From Spirometra erinaceieuropaei (lineage: Eukaryota; Platyhelminthes; Cestoda; Diphyllobothriidea; Diphyllobothriidae): a stretch of 64,000 bases of DNA. A model generated the notes under the pieces. The model was given only the letters and a program-made list of their open reading frames with translations. It was not told the DNA's origin and did no database searches. Positions 1 through 64,000 of this stretch are shown here, one piece after another (position 1 is the stretch's first letter; every line of letters starts with the position of its first letter). The stretch lies in assembly GCA_902702965.1 (NCBI GenBank), contig CACRXP010000114.1:245824-309823 (forward strand), written 5' to 3'. The translations under genes and the position numbers were made by a program.

Positions 1-297
1 GATTTTCTACCAAAAGGTTAAAAGCAGGCATAAGTTTTCGCATTTGAATTTGAATTTATAAGACCACCGGAAATCAATGTGAAAAATGCATGTTACTTAG
101 GTAGTCATTTTTCACCAACTGGGGTTTCTACAGGAAGTCATAAAGAAATGCTTTCAAAATCCGACATCCTGTCTAGCCTGAAATATTATAGGATTATCCC
201 GCAAGATAATCAATATTACAACCCCATTTAAGTAGTCCTTCGTACTCGAAAACGCATTTCAGAATTTCAGTCAACATTTTAAGTGATCGGTCACTCA
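1..297 (+). repeat. Right arm of palindromic element family B (truncated by window edge)
   Basis: This matches, with substitutions, the right arm of the complete family B palindrome at 61621-62611. Shared landmarks are the 'aaaatcaatgtgaaaaatgc' region, the 'taagtagtcctt' block and the terminal 'aaaacgcatttcagaatttc' block. It ends in a degraded 'ggtcactcaa' where other copies end in 'ggtcactcactg' plus TA. The left arm would lie outside the window. Confidence 0.75.
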
Positions 298-884
298 AGG
301 GCAACTTGGGCATGCAATAAATTACAACCGACCCCTTTGATTCTTAAGTCTCATGACCTTGCCCGCGTGGTAAGTTTCGGCGGTCGCAACTTTGACACAC
401 TTCAACATAAATTAGCTCGGTCGCCTATGAAACGTCCTTAATCTAGGACAGACCATGACCTCTCCTTGGTTCTGTTGCCGTTTGTGTCGTCCGGGGATAA
501 ACGCGTGGACATCAGCCTATAAACTTTTTCGGATAGTTATACAGCATAAATATTTCGTGAAGATATAAGACTTTACGAGCATTTTCTCTGGGTTGCTGGA
601 TTCGTTTGAAGGCTGTTCCCGCACAGCTTAGTTTATGAGCTACCAGATGGTTGCTTTAAAAACTGAGAAGCTGCATGATGTTCACTGCTTGCCTGCGAAC
701 CTTTGTTTATATTTTTAAATTAGAACTTCACCTGACAAGCAGTACTGGGAAGGGAAGTTACTCTGGTTTCATAATTAGTTACTTCACTACATTGTTTAGA
801 AGGACCTTTATATGGGCAAAGTCAGTTTATGATAATAGAGAGATTCATCAATTTATATTGGGCTAAAGAGGGTGGATGGCATTA
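298..884. other. No gene recognised
   Basis: This is AT-rich sequence. Short open frames (for example 675-866) show no recognisable motif, and no member of the repeat families found elsewhere in the window was seen. Confidence 0.4.
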
Positions 885-1190
885 CTGAAACTGACAAAGG
901 AGACGGGACTAACCATTTCTGGCGTATTGGCCGCCGCCAGCCAATCATACCTAACCCTGAAGTGTGAAACACCTGCGGCTCGCTCCAGCAACCTGTTAGT
1001 TAGAAGTCCAGCACTTCTAATCGCTGAATTACGGGTTCGTTTTCTTGTCCGTTGCGATCGAGCAGATACAATGGTAGAGGGACGTCAACCGATCATTTTT
1101 TTTACGGAATGCGCACGTTCCTTTGTCCCTTGGGGCTCTCTCTCTCCAGCCCAGCCACCAGGTTCGGGATGTAGGCAGAATATCGCTGCG
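885..1190 (-). repeat. tRNA-Arg-like SINE, degraded copy
   Basis: This copy lies in reverse orientation. Its tail (885-975) is the hammerhead-bearing segment, followed by the tRNA-like part (about 975-1055, including the reverse complement of the 'gacttctaactaacagg' anticodon region) and then the body with its short purine-rich tract. The hammerhead core is mutated: CUGGCGG replaces CUGACGA. It is probably an old copy. Confidence 0.75.
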
Positions 1191-1227
1191 AAAACGACGA
1201 GGGAGACTAGCTTATTAGCCGTTTTTT

Positions 1228-1480
1228 GGGCGCTGGACTTCTAACCAACAGGCTGCATGGTCATGCCCCAGTTGTTTCACACTCTGGGGCTGGGTATGAC
1301 GACGACGACGACTAATGAGCCAGAAAAGGTCATTCCAGTCTCCCCTGTCTTTGTCAAATGTAGTATTTTGCCTATATTACGCGCCGCTGTGCGGCTGCTG
1401 GCTTAGCTCGAGAGAGCGAGGGAGCCCTTGGTCACAACGGGACGCGTGACTTCGGCAAAAACGATCCGCCCATCTACCAT
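1228..1480 (+). repeat. tRNA-Arg-like SINE, degraded copy facing the preceding one
   Basis: This copy is in forward orientation. It has the tRNA-like 3' part ('ggacttctaaccaacagg', 1234-1251), the 'ctggggctgggtatgac' tail, then the 'gccgctgtgcggctgctgg' body start (about 1383-1402) and the 'cacaacgggacg' block. The hammerhead 5' core has been replaced by a GAC trinucleotide run (1298-1312), but the GAAA side and CCAGTC remain. It lies opposite the copy at 885-1190. Confidence 0.75.
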
Positions 1481-2630
1481 AAATAGGTTGTTTTAGTCAA
1501 TAGCTGATGATTTAGAATTGCAAACACGGAAGACTGAAACTAGAAACCATATAAGATAATAACGGGGACGTTTAAGCTCACTTTTTTGGAACTCAAAAAG
1601 AGCTAGACAACGTTTTTCGTCTCTACTAAAGTAAACAAGCATTTAATATTTAGACTAATGTTCACACGAAAGTGGCAACGAAATGTTTTTCGGGCACAAG
1701 GAGCATGCGATTATACAGTCGTAAGTTACATATACTTTCTAACCGCCTTTCAAGCACTATTAACGTTTTCTGAAATAAAACATTATTTCAGTTGTTCGTC
1801 GGACCGTGTTTCACTTGCCACGCAATTCTGTCTTACTTAGTTTCCTTTGGTTTTTTGAAACTCTCGTCTGGACAAAATAACTCGTTATCTGTCTCCCTGC
1901 GTTAAAGCATCGTACAAGTGGTTTAATTTGCTAAATTATTTAACCATTTAATTAATAAGTAACAAATGTCACCTTTTATTTTGTCTTCCTTTTCTCCATT
2001 TGGTTTTAATAATAAATACCCAATACATCAAATAATTAAAGTCGCTATTTTTGGTTGCAACCGCGGACGACAAAATGAATATACCTTCTGACCTTTTATC
2101 TAATGCCCTCCCGTATACAAAGCGATGAAACAAGTGGTTCAAGGCACCTCAAACATGTCAAAGGTATAAATTATTGGTTTCGGAGTAGAGGACATTCGCT
2201 AAATACGGTTTTTATATGTTTTTTATCTCCTAGTTAAGGAGAGCAGTTAGCGCGTAAATGTCTCAAGATGAGGCTTTTACGTCCGCCCACGCAATGCCCT
2301 TTTCAGTAGGGAGATTATGGCCTATGGTAATTTTACCACGTAAATATCCGGCAGTTAGCCCTTTATCGCAAACATCAACTCGGGTGATGCCTCAGAACGA
2401 TAATCTTTAGTAACCTGGTGTAAATATAGCCTTCCCTTTTCTGATAACATTCACACTATAGTCCAAATTGTAGGTCAGGGATTAGCAAAAAGTCTAAATA
2501 TTCGCTTCTTGAATTCATCGTAAATGAGTCAAGAAAATGGGTGCTAGTTGTGCAGTACTGCCCAACATCGCGTGAAAAACTTGTGTGTTCTGTGGAGAGC
2601 CAGGTAGTTTGGGGCAAATGAGGGCCCCAC
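1481..2630. other. No gene recognised
   Basis: AT-rich and without recognisable coding sequence or repeats of the families defined in this window. The frame at 1658-1840 has no motif I can assign. Confidence 0.4.
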
Positions 2631-3045
2631 CGAAACGGGTTTATTTGGGTGCTGGCGTTTCGAAGTGTTTGATCGGATCCCCATTGTCAAAGCGTCAAAT
2701 CACTTAATCGACCACGAATTGAAGTGGCATGCCGCGTTGGTCGGTCTCATGCTGATCGATTTTTCTCTGCTCTCTCTGCCTCGACCTCGCAGGGGATGGT
2801 TGGTGGGTGTTTTATCTGCGTGCTTTATGAGCCACCACTCCGTCGGAGGGAGGTGATTGAAGCTCTGTCGGGTTGTCGGTCTGGCGGTTCTTTTTCTTCC
2901 TCGCCGAGTAAACTCGACGCCGGCCTGTCTAAGTCCTTCCTAGGTCCAGTGTGGTTAATTGGTCATAAGTTCTATGAATTTTATGACGTAGGACTTTGTC
3001 ATCTGCAGGAAGACCCATATGCCTATTGATGGAGGTGGCATCGCA
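2631..3045 (-). mobile_element. PLE-5 3'-terminal region
   Basis: One of three copies of a ~400-bp segment; the others are 3309-3760 (inverted relative to this one) and 28640-29085. Its orientation was set from the adjacent GIY-YIG remnant: the same segment lies on both sides of that remnant in opposite orientations, as in other PLE copies here. Positions 2651-2696 hold a degraded hammerhead-like fold on the - strand, with GCU/AGC stem I, UUGACAA core and GAAA. Its cleavage-site U is mutated to C. Confidence 0.55.
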
Positions 3046-3300
3046 GCACCACGTTCTCGGGTGTTTGCAGTTTTGCTTTTGTGTTCCCCCGACCTAAGGT
3101 GATAGCCCCCTGGAGATCGAAAGTATGTCCAGTTTCTCAAATGCGCGCTGATAGCTGAGAGTTTGGTTCATGTGTCCTGAGTAGCGATTTTTGCTCTTGT
3201 AGGTAGGTGTGCAATTTTCTTCGGGTTTCCCCAACGTAGTTGCATTCGTCCGCATTGCAACTTATTTTGCAGAAAACTGCAGAGATGGCAGCGTGTTCTT
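2990..3300 (-). pseudogene. PLE-5 GIY-YIG endonuclease remnant
   Basis: The - strand translation gives a Penelope-type GIY-YIG pattern: 'VFCKISCNADECNYVGETRR', then a His/Glu-rich helix and 'ETGHTFDLQGA', and later 'INRHMGLP', which resembles the usual PLE C-terminal segment. In intact elements this domain follows the reverse transcriptase and nicks target DNA. Here there is an in-frame stop before ETGH and no reverse transcriptase, so it is a dead 3' fragment. The strong cue is the paired Cys plus YVGETR motif. Confidence 0.75.
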
Positions 3301-3308
3301 AGGATACA

Positions 3309-3760
3309 TCAGACGGCGCCTAAATTGTTGCCAGGGGTCGGTGGGCCATACCTACCCCGGCAGGTTGTAACATGTTCATAAAACTCAGAACCAAGTAACC
3401 ATACTGGATTTAAGAAGGCCATACAGAGACAGTCCAACGGCTGGTTTACTCCGCGAGGAAAATGAAGGACTGCCAGACCGACCACCCGATAGAGCTTCAA
3501 TCACCTCCCTCCGACGGAGTGGTGACTCACAAAGAACGCAGATAAAACGTCCACCAACCATCCCCTGAGAGATCGAAGCAGAGAGAGGAGAGGAAAATCG
3601 ATCAGCATGAGACAGACCAACGCGGCATGCTACTTCAGTTTGTGGTCGATTAGGTGGATTTGACGCTTCGACAGTGGGGAGCCGATCAAACACTTCGAAA
3701 CGCCAGCCTCCAAATAAACCAGTTCTGATGAGCCTATCTTTGTCCGCAAATCAGATTCCT
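3309..3760 (+). mobile_element. Inverted copy of the PLE-5 3'-terminal region
   Basis: This is the reverse complement of 2640-3045 with scattered substitutions. Together the two form inverted arms around the GIY-YIG remnant. A hammerhead-like fold occurs at about 3666-3712 (+), with a decayed core (UCGACAG), stem II wobble-paired and CGAAACGCC. The arm organisation (inverted 3' end, endonuclease, 3' end) repeats what is seen in PLE-1, PLE-3 and PLE-4. Confidence 0.55.
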
Positions 3761-5638
3761 CGCCGCTGCCAATTTGAGCCAGGACGCGTGGGGCACTTGC
3801 ATAACCCCCGCAATGCAAGTCCGACCATTTGAAACAGTAGACGGGTGCTTGGGCGAGGGAATAGAGAGGGTTGTGTTAATTCCGGGGAAACTGCGCCGCA
3901 TGGTACGATAAACAGTCTGACGCGCTGGAATCTATCGCGCTGGCCTAAAAGCCGTAACTTGAAGAGCTGCCAACTGGCGCGATGACTTGGTCTTCCTTTT
4001 AGGAGGGGGACTCAGGCTGCAATGACTCTGTTTTATTCAGTTGGTTAACGTTTGGGATTCTCCACACTCTTCCCGCAAGTGCTTCCACATTTGGCCCCTG
4101 TTGACATTCCCCTTCCTCCTTTTTTAACCCTCGTTTGAACGCAATCGGCGTTCTTTTAATAAACTAGTTTTGTATTCTGACCTTGAGCTGGAAATTCAAT
4201 TTTTTTGAACAGTAACAAAGGAATTTTTTGTCTAGGATATCCATTTTTTAGTTTTTTACGTTTTTTACTATTACCTTATTCTATCAATATAACCGTACGT
4301 ACACCGAAATTTGTTTTGGTAACGATCGGATAAAGGGCCCCAAGCACAAGACCAGCCAACGGTGCATGTTCTAAGAGAAAAGGTGATAATAGGGGTTTTT
4401 CTGGCGGGGTCTTTTTATGCATAGAGGAATGCCAAAATAAGTATAAATAATTGATAAATTCGTTTAATGCATTGACATGTAGCAACCAAAATTAAGCAGC
4501 ATAAATAAGAAAACAAAACTTCAGTGTCTATAACGATTGCTTCTCAACTCTCTGAGCTGAGATCATTGTAGATAATGCATCAGACCGTCTACAACATACG
4601 ATTCAACCTTGTACGATGAAACACCAAACTGAAATAATCGTGCTGGACTACAACCAACTTAAATAAATATAGCAGGTATTCTTTGTTTGCTACAGATGCT
4701 TGGGGGCCTTCACCCAATCCTTATCTCTTTTTTGGTTTATACGCCTGACTCAATTTACCAAGAATTTTACAGGCTTCTTCCTACTGCGGCCACCAGGGTG
4801 CACCCACTCAGTTCGGATCCAAGCCACATTGCTTTCTTTTTATGTGAAAAGACGGTCTGTGTGTGGCGCATGCGTCATGGGATCTCGAGTTTTGTCAGCC
4901 ACTGCGCCCAGTCCCATCACCAGTCTTCTTGACACTGGGCCCAGGTGCAAGAGAAAGAGGAGAGAGTGCGGTATATGCAGCACAAGTCTACGCGCAAGCC
5001 CTCGTTCCTGCACTTACCCTGCTGTCGGCCAGGCGTTAAACATCTCCGTTAACGACGATCGAGCTATCAATACTCTGGTTCCAAAAGTTGCTCAACCTAA
5101 CTCCTCAGAATTTAAAATGTCAAGCACATGTTTTCGGTAACTCATCACCAGGTAAATACAGTCAGGTGAGACTGTGGAGCGCCCAGGCAAAGAAAAGTAT
5201 AATTTGCATAAAAAATTACTTGAATTATTTAGTAGCCATGTTTTTGGCGAATTTTATTAATCGTCGATTGATATAGTCCAGATATTGCATGAACAAATTT
5301 ATGATGGTGAGATTGTAAAAACTGTTGGTGTTGAGTAGAACTCAAACTAGGCTTATGTGCAGTATCAATTCGAATTTCGTTTGTACAATTCCGCAACCAT
5401 TAGTGTAAGCTTTGCCGGTAAATTTTTTTATTTAACCACCGTCCTATTCATTTATGATTACAAACTGTAAAACTCCAGTCATAATTACTGGAATTTACAT
5501 ATAAATCTCTATTTATTAAGATATTCCGAAAATTGCATCCTCAAAATTGAAACATTTCAGCTTTTAATCGATTTGCAATTTAACATTTTCTGCGAATCAT
5601 GTAATTTTGGCACTTTGGGAAACTGGCTTAATGAATCA
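3761..5638. other. Mostly unassigned sequence with small repeat remnants
   Basis: No credible gene. About 4317-4420 weakly resembles family C ('aataggggtttttctggcgggg'-like block). About 5116-5165 resembles the extreme 3' tip of PLE-1 in reverse ('caagcacatgttttcggtaa'). The open frame at 4700-5140 (146 codons) has no assignable domain, and its neighbourhood shows only weak similarity to stretches near 25.1, 36.8 and 46.7 kb. Confidence 0.35.
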
Positions 5639-5760
5639 TTTTGCCTATATATCCTGCGCCGCTGTGCGGCTGCTGGTTGGGCTCGAGAGAGAGCGCTTAA
5701 GGCACAACGGAACGAGTGAGTATCGTATGAACGATGGGTGAGCGCCCCATACCATTGAAT
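5639..5760 (+). repeat. SINE body fragment
   Basis: Only the body is present: 'gccgctgtgcggctgctgg' followed by 'gctcgagagagag', 'cacaacggaacgagtgag' and 'ggtgagcgcccc'. It shares these blocks with 42460-42600 and 13350-13465. The tRNA-like and hammerhead parts are missing. Confidence 0.75.
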
Positions 5761-6119
5761 CATATAGTATCCCACCCCTAGGCTGAATAGTATTTTCCCG
5801 ACCGACGGACAACAGGAAACGTCACTATCCAAACACTCAGTGACGACGACCTTACAACGAGCGTCCACCGAAAAGGCTCTTATGTTGACGTCGTCGTTGA
5901 CTATGGAAAGAACCATCCTGTGGCTCATAAAGGAGACCGTGTCCGAACCCGTTTCCGCCGGGCCTTTCGTTATTACAGCAGCGATTATCTAATTAGAAAA
6001 GAATTCACTTTCCTCTATCGGTCATTCCGGCCTAATGGATACTTAGTCAGTTAAGTTATAAACTGCCTCAGACCTCAGGGCCAGCCACGGATCCTCGGTT
6101 CTATTGCAGGTTCAGAGGT

Positions 6120-7000
6120 GTGGAAACTCTACTCCTTACCCTTCACGCGGAGTATTTCCTAAGCGATCCCCCGACGACTAAACCGGTTTGGCATCTCCAT
6201 TGCTCACAAACTGATGTCCTCCCTTCACTCGATACTATCCCAAGTAAAAGAGCGCATACCCAAAGAGCAGAAAGCTACTATCATCTACCGCATTCTATGT
6301 GCTAACTGCTCTTGCGATTATGTTGGTCATACAGGTCCACGATTTAAGACGTGTCTAAATGAACATAAACTAGCGACCCGCCGACGTGTCTCTTTGTCAC
6401 TCGTGTTTGCGCAAACCCTCAGATGAGACAATGGCTTCGATTGGGAAGGAACTGTAATGGTTGCCATGGCCAACACCAAACAGGCGCGAGAATTCCTCGA
6501 GGCCAGGTACTCTAGCACGGCCAGCAACAATCGTCATGTCGATCTGGACGCTCATTGTAAAGGTCTGCGAGCCCGGCCCACCGAATCGCGCCAACGACCT
6601 AACAAAAGCCAACAATCCATACTGAACCATTTAGAATCTCTCTGTTTCGCCAACCCCTACCCCAGACAAAGCAAATCATAACTGCACCGACTTCCGTACC
6701 TATGCCGGATCGACACCCACCAATTTCACTCTCGTTAAATCGCCATCCATTCTACCCTTTAACACAGAGAGCCGCAACAGTTACGCCTCCCCTCTCCCAC
6801 CCCAAACACTACAGTAATCATGTGCACGTTACCGTCACACAATAATTATTTTTCTGCCAGTGGCTGTCCTGTCGCGTAAACCAATTTAGTTTGATCACTT
6901 CAATTTCCCCTCTCTTTATTTCGTCTGACGACGGGTTGGTGGCCCGAGCTCGAAAATTCACAAGTACAACTTGATTTTTTCTGACGAGCTGTCTATCTTT
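6120..7000 (+). mobile_element. PLE-2 3' fragment with GIY-YIG remnant
   Basis: Translation shows the pre-endonuclease region ('LSQVKERIPKEQKATIIYRI'), then a GIY-YIG motif 'CANCSCDYVGHTG' and 'NEHKLATRRR', then after a frame change the C-terminal 'VAMANTKQAREFLEA' and 'NRHVDLDAHCKGLRAR'. This order (linker, GIY-YIG, HVDLD tail) is that of Penelope-like elements. The reverse transcriptase is absent and the frame is broken near 6424. The 3' UTR (6682-7000) ends with a hammerhead-like sequence and the CTCGAAAAT block typical of this family in the window. The copy at 62640-63650 belongs to the same lineage. Confidence 0.8.
6919..6967 (+). ncRNA. Hammerhead-like motif in PLE-2 3' end
   Basis: Core CUGACGA at 6925-6931, one extra C, stem II (GGGUUGGU side partly mismatched on the 3' side), GAAA at 6952-6955, a palindromic AAUU as minimal stem III and a C at the cleavage position. 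Stem I is UUCGU with ACAAG, with one C/A mismatch explicable by CpG decay. Hammerheads in PLEs are established; whether this copy is active is doubtful. Confidence 0.5.
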
Positions 7001-8179
7001 ATCATATCATTTCACAATGCATAATACCTCAACTATCCTTCATAAGCATATATATACATGTCAAATAGGTGTGTGATCCTCGCTGTTGTGGTCAGACCTC
7101 ACTCGACCCCCTTCTGTCCGTCTGCCAGCCTGAAAATGGCAATAACGAGCTTGTGTCGCAGGACACCTACCACACACGGTAGAGTTTATAAGACGACACC
7201 TGTAGGTATCGTTATCTGAACGAGATGGTCTATCAGCAGTTGCACAGTCAAGTGCGCTTCATTATAACTGAAAGAACTTTGAGAAATTGTCGTTCTGGCT
7301 TCATTGTTGTCATTGTCCACACGCCTCCCCCAACCTCCTCCGATAGAGAATCCAGAACCAACGAATCTGTCTCTTCTCTTGTGCAGGTATGCGTGACATT
7401 GAAACAGTGGAAGTGAGGATAGGCTTACGTGTTTTCACCATACCCATTCATAAGGCATTTGCAATAAATTGGTAGCAACTTCTTTTCGCTGCGGTAGCGT
7501 CTTCGCTGAAATGTTAATGGATAAATAAATACTACCCTTTGCATTCAGTAGGTGTGGAAATATAACTTAAATTCAATAACCAGATTCTTACATGTGGTGT
7601 TTCCAATTACTTAGCACGAGACAAAAGTATAAACAGGATTATGAGTCAGAAGATGTTGTGTTTCAGGGGTTCGGAGCCTGAATAGCAAATAATAATGCTT
7701 CTGCTTATTAGTTTGCCTTCGACTTATTCTTTTCAAAGAAAGTGTCTCCTTATGCTTTAACATTTTTTCGTCAAAAATACAAAGGCTGTTTGGGGCGCCA
7801 CTGCTCGAACCCATCGGAGTACGTGAATTCAACGCCCTCAATGCCCCCGAACATCGTCCCATCTTCAAGCTCCGTTCAAGGTGCATGCTGAAAGTGCCTG
7901 TAACATTTGGATTCGTGATTTAAGTACAAAAGGCCACTTCCACCAAATACAAAATTAATAACAAAACTGTGATTACTTATTCAGTAAATCCCTTCTCGCT
8001 CCTTTCCGTTTTTACTGATACTTACACAAAATGAAGGGGATGCGATCTGTCAATAAGAATTTTACTCGCCTTATGTTGTGAATTTACGTTTCAACCCACC
8101 ATCACAGACAAGGCTGATGAGTGTACTAGGATTGTTGTTGCAATTATTATGTAACCCATTGATATTTTGGCAGATTTTG
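7001..8179. other. No gene recognised
   Basis: No recognisable protein motif or repeat. Small open frames at 7225-7416 (+) and 7611-7886 (-) have no domain I can name. Confidence 0.4.
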
Positions 8180-8310
8180 AATAATCCATATTGACCCAAC
8201 TGTGAAAAACTCGGCGCCTCGGTGGCTATACTAAAGCCTTCCCCTTACTGCGTGGGTTCGAATCCCACCGGGGCGCCGAGTTTTTCACAGTTGGGTCAAT
8301 ATGGATTATT
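8180..8310 (+). repeat. Perfect 39-bp inverted repeat enclosing a tRNA-like T arm
   Basis: Arms 8180-8218 and 8272-8310 are exact reverse complements. The 53-nt centre plus the inner arm bases contain a tRNA-like acceptor pairing (CGCCTCG with CGGGGCG, one wobble), a GGCT/AGCC D-arm-like stem and a perfect 5-bp T stem GTGGG/CCCAC around TTCGAAT, that is, a Pol III B box. Only 13 nt separate the D-like and T arms, so there is no anticodon arm and it is not a working tRNA. A one-armed relative may lie at about 15910-15945. Confidence 0.7.
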
Positions 8311-8710
8311 ATGTAACCACATATCTATCATAATTATTTGATGGCACATATATCCCAGATGACACAATTTGCTGAGATAATTGTTCAATTACTCGCGGTC
8401 GAGACAGTTACTTTCGCAAGATCATCATTGTGACAAAGGGCGATGAGTTAGAAAGCTTCTCGGTTCACACAATAGTCATTTCTCTTGGGTGTTTGAACAT
8501 CTTCAAAATCGAAAATTCATCCAGGAACCGCCAAATGAGTGCTGATTTGCGATCTGAAGTTAATCCTTCCCAAGGAAATCTTCCATTTTCTTCGACGTAC
8601 TTAGTCTGTCCACCACTGCACCAAATGCAGTAAACGACTTCGGATGTACTTTGCAGTGTGTATTTCGGTCTCAGTAACTGATGTCTAAAACGGGTCACCA
8701 ACATACTTCT
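8311..8710. other. No gene recognised
   Basis: Overlapping short open frames on both strands (8430-8633 and 8465-8713) have no recognisable motif. No repeat of the named families seen. Confidence 0.35.
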
Positions 8711-9142
8711 CACCTCAAACGCACGTGTAGTCAGAAGGCGACTGATGATATCAGAGACCTTCTTTACGTAAAGCGGCGCTTGTCAAAATTTGGCGTCGGT
8801 TAGATTTGGCCTCTCATCTAGCTTGCCTATGCACCGGCAGACCAAGATGTGCAGGTACCATTCGCTCTCAATACCCCTTGAAGTCATTGTAATTTGACAA
8901 CACTGTCATCCTGTGCACTGCAGTGTTACGGAGAGCACCTCGGCAGGAGAGAACAAGCGAAGACTGCATGTGAGAACAGACGACGAAGGCTAAGTAACTG
9001 GGACGCACAACCAATCATTCAGAAGTCAACCCTCGGCTGTCGACTCCGACGGCATACACAGACAGCCAATCGGGAAGTGGCCGATTATTCTAAGAGCCCA
9101 AACCCTCCTCATGTGCTTGCTAGCTGCCCAATGCGTACGCGC
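8711..9142 (+). repeat. Dispersed repeat E, copy 1
   Basis: About 430 bp that recurs in inverted orientation at 12847-13275, for example 'ctttacgtaaag', 'gtgcactgcagtgttacgga' and 'ctaagtaactgggac'. The family is not recognised. The + frame 8894-9145 lies inside it but shows no domain. Confidence 0.7.
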
Positions 9143-9412
9143 TGAAGCCCACGCAGGGAAATTCTACAAACCAGGAAAGGCAATAAAAGAAGCCCATGGG
9201 TAAGCCATGGCGTGACTGGTGTTTATGCTCAGCAAAGGATTGTCTTCTAAGCAGCCTTGACCATATCTTTGGAGATATAACTGCCGTACGCATCAAAACG
9301 CAGATAAACTGCTTTAACGTAACTACGTTTGCAGTCGATCGGATTGTTTGTGTTAAAGTTCAGTGCTTGTATTGTATTAGTCGTCTTCCTGGAAACTTTG
9401 GTCTTTAGGCCA

Positions 9413-9556
9413 TCACAACATTTGCGACGTAGTTGTTTGGCCTGCCACTGCATCGATATCGGACGTACCTTGTGTGTGCTTCAACGCGCACACAAATGTC
9501 AAAATTTCTCGCGAACCCGTCTCCCTGTTTGAACCAATTAGAGAGAATATTAAGTA
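9413..9556 (+). repeat. Repeat M, left flank of palindrome A
   Basis: This is nearly identical to 56484-56623 ('caacatttgcgacgtagtt' to 'gagagaatattaag') and is also related to 11827-11886. In the first two places palindrome A follows immediately. At 11.8 kb it does not. Confidence 0.8.
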
Positions 9557-10551
9557 CAGAAGATGTGCTAACTCATGAAATGTCAACCAAAATTTCGAAA
9601 TGCGTTCTCGTTTCGAAAAGATAAATTAAGTAGTGTTGTAAAACTAATCATGATGCAGCATAAATCTATAATGATCCAGTTACCTCAGGGTGTCGGCTTT
9701 CGAAAGAACTTATTTTCGGTTGCATGCAAGATCTATACTCTGCAAAAAATGACTACATTTGTAGCATTCAATTTTCTCATTGATTTTCGATGCCCTTAAA
9801 AATTCATTTATATTTCGTGGAAAACATGCATAAAAATATTCATTCTTTTGCATATTCGGTAGAAAATCCCGTTATCTTCCAATTTCATACTCAAAAGAAA
9901 AGCATTATTCGGTTTTAAAAAACTTTTCTAATTCCTCAATAATTTTGAACCCAACCTGCTGTTATACTTACATTCAGGATTTCAAAACTACAAGCTGTAT
10001 ATTTTCCGTGTACGGAAAACCATGCATTTCTCTACGGTGTTAAGAAGAGACCATGTGAGTTTCATAAAATTAAGCAGTGGATTTGACAAATATTGTTAAC
10101 TTTAAAAGCCATATTCGTAAATGCAGATACATGACGTTCCATGAACGTCCTTTTAAAAGTATTAAAAAATCTCAAAGTTAGGAAAGTCATTTAAAACATG
10201 AATTATGCTCTTCTTTCGAGTATAGAATCGGAAGAAGACGTGATTTTCTACCGAATAAGTAAAAGAATGAATATCTTTATGCATGTTTTCCATGAAATAT
10301 AATTGAACTTTCAAGGTCATCAAAAATCAATGAGAAAATTGTATGCTACTAAAGTAGTCATTTTGTGCAGAGCATAGATCTTGCATGCATCCGAAAATAA
10401 GTTCTTTCGAAAGCCGACACCCTGAGGTAACTTGATCATTATAGATTTATGATGCATCATGATTAGTTTTACAACAATCTTAATTTATCTTTTCGAAACG
10501 AAAACGCATTTAAAATTTTGGTTGACATTTCATGAGTTAGTACATCTACTG
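9557..10551. mobile_element. Palindromic element family A, complete copy
   Basis: A 995-bp element made of two long inverted arms of roughly 470 bp that are near reverse complements. It starts CAGAAGATGTGCTAACTC and ends in the matching GAGTTAGTACATCTACTG. TA lies on both sides (9555-9556 and 10552-10553), as expected for a TA duplication by Tc1/mariner-type transposition. It has no coding capacity. Single-stranded copies would form a hairpin of almost 1 kb. Confidence 0.85.
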
Positions 10552-10690
10552 TATGTCTTGCCTTATGAGTTGAATCTGCAATACCGGTCTGAGAAGTATT
10601 CCCGATAGTGAATGAACTGTTTTGTGTGTTTTTGTTTGCTTGACAAATTTGATGTTCACTTTTGAACAAAATTATATCCGGCGACGATAG
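10552..10690 (+). repeat. Repeat N, right flank of palindrome A
   Basis: It matches 11887-12010 ('ccttatgag.tgaatctgca', 'ataccggtctga', 'gtattcccga.agtg'). At 11.8 kb it follows repeat M directly, so M-N looks like one repeat that palindrome A interrupts here. Confidence 0.75.
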
Positions 10691-11374
10691 CGAATCACGT
10701 TATCTTTATTTTTCTGCTCGAAGAAGGCGTATAATTGGGTTTTAAAGAGGTTTTCTAATTCCCAGATAATTTGGAGCCTAATCAGCCGTTACATCAGCGC
10801 CTAGTGATTTCTGTCTACAATGTGTATGAATTCCGCGTAAAGAAAATCACATATTCTTCTATGCCTCTTAAAATATACCATACACAGTCCATTAAGTTTT
10901 ATACTGGAGGTATACCAGGTTGTGCGTTTCACGAGGAACAGTGGTAAACGGAGTGGTACAATGCTTATGAATGGTCATTGCACGCTTTTAAAAATCTCGT
11001 GATTGTAAACTTTTTAAAACTTTATTATACGCCTTCTTCGAGCAGAAAAATAAAGATGACGTGATTCGCTATCAGACGACTTAACGAAAGCCTATTTTTG
11101 TTCGTGCATTCTGCGAAATGTATTTGAATTTGCAAGACCACCGAAAATCAATATGAAAAATGCATGTTACCTAAGTACTCATTTTTTACCGAGTACGGTT
11201 TTTACAGGAGATTGAAAAGCAGTGTATTCAAAAGCTAACATCCTACTGAATCCGAAATATTATAGGATTATGTCGCAAGATAATCAGTATTACAACCGCG
11301 CTTAAGTAATCCTTCCTAATCGAAAACGTATTTTAGAATTTTGGCCAACATTTCATGAAATCGGTCACGCACTG
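10691..11374. mobile_element. Palindromic element family B, left-truncated copy
   Basis: The right arm is complete to 'ggtcacgcactg' followed by TA (11375-11376). The left arm retains only about 45 bp (10690-10735), which pair with 11030-11080 and include 'ctgctcgaagaaggcgtata'. The missing outer left arm suggests deletion or replacement at about 10690. Confidence 0.75.
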
Positions 11375-12529
11375 TAAATAACGCATTCCGTATCCAGACC
11401 TGGCCATCGTTCTGGTCCTGTGCAACTTCTACTGGCTCCGCTGCAAAGGACAACCTGAAAACATTATAAAGCATGCACAGCAGGCATCGAAAGTCGGGAA
11501 CCACCCACAGAGACTCCTAAACGTTAATGACCTTGGTGGCAGCATGGATAGACTTGGCGCGTTAGCTAAGTTCACCCCTTATGTGGGAACCCAGCATTCA
11601 GGTGAGGGACTTTCAAAGCGCTGACGGTCACCTCATTGGTTAAACTATCAGACTGAAATGAAGGTTCACCTACATTTTTTAAAATGAATACGGAAAACAA
11701 ATTTTGCCTAAACACTGTACACTTACATTGCTTGTCGGCACTCTGTAAAGGGGATACTATCTGCTTACATTATTTTTTTTTAATTATTTACTTTCCTTAT
11801 GTTTCTTTCTAGCTATGTTGAATTTACCGGCAGAATTTCTCTCGAATCCGTCTCCGTGTTTTAACAATTAGAGGGAATATTAAATCTGTCTTTCCTTATG
11901 AGGTGAATCTGCAATACCGGTCTGAAAGTATTCCCGACAGTGCATCAACTGTTTTGCGTTTTTGTTTGATTGACAAGTTTGATGTTCATTTTGAACAGGA
12001 TTTTAACCGGTGACGCCCGGTGACGTCATCTGCGGATCAGTCACGGAGAATGACCAAAACAGTAACGAAAAGGCTGCCATGATCTTAAAAATCTCTTGTT
12101 GAATTTATGGTGGGATATCTAAGAGACCATCCATAACAGCTTAATAAGAACACCCAACACCGGTGCGGACTGACAAACTCCTCTTCACCGTTTGGAAGCT
12201 GCTTTAAGGAGAGGACGTCCATCTTCAGGGTAAAACGGGAATCCTTTTCTACTGCAACAATGTCCGTCCAATACTGAAGAATTCATTAAGGGCAGGGTTT
12301 TCTGGATCATATTCTGCATCCAGCATATCCTCTTGGCTTACTCTTTCCGCTTATTGGGAGATAAGTTTGAACACCAGCCGCTTTCTTCGTTCTCATCAAA
12401 TATTGCCTCTACACAGTAAAATGTATTCCATCACCGTACGCCTAGTCAAACTGTGAGTTATGAACTTACGTGCGTTTCTTGATGCACGTAAAGTCAGTGA
12501 GTGACTCAGTTGGCTGAAGAGATACCGAA
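11375..12529. other. No gene; contains the uninterrupted M-N repeat
   Basis: Positions 11827-12010 are an M-N repeat without palindrome A ('gagggaatattaaa' directly followed by 'tctgtctttccttatgagg'). The rest, including the - frame at 11316-11504, is unassigned. Confidence 0.5.
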
Positions 12530-12850
12530 ATGGTTGTTGAAAGCGAAAAGCAAGGTACGCAGGCGTTCAACTACGAAATATCTGGCGGAACTTATTTGCT
12601 TGGTGGATTCAAGGACGGAGTTTGAAATTGTTTTTCGAACAACGACTGCGTGGGATACATTGTTGACCATATTTTTGTGGTATTTGTGAATTGGGTAGTC
12701 GATTAAATATGCTGCAAACTGAGTGGATGCAACGGTGCGAGGACGTCTTGCACCCAAATCGGTGTACGCTCCTCGACCATACGTAGTAATTCCGATTATA
12801 ACCAACAGGACAAATGTCTCGCGGTTCAAAGGCATAGCGTCGGTCTACCT
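12530..12850 (+). repeat. Dispersed repeat D, copy 1
   Basis: About 320 bp repeated at 13645-13955 in the same orientation, with shared blocks such as 'tggttgctgaaa', 'gttcaacta', 'tgttgaccat' and 'attccgattataacc'. The family is not recognised. It adjoins repeat E copy 2. Confidence 0.7.
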
Positions 12851-13275
12851 ACGCACTGGGCAGTTAGCGAGCATATGAGGAGGTTTTGGGCTCCCAGAAT
12901 AATCAGCCACTTCCCCATTGGCTGTCTGCGTATGCCATCGGAGTCGACGGCTGAGGGCTGACTTCTGGATGGTTGGTTGTGTGTCCCAGTTACTTAGCCT
13001 CGTCATCTGTTCTCACATGGAGTCTTCACTTGTTCTCTCCTGCCGGGGTGCTCTCCGTAACACTGCAGTGCACAGGATGACGATTTTGTCAAATTACAAT
13101 ACCTTCACGGAGTATTGAGAGCGAATGGTATCTGAACATCTTGGTCGGCCGGTGCATAGGCAAGCTAGACGAGAGGCCAAATCTAACCGACGCCAAATTT
13201 TGACAAGCGCTGCTTTACGTAAAGAAGGTCTCTGATATCGTCAGTCGCCTTCTGACTACACGTGCGTTTGAGGTG
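12847..13275 (-). repeat. Dispersed repeat E, copy 2 (inverted)
   Basis: This is the reverse complement of 8711-9142 with modest divergence. With copy 1 it forms inverted arms enclosing about 3.7 kb of other repeats. Confidence 0.7.
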
Positions 13276-13344
13276 ACAGGTGGACTGGCGTCAACTATCA
13301 GCTTACAATCGAAGCGTCACAATTCCTCGTAATTGGATGAGCTT

Positions 13345-13612
13345 CGTGGAATGGCCGCTGTGCGGCTGCTGGTTGGACTCAAAAGAGAACCCTAACTGAC
13401 AACGGGACGAATGAGTTCCGTAAAACAATCGACCAGTGCCTCTCTACCATTGCATTTTCCCGACCGCAACCGGTGGCTCAGTGGTTGGAGACGTTGGACC
13501 TCTAACTAACAGGTCACGGGGTCGAGCCCCAGGTCATCCACGCTTCGGGGTTGGGCATGACTGTCTGACGACGACTAATGAACCAGAAATGTTCATTTCA
13601 GTCTTCTTTGCC
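13345..13612 (+). repeat. tRNA-Arg-like SINE with hammerhead
   Basis: Order: body (13350-13465, 'gccgctgtgcggctgctgg' and 'cacaacgggacg'), tRNA-like region with A box TGGCTCAGTGGT (about 13474-13485) and B box GGGTCGAGCCC (about 13519-13529), then the hammerhead tail. The segment between the boxes ('ttggacctctaactaacagg') resembles the anticodon arm of tRNA-Arg(TCT). It is a Pol III-type SINE, and its own transcription is an inference. Confidence 0.8.
13553..13608 (+). ncRNA. Type I hammerhead ribozyme motif in SINE
   Basis: Stem I GACUG/CAGUC, core CUGACGA (13565-13571), a stem II region (CGACUAAUGAACCA) that pairs only weakly in this copy, GAAA (13586-13589) and palindrome-like stem III AUGUUCAU followed by U. 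The core bases are present. Compare the best copy at 42142-42198. Confidence 0.55.
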
Positions 13613-13644
13613 TATGTAGGTATTGCTATTCTGCCGAATTGGTT

Positions 13645-13955
13645 GCTGAAACAACGTTCGCAGGGGTTCAACTACAAAATGTCCGGCGGGCATTGGTTAC
13701 ATAGTGGATCCGAGGGCGGAGTTTGGAGTTTTATTTCGAGCAACGGCTGGGTGGGATGCATTGTTGACCATCCTTTTTGTGGTTTTTGGCAATTAGATAG
13801 TCAATGGAACATGCTACAGACTGAGCGGATGCAACGGTTAGAGGACGTCTCGTACCCAGATCTGTATAAGTCCCTCGACCACACTAAGTACTTCCGATTA
13901 TAACCGACAGGTCAACTGTCTCGCTGTTCGGTGGCATAGCGTTAGTCTACTTAGC
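13645..13955 (+). repeat. Dispersed repeat D, copy 2
   Basis: Direct repeat of 12530-12850. It begins right after the SINE at 13345-13612 and ends where the next SINE piece starts, so D may be carried with the SINE. Confidence 0.7.
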
Positions 13956-14085
13956 TCTCTACGACCAATGGATGCTGGTTTGAACCCCGGGTCACCCAAG
14001 ACCTGTGGTTGCTTTTGGCTAGCTGATGATAGTTAATGAACCGGAAATGGCCACCCCAGCACCTCTTGTCTTTGGTACCGTCACC
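13956..14085 (+). repeat. SINE 3' piece with divergent hammerhead
   Basis: It keeps part of the tRNA-like region ('gctggtttgaaccccgggt') and the tail. The hammerhead core at 14023-14029 is CUGAUGA, the most common natural version, with GGAAA at 14043-14047. Stem II is weakened. It is divergent from the other copies. Confidence 0.6.
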
Positions 14086-14429
14086 TTCTTAGCATATACT
14101 ACTATAAGTTGATACTGTTAGATCTTCGAATATTTGTAGTGTTGCAAATTACATAAGTGATCAGTTAAGAAGTGAAAAGTAAGTTTTTCTTTAAAATTTT
14201 CCTCCCCTGCTCAGAAGAAGAAACTGATGACGCCCCTAACTAGTTGTCTGAACTAAAGAGGGCTGAGATGTTTATTGAATTACAAATTCCGATGCGTGGT
14301 AGGCTGGTTTTCGATGACTGTGTAAGTTAATTTATACTTTCCCACAAAACTGAGTGGACTGTGAAGAAGGGGACACGCTCGCTGGGACAAGAGATTTATT
14401 CGTCTGACTTTTCGGATTCCTGGTCGAAC

Positions 14430-14940
14430 TCATCATCATAGACAATAACAGATACGGATGGTTCATGCACAACGGGCTGCAGCATTTTATAAGATGTAGC
14501 CGCCATGTTACGGTATACCTATGACAATTCACGTTCCCCCCCCCGCCCCCCTCTTTCTTCATCAGGGATGGTTGCACTTGGTGTGATGACTTTTTGATGG
14601 TCGATATTCGCGTCGTTAATTGCTGCAATTTCATCACCTGCGTTGGGAGTTGTTGGGATGATTGCTTGACCATCTGACACACCAACCCCGGCGTTGGGAA
14701 ACGTGTTCACCTGTGCGTCCCCCCCGTGTCTAATTACTCCGCCTAGGCGAAGTGTCAGCATCGAGTATGGAAGGAGAAGTTCATTGCACTTTTTAATGGA
14801 CTGGGGGCCAGTAAACCATGACTCGTGCAGCTTGCGGCTCACGCGGTTGTCACCTCTAGCAACAATTTCAGCCTTCTCTAATTTGAATTTGTGTGTGATG
14901 GTTGTCATTCTTTATTGAGTTCGTCAGGCAATCTTATAAC
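14430..14940 (-). pseudogene. PLE-7 C-terminal remnant
   Basis: The - strand open frame 14519-14908 (129 codons) contains 'KAEIVARGDNRVSRKLHESW', then 'TGPQSIKKCNELLLPYSMLTLRLG'. This resembles the segment after the GIY-YIG domain in Penelope-like elements (helix with Arg/Asn, then 'SINRxxDLPxxYxxLR'). The endonuclease core is not present. A related 3' tail occurs at 43400-43640 on the same strand. Confidence 0.55.
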
Positions 14941-16289
14941 GGTTAAATTGAGACGGTGGTTTGCATAGAAATGGAACCATCTCCACATGACTTACCGGAT
15001 TTCACAATGACCATCTTGTGGCATGGAAAATGGCCTCATGCAAACACTTTTCAATCGAACTCACAACCACTTCAATAATCCAGAATGTAAAACGATTGAG
15101 ACCCCATATCTCTCCAAGCGATTTGCGCGAAATGCCTGTTCAAGGACCTTTTCAACCACACGGTTAACTGGTCGCCCATGGAGCACTCAACTGCAAATCC
15201 CACCTGCGCCTGCTGAGTTTAGATATCACGCCATATGCGCCTGCCAAGCAAACGGTCAAGGTCACGGGAGGGTGAGCTGCTGTCCTAGATTCTGATTGGT
15301 CACCCTCCAGCCAGTCAACTTTCCCGCAGGTCATCTCCTAAGGCTCATAACTTGAGCTGTTTACTGTGCTAAGTACAGGTCCTGTCTACATGCGACCGAA
15401 GTTTCAATGACGACTGAGCACTTTGCTGCAAAACCAGGGGTTTAAAATGCACACAGGCTCAAAACTGTCGTGCACAGCCGGATTATGAAGATCAAAGTCC
15501 GAGTCAACCGCCACCACCCCCCCCCCCCGGCCCCGTCAGTATGAAATCTGACCTTGTAATTAGACAGGTCTATCGGAAGGTTGACTCGGATTGCGCATCT
15601 ACGAAATCAAGCTGTTTGTGTGGCCAGGCGACTAACTCTTACAGGCGTCTGTCCACACCCGCAAAACGGATCACAAGTTCAGACCCACAGATGTCTACAT
15701 AATCGCTTAAACCAGGATCAATACAAGCCGGGAATTGATTGGAGCCCGGGGCTCTGATTAGAAAACAGTAAAACAACATGTCATTCTGTCAGTCCGCGAT
15801 GACAGAATTCTACACGACTTCAGATGTTCAGAAAAATGCGAAAACCGCTCCTGTGTCTACACTTTTGTAATCAATAGAGACTTGTTTTGGTGGATTTAAA
15901 TAATTTGCCTGGCCCATTTGTGAAAAACTCAGCGGCCTCGACCGCGAAGTCAAAGACAAGACTGGAGTAAAGCCAAGCTCTATGCACCAGAGCTACGTGG
16001 CCCATCCAGGAGCCGGGAGTTTAATCACATTGTGTCGAGTTACGCCATGAGACTACTACAACGTCTGGAATCCACCAAATCTGTTACTGTATGCTGACTA
16101 CCCAAGCAGGATTTCTTCAGCAGTCACTTTATAATCGACCAGATGACTGCAGCGCTCACGTAATTAATCAGCGTGATTAAGCTGGTATTTTTATGCTAGA
16201 CGGGTAACTTGGCTAAAACCTGATTAGGGCGTTGGTTTTGCTCAAGTCTTATCCTCTCTAAGTTCCGCAAATATTCCCAATGGTACACC
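14941..16289. other. No gene recognised
   Basis: There is a poly-C tract at about 15512-15529. About 15910-15945 resembles one arm of the hairpin at 8180. Small frames such as 15023-15295 have no motif. Confidence 0.4.
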
Positions 16290-16925
16290 TGAAAAGTCAG
16301 GTTGGCAAACACATGTTTTCGGTGATTCTTCGTCAGGCCAATCCAGTTACATGAAAAAATGAAAATGTACAAAATCAATAGTGTTTATAGGTGTCTCAGG
16401 GGCTATTAAGTCATTAACACTCATCATCCCCACGCAGCCCGCCTGACAAGGTCGGCGGGTGTTGGTCCTCGGAGCTAAGGGAGTGGCGTAAAATAGTCTT
16501 TGAGTGATGTTCTTGGATTGAGTACACGCAGTACCCATCACTGTAATAAGGGATTTGAGGCGGCATGTCAGGGCTTTCTGACAGCATAACACCGGATTTG
16601 CTAGTCGTATAGCCACTGCCTCGGCCGTCACTAGTATCCGCTGACGTAGGCCTTTAGAAAAGCATGTTGGTGTCCGTTAGACAACCTGAAATCCTTCCTT
16701 GGCATCGACTTGGTGCTTCGTGTCGATTAAATATGCTAAAAAGAACTCGAAATCTATCGGGTTTCACCTCTATCTAGCCAGGCGAGCATACATTCACGCA
16801 CTCTCTTTACCAGACGTCTCGTTGTGCGGCCGATGTATACTGCTGCACAGGAGCAAGTGAATGAGTGGATGCACATTGATGTGGCCTCCAACGGTAGTCT
16901 CTCTTTACCTGCACTCATTTGCTGG
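16290..16925 (-). pseudogene. PLE-1 3' fragment, copy a
   Basis: Reading the - strand from about 16915: 'ATSMCIHSFTCSCAAVYIGR' (GIY-YIG with CSC), 'RRLVKRVREC', then after stops 'MTAEAVAIRLANPVLCCQKA' (16631 downward) and the conserved PLE-1 tail 'CRLKSLITVMGTACTQSKNI'. It ends at the 'tgttttcggtgattcttcg' 3' tip (about 16315). Several stops and no reverse transcriptase. Confidence 0.8.
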
Positions 16926-17065
16926 CAAATTGCACCTTTTTCAGATTTTCTGCCTTAACTGAGAGTATCTTTTGGTTTTAAAAATGCTCTAATTATGTGA
17001 TTTATAACACCGTGAAATGTTTGCTCATACAGTATTTTATCAGCATGTTAGCTAATGCTACTTAT

Positions 17066-17868
17066 AAACGAATGAAAATGTACAAAATCAACAGTGTTTA
17101 TAGATGTCTCAAGGGCTATTAAGTCACTAGCACTCATCATCCCCACGCCGCCCGCATGAGAAGGTCGGCGGGTGTTAGTCGTCAGAGCTAGGGGAGGGAG
17201 GTAAGAGAGTCTTTGAGTGATGTTCTTGGATTGAGTACACGGAGTACGCATCACTGCAATTAGGGATTTGAAGCGGCATGTCGTCAGCACTTGAGGGTGG
17301 CGTTGGCCACGGCAGGGAGAGCGCTTGTGTCCGGGTTTTCTGACAGCATAACACTGGATTCGCTTGCCGTATAGCCACTGCTTCGGCCGTTGCGTAGGCC
17401 TTTAGAGAAGCTTGTTGGTGTCCGCTAGACAGCTTGAAATGCTTCCGTGGAATCGACTCGGTGATCTGTATCGATTAAATGTGCGAGAATGGAACTCGAA
17501 ATCGACCGGCTCTCACCTCTGTCTAGACTGGGGGGCATATGTTCACGCACCCTCCTAACTGGGCGTTTCTTTGTACGGCCACTGTATCTCGCTCCACAGG
17601 AGCAAGTGAATGAGTAGATACACGCTGACTTGGCCTCCACGGGTAGTCTGTCATTACACCCCAAACGTAGGAGGGGAGGGTTTGTGAAGCATACGCGTAA
17701 ATTCGCCGCGGGGAATGATCTCGTGATAGCTGTAGTTAAGCGCCGTCTGACTAGTTCGCTCGCTGCGTCCCTGCAAAAGGCAGTCTTATGAATGCATCTT
17801 TCTCTTCTGCAGTCGCAACAGTGGGCTTTGCATTGCATTCCCCAATATTTCGGAGGATAAATCTAGCT
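17066..17868 (-). pseudogene. PLE-1 3' fragment, copy b
   Basis: A second PLE-1 copy in the same orientation, about 140 bp after copy a. From 17868 downward it reads 'RFILRNIGE', 'LVRRRLTTAITRSFPAANLR', the GIY-YIG core 'CIYSFTCSCGARYSGRTKKR', 'VREHMPPSLDRGESR' and 'LIDTDHRVDSTEAF', then the PLE-1 tail. The endonuclease frame is open for 137 codons (17425-17838). In the family the YIG triplet is usually YIG; here it is YSG. The reverse transcriptase is missing. Confidence 0.85.
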
Positions 17869-20800
17869 GGGTATCCTCATCTTAACGTTGGTCAAGGCTT
17901 TTTGGGAAAATTTATCGGAGTGAGACTATCGTGCCGTCCGCATTAGAAGGCGCCAATGGATCCTGACACGCAGTCACCAGATGGAAGTAGTTTTCCCGCA
18001 CTGTCACGAGTTTTTTTGATTGCTTTTGTCTGATAAGACTGTTTCCAAATGGAACGTATAGTGCTATAAATGCGGGTTACAGATAGGTTTCCGGAGATTA
18101 TTGTGGCTGGTTCTCCTAACTGTGGGTAATTTTTAATTATTCGGCCTTGCGCACGAATATGGAAAAATGCAATTATATGGGCAAGGTAAAGAGGGCCGTT
18201 TTTCCAAAATCGGATATGAAAGTGCCTATCCAGTGAGACACAAACGGTTGCCTACTTCATTGTTCCTCGAATGCTGTTAGGTAACTCACGTAAATGGCAG
18301 AAAATATGAGATCAAATCAAGTGCATTTTTTGCGCCTCCTTGGCGAGATGGGATTTTATTTTTACGTGCTTTTTGACCAGAATTTTCACAAGAGAATTTT
18401 TACCACGAGTAAGTTAAGTTGTTTGGACTACTAGGTAAATTCCAGCGTGGAAACAGAATAAGCATCCTAATTAACTCAAGATAAGTACATTGGATTTCAC
18501 ATTTAGTTGATACCTGGATCCTCATCTTAACGTTGGTCATGGCTTTTTGGGATGTCTGAAAGGAGCAAGACGAATTGTCAAACTTTCCGCTTTGACGATT
18601 TTTTGCAGTATTAATAACTGGTGTCGGAGAGCTTTGGCACTGAAACCGCCTCATGCTCCCTTTTCGGCTCAATGTTACACATTTCGACCCACGTCCTATC
18701 ATGCCGCGTTGCAACTAGGAAACACAAACACATCCAAATAACACCGTTCGACCAGTCCCTCGGCCTCATTTCGTGATCAAATCCCTCCAGAAATCTTGCT
18801 CGCCATGTTGATTCACCCATCATTCGGTCTTGGGTTCCTCTGCGTTGGACGTTTCCCATCCAAGTATGAGCAGGCAGCATAGTGAAAAATCGGAAGGCTG
18901 CTTTTCCGTCCTGTCATAGTCCAGCGTATTGCTTCTATCTCCTGTGGGCAGTTCACGAATCCGCTATTAGACATGATAACGGACTCCAATACAGAGGCCC
19001 CGATGCACAATTCAAGAAGGTAAGTGCTTGCGCGCGCCTGAGAACTCTGACCCTGTCAATCGTTCGTTCGAGGCACCCCCGACTGTTACATTCTGCGTGG
19101 CTGTTCGAATTCTCCTTGGCATAAGCACGCACGTGGCAGGTACTCTAAGACCAACTCAAGTATCCTTTGTTTTTCCCTCGACTGTGTGTTTTCAGCTCTG
19201 GTTGATCAGCATGTGCATCATATTTTTCCATGAATTTGTTGAACTACTAGGCGGATTCCAAAGTGAATGCGGAAATACCATTCTACTTTACTCAACAAAA
19301 GCCGGGTGGGACTTATAACCAGTAAATTCCAGAATCCTCTTCTTAACATTGATCCTTAGATAAAGGCTAAACAATCTTTCCGATTCATCTGCAAGGTGCG
19401 AGTCAGACATTTCAAATTTTTACGCCAGTGAATTTTTAGAATAACAAAATCCGTGGCAGTAATGTTGACCAAGCGAACCTCATGTACGTCAGAAGTGGTT
19501 CAACAAAGCAGCTCTATGCTCCCGGCTTGATCAAACGCCACCTATTCCTCCACATATCCTACTTTGCGCAATACAGCTGCGAAACACAACCGCATCCCAC
19601 TGACATCGTTCTTACGTTTGCTGATCTCAGAAAGTGATCGCAATCCCCTTAAAGTTCTTGCTTTACATCGTGAGCAAGTCATCTAGTCGCTGTCGTGTGT
19701 CGCGTATTTGTCTGTTTTCGGTCTCCTTCTTCATAACCGCTACGCAAACTATTTCACAGGCCTCATGATGTCAAGTCGAAGACCTGCATCTAATCTTTTC
19801 GCATACAATTTTCTCATACTCGAGCGTATCATGTCTGTCCCCCGCAGATACCTTGTAGGTGGACATGATATCTCTGCCCTATTGGACATTTCACAAAGCG
19901 TATTTTCGTGCGTCTGAGAGGGGATAGACCCCTGTCACACTTACTAACGCTGGCCTAGGCACGCCATGCTTCGACCACTAGACTCCGCTGTTCCTCAGCT
20001 TCATCCAGGACATTTACTGTATAGTCTGCTCTATCGCAGATTTACGGTGAACCTAATCGTTCCGCCGCTACACACTGGTGACTTGCATGATCATCCATAG
20101 GACGCCGTTCCTCCACACGCCTGAGCTCAAAAATGGATTGCTTTCCCTTTAGCGTACTTGTTGGGTATGTTAGGCCTCACCTGCATTCCCCCACGTTCCA
20201 TATTCAACTGCACTACTGCTAAACGCCATATTGCACAGGCCTCATGAAGAGTAATCAGAAACATGCGTCTGCGTCTACTGTCCTTCATTTATCTCGTATT
20301 CATTCGTGTTGCTTTTATTCCCCTTAAACTGTTCGTGGGCTGTCCACAAATAAACAGATGGACATGATGCCAGCTTGCTATACATAGAAACGCCAGGATA
20401 CTATTGCACATTTCGCGAAGCATAGGTTTGTGCTCCCCGGGAGAATGCCGACTCCTGTCAAAAGTCGTCGTAATCACTATCCTGGGAATGTCATGCATCG
20501 GCACCTGGATGCTGGCTTCCCCCCCAAACATATAGCACGTTTACTGTATGGTCTGCTTGAATGTGGGATTCTTCAGTGTAACCCATTGCTTGGCCACCAT
20601 GAGTTGGGTACAGCAACAACCTGTGTGCAAGCTGTTCACAAGGACGCTGAATTGCGCAGCATCCACCCGTCTGAACATTCCCGCGCCCAACGCACTTCGT
20701 CGACAGTATAACGCAAAGATGATGGGTAGCTGGAGTGGATGCAGTGAGTTTTACAGCCAGACCGTCAGTTTGCTCTTGTTTCCTATGTCTGCGTTCAACA

Positions 20801-20880
20801 GTGTTCGGAGCCCAAATCTTAGGGAATAAAAACTGTCTCATAGATCTCATTATGGAGGCAAAATTGCAGACTGACAACTA
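17869..20880. other. No gene; short scattered and degenerate duplicated blocks
   Basis: A block containing 'tcctcatcttaacgttggtca' occurs at about 17872 and 18521, with a weaker copy near 19333. Block J (18825-18895, 'gcgttggacgtttcccatcc') recurs at 20985-21048. About 19740-20060 and 20218-20555 are a degenerate direct duplication ('cacaggcctcatga', 'ggacatgat', 'acatttcgcgaag', 'gtttactgtat'). None of the open frames (for example 20491-20877) shows a known domain. Confidence 0.45.
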
Positions 20881-20985
20881 GAGTAGGTGGGCTAACTCAT
20901 GAAATTTCAACCGAAATTCCGATATGCGATTTCGTTAGGAAAATATTAATCAAGTAATGTTGGATAATTAATCATCAAGCCGGCC
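20881..20985 (+). repeat. Left tip of palindrome A
   Basis: It carries 'gtaggtgggctaactcatga' and 'aatttcaaccgaaattccga', as at 49308-49345, and then stops at block J. Only about 100 bp of the arm remains. Confidence 0.7.
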
Positions 20986-21127
20986 TTGGGTCTTTCGGCG
21001 TTGGACGTTCTCATCCAAGTCTGAGCAAGCAGCATGATGAATAATCGGAAGTGAAAGTTAATGACTTAATAGCCCTTGAGACACTTATCCTTTCTGTCAG
21101 GAGCTCGTATCCTACCGAGGCCGCAGT

Positions 21128-21560
21128 TCAAAGGTGTTCGACTATCTTTCCCTTAATAAAACCGAACTGAACATGCCTAACCTCCAGTTTTAGCTGAGTC
21201 CATCTCCATGATCCTTGTACACTGCCCAGATTCTGGCAACGTGCAAAATCCGATGCCTAGCGCCTGCGTCGATGGGCAGTAGTCGATGATGACGACAGTC
21301 TTCGCTCTGGCAGCTCAGAGATCAGGAGCGACGCTTGTTCCACTAAATCATGACCCAGTCGTGGTTTTGTCACGGCGCGGGTATGGGCTGGGACCCACAG
21401 CCGATCAGCAAAGTAGAAAACATCGACATCCATCACGCTGTGGCCACGTCCCCGAGGTTGTGTCAAACTCGCAGCAGATGGTAACCACCGACCGAACGTT
21501 TCACTTGTCTATGAAATCACGACGGTTATTATTCAATAATGCGCAGAAGTGCTATATTAT
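21128..21560 (+). repeat. Direct repeat K, copy 1
   Basis: About 430 bp repeated at 22067-22497 with a period of about 940 bp. Shared blocks include 'ttcccttaataaaacc', 'agcgacgcttgtt', 'cactaaatcatgaccca', 'cacgctgtggccacg' and 'agatggtaaccaccgacc'. Family unknown. Each K copy is followed by PLE-4 sequence, so K may belong to that element. Confidence 0.75.
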
Positions 21561-21675
21561 AGTCAGAGTTTTGTTTTTTCTGAAATTTGCGTGATCGCCT
21601 TTAATGACCCGCTTTCTAAGCACCGTGAAAATTAAGGAAGATTCTTCGGCGTTTGGAGATACAATACTAGCAGCA

Positions 21676-21790
21676 CGGGTGCTAACTAAAAGTCCGAACA
21701 CTCCTGTTTTTCCGATATTCTGCCGCTGCCTGGCACAGCTTCGAGGGGTTCGACTCTTCCTGCATCCAACTTCGGTCTGCGCCTATAGAC
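21676..21790 (+). repeat. Short repeat shared with 57835-57920
   Basis: Shares 'gatattctgccgctgc' and 'aggggtt' blocks with 57835-57920, about 36 kb away. It is short and diverged; its nature is unknown. Confidence 0.45.
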
Positions 21791-21829
21791 CTTAAATATA
21801 TTGATTTACTCCAAGTTCGCCTTGATCAA

Positions 21830-22020
21830 GTTGTCTCGCGAACTTATCAGCAGCAGGGTTTCGAATATTAATTCTCTAACAACATTATTTTACGCGGAGA
21901 AGGTAAGGATATGTTTCCGCCTCAAGCCACCTCAGTGTGCGTCTACTCCTTCACTTGTTCCTGAAAAGCAGGTTAGACTGGTCGTGCGCGTCGTCGTCCA
22001 TCCAAAAGAATGACGAGGCA
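21830..22020 (+). pseudogene. PLE-4 endonuclease-region fragment
   Basis: It matches 23000-23160: 'tacgcggagaaggtaaggat', then 'SVCVYSFTCS' followed by a stop where a Cys/Gly is expected. This is the start of a GIY-YIG domain, cut short and replaced by repeat K copy 2. Confidence 0.6.
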
Positions 22021-22066
22021 GCCGGGTTTTACACACCTAGGTTAAATTTATCCATTGGGGTTCAAA

Positions 22067-22497
22067 GGCGTTCGCCTATCGTTCCCTTAATAAAACCAAA
22101 CTGAACCTGCTTAACCTCCAGTTTTATTTAGGTACTTCTCTGTGACACCTCTTCACAGTCCATAGTCTGACACAATGTATAATCACATGCCTGGCGCCTC
22201 TGTCGAGGCGCAGTTGTCAACTTTGGGGTAAAGTCTTCGCTCTGGCGGCTAAGAAATCGGGAGCGACGCTTGTTTCACTAAATCATGACCCATTCTGGGT
22301 TCTGTCACGGCGCGGGTATGGGTTGAATCCCGCAGACGATCAATGAAGTTAGAAAGTACCGATCTCTATCACGCTGTGGCCACGGCCGGGAGGTTGAGTC
22401 AAACGCGGGGCAGATGGTAACCACCGACCAACCATTTGCGTTGCCTATGGCACCGCAACAGTTATCGTGCAATAAAGCGCAGAAATGCTACATTTTA
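22067..22497 (+). repeat. Direct repeat K, copy 2
   Basis: See copy 1 at 21128-21560. It ends about 40 bp before the inverted PLE-4 arm. Confidence 0.75.
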
Positions 22498-22539
22498 GAG
22501 GAGCATTTGGCGCGCATACGCGTGCTTTCGATAAACTCT

Positions 22540-22925
22540 CATCGGGCCAGTACATTTATATGGGAACGAGGTACAAACTGAAACGTGTGAGCGATAAGTG
22601 CAATCGAACGCGGTTCGTCTTTTCGTGCAAACGAGGTATATGAAAAGAGGGGGAGGTGGGGAGAGGAGGCAGAAATTGACAGTGACGATTGGGAGGAGGC
22701 GTATCACAAGGGTAGACTGGGGCGCGGAGACTTGCATACACTTAATCAATCCATGCCCACGGCAGACACAGAGCGCACAAGAGGTTTTTCTGCGCGCACA
22801 GGACCGACCTCTGTAGCCTGATGGCAGTCGCTGCTGCTGTTACTAATAGGCGCTGACCTAGTCGCTTCGAGTAGTTAGGTTGGACCTTGTAAATCGCACG
22901 GAAAGATTCGCTGGAATCCACAAGA
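22540..22925 (-). mobile_element. Inverted PLE-4 3' end
   Basis: This is the reverse complement of about 23289-23672 with moderate divergence. Reading the - strand gives the end of the endonuclease tail ('AIYKVQPNYSKRLGQRLLVTAAATAIR') and the 3' UTR with its C-rich stretch and 'ctgccgtgggcatgg'. It meets the forward part of the same element at 22925/22926. Confidence 0.8.
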
Positions 22926-23672
22926 TCCGCCGACGGCGAAAAAGAAAACTATGTTCCTCACAGTCCCCTTTCAAGGAGACGCGGCACGTGAACTCTTGAT
23001 AAGGTGACTTGATCAAGCCGTTTCATGAACCTTCTCGGCAGCACGAGTTCAAGTACTGCTTTCAATCAACCCCGTCTTACGCGGAGAAGGTAAGGATAGG
23101 CTGCCAGCTCAGACCACCTCCGTGTGCATTTACCCATTTACTTGCTCCAGTGGAGCAGGCCCCATTAATCGTACGAGTCGGCGCCTTTCCAAAACAATAC
23201 GAGATCACCTGCCGGTATGGCAGAGGAAAGGTGAAGTTAGGGGCATACGCAGCTCCATCCTCGCACACATGGTTGATTCTGGGCACCGAGTGGATGCCAA
23301 CGAAGCCTTCGGTGTGATTTACAAGGTCCCACCCAACTACCCTAAGCGACTGGGTCAGCGCCTACTAACAACAGCAGCAGCGACTGCCATCAGGCCACAG
23401 AGGCTAGTCCTTGTGCGTGCAAAATAACCTCTTACACGCTCCGCGTCTGCCGTGGGCATGGATCGATTAACTGTATTCATATCTCCGCGTCCCCCCCCCC
23501 CCCTTGTGACACGTCTCTACCTCACCCTCACTGTCACTTACTGCCTCCTCCCCCCTCCCCCCTCTATTCACATGGCCCTGTTAGTAGGGAAAGACGAAGC
23601 GTAATCGACTGCAGTTTTCACTCGCAGGTTTCATTTTGTACTTCGTTTCCATATAAATGTATAGGCCCGATT
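22926..23672 (+). pseudogene. PLE-4 3' part with GIY-YIG remnant
   Basis: After the inverted arm the + strand reads a region equivalent to the linker before the endonuclease, then 'MCIYPFTCSSGAGPINRTSR' (GIY-YIG with YIG lost to PIN), 'RDHLPVWQRKGEVRGIRSSI', 'DSGHRVDANEAFGVIYK' and 'RLLTTAAATAIR'. The last 101 codons (23122-23427) are open; earlier sequence needs frame changes. The 3' UTR has a 13-14 nt C run (about 23491-23504). Confidence 0.8.
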
Positions 23673-24028
23673 AGAAATTATTGAAAGCACGCGGATGCCC
23701 GCTAGATGAATTTTCGCAAATATATTTTAGCCAGAGTTTCGTCCTTTCTGGGATTCCGGTGGCCGCCTAAAAAAAATAGGAAGTTAAAAATCTTCCACCC
23801 TGAGTTGGCGGTTGAAATGGAATAGAGCAACTCCCCCTTCGAAACATTCTCTGAAAACTGCAATTCCCAACGCCACTCAGTTGCCACTGTTGAATGCTTC
23901 GTGCAAGAAAGGTACCAGCAGAACTACCTTGCGCATTTCAAAACTGGACGAGGTTTGGTTCTGCAGTCCAACTTGATTGATACCATATGGTTTACTTGCT
24001 AAAAAAGTATAGTTAACACACCTATCTT

Positions 24029-24440
24029 AACCACTCGCTGGGTTAGGAAGGGAAGGAGAGCGCAAGTAGAGCTTGAATCACGCTCAGGGAAGCGAGTGGA
24101 GGTGGTGCGTACATGCTCACCCCCCCCCCCGACACAGTCATTCGCTGGATTAAGAAGGTAGGGAGGACGCAATCACAACTGGAAGGCCACGTAGGCGACC
24201 GCGCGATAATTCGCAGTGCATGGTCACAGTAGTGGAACCGACGGAGTTCCACATCGTCGGAACAATTCCATTAGCAAATCCACTTGGTCACTCGTCGGAT
24301 TAGGATCATAAAGAGGGCGCAAGCAGGTCTCGAACCACAGGGAGGGAAGCGCGTGTTAACTGATAACTGAGGTAACCGAGGCTGGCGTATAAGCACCCCT
24401 CCCCCCCCCCCCGGCACAGTCGCCCACTGGATTAAAGTGG
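24029..24440. repeat. Degenerate tandem units with poly-C tracts
   Basis: Four starts of a similar unit ('cactcgctgggttaggaag' type) occur at about 24031, 24139, 24290 and 24426. They share 'gcgcaag.aggtct' and 'cagggaagcg' blocks, and two end in C runs (24120-24130 and 24401-24412) before 'ggcacagt'. Spacing is 110-150 bp. Unknown family. Confidence 0.5.
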
Positions 24441-24519
24441 TAAGGAAGATGCAAATACGTGGTTTGGTAGCCCCAACTGATGGACACAATGCTGTTGGAG
24501 TTGGGGCTAAGGGTTAGGG

Positions 24520-24727
24520 GTTAGCGCAACTATTTCTCAATCACTCAGAGTACAACCACGCATCCCCAAGAGCTTTTCTTTTGCACACAACGTCTTGCCC
24601 TCGTCGCCTGTGCATTCCCCAACCCTACCTGCAAAAACCCCTATTACCGCCGGTCCCGTATTACTGGTGGCTGGGGTTTGTTTACTTCAGGTGAGACTAC
24701 ATAACCACATCCGACTAAAATGTTTTT
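24520..24727. mobile_element. MITE-like family C, partial copy
   Basis: Shares the 'cctattaccgccggtcccgt' neighbourhood, 'ttcttttgcaca' and the terminal 'cataaccacatccgac' with the complete-looking copy at 41529-41800, in inverse orientation for much of its length. Confidence 0.5.
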
Positions 24728-27700
24728 AGACTGTGGGGCTGAAGGACCAAACCTGGCCCAAGACAGTTCATTTCCTACTTAGACTCCGATCTTTTAATCA
24801 CCCGGCACTATGACTGAATTTTGTTCACCGCGTTATCTTTTTCCGCGTACTTATAAAGCACGACTTCAGCAATCAAACACAATTTCAAATGTATCCTTTT
24901 CCGGGTAGATAGCCAAAGACTGGGTGAAGTGCTCAAGTCGAAAAAATTAATATGGTGAATGGTCGGTCGAAAATATCATTCCCGAAGTCGATGCTCAAAT
25001 GCAGCCGCCTACCCAACAAAAGTATATAACAATCATGCAGGTAAGGACTTCGGGAGAAGGGTGGTTACACTTCGGTCTTGCCCTGGCTGATGGCAACCGC
25101 CGTGTGCTTTACGGAGTGGATGCAGCACCGGGGACTTGTGCATGAAGTAATTTATGATGGGACAGACTTTCAAGGCATCTACCGCACTCCCCCTTTCCTA
25201 CCCACCTTCCCTCAAAGTCATGACATTGCTAGGACTACCGGAAGTGGTCCGAATCGCTGTTATGTTCCACTTTTGCCCATCATTGAAAAACGTTTGTTCA
25301 GATGGGATGCAGTTATAATTAAGGCTGTTTGGATCCACCCCCAGTACCCTTCAAAGGACAGATAGCATATTCTTGTCAGGCGGGCGTCGAAGTGGGACAG
25401 TCGGCCGTAGAAGGCTTCCCATATCAACATTTCAGGTGACAGAAATGGCAGAACAGTTTGTACTGTGTCGGGAAGCAGCTCAAAGGTCGGCCGCATGTCT
25501 CTGTCGTTATTAGTCGTGGCGATGGTGGTACGACGTACGGGCGAGCACTGCAAGCATAATGCTAGTTAGACGAAACCCGGCAGCCAAGCCATCACGCACG
25601 ACGGTTCATGTTGACATCCGTGGGGTAGCGGACAGCAGTCGTCAGTTGGGCAGGCAGTTCGCACCTAGGACCTGTTCATCACTTCCATGCAAGCTGTTTC
25701 AGTTGTCGGAGCCGCACTATGAAGACATCACATCTGATTGCAGATTCGAACTTGAACTATCAACACCGGGCAGGAACTGGGGCCTGTTGACGACCAGAAC
25801 GCGAGGTGAGTGAAGTCCACTTGACGTTCGACCAAAGGGGGCACTTAGGATACTAGGTTGCCTTAAGCAGACGTCGACACCCGCCTCCCATGAATCTCAC
25901 TAACACTCTCTTCCACCCCCCCCCTATCGGAAATTCAGTTCGTCAAACACCGTGCCTGCAAGGGGGCATCGATCGCCTTGCATCCAACGAGGACTCCCCA
26001 GCGATGGGGTACGTTAAATGGTCGAGATAAGTGCCCCTGGACGTGAAGGCGTTTTCTGATTCTGGCATTCTTCAGCTTACTTCTCAGAACATGCAGTGCT
26101 AATTTGTGCTCAAAAGCGGATTCGGCGTGTTATTCAGGGGTAAGACTGAAATACAATCAAATACCTCTCTGACAGAAATGTATCCTTTGAACGGGGCAAG
26201 CCCCATAACCACACCATCGTCATTGCTGAAGACTACTCGCAATCCCTTGAGAACGGTACGACAAAAGCAAACCAACAACTCCTAAACTGCGCTTTTCCTA
26301 GCATGCTCAGAATCATTGAAGTGTTGAACCTTGCCTGTATAGCCATATGTCAACATTACCGTATTAAGAAATAGAAGTGAGTATTCATTATGCTGCCGTA
26401 TAAAATAATCATGTTGTATTTTTCTGGGTCGTTATGGTGTACGCTGAAACTAAGAAAACACGTGCGGTGGACATGCCTTAAAATGCAGCATTTTCGGGGC
26501 AAACAACCAAATTTTGGCTGGACCACTGTGAATAGGGAAAATTAATGTGTAAACACACCGTTGAATGTATGATTTCCAAGCTCGATAAATAAATTCAGAC
26601 CTCTGCCTAACGGAAGCACGCAGCGGGGAGGTGGTTATATATCTGACACCACAGTTGTCTGGGGATCTTTCACTTCTTGTTTACCGTCGTTTACTCTAGA
26701 GATTCCATTCGAATTCTGAAGGCAGAATGTGTATTTCTGCCACAATAAATCGCATAATTTTTCATTCCGACATAAAACGTCCTATTTTTATCACTGCTCA
26801 TGTTTTCTTGAATCTGAATTGCAAATGTTAACTCAACAAAACACGAAAGTGCTAGGGACCTCATAGGTAACGGCAGGAAAGATTAGTTCAAATTATTCCG
26901 GATTGTTAGTCGTCGCCAGCGAGTCAGCTAGTCCAAAACAGTGGGCAGTGGAAATGGGGTAATAAACTCACGTTGGGCTGCTATGCACAACGGAACGAGC
27001 ATGTCCCGTTACTCGGTCAGTGAACGCACTTCCAGCACTATCGAAGGCATTCAAAAGGTATAGATTTCCAGACCAGAAATTGGATCCTGTCGGCCGAGAG
27101 CAGTCGTCAGACCGGAAATCCGTACTGTAGTCGTCCTCGTTTTTTAAGTCGATTCTTTGATTTTCTGCCGCAGTGGGTTCTGGTCTCCGACTTTAAGACA
27201 GCACAGAGTGCACTGTTCAAGCCATGACAGTCACTTGCTTTCGCACAACTTCGCAGGGCATTAGTACGAAAGTGCCGATCATTTAGGGCATTTTAAGCAG
27301 TCAGGTCAAAGGCCACGGTATCGATGCCTGTGACCGTTCGCCCAACAGGTGTTGACTCGACAAGCAGACTGGGCGATCTCCCACCCGCCTATTTGGAGCT
27401 ACGGAACGACCCACAAAGAAGGCAGATCCAATATTTAACACCCGGAAGGCAGTAATTTTGTGCTCACTTCCTTTTCCAAGGGAAAACTGGTGTTGTAGTT
27501 TGAAAATTCAGACAAATATAACGATCTGCCCCGAGTTCTAATCGTCTTCTACCGCACTAACATGATACCTCTGTTAGACTGGATTCACATACTGCATTGG
27601 TTAAACCTGCCTGTGCAAGGTCCACCACGGATTTTCGTTCCTATTCGCTGTCACGCAAGCTGAACCATGACCTAGCCGCTAACCGTTAATCACTCACCTA

Positions 27701-27828
27701 GTGCGACATTCGTACACGAGCAGGACTGTCAAGTTGTTGCATTCAGTACTCGTTGACCACGGACATTCATTCTGCATCACTTGTTTTCGTGGCTAATTTC
27801 AAAGTCCCCGCCAGTACTGCTCATCGGT
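24728..27828. other. Upstream region of the actin-like gene; nothing else recognised
   Basis: Frames at 25078-25365 and 25559-25813 (+) and 25260-25553 (-) have no identifiable domain. About 25130-25200 weakly resembles blocks near 46.6 kb ('atctaccgcactc'). No TATA box is obvious just upstream of 27829. Confidence 0.4.
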
Positions 27829-27945
27829 ATGAGTTCACAGGCAGTTGTGATAGACAATGGAACACGAACGCTAAGAGCCGGATTTTCGGGAGATTTCGCT
27901 CCAACCGTCACTCTTCCAAACGTGGTTGGTATATCTCAGTCAGCG
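27829..27945 (+). CDS. Actin-like protein, exon 1
   Basis: Exon 1 encodes 39 residues from the ATG at 27829. They align without gaps to the actin N-terminus: 'AVVIDNGTRTLRAGFSGDFA' matches actin '[20 protein letters not shown]'. This is the first phosphate-binding loop. The Ser/Gly pair and the Lys of the actin loop are changed (T-R-T, R for K). The exon ends at GCG with a GT donor at 27946-27947 (gtgcgt). This is exactly where the canonical actin in this window has its intron, also phase 0, after residues corresponding to VGRPRHQ. The start was chosen by homology; the upstream frame is open a little further. No typical promoter is seen. Joined to exon 2 the protein is 377 residues, the length of actin. 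Confidence 0.8.
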
Positions 27946-28639
27946 GTGCGTAAATGCCGTAAATATTTTCATTTTGCCAAGTTTTTAATCAGTTTATCAA
28001 GGTAAAAAATTTACCAGCTTATCAAGTCTGCCAGTGATAACGACTTTTGTTTCTTGGTCAAATTCAACCTAGCACATCGGCTGATATAAATAAAAACCAA
28101 CCTTTTGCAACATGGCCGATGGCGATGCTTGTTTTTAAAATGCATCAAAACTGTTGGACGTTAAGCGTAGATAGTTTGCAATATATGAACAAGTAGAGCC
28201 CTAGAAATTTGCAAAAGTAGTATTACTATTGGACCAAAACGCTCAATGCACCAAAATTTCCGCATGGTTTTCCAAGGTTTATCGCCGTTCACTGTGGGTA
28301 GGTATTTGTCTGACCCACGACTGCTGTTCAAAGGCTGGTGATCACTTCGGACACTTTTTCTGCAGTTGATGGGCCGCGAGGATCATCTCTGTGATTCCGC
28401 GATGCTTTAGGAATAAGCTCTGCGTTTCTAGAGGAATTCCTTGCTCCAGATACGTTTCTAGACAGCTGAATAGAACTCGCGTGGAAATGTTGTCTGAAAT
28501 GTTAAGAAGAGAAATACCTCTGTGGTTACCACAGTGTTGACAAGTTCCCTTGCATTTTTAAGCAAAGACGACTTTTGGCATTCTCAAATTCTTAAAGGGG
28601 CTGGTCCTTTTGGCCAATTTTTCTGGAACAATGAAGTCA

Positions 28640-29085
28640 AGAAAAAGGCGGACTCACCGGAACAGGTTTATTTGGGCGCTGACGTTTCAAAGAGCTTGTT
28701 CGGCTCCCCATTGTCAAAGCGCAAAATACACTTAATCGACCGCGAACTGAAGTGGCAAGTCGCGCTGATCGGTTTCATGCTGATCGATTTTTCACTTCTC
28801 TCGCTGCCTCGGCCTCTCGGGGGGCCGTTGGCGGACGTTTTATCGGTGTGCTTTGTGTGTCACCGCTCCGTCCGGGGAGGTGATTGAGCCTTCGTCAGGT
28901 GGTGACTGTTCTTCTAATCCCTCGCCTAGTAAACTCGTCGGGCTACCTCTGTATGGTCTTCTTAAGTTCAGTGCAGTTTTTTGGCCTTGAGCTCTATGAA
29001 CATGTTACAACCAACCAGAGTAGACATAGATCATCGACTCCGGGAGACAATTCGGCGCCGTCTGATGCTGACTATGTTGTACGTT
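28640..29085 (-). mobile_element. PLE-5 3'-terminal region in intron
   Basis: Third copy of the segment described at 2631-3045, same relative orientation as that one. It includes the best preserved PLE-5 hammerhead fold (28676-28722). The frame on the opposite strand (28522-28887) is fortuitous. Confidence 0.6.
28676..28722 (-). ncRNA. Hammerhead-like motif in PLE-5 3' end
   Basis: On the - strand: perfect 5-bp stem I GCGCU/AGCGC, core UUGACAA (CUGACGA with two C-to-T type changes), one extra U, stem II GGGGAGC/GCUCUUU (7 bp, three wobbles), GAAA, then CGUC so that cleavage would follow the GUC triplet. The architecture is preserved while core positions 3 and 8 are mutated, so it is probably inactive now. 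Confidence 0.55.
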
Positions 29086-29089
29086 TCAT

Positions 29090-29534
29090 GAGGAGCACTG
29101 GTAAACGGGCATTTGCGATGCTGTGTGTATGAACATCGCGCGGTCTTAAAAATTGTATAATTAGAAACCTTTTCAAAGCCCAATATAACCTTCCTTCGGG
29201 TATAAAATATAACGAAAATGCGGTTTCCTACAAGAGAAGTAACAGAAATTATACTTTTATGCATGTTTTCTGTAAAATATGTTTCCATTTATAAGACCAT
29301 TAAAAATCAATATGAACAGTGTATGCTACATAAGTAGTCGTCTTTTACCGAGTGTGGTTTCTGTATGTTGTTGAAAAGAAAGTGCATTTAAAAGCCGACA
29401 TCCTGGCGAGCCCAAAATACTATAGGATTATGCTGCAAGAAAATGAGTATCAGAACTCCACCCAAGTAATCCTTCCTAACCGAAATCGCATTTCAGAATT
29501 TCGACCAAAATTTCATGAGATCTGTCACTCACCG
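29090..29534. repeat. Right arm of palindrome B
   Basis: Matches the right arm of 61621-62611 and ends 'gtcactcaccg' followed by TA (29535-29536). The left arm is missing and replaced by PLE-5 sequence. Confidence 0.75.
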
Positions 29535-29838
29535 TACGTCCGGCAGTCGGGACCGTTGATCGTCTTTGTTACAAACATGGTGGGCTCGCTTGCGGAAGAG
29601 AAAAGTAGTCCAGCAACTGCAAGTGCCGCTGGCAAGTGTACCTCCGCGTCACTTTCCAAGAACAGGTCTGTATAAGGAGGGTGCTGCTGGTGTTGCAGGC
29701 GCCGATTCCGTGAGAATCCAGCCCAACCTCCCGGACAGCGTGGTCTGCACCGACGCGACATTATAATCACCAAGGCAGTCAGTTTGTCCGTCTTCGACAC
29801 AGTAGCCAGGAGGGCGTGAAGGTCTTCGAACCAGCATT

Positions 29839-30011
29839 CAGTTACTGATCTCATGAAATGTTGGCTGAAATTCTGAGCTGCGTTCGTAGACTAGGGAGGA
29901 TTACTTGGCTGGGGTTGTAATACTGAACATCATGCGGCATAATCCTAGGATGTTGGCTTTCGAATACACGTCTTTTCGATCTTCTGTAAAAACCGCATAT
30001 AGTAAGAAAGA
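29839..30011. repeat. Left arm tip of palindrome B
   Basis: Begins 'cagttactgatctcatgaaa' and continues with 'ttggctgaaattctga' as in family B, then is cut where palindrome A begins. The 300 bp between 29535 and 29838 are unassigned. Confidence 0.7.
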
Positions 30012-30014
30012 CTA

Positions 30015-31004
30015 CAGTAGGTGGGCTAACTCCTGAAATGTTAACCAAAACTCCGAAAGGCGTTTTCGTTTCGAAAAGATAGATTAAGTAGCGTTTTAAA
30101 ACTAGTCAGCATGCAACATTATTCCATAGTATTTCAGTTACCTCAGGTTGCCGGCTTTCGAACGAACTACTCGCCGGCTGCATGTAAGAACTATACTCTG
30201 TAAAAAATGACTGCTTAAGTAGCATGCATTTATCTTACTGGTTTTCAATATTCCTGAAAGTCCAATTATATTTCATACAAAACATGCATAAAAATAATCA
30301 TTTTTTGGTCATTCGTTAGATAAATACGTTTTCTTCTAAAGCTATGCTCGAAGGAGAGACATTATTCTGTTTAAGAAAAGTTTCTAATTATTGGACTTTT
30401 TAATACCGTGAAATGGCTGTTCATAAATCGTCATATCTCTGCATTCACCAATGTGGCTTGTAAAGTTAACAATATGGATTAAATCCACTGCCACATATTA
30501 TGAACCATATATAGTTCCCATTTATTACTGTGGAGAAATGTGCGGTTTTCCGTACGCGAAAAATAAACGGCTTGTAGTTTGGAAACCCTGAATCCAAGTG
30601 TAATGGTAGAGCGGGTTCAAAATTATTCGGGAAATGGAAAAGTTTTTGAAAACCAAATTCTACCCTTTCTTTGAGTATGAGCTTGGAAGAAGGCGAAGTA
30701 TCTACCGAATGAGCAAAATAATGAATATTTTTATGAATGTTTTCCTTGAAATTCAACTGGACTTTAAGGGGCATCGAAAATCAATGAGAAAAATTCATGC
30801 TACACATGCAGTCATTTTTACAGAGTGCAGTTTATGCATGCAGCCGGAAGGGGGTTCATTCGAAAGCCGGCATCCTGCGGTAACTGGAATATTATAGAAT
30901 TATGTTGCAGCCTGACCAGTTTTAAAACGTAACTTAATCAATCTTTTCAAAACAAAACGCATTTCGGAATTTCGCTTGATATTTATAGATTAGCCCACCT
31001 ACAG
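30015..31004. mobile_element. Palindromic element family A, complete copy
   Basis: 990 bp, starting CAGTAGGTGGGCTAACTC and ending GCCCACCTACAG, with TA at 30013-30014 and 31005-31006. The two arms are inverted copies with more divergence than in the 9.5-kb copy. Confidence 0.85.
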
Positions 31005-31229
31005 TACATAAGTAATATGCGTTTCTCATGTTTATTTTCGATAACCTTATGGATTCAAGCAAATTTCATAGAAAGCATACAAAAAGGTGCCTTTGTTACT
31101 CCTTGTGTAGCAAACACGTCGTTCTCAAATTTCATACTTAAAGGAGGAGTTCCTTTTACTTTTAAGGGGCTTCTAGTCAGGAGATTTTTTAAGGTTCTGC
31201 ACTGACCCTTCATACAGCATCCTACCTCT

Positions 31230-31755
31230 TTGTTTATTTATGCTCATCATGAGGTAAACAACATAGTCGGCATCCATTGCAAAATTTTACGAACTCTTCA
31301 TGGTATATTCTTAAAAGCATTGGGGAACATATGATTCGCCTTGCTCGAAAAGTATACATCTTGTAGAGTGAAATCTAAAAACGCTAATGCAGCAACCGAT
31401 CTGGTTCAAAATTATTCGGGGATCGGAAACCTTTTTCACAATCTAAATATGCCTTTTCTTCGGGTATAAAATGTGAAGACGAAATGATTTGCTACTAAAT
31501 GAGCAAAAGAAAGCGTATTTTTTGCATGTCTTCTATAAGATATATTGGAATCTATGAGTGTACGAAAAATCAAATGTGAGGGATACTACTACTTATGTGG
31601 TCATTTTTTGCCGAGTGTGGATTTTGAAGGCGGTCGAAAGAGATAGATTCAAAAGCCAACCTCCTGGCGACTCCGAAACACCATTTGGATTATGCGTATG
31701 ATAATTAATAATACAGTCTTATATAAGTAATCTTTCCTAATCGAAAACGCCGGAA
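31230..31755. repeat. Palindrome B, right-hand part
   Basis: Includes the centre and right arm ('ttcttcgggtataaaatgtg', 'taagtaatctttcctaatcg'). It stops at 'aaaacgcc' where PLE-6 begins, so the right tip is missing. Confidence 0.7.
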
Positions 31756-32010
31756 AGAATTCAGGCCGAGAAGCAATTGAAGCCTGGGCCTCAGATGAGA
31801 ACTCAGTCGATCGATTTATCGATCTGGCATCGGCGTACAGAGCCCAGCGCAGTCACCTCTAGGCTTGCGCCGCCGGTCGATGATTGGCTAACACGTCCTA
31901 TGACTGTCGCTTGTTCCGCTGTCGCTACTATCTCTTACGATGGACTCCTACAGGAGCTCGAAAACTCAGGACAATAGACAGAATGTTACGATGCTTAACC
32001 GCCCTTCTTC
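31755..32010 (+). pseudogene. PLE-6 C-terminal end and 3' UTR
   Basis: Frame 31757 onward reads 'GREAIEAWASDENSVDRFID' then 'LASAYRAQRS', the typical PLE C-terminal segment after GIY-YIG, followed by a stop. About 31929-31975 is a decayed hammerhead (CUUACGA, GAAA, CUC, AGG). The same 3' UTR, better preserved, is at 44925-45045. Confidence 0.65.
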
Positions 32011-32451
32011 TTTACTTGTGCAAGCGAGAGCACCGAGTCACAGGAAAGGCCAAGTGATCTAGTGTCTCCATCAAAAAGGACTATAGGTGTTCCAAGTTCG
32101 ACGCCATTTTCGGCTTGCTAAAACTTGGCGTATGCGCTGAAATTCATGACTGCCAAGTTTACTTTATCACGGAAATACCGTCTTGCAACCAAACACCCGA
32201 ACTACGACTAACTGCGAGTTTGCAAATTCACCATAACCCTCTGAAGCAGTTGGTCCGTCTAGCTTATGGGACGATTAAGGTTATTTGATGTGATCACTGG
32301 CGTGACGCCCTAAAACCTTTAGGGCACGATCACGGAGTTACGAACCTTTTTTCGATTCGCGCCCAAACCCCACAAAGATCAATACTTGTATTCGAAATGT
32401 ACCGTGACCAGCATGGTCTCGGGGACGCATAAATAACTGCTGTTTGACAAG

Positions 32452-32853
32452 TCAAAACACGTGTTTTCGGCAACTTGCTGTCAAGCCAGTACAGTTACAA
32501 ATACATTGAAAATATGAGAAGTTCACAGGGTTTTATTAGTGACTCGGGGGCTATCAACACTCATCGTTCCCACGTCACGCTCATGACGAGGTCGGCGTTT
32601 CGGGGTTATTGGGGCAGGGGAGGGGGGGTGACATAGGCTGTGAGTGGTTTGTAAGTCGGGTACGTTGAGCACACATCACTGCTATCAGAAGGCTGGAGCG
32701 GCTTGCAGTAATCATCTGGGGTCGGCGTTGACCACGGAAGACAGAGCGCCTGTGTCAACGTCTTCTGACAACAGTGCATTCGCTAGCCGTATAGCCACTG
32801 TCTCGAATGTAGCTAGCACCCGTTGGCGTATGCCTCTGGAGAGGCCTGCTGTC
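32452..32853 (-). mobile_element. PLE-1 3' end in intron
   Basis: Matches the end of 53560-54000 in reverse: the 'acacgtgttttcggcaactt' tip (32459-32478), the 'gcaacactcat' and 'tgaggtcggcg' blocks, and the 'cgtatagccactg' block. Coding parts are beyond repair. Antisense to the host gene. Confidence 0.75.
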
Positions 32854-33181
32854 TAATTATTGCCCACTAAGTAGTGCATATTGGTAACCTTAGTAAGAGC
32901 TATGCGACCTATTTCTCCTAACTTGAGGACGTGAAAGTTTTATCTAGTTAAAACACACCCCATTGTGTGTTTATGCACTGCAATGCTTGACTTTTCGTTC
33001 CAGCAACAGTCCACATTGCAGTCAGTCTGGGCTCCTGACTTCAAGGTCTCTCAGTAGGTTTCAATAGGCCGTGTTCTTAAACGGTTTCGACAGCTGTTCT
33101 GATGCTGTTCAGATAAAGAAGTCACATTCGTTTCTGGTCATAAGGATTTTGCACAACCAATAATCACTTCTTTTACACCTA

Positions 33182-34054
33182 CAGTAGATGTGCTAACTCA
33201 TGAAATGTCAACCAAAATTTCGAAATGTGTTCTCGTTTCGAAAATATAAATTAAGTAGTCTTGTAAAAACTAATCATGTTGCAGCATAAATCTATAATAT
33301 TCCAGTTACCACAGGGTTTCGGCTTTCGAAAGAACTCATTTCTGGCTGCATGCATGATTTATACTCTTCAAAAAATTACTGCTTTAGTAGCAATTTTTTG
33401 AAGAGCATAATTCGGTTTTAAAAAAATTTCTAATTGTGAGCTTTTTTAATACCGTTAAATGGCCGTTCATAAAACGTCATGTATCTGCACTTACGAATGT
33501 GGCTTGTAAAGTTAACAATATTGTTCAAATCCACTGCTTAATTTTATGAACCTCATATGGTCTCCTCTTAACACCGTAGAGAAATGCATGGTTTTCCGTA
33601 CACGGAAAATATAAGGCTTGTAGTTTTGAAACCCTGAATGCAAGTGTAACAGCAGGTCGGGTTCAAAATTATTCGGAAATTAGAAAGGTTTTTTAAAATC
33701 GAATTATACTCTTCTTTTGAATATGAAGTTGGAAGAAAACGTGATTTTCTACCGAATAAGTAAAAGAATTAATATTTTTATGCATGCTTTCCATGAAATA
33801 TAATTAAATTTTCAGGGGCATCGAAAATCAATGAGAAAATTGCATACTACTTAAGTAGTCATTTTTTGCAGAGTATAGTTTCTGCGTGTAGTCGGAAAGA
33901 AGTTCTTTCGAAAGCCGAAACCCTGAGGTAACTGGATCATTATAGATTTATGCTGCAACACGATTAGTTTTACAACACTACTTAATTTTCCTTTTGGAAA
34001 CGAGAACGCATTTCAAAATTTTGGTTGACATTTCATGGGTTAGCACATCTACTG
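33182..34054. mobile_element. Palindromic element family A, copy next to a splice acceptor
   Basis: 873 bp, with TA at 33180-33181 and 34055-34056, ends CAGTAGATGTGCTAACTC and GGTTAGCACATCTACTG. About 120 bp are missing from the centre-left compared with other copies. It ends 55 bp before the inferred exon 2 acceptor, so the branch point must lie in the short unique spacer or inside the element. Confidence 0.85.
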
Positions 34055-34109
34055 TATATACAGCTGCTTGATAATCTCTTTAGCGTCTGAACTGCCAAGC
34101 ATCTTTCAG

Positions 34110-35126
34110 ACGACTCCCAGAACAGACCAGAAGCCGGCATGTTCCCACTTTGTCGGAAACGAAACCCTCGAGACGCGCTCCCCACTCCATCTTATCCGGC
34201 CAGTCTCCGAGGGTGAAATAGTCAACTTGGAGGCAATGGAACAACTCCTGTGTAGAGTTTACTCCAAGCACTTAAAAATTTCGCCATGCACTCTGCCCCT
34301 GCTCATCAGCGAGTCCGTCTTTCCCAGCATCAACTCGCGTCGCCGACTTTTGGAGCTGGCCTTTGAGTCGCTCGCAGTACCCGCCCTCTATACACTCAGC
34401 TCCGCACCTCTGGCACTCTTCTCCACACGTCGAACCTCCGGAGTCGTGCTGGACAGTGGAGAAGCCTTCACGGCTATTGTACCCATTCGGGACGGTCAGC
34501 CGGTGCACGAGGCCACCTTCCTCTCAACCCTGGCTGGTAACTTTCTAACGCAACGTCTCCGCGACCTACTGGCTGTCAAGGGCCACTATCTGCAGTCGCC
34601 TGCAGACCTGGAGGCCCTCCATGACATCAAACAGCGTCTGTGTTATGTCTCCGCGGACTTCTACACCGAAAGCATCACCTTTTCTCCGCGAGCCTGTTCG
34701 AAGATCTATGAGTTGCCGGACGGTCGAACAGTGCCTCTGGGGGAGGAGCTCTTCGGCTGTCCGGAGGAGTTGTTTGGACAGACACTGACGGCTGCCTGCC
34801 CTCCGTTTGCGGTTGGCCTTCCAAACATCCTGAGCGAGGCAATCGACAAGTGTGGTCCCGAGTTGGGCAATCTCATGTCGGAGAATGTGGTCCTGGCGGG
34901 CGGTTCGACCCTCTTTCCGGGATTTGTTGAGAGGTTGGGGAGGGAGTTGCGTAGACGCAGTCCTCGGGGACGTCCAATCAACATATACGCGCCTGAGGAG
35001 AGGTTGAATACCGCTTGGCGTGGAGGCTCGGCAATGGCAACTTTCGCGAACTTTCAAAAATTCTGGCTGACTCCGGAGGAATACCGGGAGCAGGGCTTTT
35101 CCCGTCTGGACAAATACTTTCACTGA
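34110..35126 (+). CDS. Actin-like protein, exon 2
   Basis: 338 codons plus stop, open throughout. It aligns along its whole length with actin residues 43-376. Conserved landmarks: 'VVLDSGEAFTA' for the second phosphate loop, 'DIKQRLCYVSADF', 'YELPDGRTVPLGEELFGCPE', 'VVLAGGSTLFPG' and 'WRGGSAMATFANFQKFWLTP', ending DKYFH instead of RKCF. The exon start was chosen at the phase-0 acceptor catctttcag (34100-34109), which leaves 14 residues before VGNE versus 12 in actin. Residues that position or activate the hydrolytic water in actin are changed: Gln (of GIQAV) to Ser, His (of GVTHS) to Ala, and the second-loop Asp to Glu. Family assignment to the actin fold is firm. It matches no standard Arp class that I can name, so I call it an orphan actin-like protein. 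Confidence 0.85.
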   Translation, partial: TTPRTDQKPACSHFVGNETLETRSPLHLIRPVSEGEIVNLEAMEQLLCRVYSKHLKISPCTLPLLISESVFPSINSRRRLLELAFESLAVPALYTLSSAPLALFSTRRTSGVVLDSGEAFTAIVPIRDGQPVHEATFLSTLAGNFLTQRLRDLLAVKGHYLQSPADLEALHDIKQRLCYVSADFYTESITFSPRACSKIYELPDGRTVPLGEELFGCPEELFGQTLTAACPPFAVGLPNILSEAIDKCGPELGNLMSENVVLAGGSTLFPGFVERLGRELRRRSPRGRPINIYAPEERLNTAWRGGSAMATFANFQKFWLTPEEYREQGFSRLDKYFH

Positions 35127-35224
35127 GTGGGATCATTATTTCAACCCAATTGTCCTTATATTTTAATTGTCTTGATATGCAGACCCTATCTTGTTCGGTT
35201 GTACATTTTTACTAGGAGTGAAGA

Positions 35225-35230
35225 ATTAAA
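35225..35230 (+). promoter_or_regulatory. Candidate poly(A) signal of the actin-like gene
   Basis: ATTAAA about 100 bp after the stop codon. A canonical AATAAA occurs further on at 35620-35625. Which is used cannot be told. Confidence 0.45.
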
Positions 35231-37815
35231 GAGATTAATTCACTTCCACGTCGAGAACATGTCTGGCCAAATCGTCTGTCAGATGCAGCTGGCGTCAAGA
35301 GAAGAACCCACTTATTACGACTTTCAGAGAGATCTTGAGTAGGAGGAAAAGTTAGGTGCCAGTAGGTGGAGGATTGTGTTCTGCGAATAAGTCGGAGCGA
35401 GTTGGCATCCGGATAGCTGTGATCGACCAAGCAACAGACAGCCTCTACGTTTCAGGGATTACCCAGAATCGATGAGAACATCATTCGGGTTCTGAGAGTG
35501 TCAGGCGAACTATTCCCGCCGATGGGTACGTGAATGTATGCGTCCGTTGGGAGCGCAGAGTTGCGGTAAAAGCCCAGAATAGGATCAGTATATGTCTTTT
35601 CGAGGAGTACTACTAAGTAAATAAACGCTCAGCTTGTGATTAAATGCTTTTGCTGTGTCTGGTATCAATGTGTCTCAAGAATGACCAATCCAGGCGCCGA
35701 CAACGCGTCTTGAGATAGAGGACCTACGCACAAACATGAAATGCTATATAGACAGTAATACTATAGCAGTTATAAGTTGTCAAGTCGGAGCGTTAAGACG
35801 GTATCGGTCGGGTGACGTTATGATATGCAGTGGTATACTGATTCGGCTTGCGCTTAAAAGCTTCGACGGATGCGCACATGACGATATCTGCAAACATAAC
35901 ATTCCAAGCCTCAACCATTCTGTTGGAGGAGAACTTCCCTGTGTTTAGCCTTATGCCCTCGGAGTTTCGGTTGCCATCTCAAAGAAGCCAGCAGTCCTGA
36001 CCGCACATGATAAGGAATGTTTGTGTCAAGTTGCCTCTTAGCCGCTGAGTTTGAATAACCGTGTTCCGTGGGGCAGCGAACTCTGTCCACTAGAGAGTTT
36101 GGTTGCGCGTCGATAAGGTGGACTTACGTAGCACACCGGAATGAGACAGTCAGATTTTTATGTTTCAGAACACAACTGATGATGGATTTATCTTCACTGA
36201 CCGACAGGCAGATCACCAAGGTTCGCTTGAGGAATTTCAGTTATTCGGCTAACCACGATATGTGCAATTTCTGCAGTTGGGGCATTATTTACGGTTGTTA
36301 AATGAGGCAGGTTTTCCCGTGAACCATCCAGCATTGCCACGATAACAATTTTAAAGTTTGTACATCTATGGCTAGCAAACCCTCAACGAACTAACATAAT
36401 AATTTTGGTCAAACACAATTTGCGAAAGAGGGGGATTCAAATTATGAGTAAAAATGATGTCATTTTTAAAGTTTAGGCAAAAGTCACTCTTTCTCGGACT
36501 GGTCAGTCAGTGTTCAAAACGACACTGGGCACACAACTTGACTTAGGCCTCCAATGTTCTAACGTCAAGTGGACCAGACGATAAAGATGCGACCACTGGA
36601 TCAAGAAAATTATTGGTCCGACGTCCCAGATTCTGACTCGAACTTATCATCAGAGATGGTCGCGAGGGGCCTCCTGTAGTTATAATTCACCTAGTTCAAG
36701 TTACTGACTGGCCCGACGCAGCTGATCTTAACATTTTCAGGTCCAAGTAGTCGACTGCTAACTTCTGAGCTAGGCATCTTATTACACCTCTTTTTAACTT
36801 TCACTCCCTCGACACTTCGACCGTCGTTACTGACGATGTCCACTGTGTACTCCACATCAGGATGGGTTCAGGGACGGCGACTGCACACTAATTAGCTTAT
36901 TGTGATAATAGACTTGCGCTTCATCTACTACATTCTACCCTCCTCCGTCACTTAAATCTGTTGTCATGGCAGAGTCAAGACGATCGGAGGCGGAATCGGA
37001 AACAGGTGGCTGGCGCGGTGTGGAACCGCGCCTTGGCGTGTCACCGTACCCCACGTGTGGGTTCGCAGCCCGATTACGCATGCCGGACCCTGGTCTGGTT
37101 ACCCCATGATGGTCCAGCTCAACTCCCAGAGGACACTATGTTACTGAAAATAAACATTCGACGAGTAGTGATTAAGGTTTGCTGACAACAATGTTATTAA
37201 AAAAAGAGATTTTACAGGATACTCCTGCTGTTCCGGCAAAGATTGCTGGATTCAAATTTCGCTTCATATTATCCGGTCACATTTTGCCATCGACTAGGCC
37301 TTGCGCTTTCCAGTCAAACTCATTATTTTGCGTAAGGGTCAGCCGTGTCTCCAGTAGTACTGGCTGCGTGTCCTTAACTCGAACGCAAAACCAACGGACA
37401 GAAGTACGGACGTTATGGTGACATTTACAGTGCTACTGACCCAGTTATCTGCACTTTTACTTTCAGTTCATTATTCATGTCAAAACTCTTGACGCTGAAT
37501 GCAACGCATATTTTGCTACTAGGGTGAAAATGTCAGTCTTAGCGATTACCAGCGGTGTGTTCTCGAATCACTTTTGGAAGCCCTTTCGTGGAGCGTAATT
37601 TATTCAACCATGCCAAAACTTTACGACGAAACCCTCATTGCTCAGCTGAATTAAAAAGTCGGATAGGTCGGTGTCTGTGATGGCATTCGTTCTTCCAATT
37701 GCGGCAGTCTTCGATGTTCCCCTTAGTTCTGATCCAAAATTACCATCGTAACCCTACCAGAAAATGTTTACTTAAATGTAAGAAGTAGTAAGTCTTTTGT
37801 GATAAATCGAAATGT
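35231..37815. other. Intergenic region between the two actin genes
   Basis: No convincing gene. About 36990-37075 has an A-box-like TGGCTGGCGCGG and a B-box-like GGTTCGCAGCC about 60 nt later, possibly a tRNA-derived SINE of another family. About 36840-36950 weakly resembles blocks near 46.7 kb. Confidence 0.4.
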
Positions 37816-37821
37816 TTTATT
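37816..37821 (-). promoter_or_regulatory. Poly(A) signal of actin
   Basis: AATAAA on the - strand, about 90 bp downstream of the actin stop codon (TAA at 37910-37912). Position and sequence are typical. Confidence 0.65.
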
Positions 37822-37909
37822 TGCCACCGACTACAGGAGAGTGTCTGAAATAGCTTGCAGAATTGGGAAAGAAGTTATAAGCAGTTAATCGTGGGTTTGT
37901 GCTGACAGC

Positions 37910-39984
<2,075 letters not shown>

Positions 39985-40029
39985 CTACGAAAAGGTCTGC
40001 GAGGTGTCCGCTTACCGCTGAAGTGGTCC

Positions 40030-40036
40030 TTTTATA
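40030..40036 (-). promoter_or_regulatory. TATA box of actin
   Basis: TATAAAA on the - strand, starting about 58 bp upstream of the ATG. A start site about 30 bp downstream would give a leader of about 25 nt. Confidence 0.75.
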
Positions 40037-40061
40037 GGGACCACCGTCTGCTGACAAATGA

Positions 40062-40071
40062 CCATATATGG
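40062..40071. promoter_or_regulatory. CArG box (SRF site) of actin
   Basis: CCATATATGG, a perfect CC(A/T)6GG palindrome, 25 bp upstream of the TATA box. Serum response factor sites of this form are a known feature of actin promoters across animals. Function here is inferred from position. Confidence 0.7.
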
Positions 40072-41040
40072 CAGTTTCCTCAGCACACACACACGCTCCC
40101 GTCTCTGTTATTGGCGGCAACGGCAGCGGCCGTGCTGCCTTCTCTCCCATTCACGTACTCGCAGCACACACACACAACCCCGTGACCTAAGGAAACCGGT
40201 CGTGTCTCATCCCACTCCGTGTGTCTGTCCGCCCCCTACCCCCACCACCACCACGCCAGCTCCCAGGCCATCACTGCCTTAACGAAGATGCGGCCGTGGG
40301 AGGCTGTGTTTGCGGCTCGCGTGCACACTGCGATATGGATACGCGTGCGCTGAGGCCCTGGCTGAGATTAGGACGTCCGCGCGTATCATCCCCCCCCGCG
40401 GACCAGTGCGCTTGCCAAATGCAAACGCCGGTCGGGCCGCATACACACCCATGCACGCACCGCCACTGCAACTCTGTGCTGCGGCCCCGCTGAGAGTGAA
40501 AGAAGGGAAGCGGCTCGGGAAGGCCGTCCTACCGAGCATGCAGACGAACAGCTGCTTTTTGTGCGTTTCTGTTCAAACGGCCGTTCTTACCTGCACAGTG
40601 CTCGCCTCACTTCAGTGCTTTAACGTGCAGGGAACATCCTGATAACATGCCGAGGGAGAAACTGATTGAAAGAAGCTACACGGTATAGTCAACCCCCGGT
40701 TCCGACAGTTCTACCTGGGGTGAATTAGCCGAGTACATGAAAAAGTTGTTATTGTGAGGGAGAAAACGGGCTGACGTAGCTGTTTTCCCAATCTAACTAT
40801 GCCGCAGCCGCTTTCATTTTAGTGGGTTGGGGAATTTGATCGTCAGTGTAACGAGGTCTTCAGAAGGATCAGACAAATCTAAGATGAGTCCTGCATCCGC
40901 GATGAAAATGACTGCATATTCAAGCAATGGGGGGTTATGGTAGCAGCATTGGTTTCACATGTAGTGCTGGTGGGGCTCATATAGAATTATAACCGTCGGA
41001 CCAATTGGCGTCTTCAGTTTGACTTCCCGTAATATAACGG
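40072..41040. other. GC-rich upstream region of actin, then unassigned sequence
   Basis: 40072-40640 is GC-rich with CA repeats (40084-40092, 40164-40172) and CpG-rich stretches; frames seen on both strands are typical accidental GC-rich frames. No further gene recognised to 41040. Confidence 0.45.
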
Positions 41041-41047
41041 TTTTCGT

Positions 41048-41085
41048 GGTGGTGGTGGTGGTGGTGGTGGTGGTGGTGGTGGTGG
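41048..41085 (+). repeat. (TGG)n microsatellite
   Basis: An uninterrupted run of GTG/TGG triplets of about 38 bp. Confidence 0.95.
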
Positions 41086-41115
41086 ATGCGATCGCTGAGA
41101 CAAAAGTTTATGAAA

Positions 41116-41170
41116 AGCCAAGTTGACAAACATATGTTTCCATTAATACTTCGTCAGGCATGAAGAGATG
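41116..41170 (-). repeat. PLE-1 3' tip
   Basis: Reverse of the PLE-1 end ('aagttgacaaacatatgttt', 'acttcgtcaggcatgaag'), about 55 bp, abutting a truncated palindrome A. Confidence 0.6.
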
Positions 41171-41179
41171 AAAAAAGTC

Positions 41180-42057
41180 CGTGAAGTTCCCGTTCTCAAA
41201 ACATCGTGTTTCCGCATTAACTAACGTTCCTTGTAAAGTTTACAACATGACTTAAATCCACTGCTGAATTTTTTGATCCCCATATCGTCTCCTACTAAAA
41301 CCGTAGAGAATTGTATGATTTTCCGTACATGGAAAATATACAACTTGTAGATTGGTACCCCTAAATGCAAGTGTAATGGCACGTAGGTCTCAAAATAATT
41401 CGGGAACTGGAAAAGTTTTGTTAAAACCTAGTTATACCCCTCTTTCGAATACAGAATTAGAAGACGTAATTTTTTACCAAATATGCAAAAAAGAGAATAT
41501 TTTTCTGAATCGTTTCTAGGAAATATATGGTCAGATGTGGTCATGCATCCCCACCAGGCGTAAACAAACCCTAGCCGCCTGAAATATGGGACGGTTGGTA
41601 ATAGGGGTCTTTACAGGTGGGACAGGGGAAGGCACAGGCGACGCCGTCAAGTAGTTGTTTGCAAAAGAAAAGCTATTGGGTGTGCGTGGTTGTACTCTGA
41701 GTGGTTGAGAGATAGTTACCCAAACCCCTAACCATAACCCCGAACCCCAACCCCAACAGTATTGTGACCAACAGTTAGGGTTACATAACCACATCTTACC
41801 AAACATGTTTGAATTTATAAGGGCATAAAAATTCGCGGACAACTTCACGCTACTCAAAAGGTCACTTTTTACAGAGGGTAGTTTTTGCAGGCGGCCAGAA
41901 AGAAGTCCGTTCAAAAGCCGGCATCCTGAAGTAACTGAATTATCATGGGATTATGCTGCAAGGTAATTAACATTACGACCCTACTTAAGTAATAGTTTCG
42001 AGTCGAAGACGCATTTCAGAATTCTGGTTAACACTTCATACGTGAACACATCTACTG
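41180..42057. mobile_element. Palindrome A, left-truncated, interrupted by a family C element
   Basis: Centre and right arm of family A, ending 'acacatctactg' followed by TA (42058-42059). The arm is split at about 41528/41801 by the 272-bp element C. Confidence 0.75.
41529..41800. mobile_element. MITE-like element, family C
   Basis: Ends are imperfect inverted repeats: GGTCAGATGTGGTCATG and CATAACCACATCTTACC. Inside is 'aataggggtctttacaggtg' and a run of 'aacccc' type repeats. Relatives are at 24520-24727 and 47390-47520. No coding capacity. The duplicated target is not obvious. Confidence 0.65.
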
Positions 42058-42121
42058 TAAGCATACTACGGATACTTAATCGTAAATAGACTCGTCGCAC
42101 TGATGATCTTTCCATGAAAGC

Positions 42122-42345
42122 ATGTTATTACCGACAAAGAGAAGGGAGACTGGAATGGCCATTTCTGGCTTATTAGCCGTCGTCAGCCAGTCATACCCAA
42201 CCCCGAAGTGTGGAACCCCGGAGGTTCTAACTCACAACCTGTTAGTTAGAAGTCCATGCCTCTAACCACTGGGCCACGAGCCCGTTGCCCTGTCGGTTTC
42301 GATCGGGAATATACAATGGCAGGGACGTTCACCGAGGTCAAGCCC
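42122..42345 (-). repeat. tRNA-Arg-like SINE, well preserved
   Basis: On the - strand: body end ('gtatattcccgatcgaaacc'), tRNA-like region with A box TGGCCCAGTGGT and the 'catggacttctaactaacag' anticodon-like stretch, then a tail with the best hammerhead. The resemblance to tRNA-Arg(TCT) rests on 'GGACTTCTAA' with both boxes correctly spaced. This copy adjoins a + copy at 42346. Confidence 0.85.
42142..42198 (-). ncRNA. Type I hammerhead ribozyme motif in SINE (best copy)
   Basis: On the - strand: stem I GACUGG/CCAGUC (6 bp) extended beyond a small internal loop by GGG/CCC; core CUGACGA; stem II GGCU/AGCC closed by AAUA with a C.A pair next to the core (C-G in the inferred ancestor, since two other copies have CCGGAAA); GAAA; palindromic stem III AUGGCCAU; U at the cleavage position. 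All elements of a type I hammerhead are in order. Activity is inferred, not shown. Confidence 0.75.
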
Positions 42346-42487
42346 CAGGTGTTCAACACTTCGGGGTTGGGTATGACCGGCTGACGACGGCCAATAAGCC
42401 AGAAATTGCCATTCCAGTCTCCCTGGTCTTTGTCGGTAATAACATACTGCCTATATTCTGCGCCGCTGTGCGGCTGCTGGTTAAGCT

Positions 42488-42530
<43 letters not shown>

Positions 42531-42600
42531 CCTTAAGGCACAACGGAACGAGTGAGTTCCGTAAGAACGATCGGTGAGCGCCCCTTACCACTTCCCATGA
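42346..42600 (+). repeat. SINE, forward copy with (GA)n tract
   Basis: Starts inside the tRNA-like B-box side ('aagccccaggtgttcaacac'), then hammerhead tail, then body with a (GA)n run (42489-42526) and 'cacaacggaacgagtgag' and 'ggtgagcgcccc'. Joined head-on to the - copy. Confidence 0.85.
42370..42424 (+). ncRNA. Type I hammerhead motif in SINE
   Basis: Core CUGACGA 42381-42387, GAAA 42402-42405, stem I GACCGG/CCAGUC (one mismatch), stem II GGCC/AGCC with one mismatch. Likely weaker than the copy at 42142. Confidence 0.6.
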
Positions 42601-43399
42601 AAGTGGCCTAGAGGCTTGGTGACTAGGATCACTTTAAACAGTTTCATATGAAAAGGGCGTTAGAGAGGACGTCCTGTTTTCTAGGCGACGACAGGTGTCA
42701 CACAGAAACCCTCGCAGGTAGCCCCGCGTCTCCGACAAAAATGCAGCGCCGTCATCCGCTAGGACGTGCCCAACTGAAGGTTGCAGCAAAACCGACTCCT
42801 GCCCCCGGCGCCGGACCGTCAGCACGTCCCTCCGACGTGGCCGCCAAACGGGATGTGAAGGCGACCTTAGCAACAGGCCTTTGGCCGGAATGCATGACTC
42901 ATGGGCCTCGGGACGCGTGTGTGTACATCCTGTGGCGAAAACATTCTGCAATGACGTGGTCCAAGTCACCTGGCCACCTAGCAGTCAGACTTTTCTAGGC
43001 TGTTTGGGTGTTCCCCCCAGGAAGATTGCATTCACTCGGGAGTCCCCACCCCTACAGACTGCCATCTCCGGACAATCAACTTGCAGCGTCCGCTTCTGGG
43101 CTGTCATACTTGGTTCTCACGAAGGGCCAAGGCACCTTGTCGTTTCCCAGTTCTGCTGACCAGGAATCTGTTCATTTATCACACGACTAGGAAAACGGAC
43201 ATGTGCAGAAGACACATCAAAGTGAAGTAGACGAGTAACTTTGGGACCGAGGCAAAGTTCGGTTTTGCGACGCACCAACCGCGGGAAAGAGGCTCTAAGC
43301 AAGCGAACCGGTGAGATCCAGGGAACAGCTGAGGAAACGGAGATACGATCGTTGAAACGCAAATTGCATTCGCCTGACGGTTAAGATTATCACTCGAAC
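42601..43399. other. No gene recognised
   Basis: GC-richer than neighbours; the frames at 42648-42998 (+) and 42634-42969 (-) show no known domain. Confidence 0.4.
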
Positions 43400-43640
43400 C
43401 CACTGTCAGAGGCGGCTGTATATATTGGTAATGGACGCACCGGGGTAGCAGTACTCAAAGCATGCAGTTGCCATGTGACCGTACATCTGCCATAAGTAAC
43501 AGCTCCCACATCCGGCCCCGCTGATCGTAATTGGTGCTTGCTCATTCGCATCTGAGTTGTCAATTGCCGCAATTGCATAGCTGGCTGTGTGTGCCCCAAA
43601 AACGGGCCACGTGGTAGATTGCGCTGGACCAACACGTGGG
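43400..43640 (-). repeat. PLE-7-related 3' tail
   Basis: The - translation shares 'LRQLTTQMRMSKHQLRSA' and 'CTVTWQLHALSTA' with 14440-14690 ('LQQLTTRISTIKKSSHQVQP', 'YTVTWRLHLIKCC'). It is probably the 3' UTR of the same element, so the shared frame need not be protein. Confidence 0.45.
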
Positions 43641-43869
43641 TCATATCTGACTATGGCAGGCGTTATCCGATTTGCGTACGAGAGAGAGAAGAGAGGAAGT
43701 CGCTTTATTTTGAAATCGTAAGTTCAAAATTTTCAGCAAACAATTGGCTCCATTCACTACGGGCAGTAAGTACGTTAATAGATTATTCAAGAGTCAAAGT
43801 TTAACACAAAGAAACGATTATTATGAGGATAGTTCAAGTCTTAGCTTCTGTATTTCTATCTCTTTGCAC

Positions 43870-44345
43870 GTAAGATAGCGCGCTAGGAATGGCAATACGA
43901 AAGCTCGATAAGCCGATGTGCGACAGGATATAAGTCGGAAGCTGCGGCGCATCGGGCGGGAAGACCTCGCAGAAATAAGATCAGAATGTAAGGGATGGGC
44001 AGCGTCATCTAGAATTCGACCAGCAAATTGCTTGACCGCATTGAAGTGTCGTTGTAAGATAGTGTCAACTAAAATAGGTAAGAAACACCAGTAGCAGAAG
44101 AGAGCATACGGAGGAATCGTTTCAAAATTAAAAGATCCTTTTTAAACAAAGCAGGAAAAATGACAGGGGAGCAGTATAGGATAAGAGGAAGAATGCAGGC
44201 ATCGATGAATCGCCAGACTAAGGGTTGAGGTGTATGATAGGAACTTAAACGACGTATGTAGTAAAGAAGTTTACGAACTTTAATAAATAGGGACCCAATA
44301 TGGAGGGAAATGAAAGATTTGAGGACGTCAAAGACATTCAACTGA
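43870..44345 (-). pseudogene. LINE reverse transcriptase C-terminal fragment (CR1/Jockey-like)
   Basis: On the - strand, 'VRKLLYYIRRLSSYHTPQPL' then 'CILPLILYCSPVIFPALFKK' and 'LLILKRFLRMLSSATGVSY' match the region after the reverse transcriptase in CR1-like LINEs. After a stop and frame change at about 44072, 'ILQRHFNAVKQFAGRILDDA' and 'AYRAFVLPFLARYLT' complete the C-terminus. The 5' side is cut at 44345, where an oppositely oriented LINE begins. Confidence 0.7.
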
Positions 44346-44925
44346 CGATCGTGGACAAATTTGCCTACGTAGGGAGCACAGTTTCACGCCGGATCAAAAT
44401 CGACGACAAACTGGCCCACTGGACCTCCAAAGCCAGCTAAGTCTTCGTCTGGTTGCAGAACCTCCAATTGTCACGATCTCCACCTCAACACCGTCGGTTA
44501 TCTTGATGACTTTGTTGTGCGACACGGAAACTTGGGCAGTCTACGAGAAATAAGCGCGGCAACCCAATCACTTCCATCTCCAACGGACAGGGTCCCAGGC
44601 ACAGAGGTTTCGATAAGGACTGGAATGGGCAACAATTCCCCAGCATCCGCGTCATACTGAGGCGACTGTAACTACGATGCAACGATCACGTGTCAGAATG
44701 GACGATGAACGCGTACTAAAACAATTTGTTTATTGGAGATTTTGTCACCACCAGTGTTCTCCGACAAGGAAGTCAAGATAGTCGCCATAAGGAGACCTTG
44801 AAGTATCCCGAAGACACGGGAGGACCTCGCACAGAATTGACCGGCCTGCAGGAGGACAATGAAAATTGGAGCATCCCTCTGGGAAGTTAATCGGATCGCC
44901 GCTCTCAAAGCCAAACGTCGGTCGA
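44345..44925 (+). pseudogene. RTE-like LINE C-terminal fragment
   Basis: On the + strand, 'VDKFAYVGSTVSRRIKIDDK' is the well-known 'FTYLGSTLS...IDDEV' motif after the LINE reverse transcriptase, followed by 'ILMTLLCDTETWAVYE', 'RQPNHFHL', 'VRMDDERVLKQFVYW' and 'NRIAALKAKR' in shifting frames. Several frameshifts and stops. It ends at about 44925, where PLE-6 3' UTR sequence takes over. Confidence 0.75.
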
Positions 44926-45045
44926 TGATTGGGCCTACGTGCCTTATAACTGTCGCCTATCCTGTTTCTGCCACTACCTCTGACGATGGACTCCTGTACG
45001 AGTCTGAAAGCTCAGGATAATAAACGAAGTGTTCCGGTGCTCGAC
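44925..45045 (+). mobile_element. PLE-6 3' UTR with hammerhead
   Basis: Matches 31850-32000 ('ggtcgatgattgg', 'gatggactcct', 'aagctcaggataataa'). Fused directly to the LINE remnant. Confidence 0.6.
44974..45019 (+). ncRNA. Hammerhead-like motif in PLE-6 3' end
   Basis: Core CUGACGA (44980-44986), one extra U, perfect-length stem II GGACUC/GAGUCU (44988-44993 with 45000-45005, one wobble, 6-nt loop), GAAA (45006-45009), GCUC with A-U closing and C at the cleavage position, short stem I CCU/AGG. All conserved bases are intact apart from the extra nucleotide. Confidence 0.6.
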
Positions 45046-45462
45046 TCTTCTTCTTCGCTCACAAGTCTCTATCGTTCCTGGCTCCTCAAAGCCCTTCCAA
45101 CATTTCTGGACCCAGCGCACCAACACCCCGAATTGCTACCTCCCGACCGTCCCTGCCTCAAACCCCACGGTGTCCACGACGGCGCTCACCCTAAACACCG
45201 TTGCTCAGAATGTGATGTGCTGTTATTATCCCTATCTGTTGTTGTGTATGATTTCTAGTTGCAATGTTAATCCACAAGGTCAGGCAAGTAGAGCTCTTGT
45301 TTCAACGACCCTGGACTCCTCCCCACATGTACTTATATTCACTCCTACGACTGACGCATTGCGAACCCGAACTTTATGTCTGTGTTGGGACATCGTCGTC
45401 GTCATCGCCGCGGAGGCTGTGGCCGCGATTAACGACGGCGAGTCGCGGAGATTCTGAGCAAC

Positions 45463-45840
45463 ATGTTATTACCGACAAAGACAAGGGAGACCGAAATAGC
45501 AATTTCTGGCGTATTAGTCGTCCTCAGCCAGTCATATCCAACTCCGAAGTGTGGAACACCCGAGGCTCGAACTCGCGACCTGTTAGTTAGAAGTCCATGC
45601 CTCTAACCACTGGGCCACGAGCTCCTTGCCCTGTCGGTTTTCGATCGGGAATATACAATAATAGGGGGCGCTCACCGATCGTTCTTACGGAGCTCACTCG
45701 TTCCGTTGTGCCTTACGTGCTCTCTCTCTCTCTCTCTCTCTCTCTTGAGCCCAATCAGCAGCCGCACAGTGGCGCATGGTATAGGCAGAATGGCATTACC
45801 GACAAACAAAAGGGCAACTGGAATGGCCATTTGTGCCCAA
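45463..45840 (-). repeat. SINE array of about 1.2 units
   Basis: Order on the - strand: tail (45840-45785), body with (GA)n (45780-45625), tRNA-like region (45622-45560), tail with hammerhead (45558-45463). The tail block 'accgacaaa' occurs at 45471 and 45798, 327 bp apart, giving the unit length. The hammerhead at about 45487-45534 has CUGAGGA in the core; the distal tail keeps only its 3' half. Confidence 0.85.
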
Positions 45841-46747
45841 AAAGGTATTGCATTGTCGTATTTTTACTCGATGACTTCCTTAAAGCATCGCCGCCATCCT
45901 TATGCAACAGGCATCGCGAGGTCTTTTTATTTATTTCTCTGTCGCGTACAAGCAAATATCACCAGTTATCTTCTTTCAGCACAATTGCTCCCCGGAGTAA
46001 GCAACCCCGGCCATAAACCATACCATTGCCTCTGAAAGACCTGATGGCTTTTCACCCAAATTAGATTAAGAAAAAAATAGCTACCGCCTGTCGAGTAAGA
46101 AAGACAGATAAAATAAGCCCAAACTTCGATAAACGGAGCACAATCTGGTAAATCAGAAAGGTGTCAAGGGAACTCATGGGTGCGTTGAGGAGACCTTGGG
46201 TCAAGTTAGTTTTAAACAAAACAACGCATTATTTATGTTCACAGTAGAAGGACGTTAGCCGATCAAACTAGGAAACATGCATAATGACCAGTAATGGCGC
46301 GAGAACGGGATACTGATAAAGGTGATTGGGATTGCAACGTCATTACTAGTTTATTAAACATCGTCAGTCGGTCATACAAAATACCAATTCTGAATGAATA
46401 TGATTCGAGTCAGGTCACTGGGCGTTAAGGTCGGTGGTCTGTCATTGAGCCACTTATGAGAATGACACAGCATGCATGTGAGGGGACCGTTCTGCTTTAG
46501 CTGCCTGCAATGTCATATTAGCAGTGAGTATGTTTCATGTGATTGTTCCCCTAGTCAAACGATGGAGTTTCCGTGTTGTCTGGTGCGTTAAAGAAAGTCA
46601 ATGATTGGTAGCTGCCTGTGCAGCTGGTGGAGACAATTCGACGCATCGTATCTTAATGTCCACCGAGTGCCCCACTGCATGGTGGACGCAGGGACGGCGA
46701 ACGTAGACTTGCGCAGCATCTACCGCACTCTCTCCTCCTTTGCCCAC
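45841..46747. other. No gene recognised
   Basis: Unassigned. About 46640-46745 has a block ('gcagcatctaccgcactctc') weakly shared with 25.1 and 36.9 kb. Confidence 0.4.
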
Positions 46748-46935
46748 CCTAGATCGGGATCAAGAAAGAGTCCAGAAGACCGGGAGCGAAATCGGGTGCA
46801 GGGATGATCAAAGCAGCATGGCCCGTTTGCGTGTACCACGCACGACTGGACTGGATGAACTGGGATTTCACTAAGGACAGGGGTGCGGCTCGGATCCCAT
46901 CTGCCTGGAGTACCATAGAGGTTACAGTAAGATCA
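46748..46935. repeat. Dispersed repeat F, copy 1
   Basis: Shares 'cctagatcggaatcaggag'-type start, 'tggactg', 'ctttcactaagg' and 'cggatcccatctg.ctggag' with 48838-48993 in the same orientation. Unknown family. Confidence 0.65.
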
Positions 46936-47389
46936 AGGAATAGCAGACGCTCACAATCCTTGAGGCCCAGGACCAGATAATACGGACATGCGCAAGCACG
47001 CAGCTGGTCCAGAGACAGATTTGTCGTGAGCACTTCATGGAAATGAAGGTTCATCAGTGCCTGACCACATGTCGTTCTCTGCCGCCGCAGAAAGAATTGG
47101 GAGTGGCCCTCACAGATCCACTAGTTTCCAAAAATAACCAAGTTTCAAGTAAACAGCAGAGATCACGAGCGGGCAAATGTCCGCCGGTCTGAACTTTGCT
47201 CAATCATGACAGTAGAAGGGACGACAAAATAGAAGGTGATAACATAACTTGTGAAACCTGATAGCTGATATCTAGTTAGTCGACTAAAGGCCTTAGAAGT
47301 ATTGTGGGTTTCGGTTAACAGCCTAAGACGTTCTAGTGTAAGTAGTTCCTCATGTGGAATATGCTTTTGCGTAGTTTTAACGATCAGTT

Positions 47390-47520
47390 ATGGTTATGAA
47401 GCCGAACCTGAGGTAAACAATCCCCAGCCGTCTAAAATACGGGACACGTGGTAATAGGGGTTTTTACTGGCGGGGCGGGGGAACGCAAAGGCAACGAGGT
47501 CAAGTGGTTGTATGCAAAAG
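47390..47520. mobile_element. Family C fragment
   Basis: Shares 'acgggacacgtggtaatagg', 'tactggcggggcgggg' and 'ttgtatgcaaaagaaaagct' with 41529-41800; the right part is missing. Confidence 0.55.
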
Positions 47521-47544
47521 AAAAGCTTAAACTATTTTTGAGTC

Positions 47545-47635
47545 AATATGGCAATCCCTCTGAGTAATACGTGCTAGTTGCAAGCATATTTCAGTATTTT
47601 TGTTAACGCTTCATGAGATAGGTCATTTACTGTAT
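47545..47635. repeat. Right tip of palindrome B
   Basis: Ends 'cgcttcatgagataggtcat' 'ttactg' then TA, as family B; only the last 50 bp are clear. Confidence 0.55.
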
Positions 47636-47718
47636 CTGCCTTGCTGAAGTGTTTTGGTGCTGAATGCTCACGTCGATTGTCTGGCGAGTTTGGAAGATTT
47701 TGCCTGTTTATGCATATG

Positions 47719-48711
47719 CAGTAGATGTGCTAACCCATGAAATGTCAACCAAAATTTTGAAATGCGTTCTCGTTTCGAAAAGATAAATTAAGTAGTGTTG
47801 TAAAACTAATCATTATGCAGCATAAATCTATAATGATCCAGTTACCTCAGGGTATCGGCTTTCGAAAGAACTTATTTTCCGCTGCATTCAAGATCTACAC
47901 TCTGCAAAAAATGACTACTTAAGTAGTATGCAATTTTCTCATTGATTTTTGATGCCCATAAAAATTCAATTATATTTCATGGAAAACGTGCATAACAATA
48001 TTCATTCTTTTACTTATTCGGCAGAAAATCACGTCTTCTTCCAAGTTCATACTCAAAAGAAGAGTATAATTCGGTTTTTAAAAAGTTTCTAATTGTGAGA
48101 TTTTTTAATACCGTTAAATGGGCGTTCATGAAACGTCATGTATCTGCATTTACGAATGTGGCTTGTAATGTTAACAATATTGCTCAAATCCACTGTTTAA
48201 TTTCATGAACGTCATATGGTCTCCTCTAAACACCGTAGAGAAGTGCATGGTTTTCCGTACACGGAAAATATACAGCTTGTAGTTTTGAAACCCTGAATGC
48301 AAGTGTAACAGCAGGTCGGGTTCAAAATTATTCGGGAATTAGAAAGGTTTTTTAAAACCGAATTATACTCTTCATTTGAGTATGAAATAGGAAGAAGAAG
48401 TAATTTCTTCCGAATAAGTAAAAGAATGAATATTTTTATGTTTGATTCCCATGAAATATAATTGAATTTTCAAGGGCATCGAAAATCAATGAGAAATTTT
48501 CATAATACTTTAGTAGTCATTTTTGCAGAGTATAGATCTTGCCTGCAGACGAAAATAAATTCGTTCGAAAGCCGATACCCTGAGGTAACTGGATCATTAT
48601 AGATTTTTGCTGCATCATGATTAGTTTTACAACAGTATTTAATTTATCTTTTCGAAAGGAGAACGCATTTCGAAATTTTGGTTGACATTTCATGAGTTGG
48701 CACATCTACTG
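47719..48711. mobile_element. Palindromic element family A, complete copy
   Basis: 993 bp, CAGTAGATGTGCTAACCC to GAGTTGGCACATCTACTG, arms near-identical inverted. TA follows at 48712-48713; the left flank reads TG, so the duplication has decayed or the end slipped. Confidence 0.85.
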
Positions 48712-48837
48712 TACATATGCGTAAGACATCGGAATACATGGCCTTCGAAAATTCCCGGTTTTCTTTAGATGGGCAGATGCCAACAGCGCGCATTTCATCC
48801 CATAGGAATTTATGACCGGTTTCCAGTATGTGCATGG

Positions 48838-48993
48838 CATCCTAGATCGGAATCAGGAGCGGAGATGAACCAAGCAGCACGACCCGTCTGCGTGTAGTAC
48901 GTACTACTGGACCACGCAGGATGGACTGTGCTTTCACTAAGGCCAAGGGGGTGGTTCGGATCCCATCTGACTGGAGTGCCATAGAGGTTACAC
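48838..48993. repeat. Dispersed repeat F, copy 2
   Basis: See 46748-46935. The two copies bracket a palindrome A and a family C fragment. Confidence 0.65.
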
Positions 48994-49305
48994 TCTCCGT
49001 CCTGAGAGCTGGCAGTCTTCCAAGTCATGGTCTTTGGTGCACCATGATAGTTTAGAAGCGCTACAGGTTGCTTACAGTGAGGATTTTGCGCTGGACGTCC
49101 AGGTAACGCAGTTCTCAGAGCTAGCCTTACATCCTCTTCCTTCACATAAGACACATATGCCTAACGGTCAGAAACATTAAGCCTTTACCGATTCGTAAAA
49201 GCATTTTTAGGGCGGTACTTTGAAGAGATACATCCGACAGCTGTCTATCATTACGTAGTGACTTACTGAAGTGCAGTATTCCTAGAATTGACTATCAAGC
49301 AGTTA

Positions 49306-50297
49306 TTGTAGGTGGGCTAACTCATGAAATTTCAACCGAAATTCCGGAATGCGCTTTTGCTTCGAAGTGATTAATTAAGTAGGGTTGTAAAACTAGTCAG
49401 CCTGCAGCATTATTCTATAATATTCCAGTTACATGAGGATGCGTACGTTCGAATGAGCTTCCTTCCGGCTGCAGGCAAAAACTACAATCTGTAAAAATGA
49501 CTACATATGAGGCATGAAAGTTCCTCATTGATTTTCACTGCCCCTAAAAGTCTAATTATATTTAATGGAAAATATGCATAAAAATTTTCATTCCTTCGCT
49601 AATTCGGTAGACAATTACGTCTTATTCCAATCTCACACTCGAAGAAAGGGTATTATTTGGTTTTCAAAAGCTTTCCATTTCCCGAATAATTTTGAACCCG
49701 CCCTACCGTTACACTTGTATTCAGAGTTTCCAAACTACAAGCGTACAATAAACCACCATTTCTCTACGGTGATAAAGGGGGGTTATAAAGGATTCCAAAA
49801 ATTTAGCAGTGGATTTGATACATATTGTTAGCCCTACAAGCCACATTGGTAAATGACGAGTTATGAACGGCCATTTCACGCTAGTTAAAAGTCCCAAAAT
49901 TATAAACTTTTTGAAACTGAATTATGTTCCTCCTTCGAGCATAAAATTAGAAAAAAAAGAAGAAGAAGAAGAAGGAAAAGACTTAATTTTCTACTGAATG
50001 AGCAAAAGAATGAATATTTTTATGCATGTTTTCCATGATATACAACTGGACGTTTAGGGGCAGTGAAAATCAATGAGAAAACTTCATGCTATATATGTAG
50101 TCATTTTTTTACAGAATGCAGTTTTTGCATGCAACCGGAACGAAGTTCATTCGAAAGTCGGCATCCTCATGTAACTGGAATATTATAAAATTATGTTGCA
50201 GGCTGATTATTTTTACAACCCTATTTAATTAATCTTTTCGAAACGAAAACGCATTTCGGAATTTCGGTTGACATTTCAGGAGTTAGCCCATCTACTG
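49306..50297. mobile_element. Palindromic element family A, complete copy
   Basis: 992 bp of the GGTGGGC/GCCCA subtype (like 30015-31004). TA at 49304-49305; the right flank is TTA. It contains an expanded (GAA)n-like run at about 49952-49977 near the centre. Confidence 0.8.
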
Positions 50298-52334
50298 TTA
50301 GTATACAGGGATCGTTGAATTCCGACAGAGATTTCAGTCGTCCACCTTTGTCGCAGCTATCCGTAACTGGAACGATAACTGTTTGGCCAGTTTGGTTCAG
50401 GTGTCAACTACCGACCCTTTGTAACTGAGATGCGAAACTCGCGAGCTGTTGAGATCAGGCATGTATGCACGTGACGCAAGGTGGTACAGCGTTCTCTGAG
50501 GGTTAGCCGCGAATTAGGTAGAGTGCCGGGTCTGACGAGTACTCATTCATGCAGTATGCAGCGGCAATACCATAAGGTGGGCCGGGGCTAGGGCCAGAAA
50601 ACTGCCACAAGGCATAGCTAACGCTGTCCACCATTAAATAGGGTTTTAGTAGCCGTCTGAATTAATGTCAACACCTTAAACTTGTTTCTTGGTGTGATGG
50701 GGAGCGAACTTCAATCCTAAAAGTAAGAAGCTAAATGAAAGTGCCTTTCAGTCAAACTTCCATTCATCCGCTGTTCGGTGAGCTAGCACCTAATTCGGTT
50801 TTAGGACAGCCAAATTCGTGCATGCCTCGCGCTAAATCTGGCTGACCTAAGTGAGAATCAATTTCTGCCGAAAAAGCCGTCATCCTCCCAACCAAACAAT
50901 ATCGACGACAACGACCCACACTCAAGTCGTCTATTTAAATGCACGGACTGTATACCCATTCGGAGGTCATCGTACTCACTGATTGTTTCACGGTTGGGGA
51001 ATTTTCCTTTTAACAGATCGAATTTCGCGCGGGAGTTTGACTTCATCAAAGTTTGTGTCACGACCAACCATAAGTCTATTCAATTTCTCCACCGTCCGTT
51101 GGATCAACCCCTAATAAACAGCCTATAAGCGCTCACGTTCCTAGAAACGAACCACCAGGTGATTGTTGTTCAGGTAACAGCAATATAATCATACAATCCG
51201 GTTGGGATTCGTGTTATTTAATAAGCTTCGGCTAATCTCCAACTAAATGCTTTTTTGTCCAAATGTCGTCTCGCCAAACCAGAAAGACGGGTTCCGGACA
51301 CGACCGCCTATCCCGTGTTTTAATGCATTAGCCTGAAGGCGACCGCCGCTTCGACCGGAATGCCGCCCAGGTCCGGTCAGCGCCAAACGGGAGTGCATCA
51401 CGAGGACCCGAGGGCTTGCATCTCATTGGTCAGTGTCGCCGCCAAAGCATGATGCAGTGCGCCGCTCGCTCTGCCCCTGGGCCCACCCTCCTCCCCCCTC
51501 CCGGTCGTCCAGAGGACATCGATCGCCTGCAGCCTGCCCCCCTCCCCCCCCTCGCGGTCACGACATGGGCGCATCGATTGCAGCCTCCGAAATCTCTCAC
51601 CCGCCGACGCGTGACCTCACTCCTGCCGGTCTGGCGTCAGGGTGTCGTCGATAATCCTAAAATCCACTGGTACACCTCTCAGTTCTGCGAAGGCTCAGTT
51701 TCTTCGAAATGCATAATCGCTGAAAAATTGACGCAGCACAACAACCTCTTTATTATGTCCTCTCCGAAAAGTATTTTTTTTTACCAAACTTGCCCTCTTT
51801 ACTTACGCATACTGAGTTATCGCTGTTAGCGCACTTAAGATCTCCACGAGCTGAACGATTCTGTAGAGAAATGGAGACCGTTAGTGCAAATAAGCTGTGC
51901 CTTCCGGGTCTAAATGCCTTCGCCGGAAAGCGAAGAATTTTAAAGGTAGGGAGAGAGGAGTAGAACACATTCCAGAACAGGTCTGGGTTCTCCGCGCGTC
52001 GGTCCTGACACGTCTGGCGACTAGTGAAAATGACGGTCGGCAAGAAATCACGTGTGGAATTCTAAGCACGCAGACAAACATGCGATGCATCATAAACCAA
52101 ACGGCCTGCATCTTAACTCACCTTCCCCTCCCCCCTCCCCCCCTCCCAATTACATCCACTTTACAGATTCAGGTTTGGAGGTAGCTTACCCCGGTCCCTT
52201 TCAACACACCTGCAAAATTTCTAAGCATGATGATTGATTGTAAGGCAATTCAAATAAGGTCCCAGGGCTAGCCCTCAGTTAGGAAACTTCTCGAACTTGT
52301 AAGCTGACGTCCTTTAGAAGAGTGTAATTTGAAA
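50298..52334. other. No gene recognised
   Basis: The - frame 50858-51067 has no known domain. 51430-51640 is a C-rich stretch with several CCCCTCC runs. 52110-52145 is similar. Confidence 0.4.
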
Positions 52335-54003
52335 AGCCAAATCGGCGAACACGTGTTTTCGGTAATTCTTTGTCAGGCCAACACAGTTACATGAAGGAAT
52401 GGAAATGTACAAAAATTAACAGGGTTTATAGGTATCTCAAGGGTTATTAAGTCATTAACACTCATCTTCCTCATGCCGCTCACATAACGAGCTCGGCGGG
52501 TTTTGGTCCTCAGAGCTAGGGAAGGGGGGTAAGAGAGTCTTTGAGTGATGTTCTTGGATTGAATACACGGAGTACCCATCACCGTAATTAGGGATTTGAG
52601 GCGGCATGTAGTCATCCAAAGGCCAGCAAATAGTAATCTTGTATTCTCAATTTTGCCCATAAAAACATTTGCAAGAAACGGTCCCAACGGTGAGCCCATT
52701 GCCACAAAGTCGAGAAAACAAGATTGCAAGACATAATTGATGGCCTTGTCTTCTACGGTCGGTACGTGGACGATATCTTCTGCCTGGCGGATAATACCAC
52801 CGATACCGTGGGCCTTGTCCAGAAGTACATCAGTGCACACCCGTCGCTTAAGTTCACTGCAGCGGTCGAGTCAAATAACGAACTTGCCTTTCTCGATGTC
52901 TTTCTGCACAGATAAGAGGATGGGTCTATCCAGTGAGGAGTGTTCCGAAAGAAAACCTGGACGGGACAATACGTTAACTGCCACAGTTTTGTTCCCCTAA
53001 ACATCAAACAAAATTTAGTCCAGGGATTGGAGGCTAGAGTGAGACGCGTCGGCTCACCTGAAGCTATTGAACAAGAACTCCAACAGCTGCGGAACACACT
53101 TCGAGAGAACGGATACCCAAATAGATTTATCCTCCGAAATATTGGAGAACGCACCGCAAAGCCCACTGTTGCGACTGCGGAAAAGAAAGGGGTATTTCAT
53201 AAAATTACCTTTTACAGGAGACGCAGAGAGCAAACTAGTTAGACGACGATTAACTGCAGTTATCACGAGGGCATTCCCGCGACAAATTTACATGTATGTT
53301 TCACAAACTCTCCCTTCTAAGTTTGGGAGGTAAAGACAGACTACCGTTGGAGGCAACATCAATGTTCATCTACTCATTCACTTGCTCCTGTGGAGCGGGA
53401 TACATCGGCTGTACAACGAGACGCCTGGTAAAGAGGGTGCGTGAACATATGCCCGCCTGGCTAGACAGAAGTGAGACCCGATTGATTGTGAGCTCTATTC
53501 ACGCACATTTAGTCGACACGGATCACCGAGTCGATGGCTAGGAAGCATTTCAGGCTGTCTGCCGGACACCAACATGCTTCTCTAAAGGCCTACGCCAACG
53601 GATACTAGCAACGGCCGAGGCAGTGCCGATACGGCTGGCCAATCCAGTGTTGTGCTGTCAGAAAACCTTGACACAAGCGTTCTCTCTGCCGTGGCCAACG
53701 CCAACCTTAAGGGATGATGACATGCCGCCTCAAATCCCTTATTACAGTGATGGGTACTCCGTGTACTCAATCCAAGAACATTACTCAAAGACTATTTTAC
53801 GCCACTCCCCTAGCTCCGAGGACCAACACCCGCCGACCTTGTCATGCGGGCTGCGTGGGGATGATGAGTGTTAATGACTTAATAGCCCCTGAGACACCTA
53901 TAAACACTATTGATTTTGTACATTTTCATTCCTTCATGTAACTGTATTGGCCTGACGAAGACTTACCGAAAACACGTGTTTGTCAACTTGACTTTTCAAG
54001 TGT
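52335..54003 (+). mobile_element. PLE-1 with inverted 5' part
   Basis: Most complete PLE in the window. 52335-52612 is an inverted copy of the 3' end. 52612-52735 on the - strand encodes the reverse transcriptase motif 'FVAMGSPLGPFLANVFMGKI'. From 52736 the + strand continues with the catalytic 'DGLVFYGRYVDDIFCLADNT' (52745 on), 'LKFTAAVESNNELAFLDVFL', 'WTGQYVNCHSFVPLNIKQNL', 'RENGYPNRFILRNIGE', the GIY-YIG domain 'MFIYSFTCSCGAGYIGCTTR' with 'REHMPAWLDRSE' (53350-53480), and the 3' tail to 54003. The two reverse transcriptase halves are normally contiguous, so an inversion broke the gene. Stops and frameshifts add to this. Confidence 0.85.
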
Positions 54004-54559
54004 AACATGGGAACATTTGCGGAACTTAGACAGTCCAAATGTGTAATTACTGCCATTCATTAAATTTTTACCCGTTTATACTACTACTCAATTTAACTTG
54101 CTACTTATCCATGCAAATTAGTGCTTAATGTATCTCCCATATTGTATCCCTGCAGGCGGGGCCTACTAAGCCACAATGATCCGTGTTTGAATGTGATCAA
54201 CAGTGTAGTTTCAAATCAATTCCGCAATCCCCATACTTTTGAAATTTAATTAGTTATCTTGTATTTGCACAAACATGCAGAATTATGTGTGGTATCTATC
54301 AAAACTGGGAAAATGACGTTGCATTGCAAGCTACCATTGTAGTAATGAAAAGTAGTCAATTCACACGTGAAACGAGTAGGAATCACGGAAGCCCCCTCTA
54401 GAGGAATACTTTTCAAGAATATAAATCTACCTAGTCATTGACTTTGGGCAAAAACTCATTACTGTCTGTTGCTAAGAAAAACATGATCCACCGCCTGGTG
54501 CCAGTGATACCTGGATTGTCGATAGAAGCGATGCGTGAAAACAAGAGGCTTAGAATTAT

Positions 54560-54703
54560 CGAAAAAGACAAGGGAGACTGGAATGTCCATTTCCGGCTTA
54601 TAGGCAGCCGTCAGCTAGCTGTATTCAACTTCGAGGTGCGCAACACCTGGAGCTTGATCCCGCGATCCGTTATTTAAAAGTCCGATGTTCTAACCACTGT
54701 GCC
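54560..54703 (-). repeat. SINE fragment, inverted member of a pair
   Basis: Tail and tRNA-like part on the - strand, with GCCGGAAA on the hammerhead 3' side and a damaged 5' core (CUGACGG). Meets the + copy at about 54704. Confidence 0.75.
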
Positions 54704-54900
54704 ATGGTGTTGGGTATGGCTGGCTGACGAAGACAGACAAGCCAGAAATGACCATTCTAGTCTTCCCTGTCCTTGTCGATAATATCATTCTGCTTATACA
54801 TCACGCGCAGCTGTGCGGCTGCTGGCGGAGTTCGAGAGAAAACCCCAAAACACAACGGGACGTGTGAGTTCCGCAGCGCGATCGGTGAGCGCTCCTTAAT
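54704..54900 (+). repeat. SINE tail and body, forward member of a pair
   Basis: 'gttgggtatggctggctgac' tail with hammerhead (CUGACGA at 54724-54730, GAAA at 54745-54748), then body ('gctgtgcggctgctggc', 'cacaacgggacg', 'cggtgagcgctcc'). Confidence 0.8.
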
Positions 54901-56261
54901 CAAACTAGTGGATTTGACATCTACGACTTAACAACTTCAGACATTTCCTGGATATCAGGTAAAGCCTGATTATGTCTAATTTTGGCCTGTTTTCCTGCCA
55001 TAGGTTAAACAGATTCGAAATGAATTCTTCCTTATAAAAAGACAGCATGCGCCTCAAATCATTTCGACAAAGAAAAATTGCCATGTCAAATATATTCAGT
55101 ACTACCCTCTTAATTTCGAGCATGATATTTCATTAGTTTGGTCACCTACTCTATATTCATAATCGAGGTAAAAGGTGAGGTCGCATTGGAAGACCCAACA
55201 ATCTCATTCAAGGTTAGCAGAAAGTTAGGCTGTTAGCACTCGATGTGTTGAGAAATGAACCGGGTAACATGAAGACGAAAGTATGACAGCTCCCGAAACT
55301 TTTCACAGCCGGTGGAGACCACGGTGTTTTGGTCCAGAAAAGCCGGCAAAAACTCACAAGAACAGACGCAAAATCAAGGTATTCGACAGCAGTGGGCTAA
55401 TCGGATGATCATTTTTCATTTTTCAAGCGATGATTCATCCGCTAGGCAAACCGGTCTGCCAGATCGCATCGCTGAAGATCACACCCGGCAGCTGAGCTGT
55501 ACATTTTAATATGTCATTAAAGTGCCCTTTGAGACAGTAAGTGACTTTACTTATGAAGAATGATGATGGAAACAGGTATGACGATTTTTACGACCAGAAC
55601 GTTGTGCACTTTACTCATTCGCCGATTCCCGTAGGAATGCGCCTCCTTTTTTCGTTTAGAAGGTATATAAATGCGAGCAGAAATCTACGTTACTCGCTAT
55701 TGGTGGAGGAGGGCAATTTAATACGTTAATACCTGTCCTAAACTTAGTTGAAGCATCATAGCTCGTTCTTCTTTGAGATGAGATTATTTTACATTAGACA
55801 CTGGGCCAAACATATGCTGCTGAAGTTGAAAATTGATTTTTCTGTGGAACGTTAACCGTTAGGAGCATGTTGCGAACAAATAGGTTAGCTTTAGAGAACT
55901 AGACATTTTACTGACTTACAATAGCCAGGTCGGCAAATCTGTGCTGTTTCGTGCCCTAAAGTAGAGTAATGACTCCTACAGGCAACCCGTCGTTTAAATG
56001 CACCGACATCATTTTGCCATTTGCGATTTCGCTATGACTGACCTTTAAAATGATCATCATCTAATGTTCATTTAAACTTTAAACTTATGGAACGCTACTT
56101 GTTGTGCGGTCTGGTTCCTGTTTCTACGTAATTTAAAAACAGGACAAGCGAAACACTAACAATTTATACAACATGCCAGTATTTACACTGTCATTATTCT
56201 GTGTCTCTGGAATCATAAAAAGGAGACTTTAAGCAGGCAAACATAGGGAAAATGACTGTAC
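54901..56261. other. No gene recognised
   Basis: AT-rich, no repeat of the named families and no domain in the short frames. Confidence 0.4.
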
Positions 56262-56482
56262 TATAAAGAGGAGATCGTTCCTTTTCAAGTTCCTCAGAAA
56301 TTAACCGCGAACGTGGAATAGGCCGGTGTATTCCGAGGTCTATAGACGCAGACCGAAATTTGATGTATGAACATTTAGGCCAAATTACATCAGCCACAGT
56401 GGGATAATCGATTAATATTCATTAACTTTTGACAGTCAGCTAGTGGTATATTTCGGGGTTACAGGATACCATTCTAGCAGCA
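56262..56482 (+). repeat. Direct repeat R, copy 1
   Basis: About 220 bp nearly identical to 57614-57834; over the last ~200 bp I count three differences. It flanks repeat M plus palindrome A. Confidence 0.9.
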
Positions 56483-56483
56483 T

Positions 56484-56623
56484 AACAACATTTGCGACGT
56501 AGTTATTTGGCCTGCCACTGCATCGACTTCGGTGGTACTTTGCGTGTGCTTCTACGCGCACACAAATGTCAAAATTTCTCGCGAACCCGTCTCCGTGTTT
56601 GAACCAATTAGAGAGAATATTAA
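56484..56623 (+). repeat. Repeat M
   Basis: Near-identical to 9413-9556 and, as there, runs into a palindrome A at the same base ('gagagaatattaag'). Confidence 0.85.
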
Positions 56624-57613
56624 GTAGATGTGCGAACTCATGAAATGTCAACCAAAATTTCGAAATGCGCTCTCGTTTCGAAAAGATGAATAAAGTAGTG
56701 TTGTAAAACTAATCATGATGCAGCATAAATCTATAATGATCCAGTTACATCAGGGTGTCGGCTTCAGAAAGAACTTATTTTCGACTGCATGCAAGATCTA
56801 TACTCTGCAAAAAGTGACTACTTATGTAGTATGCAATTTTCTCATTGATTTTCGATGCCCTTAAAAAATCAATTATATTTAATGGAAAACATGCATAAAA
56901 ATATTCATTCTTTTACTTATTCGGTAGAAATTCACGTCTTCTTCCAATTTCGTATTCAACAGAAAAGTACAATTCGGTTTTAAAAAACTTTTCTAATTCC
57001 CGAATAATTTTGAACCCGATCTGCTGTTACGCTTGCTTTCAGGGTTTCAAAACTGCAAGCCTTATATTTTCCGTGTACGGAAAACCATGCATTTCTCTAC
57101 GGTGTTAAGATGGGACTATATGAGGTTCGTAAAATTAAGCAGTGGATTTGAGCAATATTGTTAAATTTACAAGCCACATTCGTAAGTGCAGATACATGAC
57201 GTTCCATGAACGGTTATTTAACGGTATTAAAAAATATCACAATAAGAAACTTTTTTAAAACCGAATTATACATTTCTTTTGAGTATGAAATTCGAAGAAG
57301 ACGTGAATTTCTACCGAATGAGTAAGAGAATGAATATGTTTAGGCATGCTTTCATAAAATATAATTGAATTTTCAAGGGCATCGAAAATCAATGAGAACA
57401 CTGCATATACTTAAGTAGTCATTTTTGCAGAGTATAGATCTTGCATGCCGTCGAAAATAAGCTCTTTCGAAAGCCGATACCCTGTGGTAACTGGATCGTT
57501 ATAGATTAATGCTGCATCATGATTAGTTTTACAGCACCACTTAATTTATCTTTTTGAAACGAGAAAGCATTTTAAAGTTTTGGTTGACATTTCATGAGTT
57601 AGCACATCTACTG
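56624..57613. mobile_element. Palindromic element family A, complete copy
   Basis: 990 bp. The left end lacks the first two bases (GTAGATGTGCGAACTC); the right end is TTAGCACATCTACTG plus TA. Arms are close inverted copies. Confidence 0.85.
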
Positions 57614-57834
57614 TAAAGAAGATATCATTTCTTTTCAAGTTCCTCAGAAATTAACCGCGAACGTGGAATAGGCCGGTGTATTCCGAGATCTATAGACGCA
57701 GACCGAAATTTGATGTATGAACATTTAGGCCAAATTACATCAGCCACAGTGGGATAATCGATTAATATTCATTAACTTTTGACAGTCAGCTAGTGGTATA
57801 TTTCGGGGTTACAGGATACCATTCCAGCGGCAGA
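57614..57834 (+). repeat. Direct repeat R, copy 2
   Basis: See 56262-56482. Follows directly on the right end of palindrome A. Confidence 0.9.
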
Positions 57835-57920
57835 TGTACTCGCTAAAAGCCCAGACACGCGTGTTTGGCCGATATTCTGCCGCTGCATGACACAACTGCG
57901 AGGGGTTTGGATCATCAGTG
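57835..57920 (+). repeat. Short repeat shared with 21676-21790
   Basis: 'gctaaaagcccagacac' and 'ccgatattctgccgctgc' blocks. Unknown. Confidence 0.45.
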
Positions 57921-59690
57921 GGTTTCCCAACAGTCCCGTGTGCAACCTGACTGCAACCCGCCCCCTTGCGGTGCTAAGAAATTCGTATCTAGTTCTACCT
58001 TATGTGATCAGGTCTTTATGGAAGTGTCCAAGACATAAAAACTACTGACTACGCGAGGTGTTAGAATTTTCCAACCAACGTGGTCTGTTAGCCGCACATA
58101 GTTTGCCTACAGACAGACCCGTACGTGTTCATAATATCTTTTTTCGTTCCCCTCGTGACTACAAGTTGTTTTATTAAAATATATTAATTAAACAGACGAT
58201 GGAGATTTGAGGAGGCCGTTTAGAATCATAAATTAGACGCTGTAGCCCGTGAAGCATGATGACGCAGACCTAAACGTTAAATTATGGGCATCTCAAGCGC
58301 TGTTTACCTCACTTGTACTCCCAACACATTCCAAAAAAATCCTTTTCCACAGAATACGTTTCTGACTAATCACGTCAGGGGAGATGTTTGCAGCCTTGAG
58401 GCGAAATCCAACGTCGCCTTAGATTCTGGAAATTTCCCATGCCATTAACCTCCAAGACTACACCTATGCGTTCGCGCGTCTTTTTCTACCGGAGAGCATT
58501 AATCTTGTGAGGTGATTTTCCATTCTGCGATGAAAAACCATCTTGCTACGCTGAAAAAAGGTACTCTTATGGTGGCATTCACTTATTATATTCCAATTTC
58601 CTAGCCGCTGAGTGACCTTTCAACAAGCGACTTTGCAAACACTGCTATTTCAGTGATTACCGCACCCTCGGAGCCAGGCGAACTTCTCTTCGACTTATTC
58701 AAACGCGTCTTAAACAAGATAAAACGGAAAATTCAATCGAAACCTCCTGAAACCACTTTTGGACACATAATATCATTAATAGGCAGTTGACTAACTGTCA
58801 TGCTTCACTTTACACTAATTCTTGGAGGATATTTACCTGAGGTGGATATAAACTGTCTTTTAAGAAGTTGGCGTGGTTCTGCAATTGTATTTACTCGTTT
58901 GTTTGCGAAATCTGAACTCGACCAAATGAGGCGAATTTACATCCTTTTCTCATTATCGCCTTTCTTCGGAAGACTGCCGCCCTTAACCGACGCACTACCA
59001 CCTTTAAGGCTGCTCATTAAGTTTTATTTAACTGAAAGGTCTCTTTGAGTGCATTTGAAGCGGTTTTCGATTGCCAAAGAATTTTTTGTGAGTTTACACA
59101 TATTTTATGAGGTTGTGATCATAAGTCGACCCGAGACCTGGCATGAGCTCCGTGCCAAGACGGGCAACAGGAGCCTGTCCTACAATGAGGTCAGGAGGGT
59201 GAAAATCTACCTTACGTAAATCTGCACTGCCTATCTGAATCTCTTTGGGCTGTAGATGCGCAGAGTCCAGTGTCAAATCATTTTCCGGGAGAGATCCCTT
59301 AATGCCCCTCCCTCCGCCCCCCCATCTTCTAGTCAGATGTCAGAGGCAATGGCTTCGGACGTTAGGGCAGAAGTCTGGACGAAACCGAACGCATCTCCCT
59401 ATCCGACTGTCTGGTCGGGGAATAAGGAGGTCGGAAGCACCGTCGAATCTCTTGATCCTGTCCGTAGATGAGGTCAGAGCCACGGTAGGGAGGCAACAAC
59501 TGTTTAGGTCGTTTGGCCCTCTTGCTAGATTGTTCCTAGTTTAGAAAGTACGCCTGTGTATTACAGGGAACTGAACTTGGCGGAGAAGCATCCTGCTTGT
59601 TCGACAGGCATATTAAAACATTGGGCAACATAAAGAAGGGAATACTGCCTCTCCCTACCGTCCTCACGGCAGGAAAATTGTACATGTATA
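57921..59690. other. No gene recognised
   Basis: The + frame 58800-59048 and the frames at 59245-59544 have no known motif. Confidence 0.4.
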
Positions 59691-59767
59691 CATATATATA
59701 TTGGAAGATAGGCATCCCAAGAAACATAATTCGAAGAAGTATGAGTCCTTTGGGAAAATGAACAAAC

Positions 59768-59817
59768 TTTATTTCGTAAATTTTCGAGTCTGGTTCCCCA
59801 GCTCGTCTTCAGACGTG
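59768..59817 (-). ncRNA. Hammerhead-like motif, PLE-3 inverted arm
   Basis: Mirror copy of 60596-60645, identical in the core. Confidence 0.5.
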
Positions 59818-60595
59818 TAGTAAGTGTGAAGAAACAGTCAAAATTTAAACAATGCCAAAAAAATCGATATTGCTCTGTCATGACTGACAATGGGTTAATG
59901 CCGTGGGCTGATGTCACGTCGTGATTGGCTATTACCTTTTCAATTTTTCTTTGATACTTGTGTACATGGTATCAAGGTCGATGCGTTGATTGATGCATGA
60001 ATCATCAGAGTGAATGGCCTCTAGGAATTCTCGGCCTTTCTTATATGGGCAGGAACCGACAATGCGTGTTTTATCCCAAGCGAATTTGTGCCCAGTGGCT
60101 CACAAACCGACTACCACGCTACGCAATCAGCTTGTACACCCTAAGAATAGGGTTGGCTATTTGGATAAGAAAGAAGTAGTCTATAAGATTCCGTGTGGCA
60201 CTTGTAATGCAGTGTATTGTGGTCAAACCGGAAAATCCGACTCTACACGCCTACATGAACACCAATTGGCAGTGAAGAGGCGGGACCACTTATCCCAAGT
60301 CGCCATGCATACTCTTGAAACTGGGCACAAATTCGCTTGGGATAAAACACGCATTGTCGGTTCCTGCCCATATAAGAAAGGCCAAGAATTCCTAGAGGCC
60401 ATTCACTCTGATGATTCATGCATCAATCGACGCATCGACCTTGATACCATGTACACAAGTATCAAAGAAAAATTGAAAAGGTAATAGCCAATCACGACGT
60501 GACATCAGCCCACGGCATTAACCCATTGTCAGTCATGACAGAGCAATATCGATTTTTTTGGCATTGTTTAAATTTTGACTGTTTCTTCACACTTA

Positions 60596-60645
60596 CTACA
60601 CGTCTGAAGACGAGCTGGGGAACCAGACTCGAAAATTTACGAAAT
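60596..60645 (+). ncRNA. Hammerhead-like motif, PLE-3 3' end
   Basis: Core CUGAAGA (60604-60610), one extra C, stem II GAG-CUGG/CCAG-CUC with a bulged A and loop GGAA, GAAA (60631-60634), AAUU palindrome as stem III and U at the cleavage position; stem I CGU/ACG is short. Confidence 0.5.
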
Positions 60646-60708
60646 AAAGTTTGTTCATTTTCCCAAAGGACTCATACTTCTTCGAAACATATATATATAT
60701 ATATATAT

Positions 60709-61281
60709 CAGAGGGGAGACGACAGAGTCTGGGGGTAGATTGATACAGCACTGTTTCGGGCTTGTTTGCCTTCATTCCCCCTCTGCTATCATAGCTTGGC
60801 CGACTTCGGCCTGGTAGGTGGTTGCCTGTTCGTGACCCCTATCGCCCATACGAAGCTTGTTTGCTTCGGGAAGCCAATGGATCGGTGTGCGCCCATTCCT
60901 GAGTGAATAAATACCCGATCTGCAGCGACAGAGAATGGCAGGTGGCGAGGCACTGATGAACTTCTGTTCGATGAAGTGCTTATGACCCATCTGGTAGACC
61001 CCAGTGGTGGACCAGCTGCGCCAGGTGCGTCTGGGCGCATGTTTGTGTTTCCGGTACCAGCTGCTGGTGGTCAGGGTTATGATTGGCTGAATGAAGGCAA
61101 ACAAGCCCGAAACAGTGCTGTATCAATCTACCCCCAGACTCTGTCGTCTCCCCTCTGCTATCATAGCTTGGCCGACTTCGGCCTGGTAGGTGGTTGCCTG
61201 TTCGTGACCCCTATCGCCCATACGAAGCTTGTTTGCTTCGGGAAGCCAATGGATCGGTGTGCGCCCATTCCTGAGTGAATA
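60709..61281. mobile_element. Composite element between (AT)n tracts
   Basis: Segment 60709-60776 is the inverted copy of 61090-61157 (68 bp), and 60777-60909 is a direct copy of 61149-61281 (133 bp). In between are 180 bp of single-copy sequence. The layout is inverted-a, b, centre, a, b. Both edges run into AT dinucleotide repeats. It has no coding potential; the family is unknown. Confidence 0.75.
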
Positions 61282-61298
61282 TATATATATATATATAT

Positions 61299-61400
61299 GA
61301 GAAAGTGGAGGCTCTTCGGAAAATTGAGTTGTACTCGTAAATTTTCAAGTCGGTGACACCGACCCGTCGTCAGACGAAATGAACAGAGGGAAAGTGCAGT
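61299..61400 (-). mobile_element. PLE-2-type 3' end with hammerhead-like motif
   Basis: Follows an (AT)n tract. On the - strand the core CUGACGA is at 61373-61367, one extra C, stem II GGGUCGGU/ACCGACUU (8 bp), GAAA, AAUU, U, then ACGAG pairing with UUCGU (5-bp stem I). It is the best paired of the PLE-2 group. Confidence 0.6.
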
Positions 61401-61482
61401 CAGCAGACTAGGTCGGCTGGCGCGACAGGATGAATAACTGATGAATAACTGAAGTAGTATACATTTCGAGATGATATAATGA

Positions 61483-61602
61483 AAGAGGAAAGTCCATCGG
61501 AAATAGAGTTTTACTCGTAAATTTTCGAGCTGGTTGCACCAACTCTATTTCTATTTCCGACGGACTTTCTCCTTTCATTATATCTTCTCCGAATGCATAC
61601 CA
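61483..61602. mobile_element. Hairpin of two PLE-2 ends
   Basis: 'ctatttccgacggactttct' and its inverted form enclose the partial hammerhead 3' half. The 5' core is absent. Confidence 0.65.
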
Positions 61603-61620
61603 CTTCAGTTATTCAACATA

Positions 61621-62611
61621 CAGTGAGTGACCTATCTCATGAAATATTGGCTGAAATTCTGAAATGCGTTTTCGATTAGGAAGGATTACTTGGTCGCGAT
61701 TGTACTACTGACTATCTTGCGGCATTCTCTTATAACATTTCGGACTCGGCAAGATGTCGGCTTTTAAAAGCACCTCTTTTCAATCTCCTGTAGAGAGCGT
61801 ACTCGGTAATGACTACTTAAGTAGCATGCATTTTTCCCATTGATTTTCGATGGTCTTACAAATTCAAATATATTTTATAGAAACCATAAATTAAAATATG
61901 CTTTCTTTCAGTCAATCAATAGCGAATCACGTGTTCTTTATATTTTATACTCAAGGATGGAGAATAATTAGGTTTTAGAAAAGTTTCTAATTATGAAACT
62001 TTTTAAGACCACGAAATGTCAATTCACATACAATCGTACCTGGCCGTTTACCACTGCTTCTCACGAAATGAACAACATGGTCCGCATCCACTGCAAAATT
62101 TTATGGACTCTGCATGATATCTCTTTAATTGCATAGAAAAATATGGGATTTTCTTTACGCGGAACGCACGCACCTTGCAGACTGAAATTACTAAGCTCTA
62201 ATGCAACGAATGATCAGGTTCCAAATTATTCGGCAATTGGAAAACTTTTTTTAAAACCTAATTATACTTCTTCCTTAAGTATAAAATATAAAGAACACGT
62301 GATTCGCTATTGATTGACTAAAAGAAAGCATATTTTAATTTATGGTTTCTATAAAATATATTTGAATTTGTAAGACCATCGAAAATCAATAGGAAAAATG
62401 CATGCTACTTAAGTAGTCATTTTTTACCGAGTACGCTCTCTACAGGAGATTGAAAAGAGGTGCTTTTAAAAGCCGACATCTTGCCGAGTCCGAAATGTTA
62501 TAAGAGAATGCCGCAAGATAGTCAGTATACAATCGCGACCAAGTAATCCTTCCTAATCGAAAACGCATTTCAGAATTTCAGCCAATATTTCATGAGATAG
62601 GTCACTCACTG
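61621..62611. mobile_element. Palindromic element family B, complete reference copy
   Basis: 991 bp. CAGTGAGTGACCTATCTC at the left, GAGATAGGTCACTCACTG at the right, TA at 61619-61620 and 62612-62613. The arms match at nearly every base over about 450 bp. No open frame. Inserted between a PLE-2 end and the PLE-2 N-terminal fragment. Confidence 0.9.
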
Positions 62612-62639
62612 TATATTTGGGCGTCAAACGCTTATTCTT

Positions 62640-63650
62640 ATCAGACGTTGGGAGAAGTTTGCGCAGAGAGAGGCTACAACCTTCGAACAGTCGAGTTTTC
62701 TTCACCGCTGTCGCGATCATGGCATTCTTCTGAAGTCTCTTCGTTTTAAACCCACACTGCCCAATGAGGCTGGGAAGTCACTCGCTCGAAAATATGGATT
62801 CCGTGTTTTGAGTGCGATTATATCTGACGTCCACCATCGTCTTCAGCGATTTGAGGCGATAATCTCCGACCTAAAGAGCCGGTGTGTTTCAGCCCTGCCT
62901 GAAGACATTTTCGAACATTTACTGCAGCGCATAGATGCCACCGCCAAACATGCTCGTATGAAGAAGCGGACCGATCTTCAAGAGATGCTCCAAGCTCTTC
63001 TCCGTCCGACAAATGACAGAAACATATCTGTGAGAGTTGTCAACCGCCGAATCAAGCCTGTTGTCTAAAGGAATACGGTTCGGTCATGTCGATGCTGCGC
63101 CTACGCGACCCCTTATCTCTCGTGTTTGTACACGCTCTTGATTATGACCATCGTTTCAATTGGGACGGTACCGAAGTGGTCGCCATGGCTAACACCAAAC
63201 ATGCACGGGAATTCGTCGGAGCTTGGCACTCCGGTGCAGATAGCATTAACCGTCATGTTGACCTAGATGTCCACTACGAGGGTCTCCGATCACGGTGGAC
63301 TGACTGGCGCCCACCTTAAGAATAACAACAGCTAATGCGTGCCCGGACATGAATGATCTCGCCGACACGCCATTCCTCCCTCCCTGCGCTACTCCCCCCT
63401 CCCCCCCCCCAGCACGGTGAACCACAGCTGGGACCCACAACACCTACCCTCACCTCCTGCACCCATCACAACACGATGCACACCTCCCCCTCACAAGGTC
63501 GTCTGCTTACCCCTCTGTCTGCGTCCTCAACCGGCAGTGTGACAATGCCACCTCTCACATTCCACTTTGTCTGACGACGGGTTGGTGCAACCAGCTCGAA
63601 AATTTACGAGTAAAACTCTATTTCCGACGGACTTTCTCCTTTCTTATATA
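62640..63650 (+). pseudogene. PLE-2 with internal deletion
   Basis: 62660-63065 reads 'RWEKFAQREATTFEQSSFLH' through 'GILLKSLRFKPTLPNEAGKS' and 'HHRLQRFEAIISDLKSRCVS', the N-terminal region before the reverse transcriptase in PLEs. At about 63065-63085 it jumps to the C-terminal segment ('RDPLSLVFVHALDYDHRFNW', 'VAMANTKHAREFVGAW', 'NRHVDLDVHYEGLRSR', stop at 63317). Reverse transcriptase and GIY-YIG core are gone. The 3' UTR includes a hammerhead-like motif at 63565-63615 (CUGACGA at 63571-63577, 8-bp stem II with loop GCA). Confidence 0.75.
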
Positions 63651-63654
63651 TAGA

Positions 63655-63960
63655 TATGAAAAAATAGAAGAGGTTCTTCGGAAAAGTCGAGTTTTACTCG
63701 TGAATTTTCGAGCTGGTAACACCAACCCGTCGTCAGATGAAATGAAAACGAGGGAGAAAGTTATGTAGTCACAGTAGACCAGTTGGTTTGTTAGGACAGA
63801 ACAGACCACTGACGTGTGAGGGGGTGGTGGGTGGGCTCCCGAGGTCATGGTAGGTCCCTGAGTGAATTGCGGCATGGTTGGTGTCACCAGCTCGAAAATT
63901 CACGAGTAAAACTCGACTTTTCCGAAGAACCTCTTCTATTTTTTCATTATATCTACTCGG
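63655..63960. mobile_element. Inverted pair of PLE-2 ends
   Basis: 63655-63745 (-) and 63877-63960 (+) are inverted copies of the PLE-2 terminus ('cgagttttactcgtgaattt' and its complement) around 130 bp of other sequence. The left member has a full hammerhead-like core (63694-63742, -), the right only the 3' half. Confidence 0.7.
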
Positions 63961-63976
63961 AATGCATACCCCCTCT

Positions 63977-64000
63977 GAGTTATATATATATATATATATA
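63977..64000 (+). repeat. (TA)n microsatellite at window edge
   Basis: Dinucleotide TA run to the end of the window, next to a PLE-2 end. Confidence 0.9.

Follow-up and report, generated by a model that had tools for sequence, protein, structure and literature searches.

Repeat A is a very common, non-coding mobile repeat with a tRNA-like head in the genome of Spirometra erinaceieuropaei. Judged from its sequence, A is best read as a retrozyme-like, non-autonomous element in the style of Penelope-like elements (PLEs) that carries a hammerhead derivative with one old defect. We assign a probability of about 0.6 to the statement that this segment derives from a hammerhead, within a retrozyme-like element, and has lost some or all of its activity. 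The first-pass annotation of the analyzed stretch of 64,000 nucleotides (the window) had described a self-cleaving SINE with a complete type I hammerhead. The mobile-element half of this description is confirmed by the tRNA-like head with A and B boxes, the high copy number, the target-site duplications, and a unit length in the range of Sm-alpha elements and retrozymes. The ribozyme half fails the test proposed along with it: A gives no Rfam match where scanned and no covariation in copies up to 25% diverged, and its consensus contains a C.A mispair. A working canonical hammerhead in A is not supported.

Structure and copies of repeat A

The searched genome is an assembly of 758,707,415 bases in 1932 contigs, in which the window corresponds to C114:245824-309823 and from which all L-numbered loci were taken. 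The A unit is about 312 bp long and combines tRNA-like A and B boxes with a hammerhead-like segment. According to BLAST and nhmmer analysis of the flanks, its components follow in the order P (pre-head), T (tRNA-like), H (hammerhead-like), S, (GA)n, and E. Five tandem pairs among the first 100 of 3922 exact core places are spaced by 312-314 bp. The GC content of the unit, with the (GA) run excluded, is 0.56. The majority unit has no T run of four or more and hence no internal Pol III stop, so that a Pol III transcript of A would run through several units.

The boxes were read by eye, from the copies and the consensus. The A box TGGCCCAGTGG, a good B box of the type GAGTTCGAGCC, and the anticodon-like stretch CTTCTAA are present, as originally described, but the tRNA finder sees no tRNA in the window. 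ARAGORN reported 0 tRNAs in these 64 kb and a tRNA, with an odd anticodon, in one of 30 A loci; the A consensus, at a threshold lowered by hand, folds into a poor cloverleaf. Only the A and B boxes and the CTTCTAA stretch suggest a derivation from tRNA-Arg.

The copies listed in the first-pass annotation were all recovered. With two fragments taken from the 42-kb copies as queries, blastn and nhmmer found relatives at approximately 893-1053 (minus strand), 1190-1350 (plus), 13471-13609 (plus), 13902-14071 (plus), 42138-42300 (minus), 42264-42445 (plus), 45479-45640 (minus), 54566-54706 (minus), and 54679-54788 (plus), as well as weaker A pieces near 45.8, 46.3, and 61.1 kb.

The element that had been placed at 42142-42424 is indeed a member of A, but the region contains two copies head to head, at 42119-42317 (minus) and 42333-42589 (plus), a circumstance that had not been stated. 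The inverted arms of this pair are 115 nt long. The minus-strand copy, c5, consists of component P (42277-42317), the tRNA-like head T with A and B boxes (42213-42276), the hammerhead-like segment (42148-42192), and the start of S (42119-42143), where the insertion terminates at about S25-33. The segment comprises stem I, the core, stem II with C.A at 10.1-11.1, GAAA, a palindromic stem III, U17, and stem I. Its plus-strand partner, c6, contains a 5'-truncated tRNA-like part (42333-42354), H (42356-42423) with stem I mispaired at the third position, S (42426-42488), a (GA)n run (42489-42529), and E (42537-42589), which forms the other terminus at about E53. The whole pair is flanked by the target-site duplications CTTTCCATGAAAG (42108-42120) and CTTCCCATGAAAG (42591-42603), with one mismatch in 13 positions.

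Two further head-to-head pairs are formed by c1 (E-P-T-H; 899-1129, minus) with c2 (T-H-S-E; 1229-1466, plus) and by c8 (T-H; 54572-54704, minus) with c9 (H-S-E; 54706-54898, plus). Copy c3 (S-E-P-T-H) occupies 13354-13604 (plus), and the diverged c4 (P-T-H, with T detected by nhmmer only) occupies 13889-14074 (plus). Copy c7 (45458-45835, minus) reads H(3' part)-S-(GA)n-E-P-T-H-S, approximately one unit with a hammerhead-like segment at each end, the upstream one being partial. A 5'-truncated copy at 5637-5753 (plus) retains only S-E and lies between AATGAATCAT and ATTGAATCAT, a 10-bp repeat with one mismatch. Copy c10, used as a genome query, retrieved only itself. Outside this genome, exact-pattern searches for A gave no match, with two patterns applied to viral contigs and one to genome contigs.

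Insertion form

A is found as partial tandems and as head-to-head inverted pairs with target duplications. In 25 of the 30 loci found with the 42-kb pair, one outer end falls at S20-36 and the other at E47-53; in the exceptions (L008, L018, L021, L022, and L027) one of the ends is located in T, at S57, or in H instead. Since the query was itself an inverted pair, this sample is skewed toward such pairs. A tally free of that bias is provided by the first 100 exact core places, which contain, within 1 kb, nine head-to-head pairs, one tail-to-tail pair, the five tandem pairs, and two same-strand pairs further apart. The inner inversion junction varies from locus to locus, which rules out the inverted pair as one fixed fold-back element.

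A flank repeat scoring at least 8 was found for 23 of 46 A clusters, compared with 4 of 138 shifted controls. These repeats are 8 to 25 bp long, and at least six of the 23 (L070, L061, L041, L029, L015, and L030) are AT-rich simple repeats that carry little weight. Because target duplications flank whole pairs and clusters, each A compound seems to have arrived in one insertion event. Of the insertion forms described in the literature, that of PLEs is the closest match found.

The natural reading of A is a non-coding retroelement with a head of the Pol III type. As the uniform tandem spacing suggests, synthesis and copying of its RNA would proceed in repeating units of about 312 nt. From the inversions, recurrent termini, and duplications we infer that A inserts by target-primed reverse transcription in the PLE manner.

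Several open reading frames in the window resemble, by eye, pieces of a PLE endonuclease or RT: 60014-60484 (plus), 17425-17838 (minus), and 52373-52840 (minus). Pfam made no GIY-YIG or RT call on these frames. Relatives of the first frame occur in Spirometra and in Dibothriocephalus, and the Dibothriocephalus relative carries PF26215. The window also includes an inverted-repeat, MITE-like element with CTGACGACGGG near its ends (63560-63747 and 63656-63947; also at 6925 and 61343), with arms of 64 nt (86% identity) and 72 nt (99%). Among the other frames, 34068-35126 (plus) encodes a homologue of Actin-related protein 10. It shares 99% identity with a Spirometra sp. Aus1 protein (84% coverage) and 85% with a Schistocephalus solidus protein (95% coverage), which marks the window as DNA of a diphyllobothriid tapeworm. 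Another actin-like frame, on the opposite strand (37910-38908), coincides with a sub-threshold mir-3533 match.

The hammerhead-like segment

The series GACTGG-CTGACGA-GGCT/AATA/AGCC-GAAA-ATGGCCAT-T-CCAGTC, from which the hammerhead had been proposed, reads correctly on the minus strand at 42148-42192, but its completeness does not hold. Copy c5 reads CTGACGA-C-GGCT-AATA-AGCC-A-GAAA, with a C after CTGACGA and an A before GAAA that had gone unmentioned. These two bases occupy the 10.1-11.1 pair, where stem II meets the core, and form a C.A mispair. The type I core itself (C3U4G5A6N7G8A9, G12A13A14, A15.1-U16.1, H17 other than G, and the pair 1.1-2.1) is found in c5, in the family consensus, and in 59 of 102 distinct A copies, a set from which L063-L072 (chosen by motif) and gapped rows had been dropped. 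The consensus has all 11 core positions, a stem I of 6 bp, and a stem III formed by an 8-nt palindrome. It lacks the standard 10.1-11.1 pair, and the core together with this pair is complete in only 8 of the 102 copies.

Among the window copies, only c5 passed the hammerhead descriptor, and only when the C.A mispair was allowed. A descriptor as good as c5 produced 4 hits in 1080 Mb of Markov sequence (0.0005 per 64-kb window, 2.3e-6 per 312-bp unit), and one with stem III relaxed to two pairs produced 39 (0.0046 per window, 2.3e-5 per unit); a looser descriptor gave 0.175 hits per shuffled window in 40 shuffles. All these descriptors were composed after the motif had been seen. At 0.0005-0.005 per 64-kb window, a chance origin of the motif is unlikely.

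In the 102 copies, core columns are conserved at 0.949, compared with 0.912 for the rest of the motif and 0.916 for the flanks (p 0.013 by permutation). Of the 33 variable sites in 284 columns, three fall within the 45 hammerhead columns, where 5.2 were expected, and all three are harmless to the fold, either keeping the pairing or affecting the free position 7. The 45-nt hammerhead fold has an energy of -7.2 kcal/mol; the minimum, -12.5, belongs to a different fold. The insertion termini differ from the predicted cleavage site.

Other CTGACGA...GAAA matches in the window were considered as well, and 12 of 13 fail the descriptor. The 61.1-kb copy was rejected as a better hammerhead: this look-alike (61040-61154, plus) has an extra core base, lies within an open frame (...GGQGYDWLNEGKQARNSAVSIY..., translated by eye), and recurs with the same sequence in L056 and L058; it was put down to coding sequence or chance. 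A second repeat with CTGACGA...GAAA occurs at 16317-16336 (minus), 53952-53971 (plus), and 41137-41157 (minus). By eye, the first two places show a stem I of 5 bp and a palindromic stem III resembling AACACGTGTT, but almost no stem II; this repeat may be a minimal PLE hammerhead.

The Rfam type I covariance model (RF00163), a check that the first-pass annotation had itself proposed, gave 0 hits on A in the window at the gathering score and no hammerhead at E<=10. It also gave none on eight loci (L063-L070), each with a copy having C-G (G11.1) at 10.1-11.1. The genome-wide search, in which 73 of 111,175 candidates were scored and which is therefore not exhaustive, yielded two hits above the cut-off, both in a different repeat, element B, and not in A.

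Covariation in stems I and II is absent up to 25% divergence: paired columns show no excess over slid controls in the 102 distinct copies or in 114 rows up to 25% diverged. The 102 ungapped copies contain 12 double changes (10.3 expected), of which 5 are compensatory, compared with 0-6 for slid partners and 3.3 for random pairs. When rows had to be ungapped within the motif only, 122 distinct rows gave 18 compensatory changes versus 5-10, and the excess came from eight rows more than 25% diverged; the remaining 114 gave 7 versus 2-7. In the eight old rows, 11 of 15 double changes are compensatory, versus 3-6 with slid partners. These rows include c4, the 61-kb open-frame look-alike, which contributes three compensatory pairs, and rows of doubtful alignment; their excess is a hint of an older paired structure, not proof. 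The first count (165 rows, 14 pairs; 39 double changes with 21 expected, 25 compensatory) looked positive but lacked slid controls, and the later counts explain its excess. Copies of a single master may show little covariation.

The main rival to hammerhead descent is coincidence, in which the segment is plain SINE body of a tRNA-headed retroelement. We regard it as possible, though the less probable explanation. It would account for the negative Rfam result, the C.A beside the core in the consensus, the lack of covariation in copies up to 25% diverged, and the better alternative fold, and a motif of this rarity would turn up if thousands of windows were scanned. However, the simulated frequency per A unit is only 2.3e-6 to 2.3e-5, and the 11 core positions, the 6-bp stem I, and the palindromic stem III are all in the consensus. 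The compensatory excess in the eight old rows and the retrozyme-like unit, whose host genome contains real hammerhead repeats, also speak against coincidence.

The mispair itself can be followed through the genome. The exact 35-nt core occurs in 3922 copies with A at 11.1 and in 85 with G; with T at position 7 and G at 11.1 it occurs in 21. Among 77 near-full A copies, 72 have C at position 10.1, and at position 11.1 A occurs in 70 and G in 6. In copies picked without the c4 bias, G at 11.1 is found, in order of rising divergence, in 3/48, 4/42, 0/12, 2/9, and 2/23 (the last bin includes antisense mis-hits); A-to-G changes at other A sites in the same bins have frequencies of 0.011, 0.049, 0.069, 0.107, and 0.170. 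Thus, G11.1 is at background in the older copies and somewhat above it in the youngest. The C.A state of A is old and prevails at every divergence level, so that nothing points to the family as a whole ever having had the 10.1-11.1 pair.

With a mispair beside the core in most copies, the hammerhead of A is probably weakened or dead. It is unlikely that A is instead an active retrozyme in which dimeric hammerheads function with A.C as a wobble pair at 10.1-11.1. The 3922 exact cores indicate that A spread widely in the C.A form, and the core is slightly more conserved than its surroundings, but a ribozyme is not required for abundance, and mispairs at 10.1-11.1 were a ground for rejecting candidates in a published hammerhead survey (PMC3088659). 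Still less probable, in our estimate, is that A is a tRNA-headed retrozyme, mobilized by PLEs rather than LINEs, that reached copy numbers in the thousands with a functional variant double hammerhead using an A.C wobble in place of the 10.1-11.1 pair.

An old or small subfamily that had the canonical C-G pair, later lost by the main master, is very improbable: the standard pair in 16 of 19 copies fetched with the diverged c4, with 6 compensatory cells versus 0-4 slid, is discounted as a sampling bias, since these matches came via the hammerhead words of c4, which itself carries G11.1, and the excess of G11.1 in the youngest copies (3/48 versus 1.1%, 4/42 versus 4.9%) and among exact cores (85, about twice 1.1% of 3922) is offset by near-background values in the three older unbiased bins and by two tandem pairs of single loci (L005 and L035) among the young G rows.

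The likelihoods given to these explanations overlap, as two of the rivals share hammerhead descent with the preferred one, a derivative of reduced or lost activity. The latter is favored by motif order and rarity, the palindromic stem III, core conservation, the variable-site pattern, the excess in the eight old rows, the lack of a Pol III stop, tandem spacing, termini, and flank duplications, together with the Rfam-positive hammerhead of element B, which has a palindromic stem III in the same genome. Counted against it are the lack of an Rfam match, the old C.A, the lack of covariation up to 25% divergence, the better alternative fold, termini away from the cleavage site, and the GC content. 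A degenerate or variant hammerhead is still likely, given that single-master copies may covary little, the eight old rows show their excess, the genome-wide Rfam search scored 73 of 111,175 candidates, and an A.C wobble may cleave weakly.

Most likely, then, the segment after the head descends from a type I hammerhead of the dimer-forming kind with a short, palindromic stem III. Present A RNAs probably cleave weakly or not at all, because the spreading master has C.A at the stem II pair touching the core. Any remaining cutting would trim multimeric transcripts to unit length, and circularization and copying would follow, as proposed for metazoan retrozymes.

Element B and known systems

Element B is a different repeat with a 352-bp period that occurs in arrays (e.g., about 25 units at C14:1784592-1793220). 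Two of its loci contain the Rfam-positive type I hammerheads, at 42.3 and 34.5 bits (L031:862-935 and L032:1501-1572, both minus). The consensus hammerhead of B has CTGAAGA, G-C at 10.1-11.1, GAAA, a palindromic ACACGTGT, C17, and a 4-bp stem I; it is a better hammerhead than that of A. The intact-core pattern of B is found at 244+251 = 495 genome places. Of four further B loci scanned with Rfam only L046 matched, at 23.9 bits, below the cut-off of 34, and therefore B copies in general may score below the two reported hits. Decayed relatives occur in the window at 57828-57922 (minus), where CTGATGA is kept and GAAA is changed to CAAA, and at 21679-21759 (minus). Eighteen of 30 B loci, each about 3 kb long, contain A (two of these overlap places in other loci), and 4 of 30 A loci contain B; in L031, L032, L035, and L071 the distance between an end of A and B is 12-31 bp.

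The schistosome Sm-alpha/Sj-alpha SINE-like elements are, like A, tRNA-related SINEs with a hammerhead and a very high copy number (PMC2770079). The differences are that Sm-alpha-like copies are related to tRNA-Gln-TTG, whereas the head of A is Arg-TCT-like, and the Sm-alpha hammerhead was found by blastn with the Rfam motif, whereas A has no Rfam match where scanned. Among the matches listed, a literature search found no paper on natural hammerheads in tapeworms.

Metazoan non-LTR retrozymes (Cervera and de la Pena 2020, PMC7229834), reported for platyhelminths in general, are non-coding, with tandem units of 150-450 bp, target duplications longer than 4 bp, and a GC content below 50%. A agrees in being non-coding, in its unit of 312-314 bp, and in its duplications, but differs in its GC content of 0.56, in its mispaired hammerhead, and in a tRNA-like head, which the portion of that paper drawn on here does not mention for retrozymes. 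Element B fits these retrozymes better than A and, by its sequence, is a candidate metazoan retrozyme.

Minimal PLE hammerheads act as dimers. Their helix III is reduced or absent (PMC6155905), and A resembles them in its short stem III, but its 10.1-11.1 pair is mispaired. In PLE pLTR insertions, the terminal part is inverted head to head and accompanied by partial tandems and 8-10 bp target duplications (PMC3846280); head-to-head arms, partial tandems, and target duplications are all found in A. PLEs differ in carrying an RT-endonuclease ORF, for which the 312-bp A unit is too short.

PLEs have been proposed as the machinery that moves animal retrozymes, with the question left open (PMC7229834). 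A is a retrozyme-sized, tRNA-headed repeat with PLE-style insertions and target duplications, in a genome that also contains an Rfam-positive hammerhead repeat, and this combination makes the proposal testable. If a family has multiplied while its hammerhead was mispaired, it would also reveal whether such elements need a ribozyme at all.
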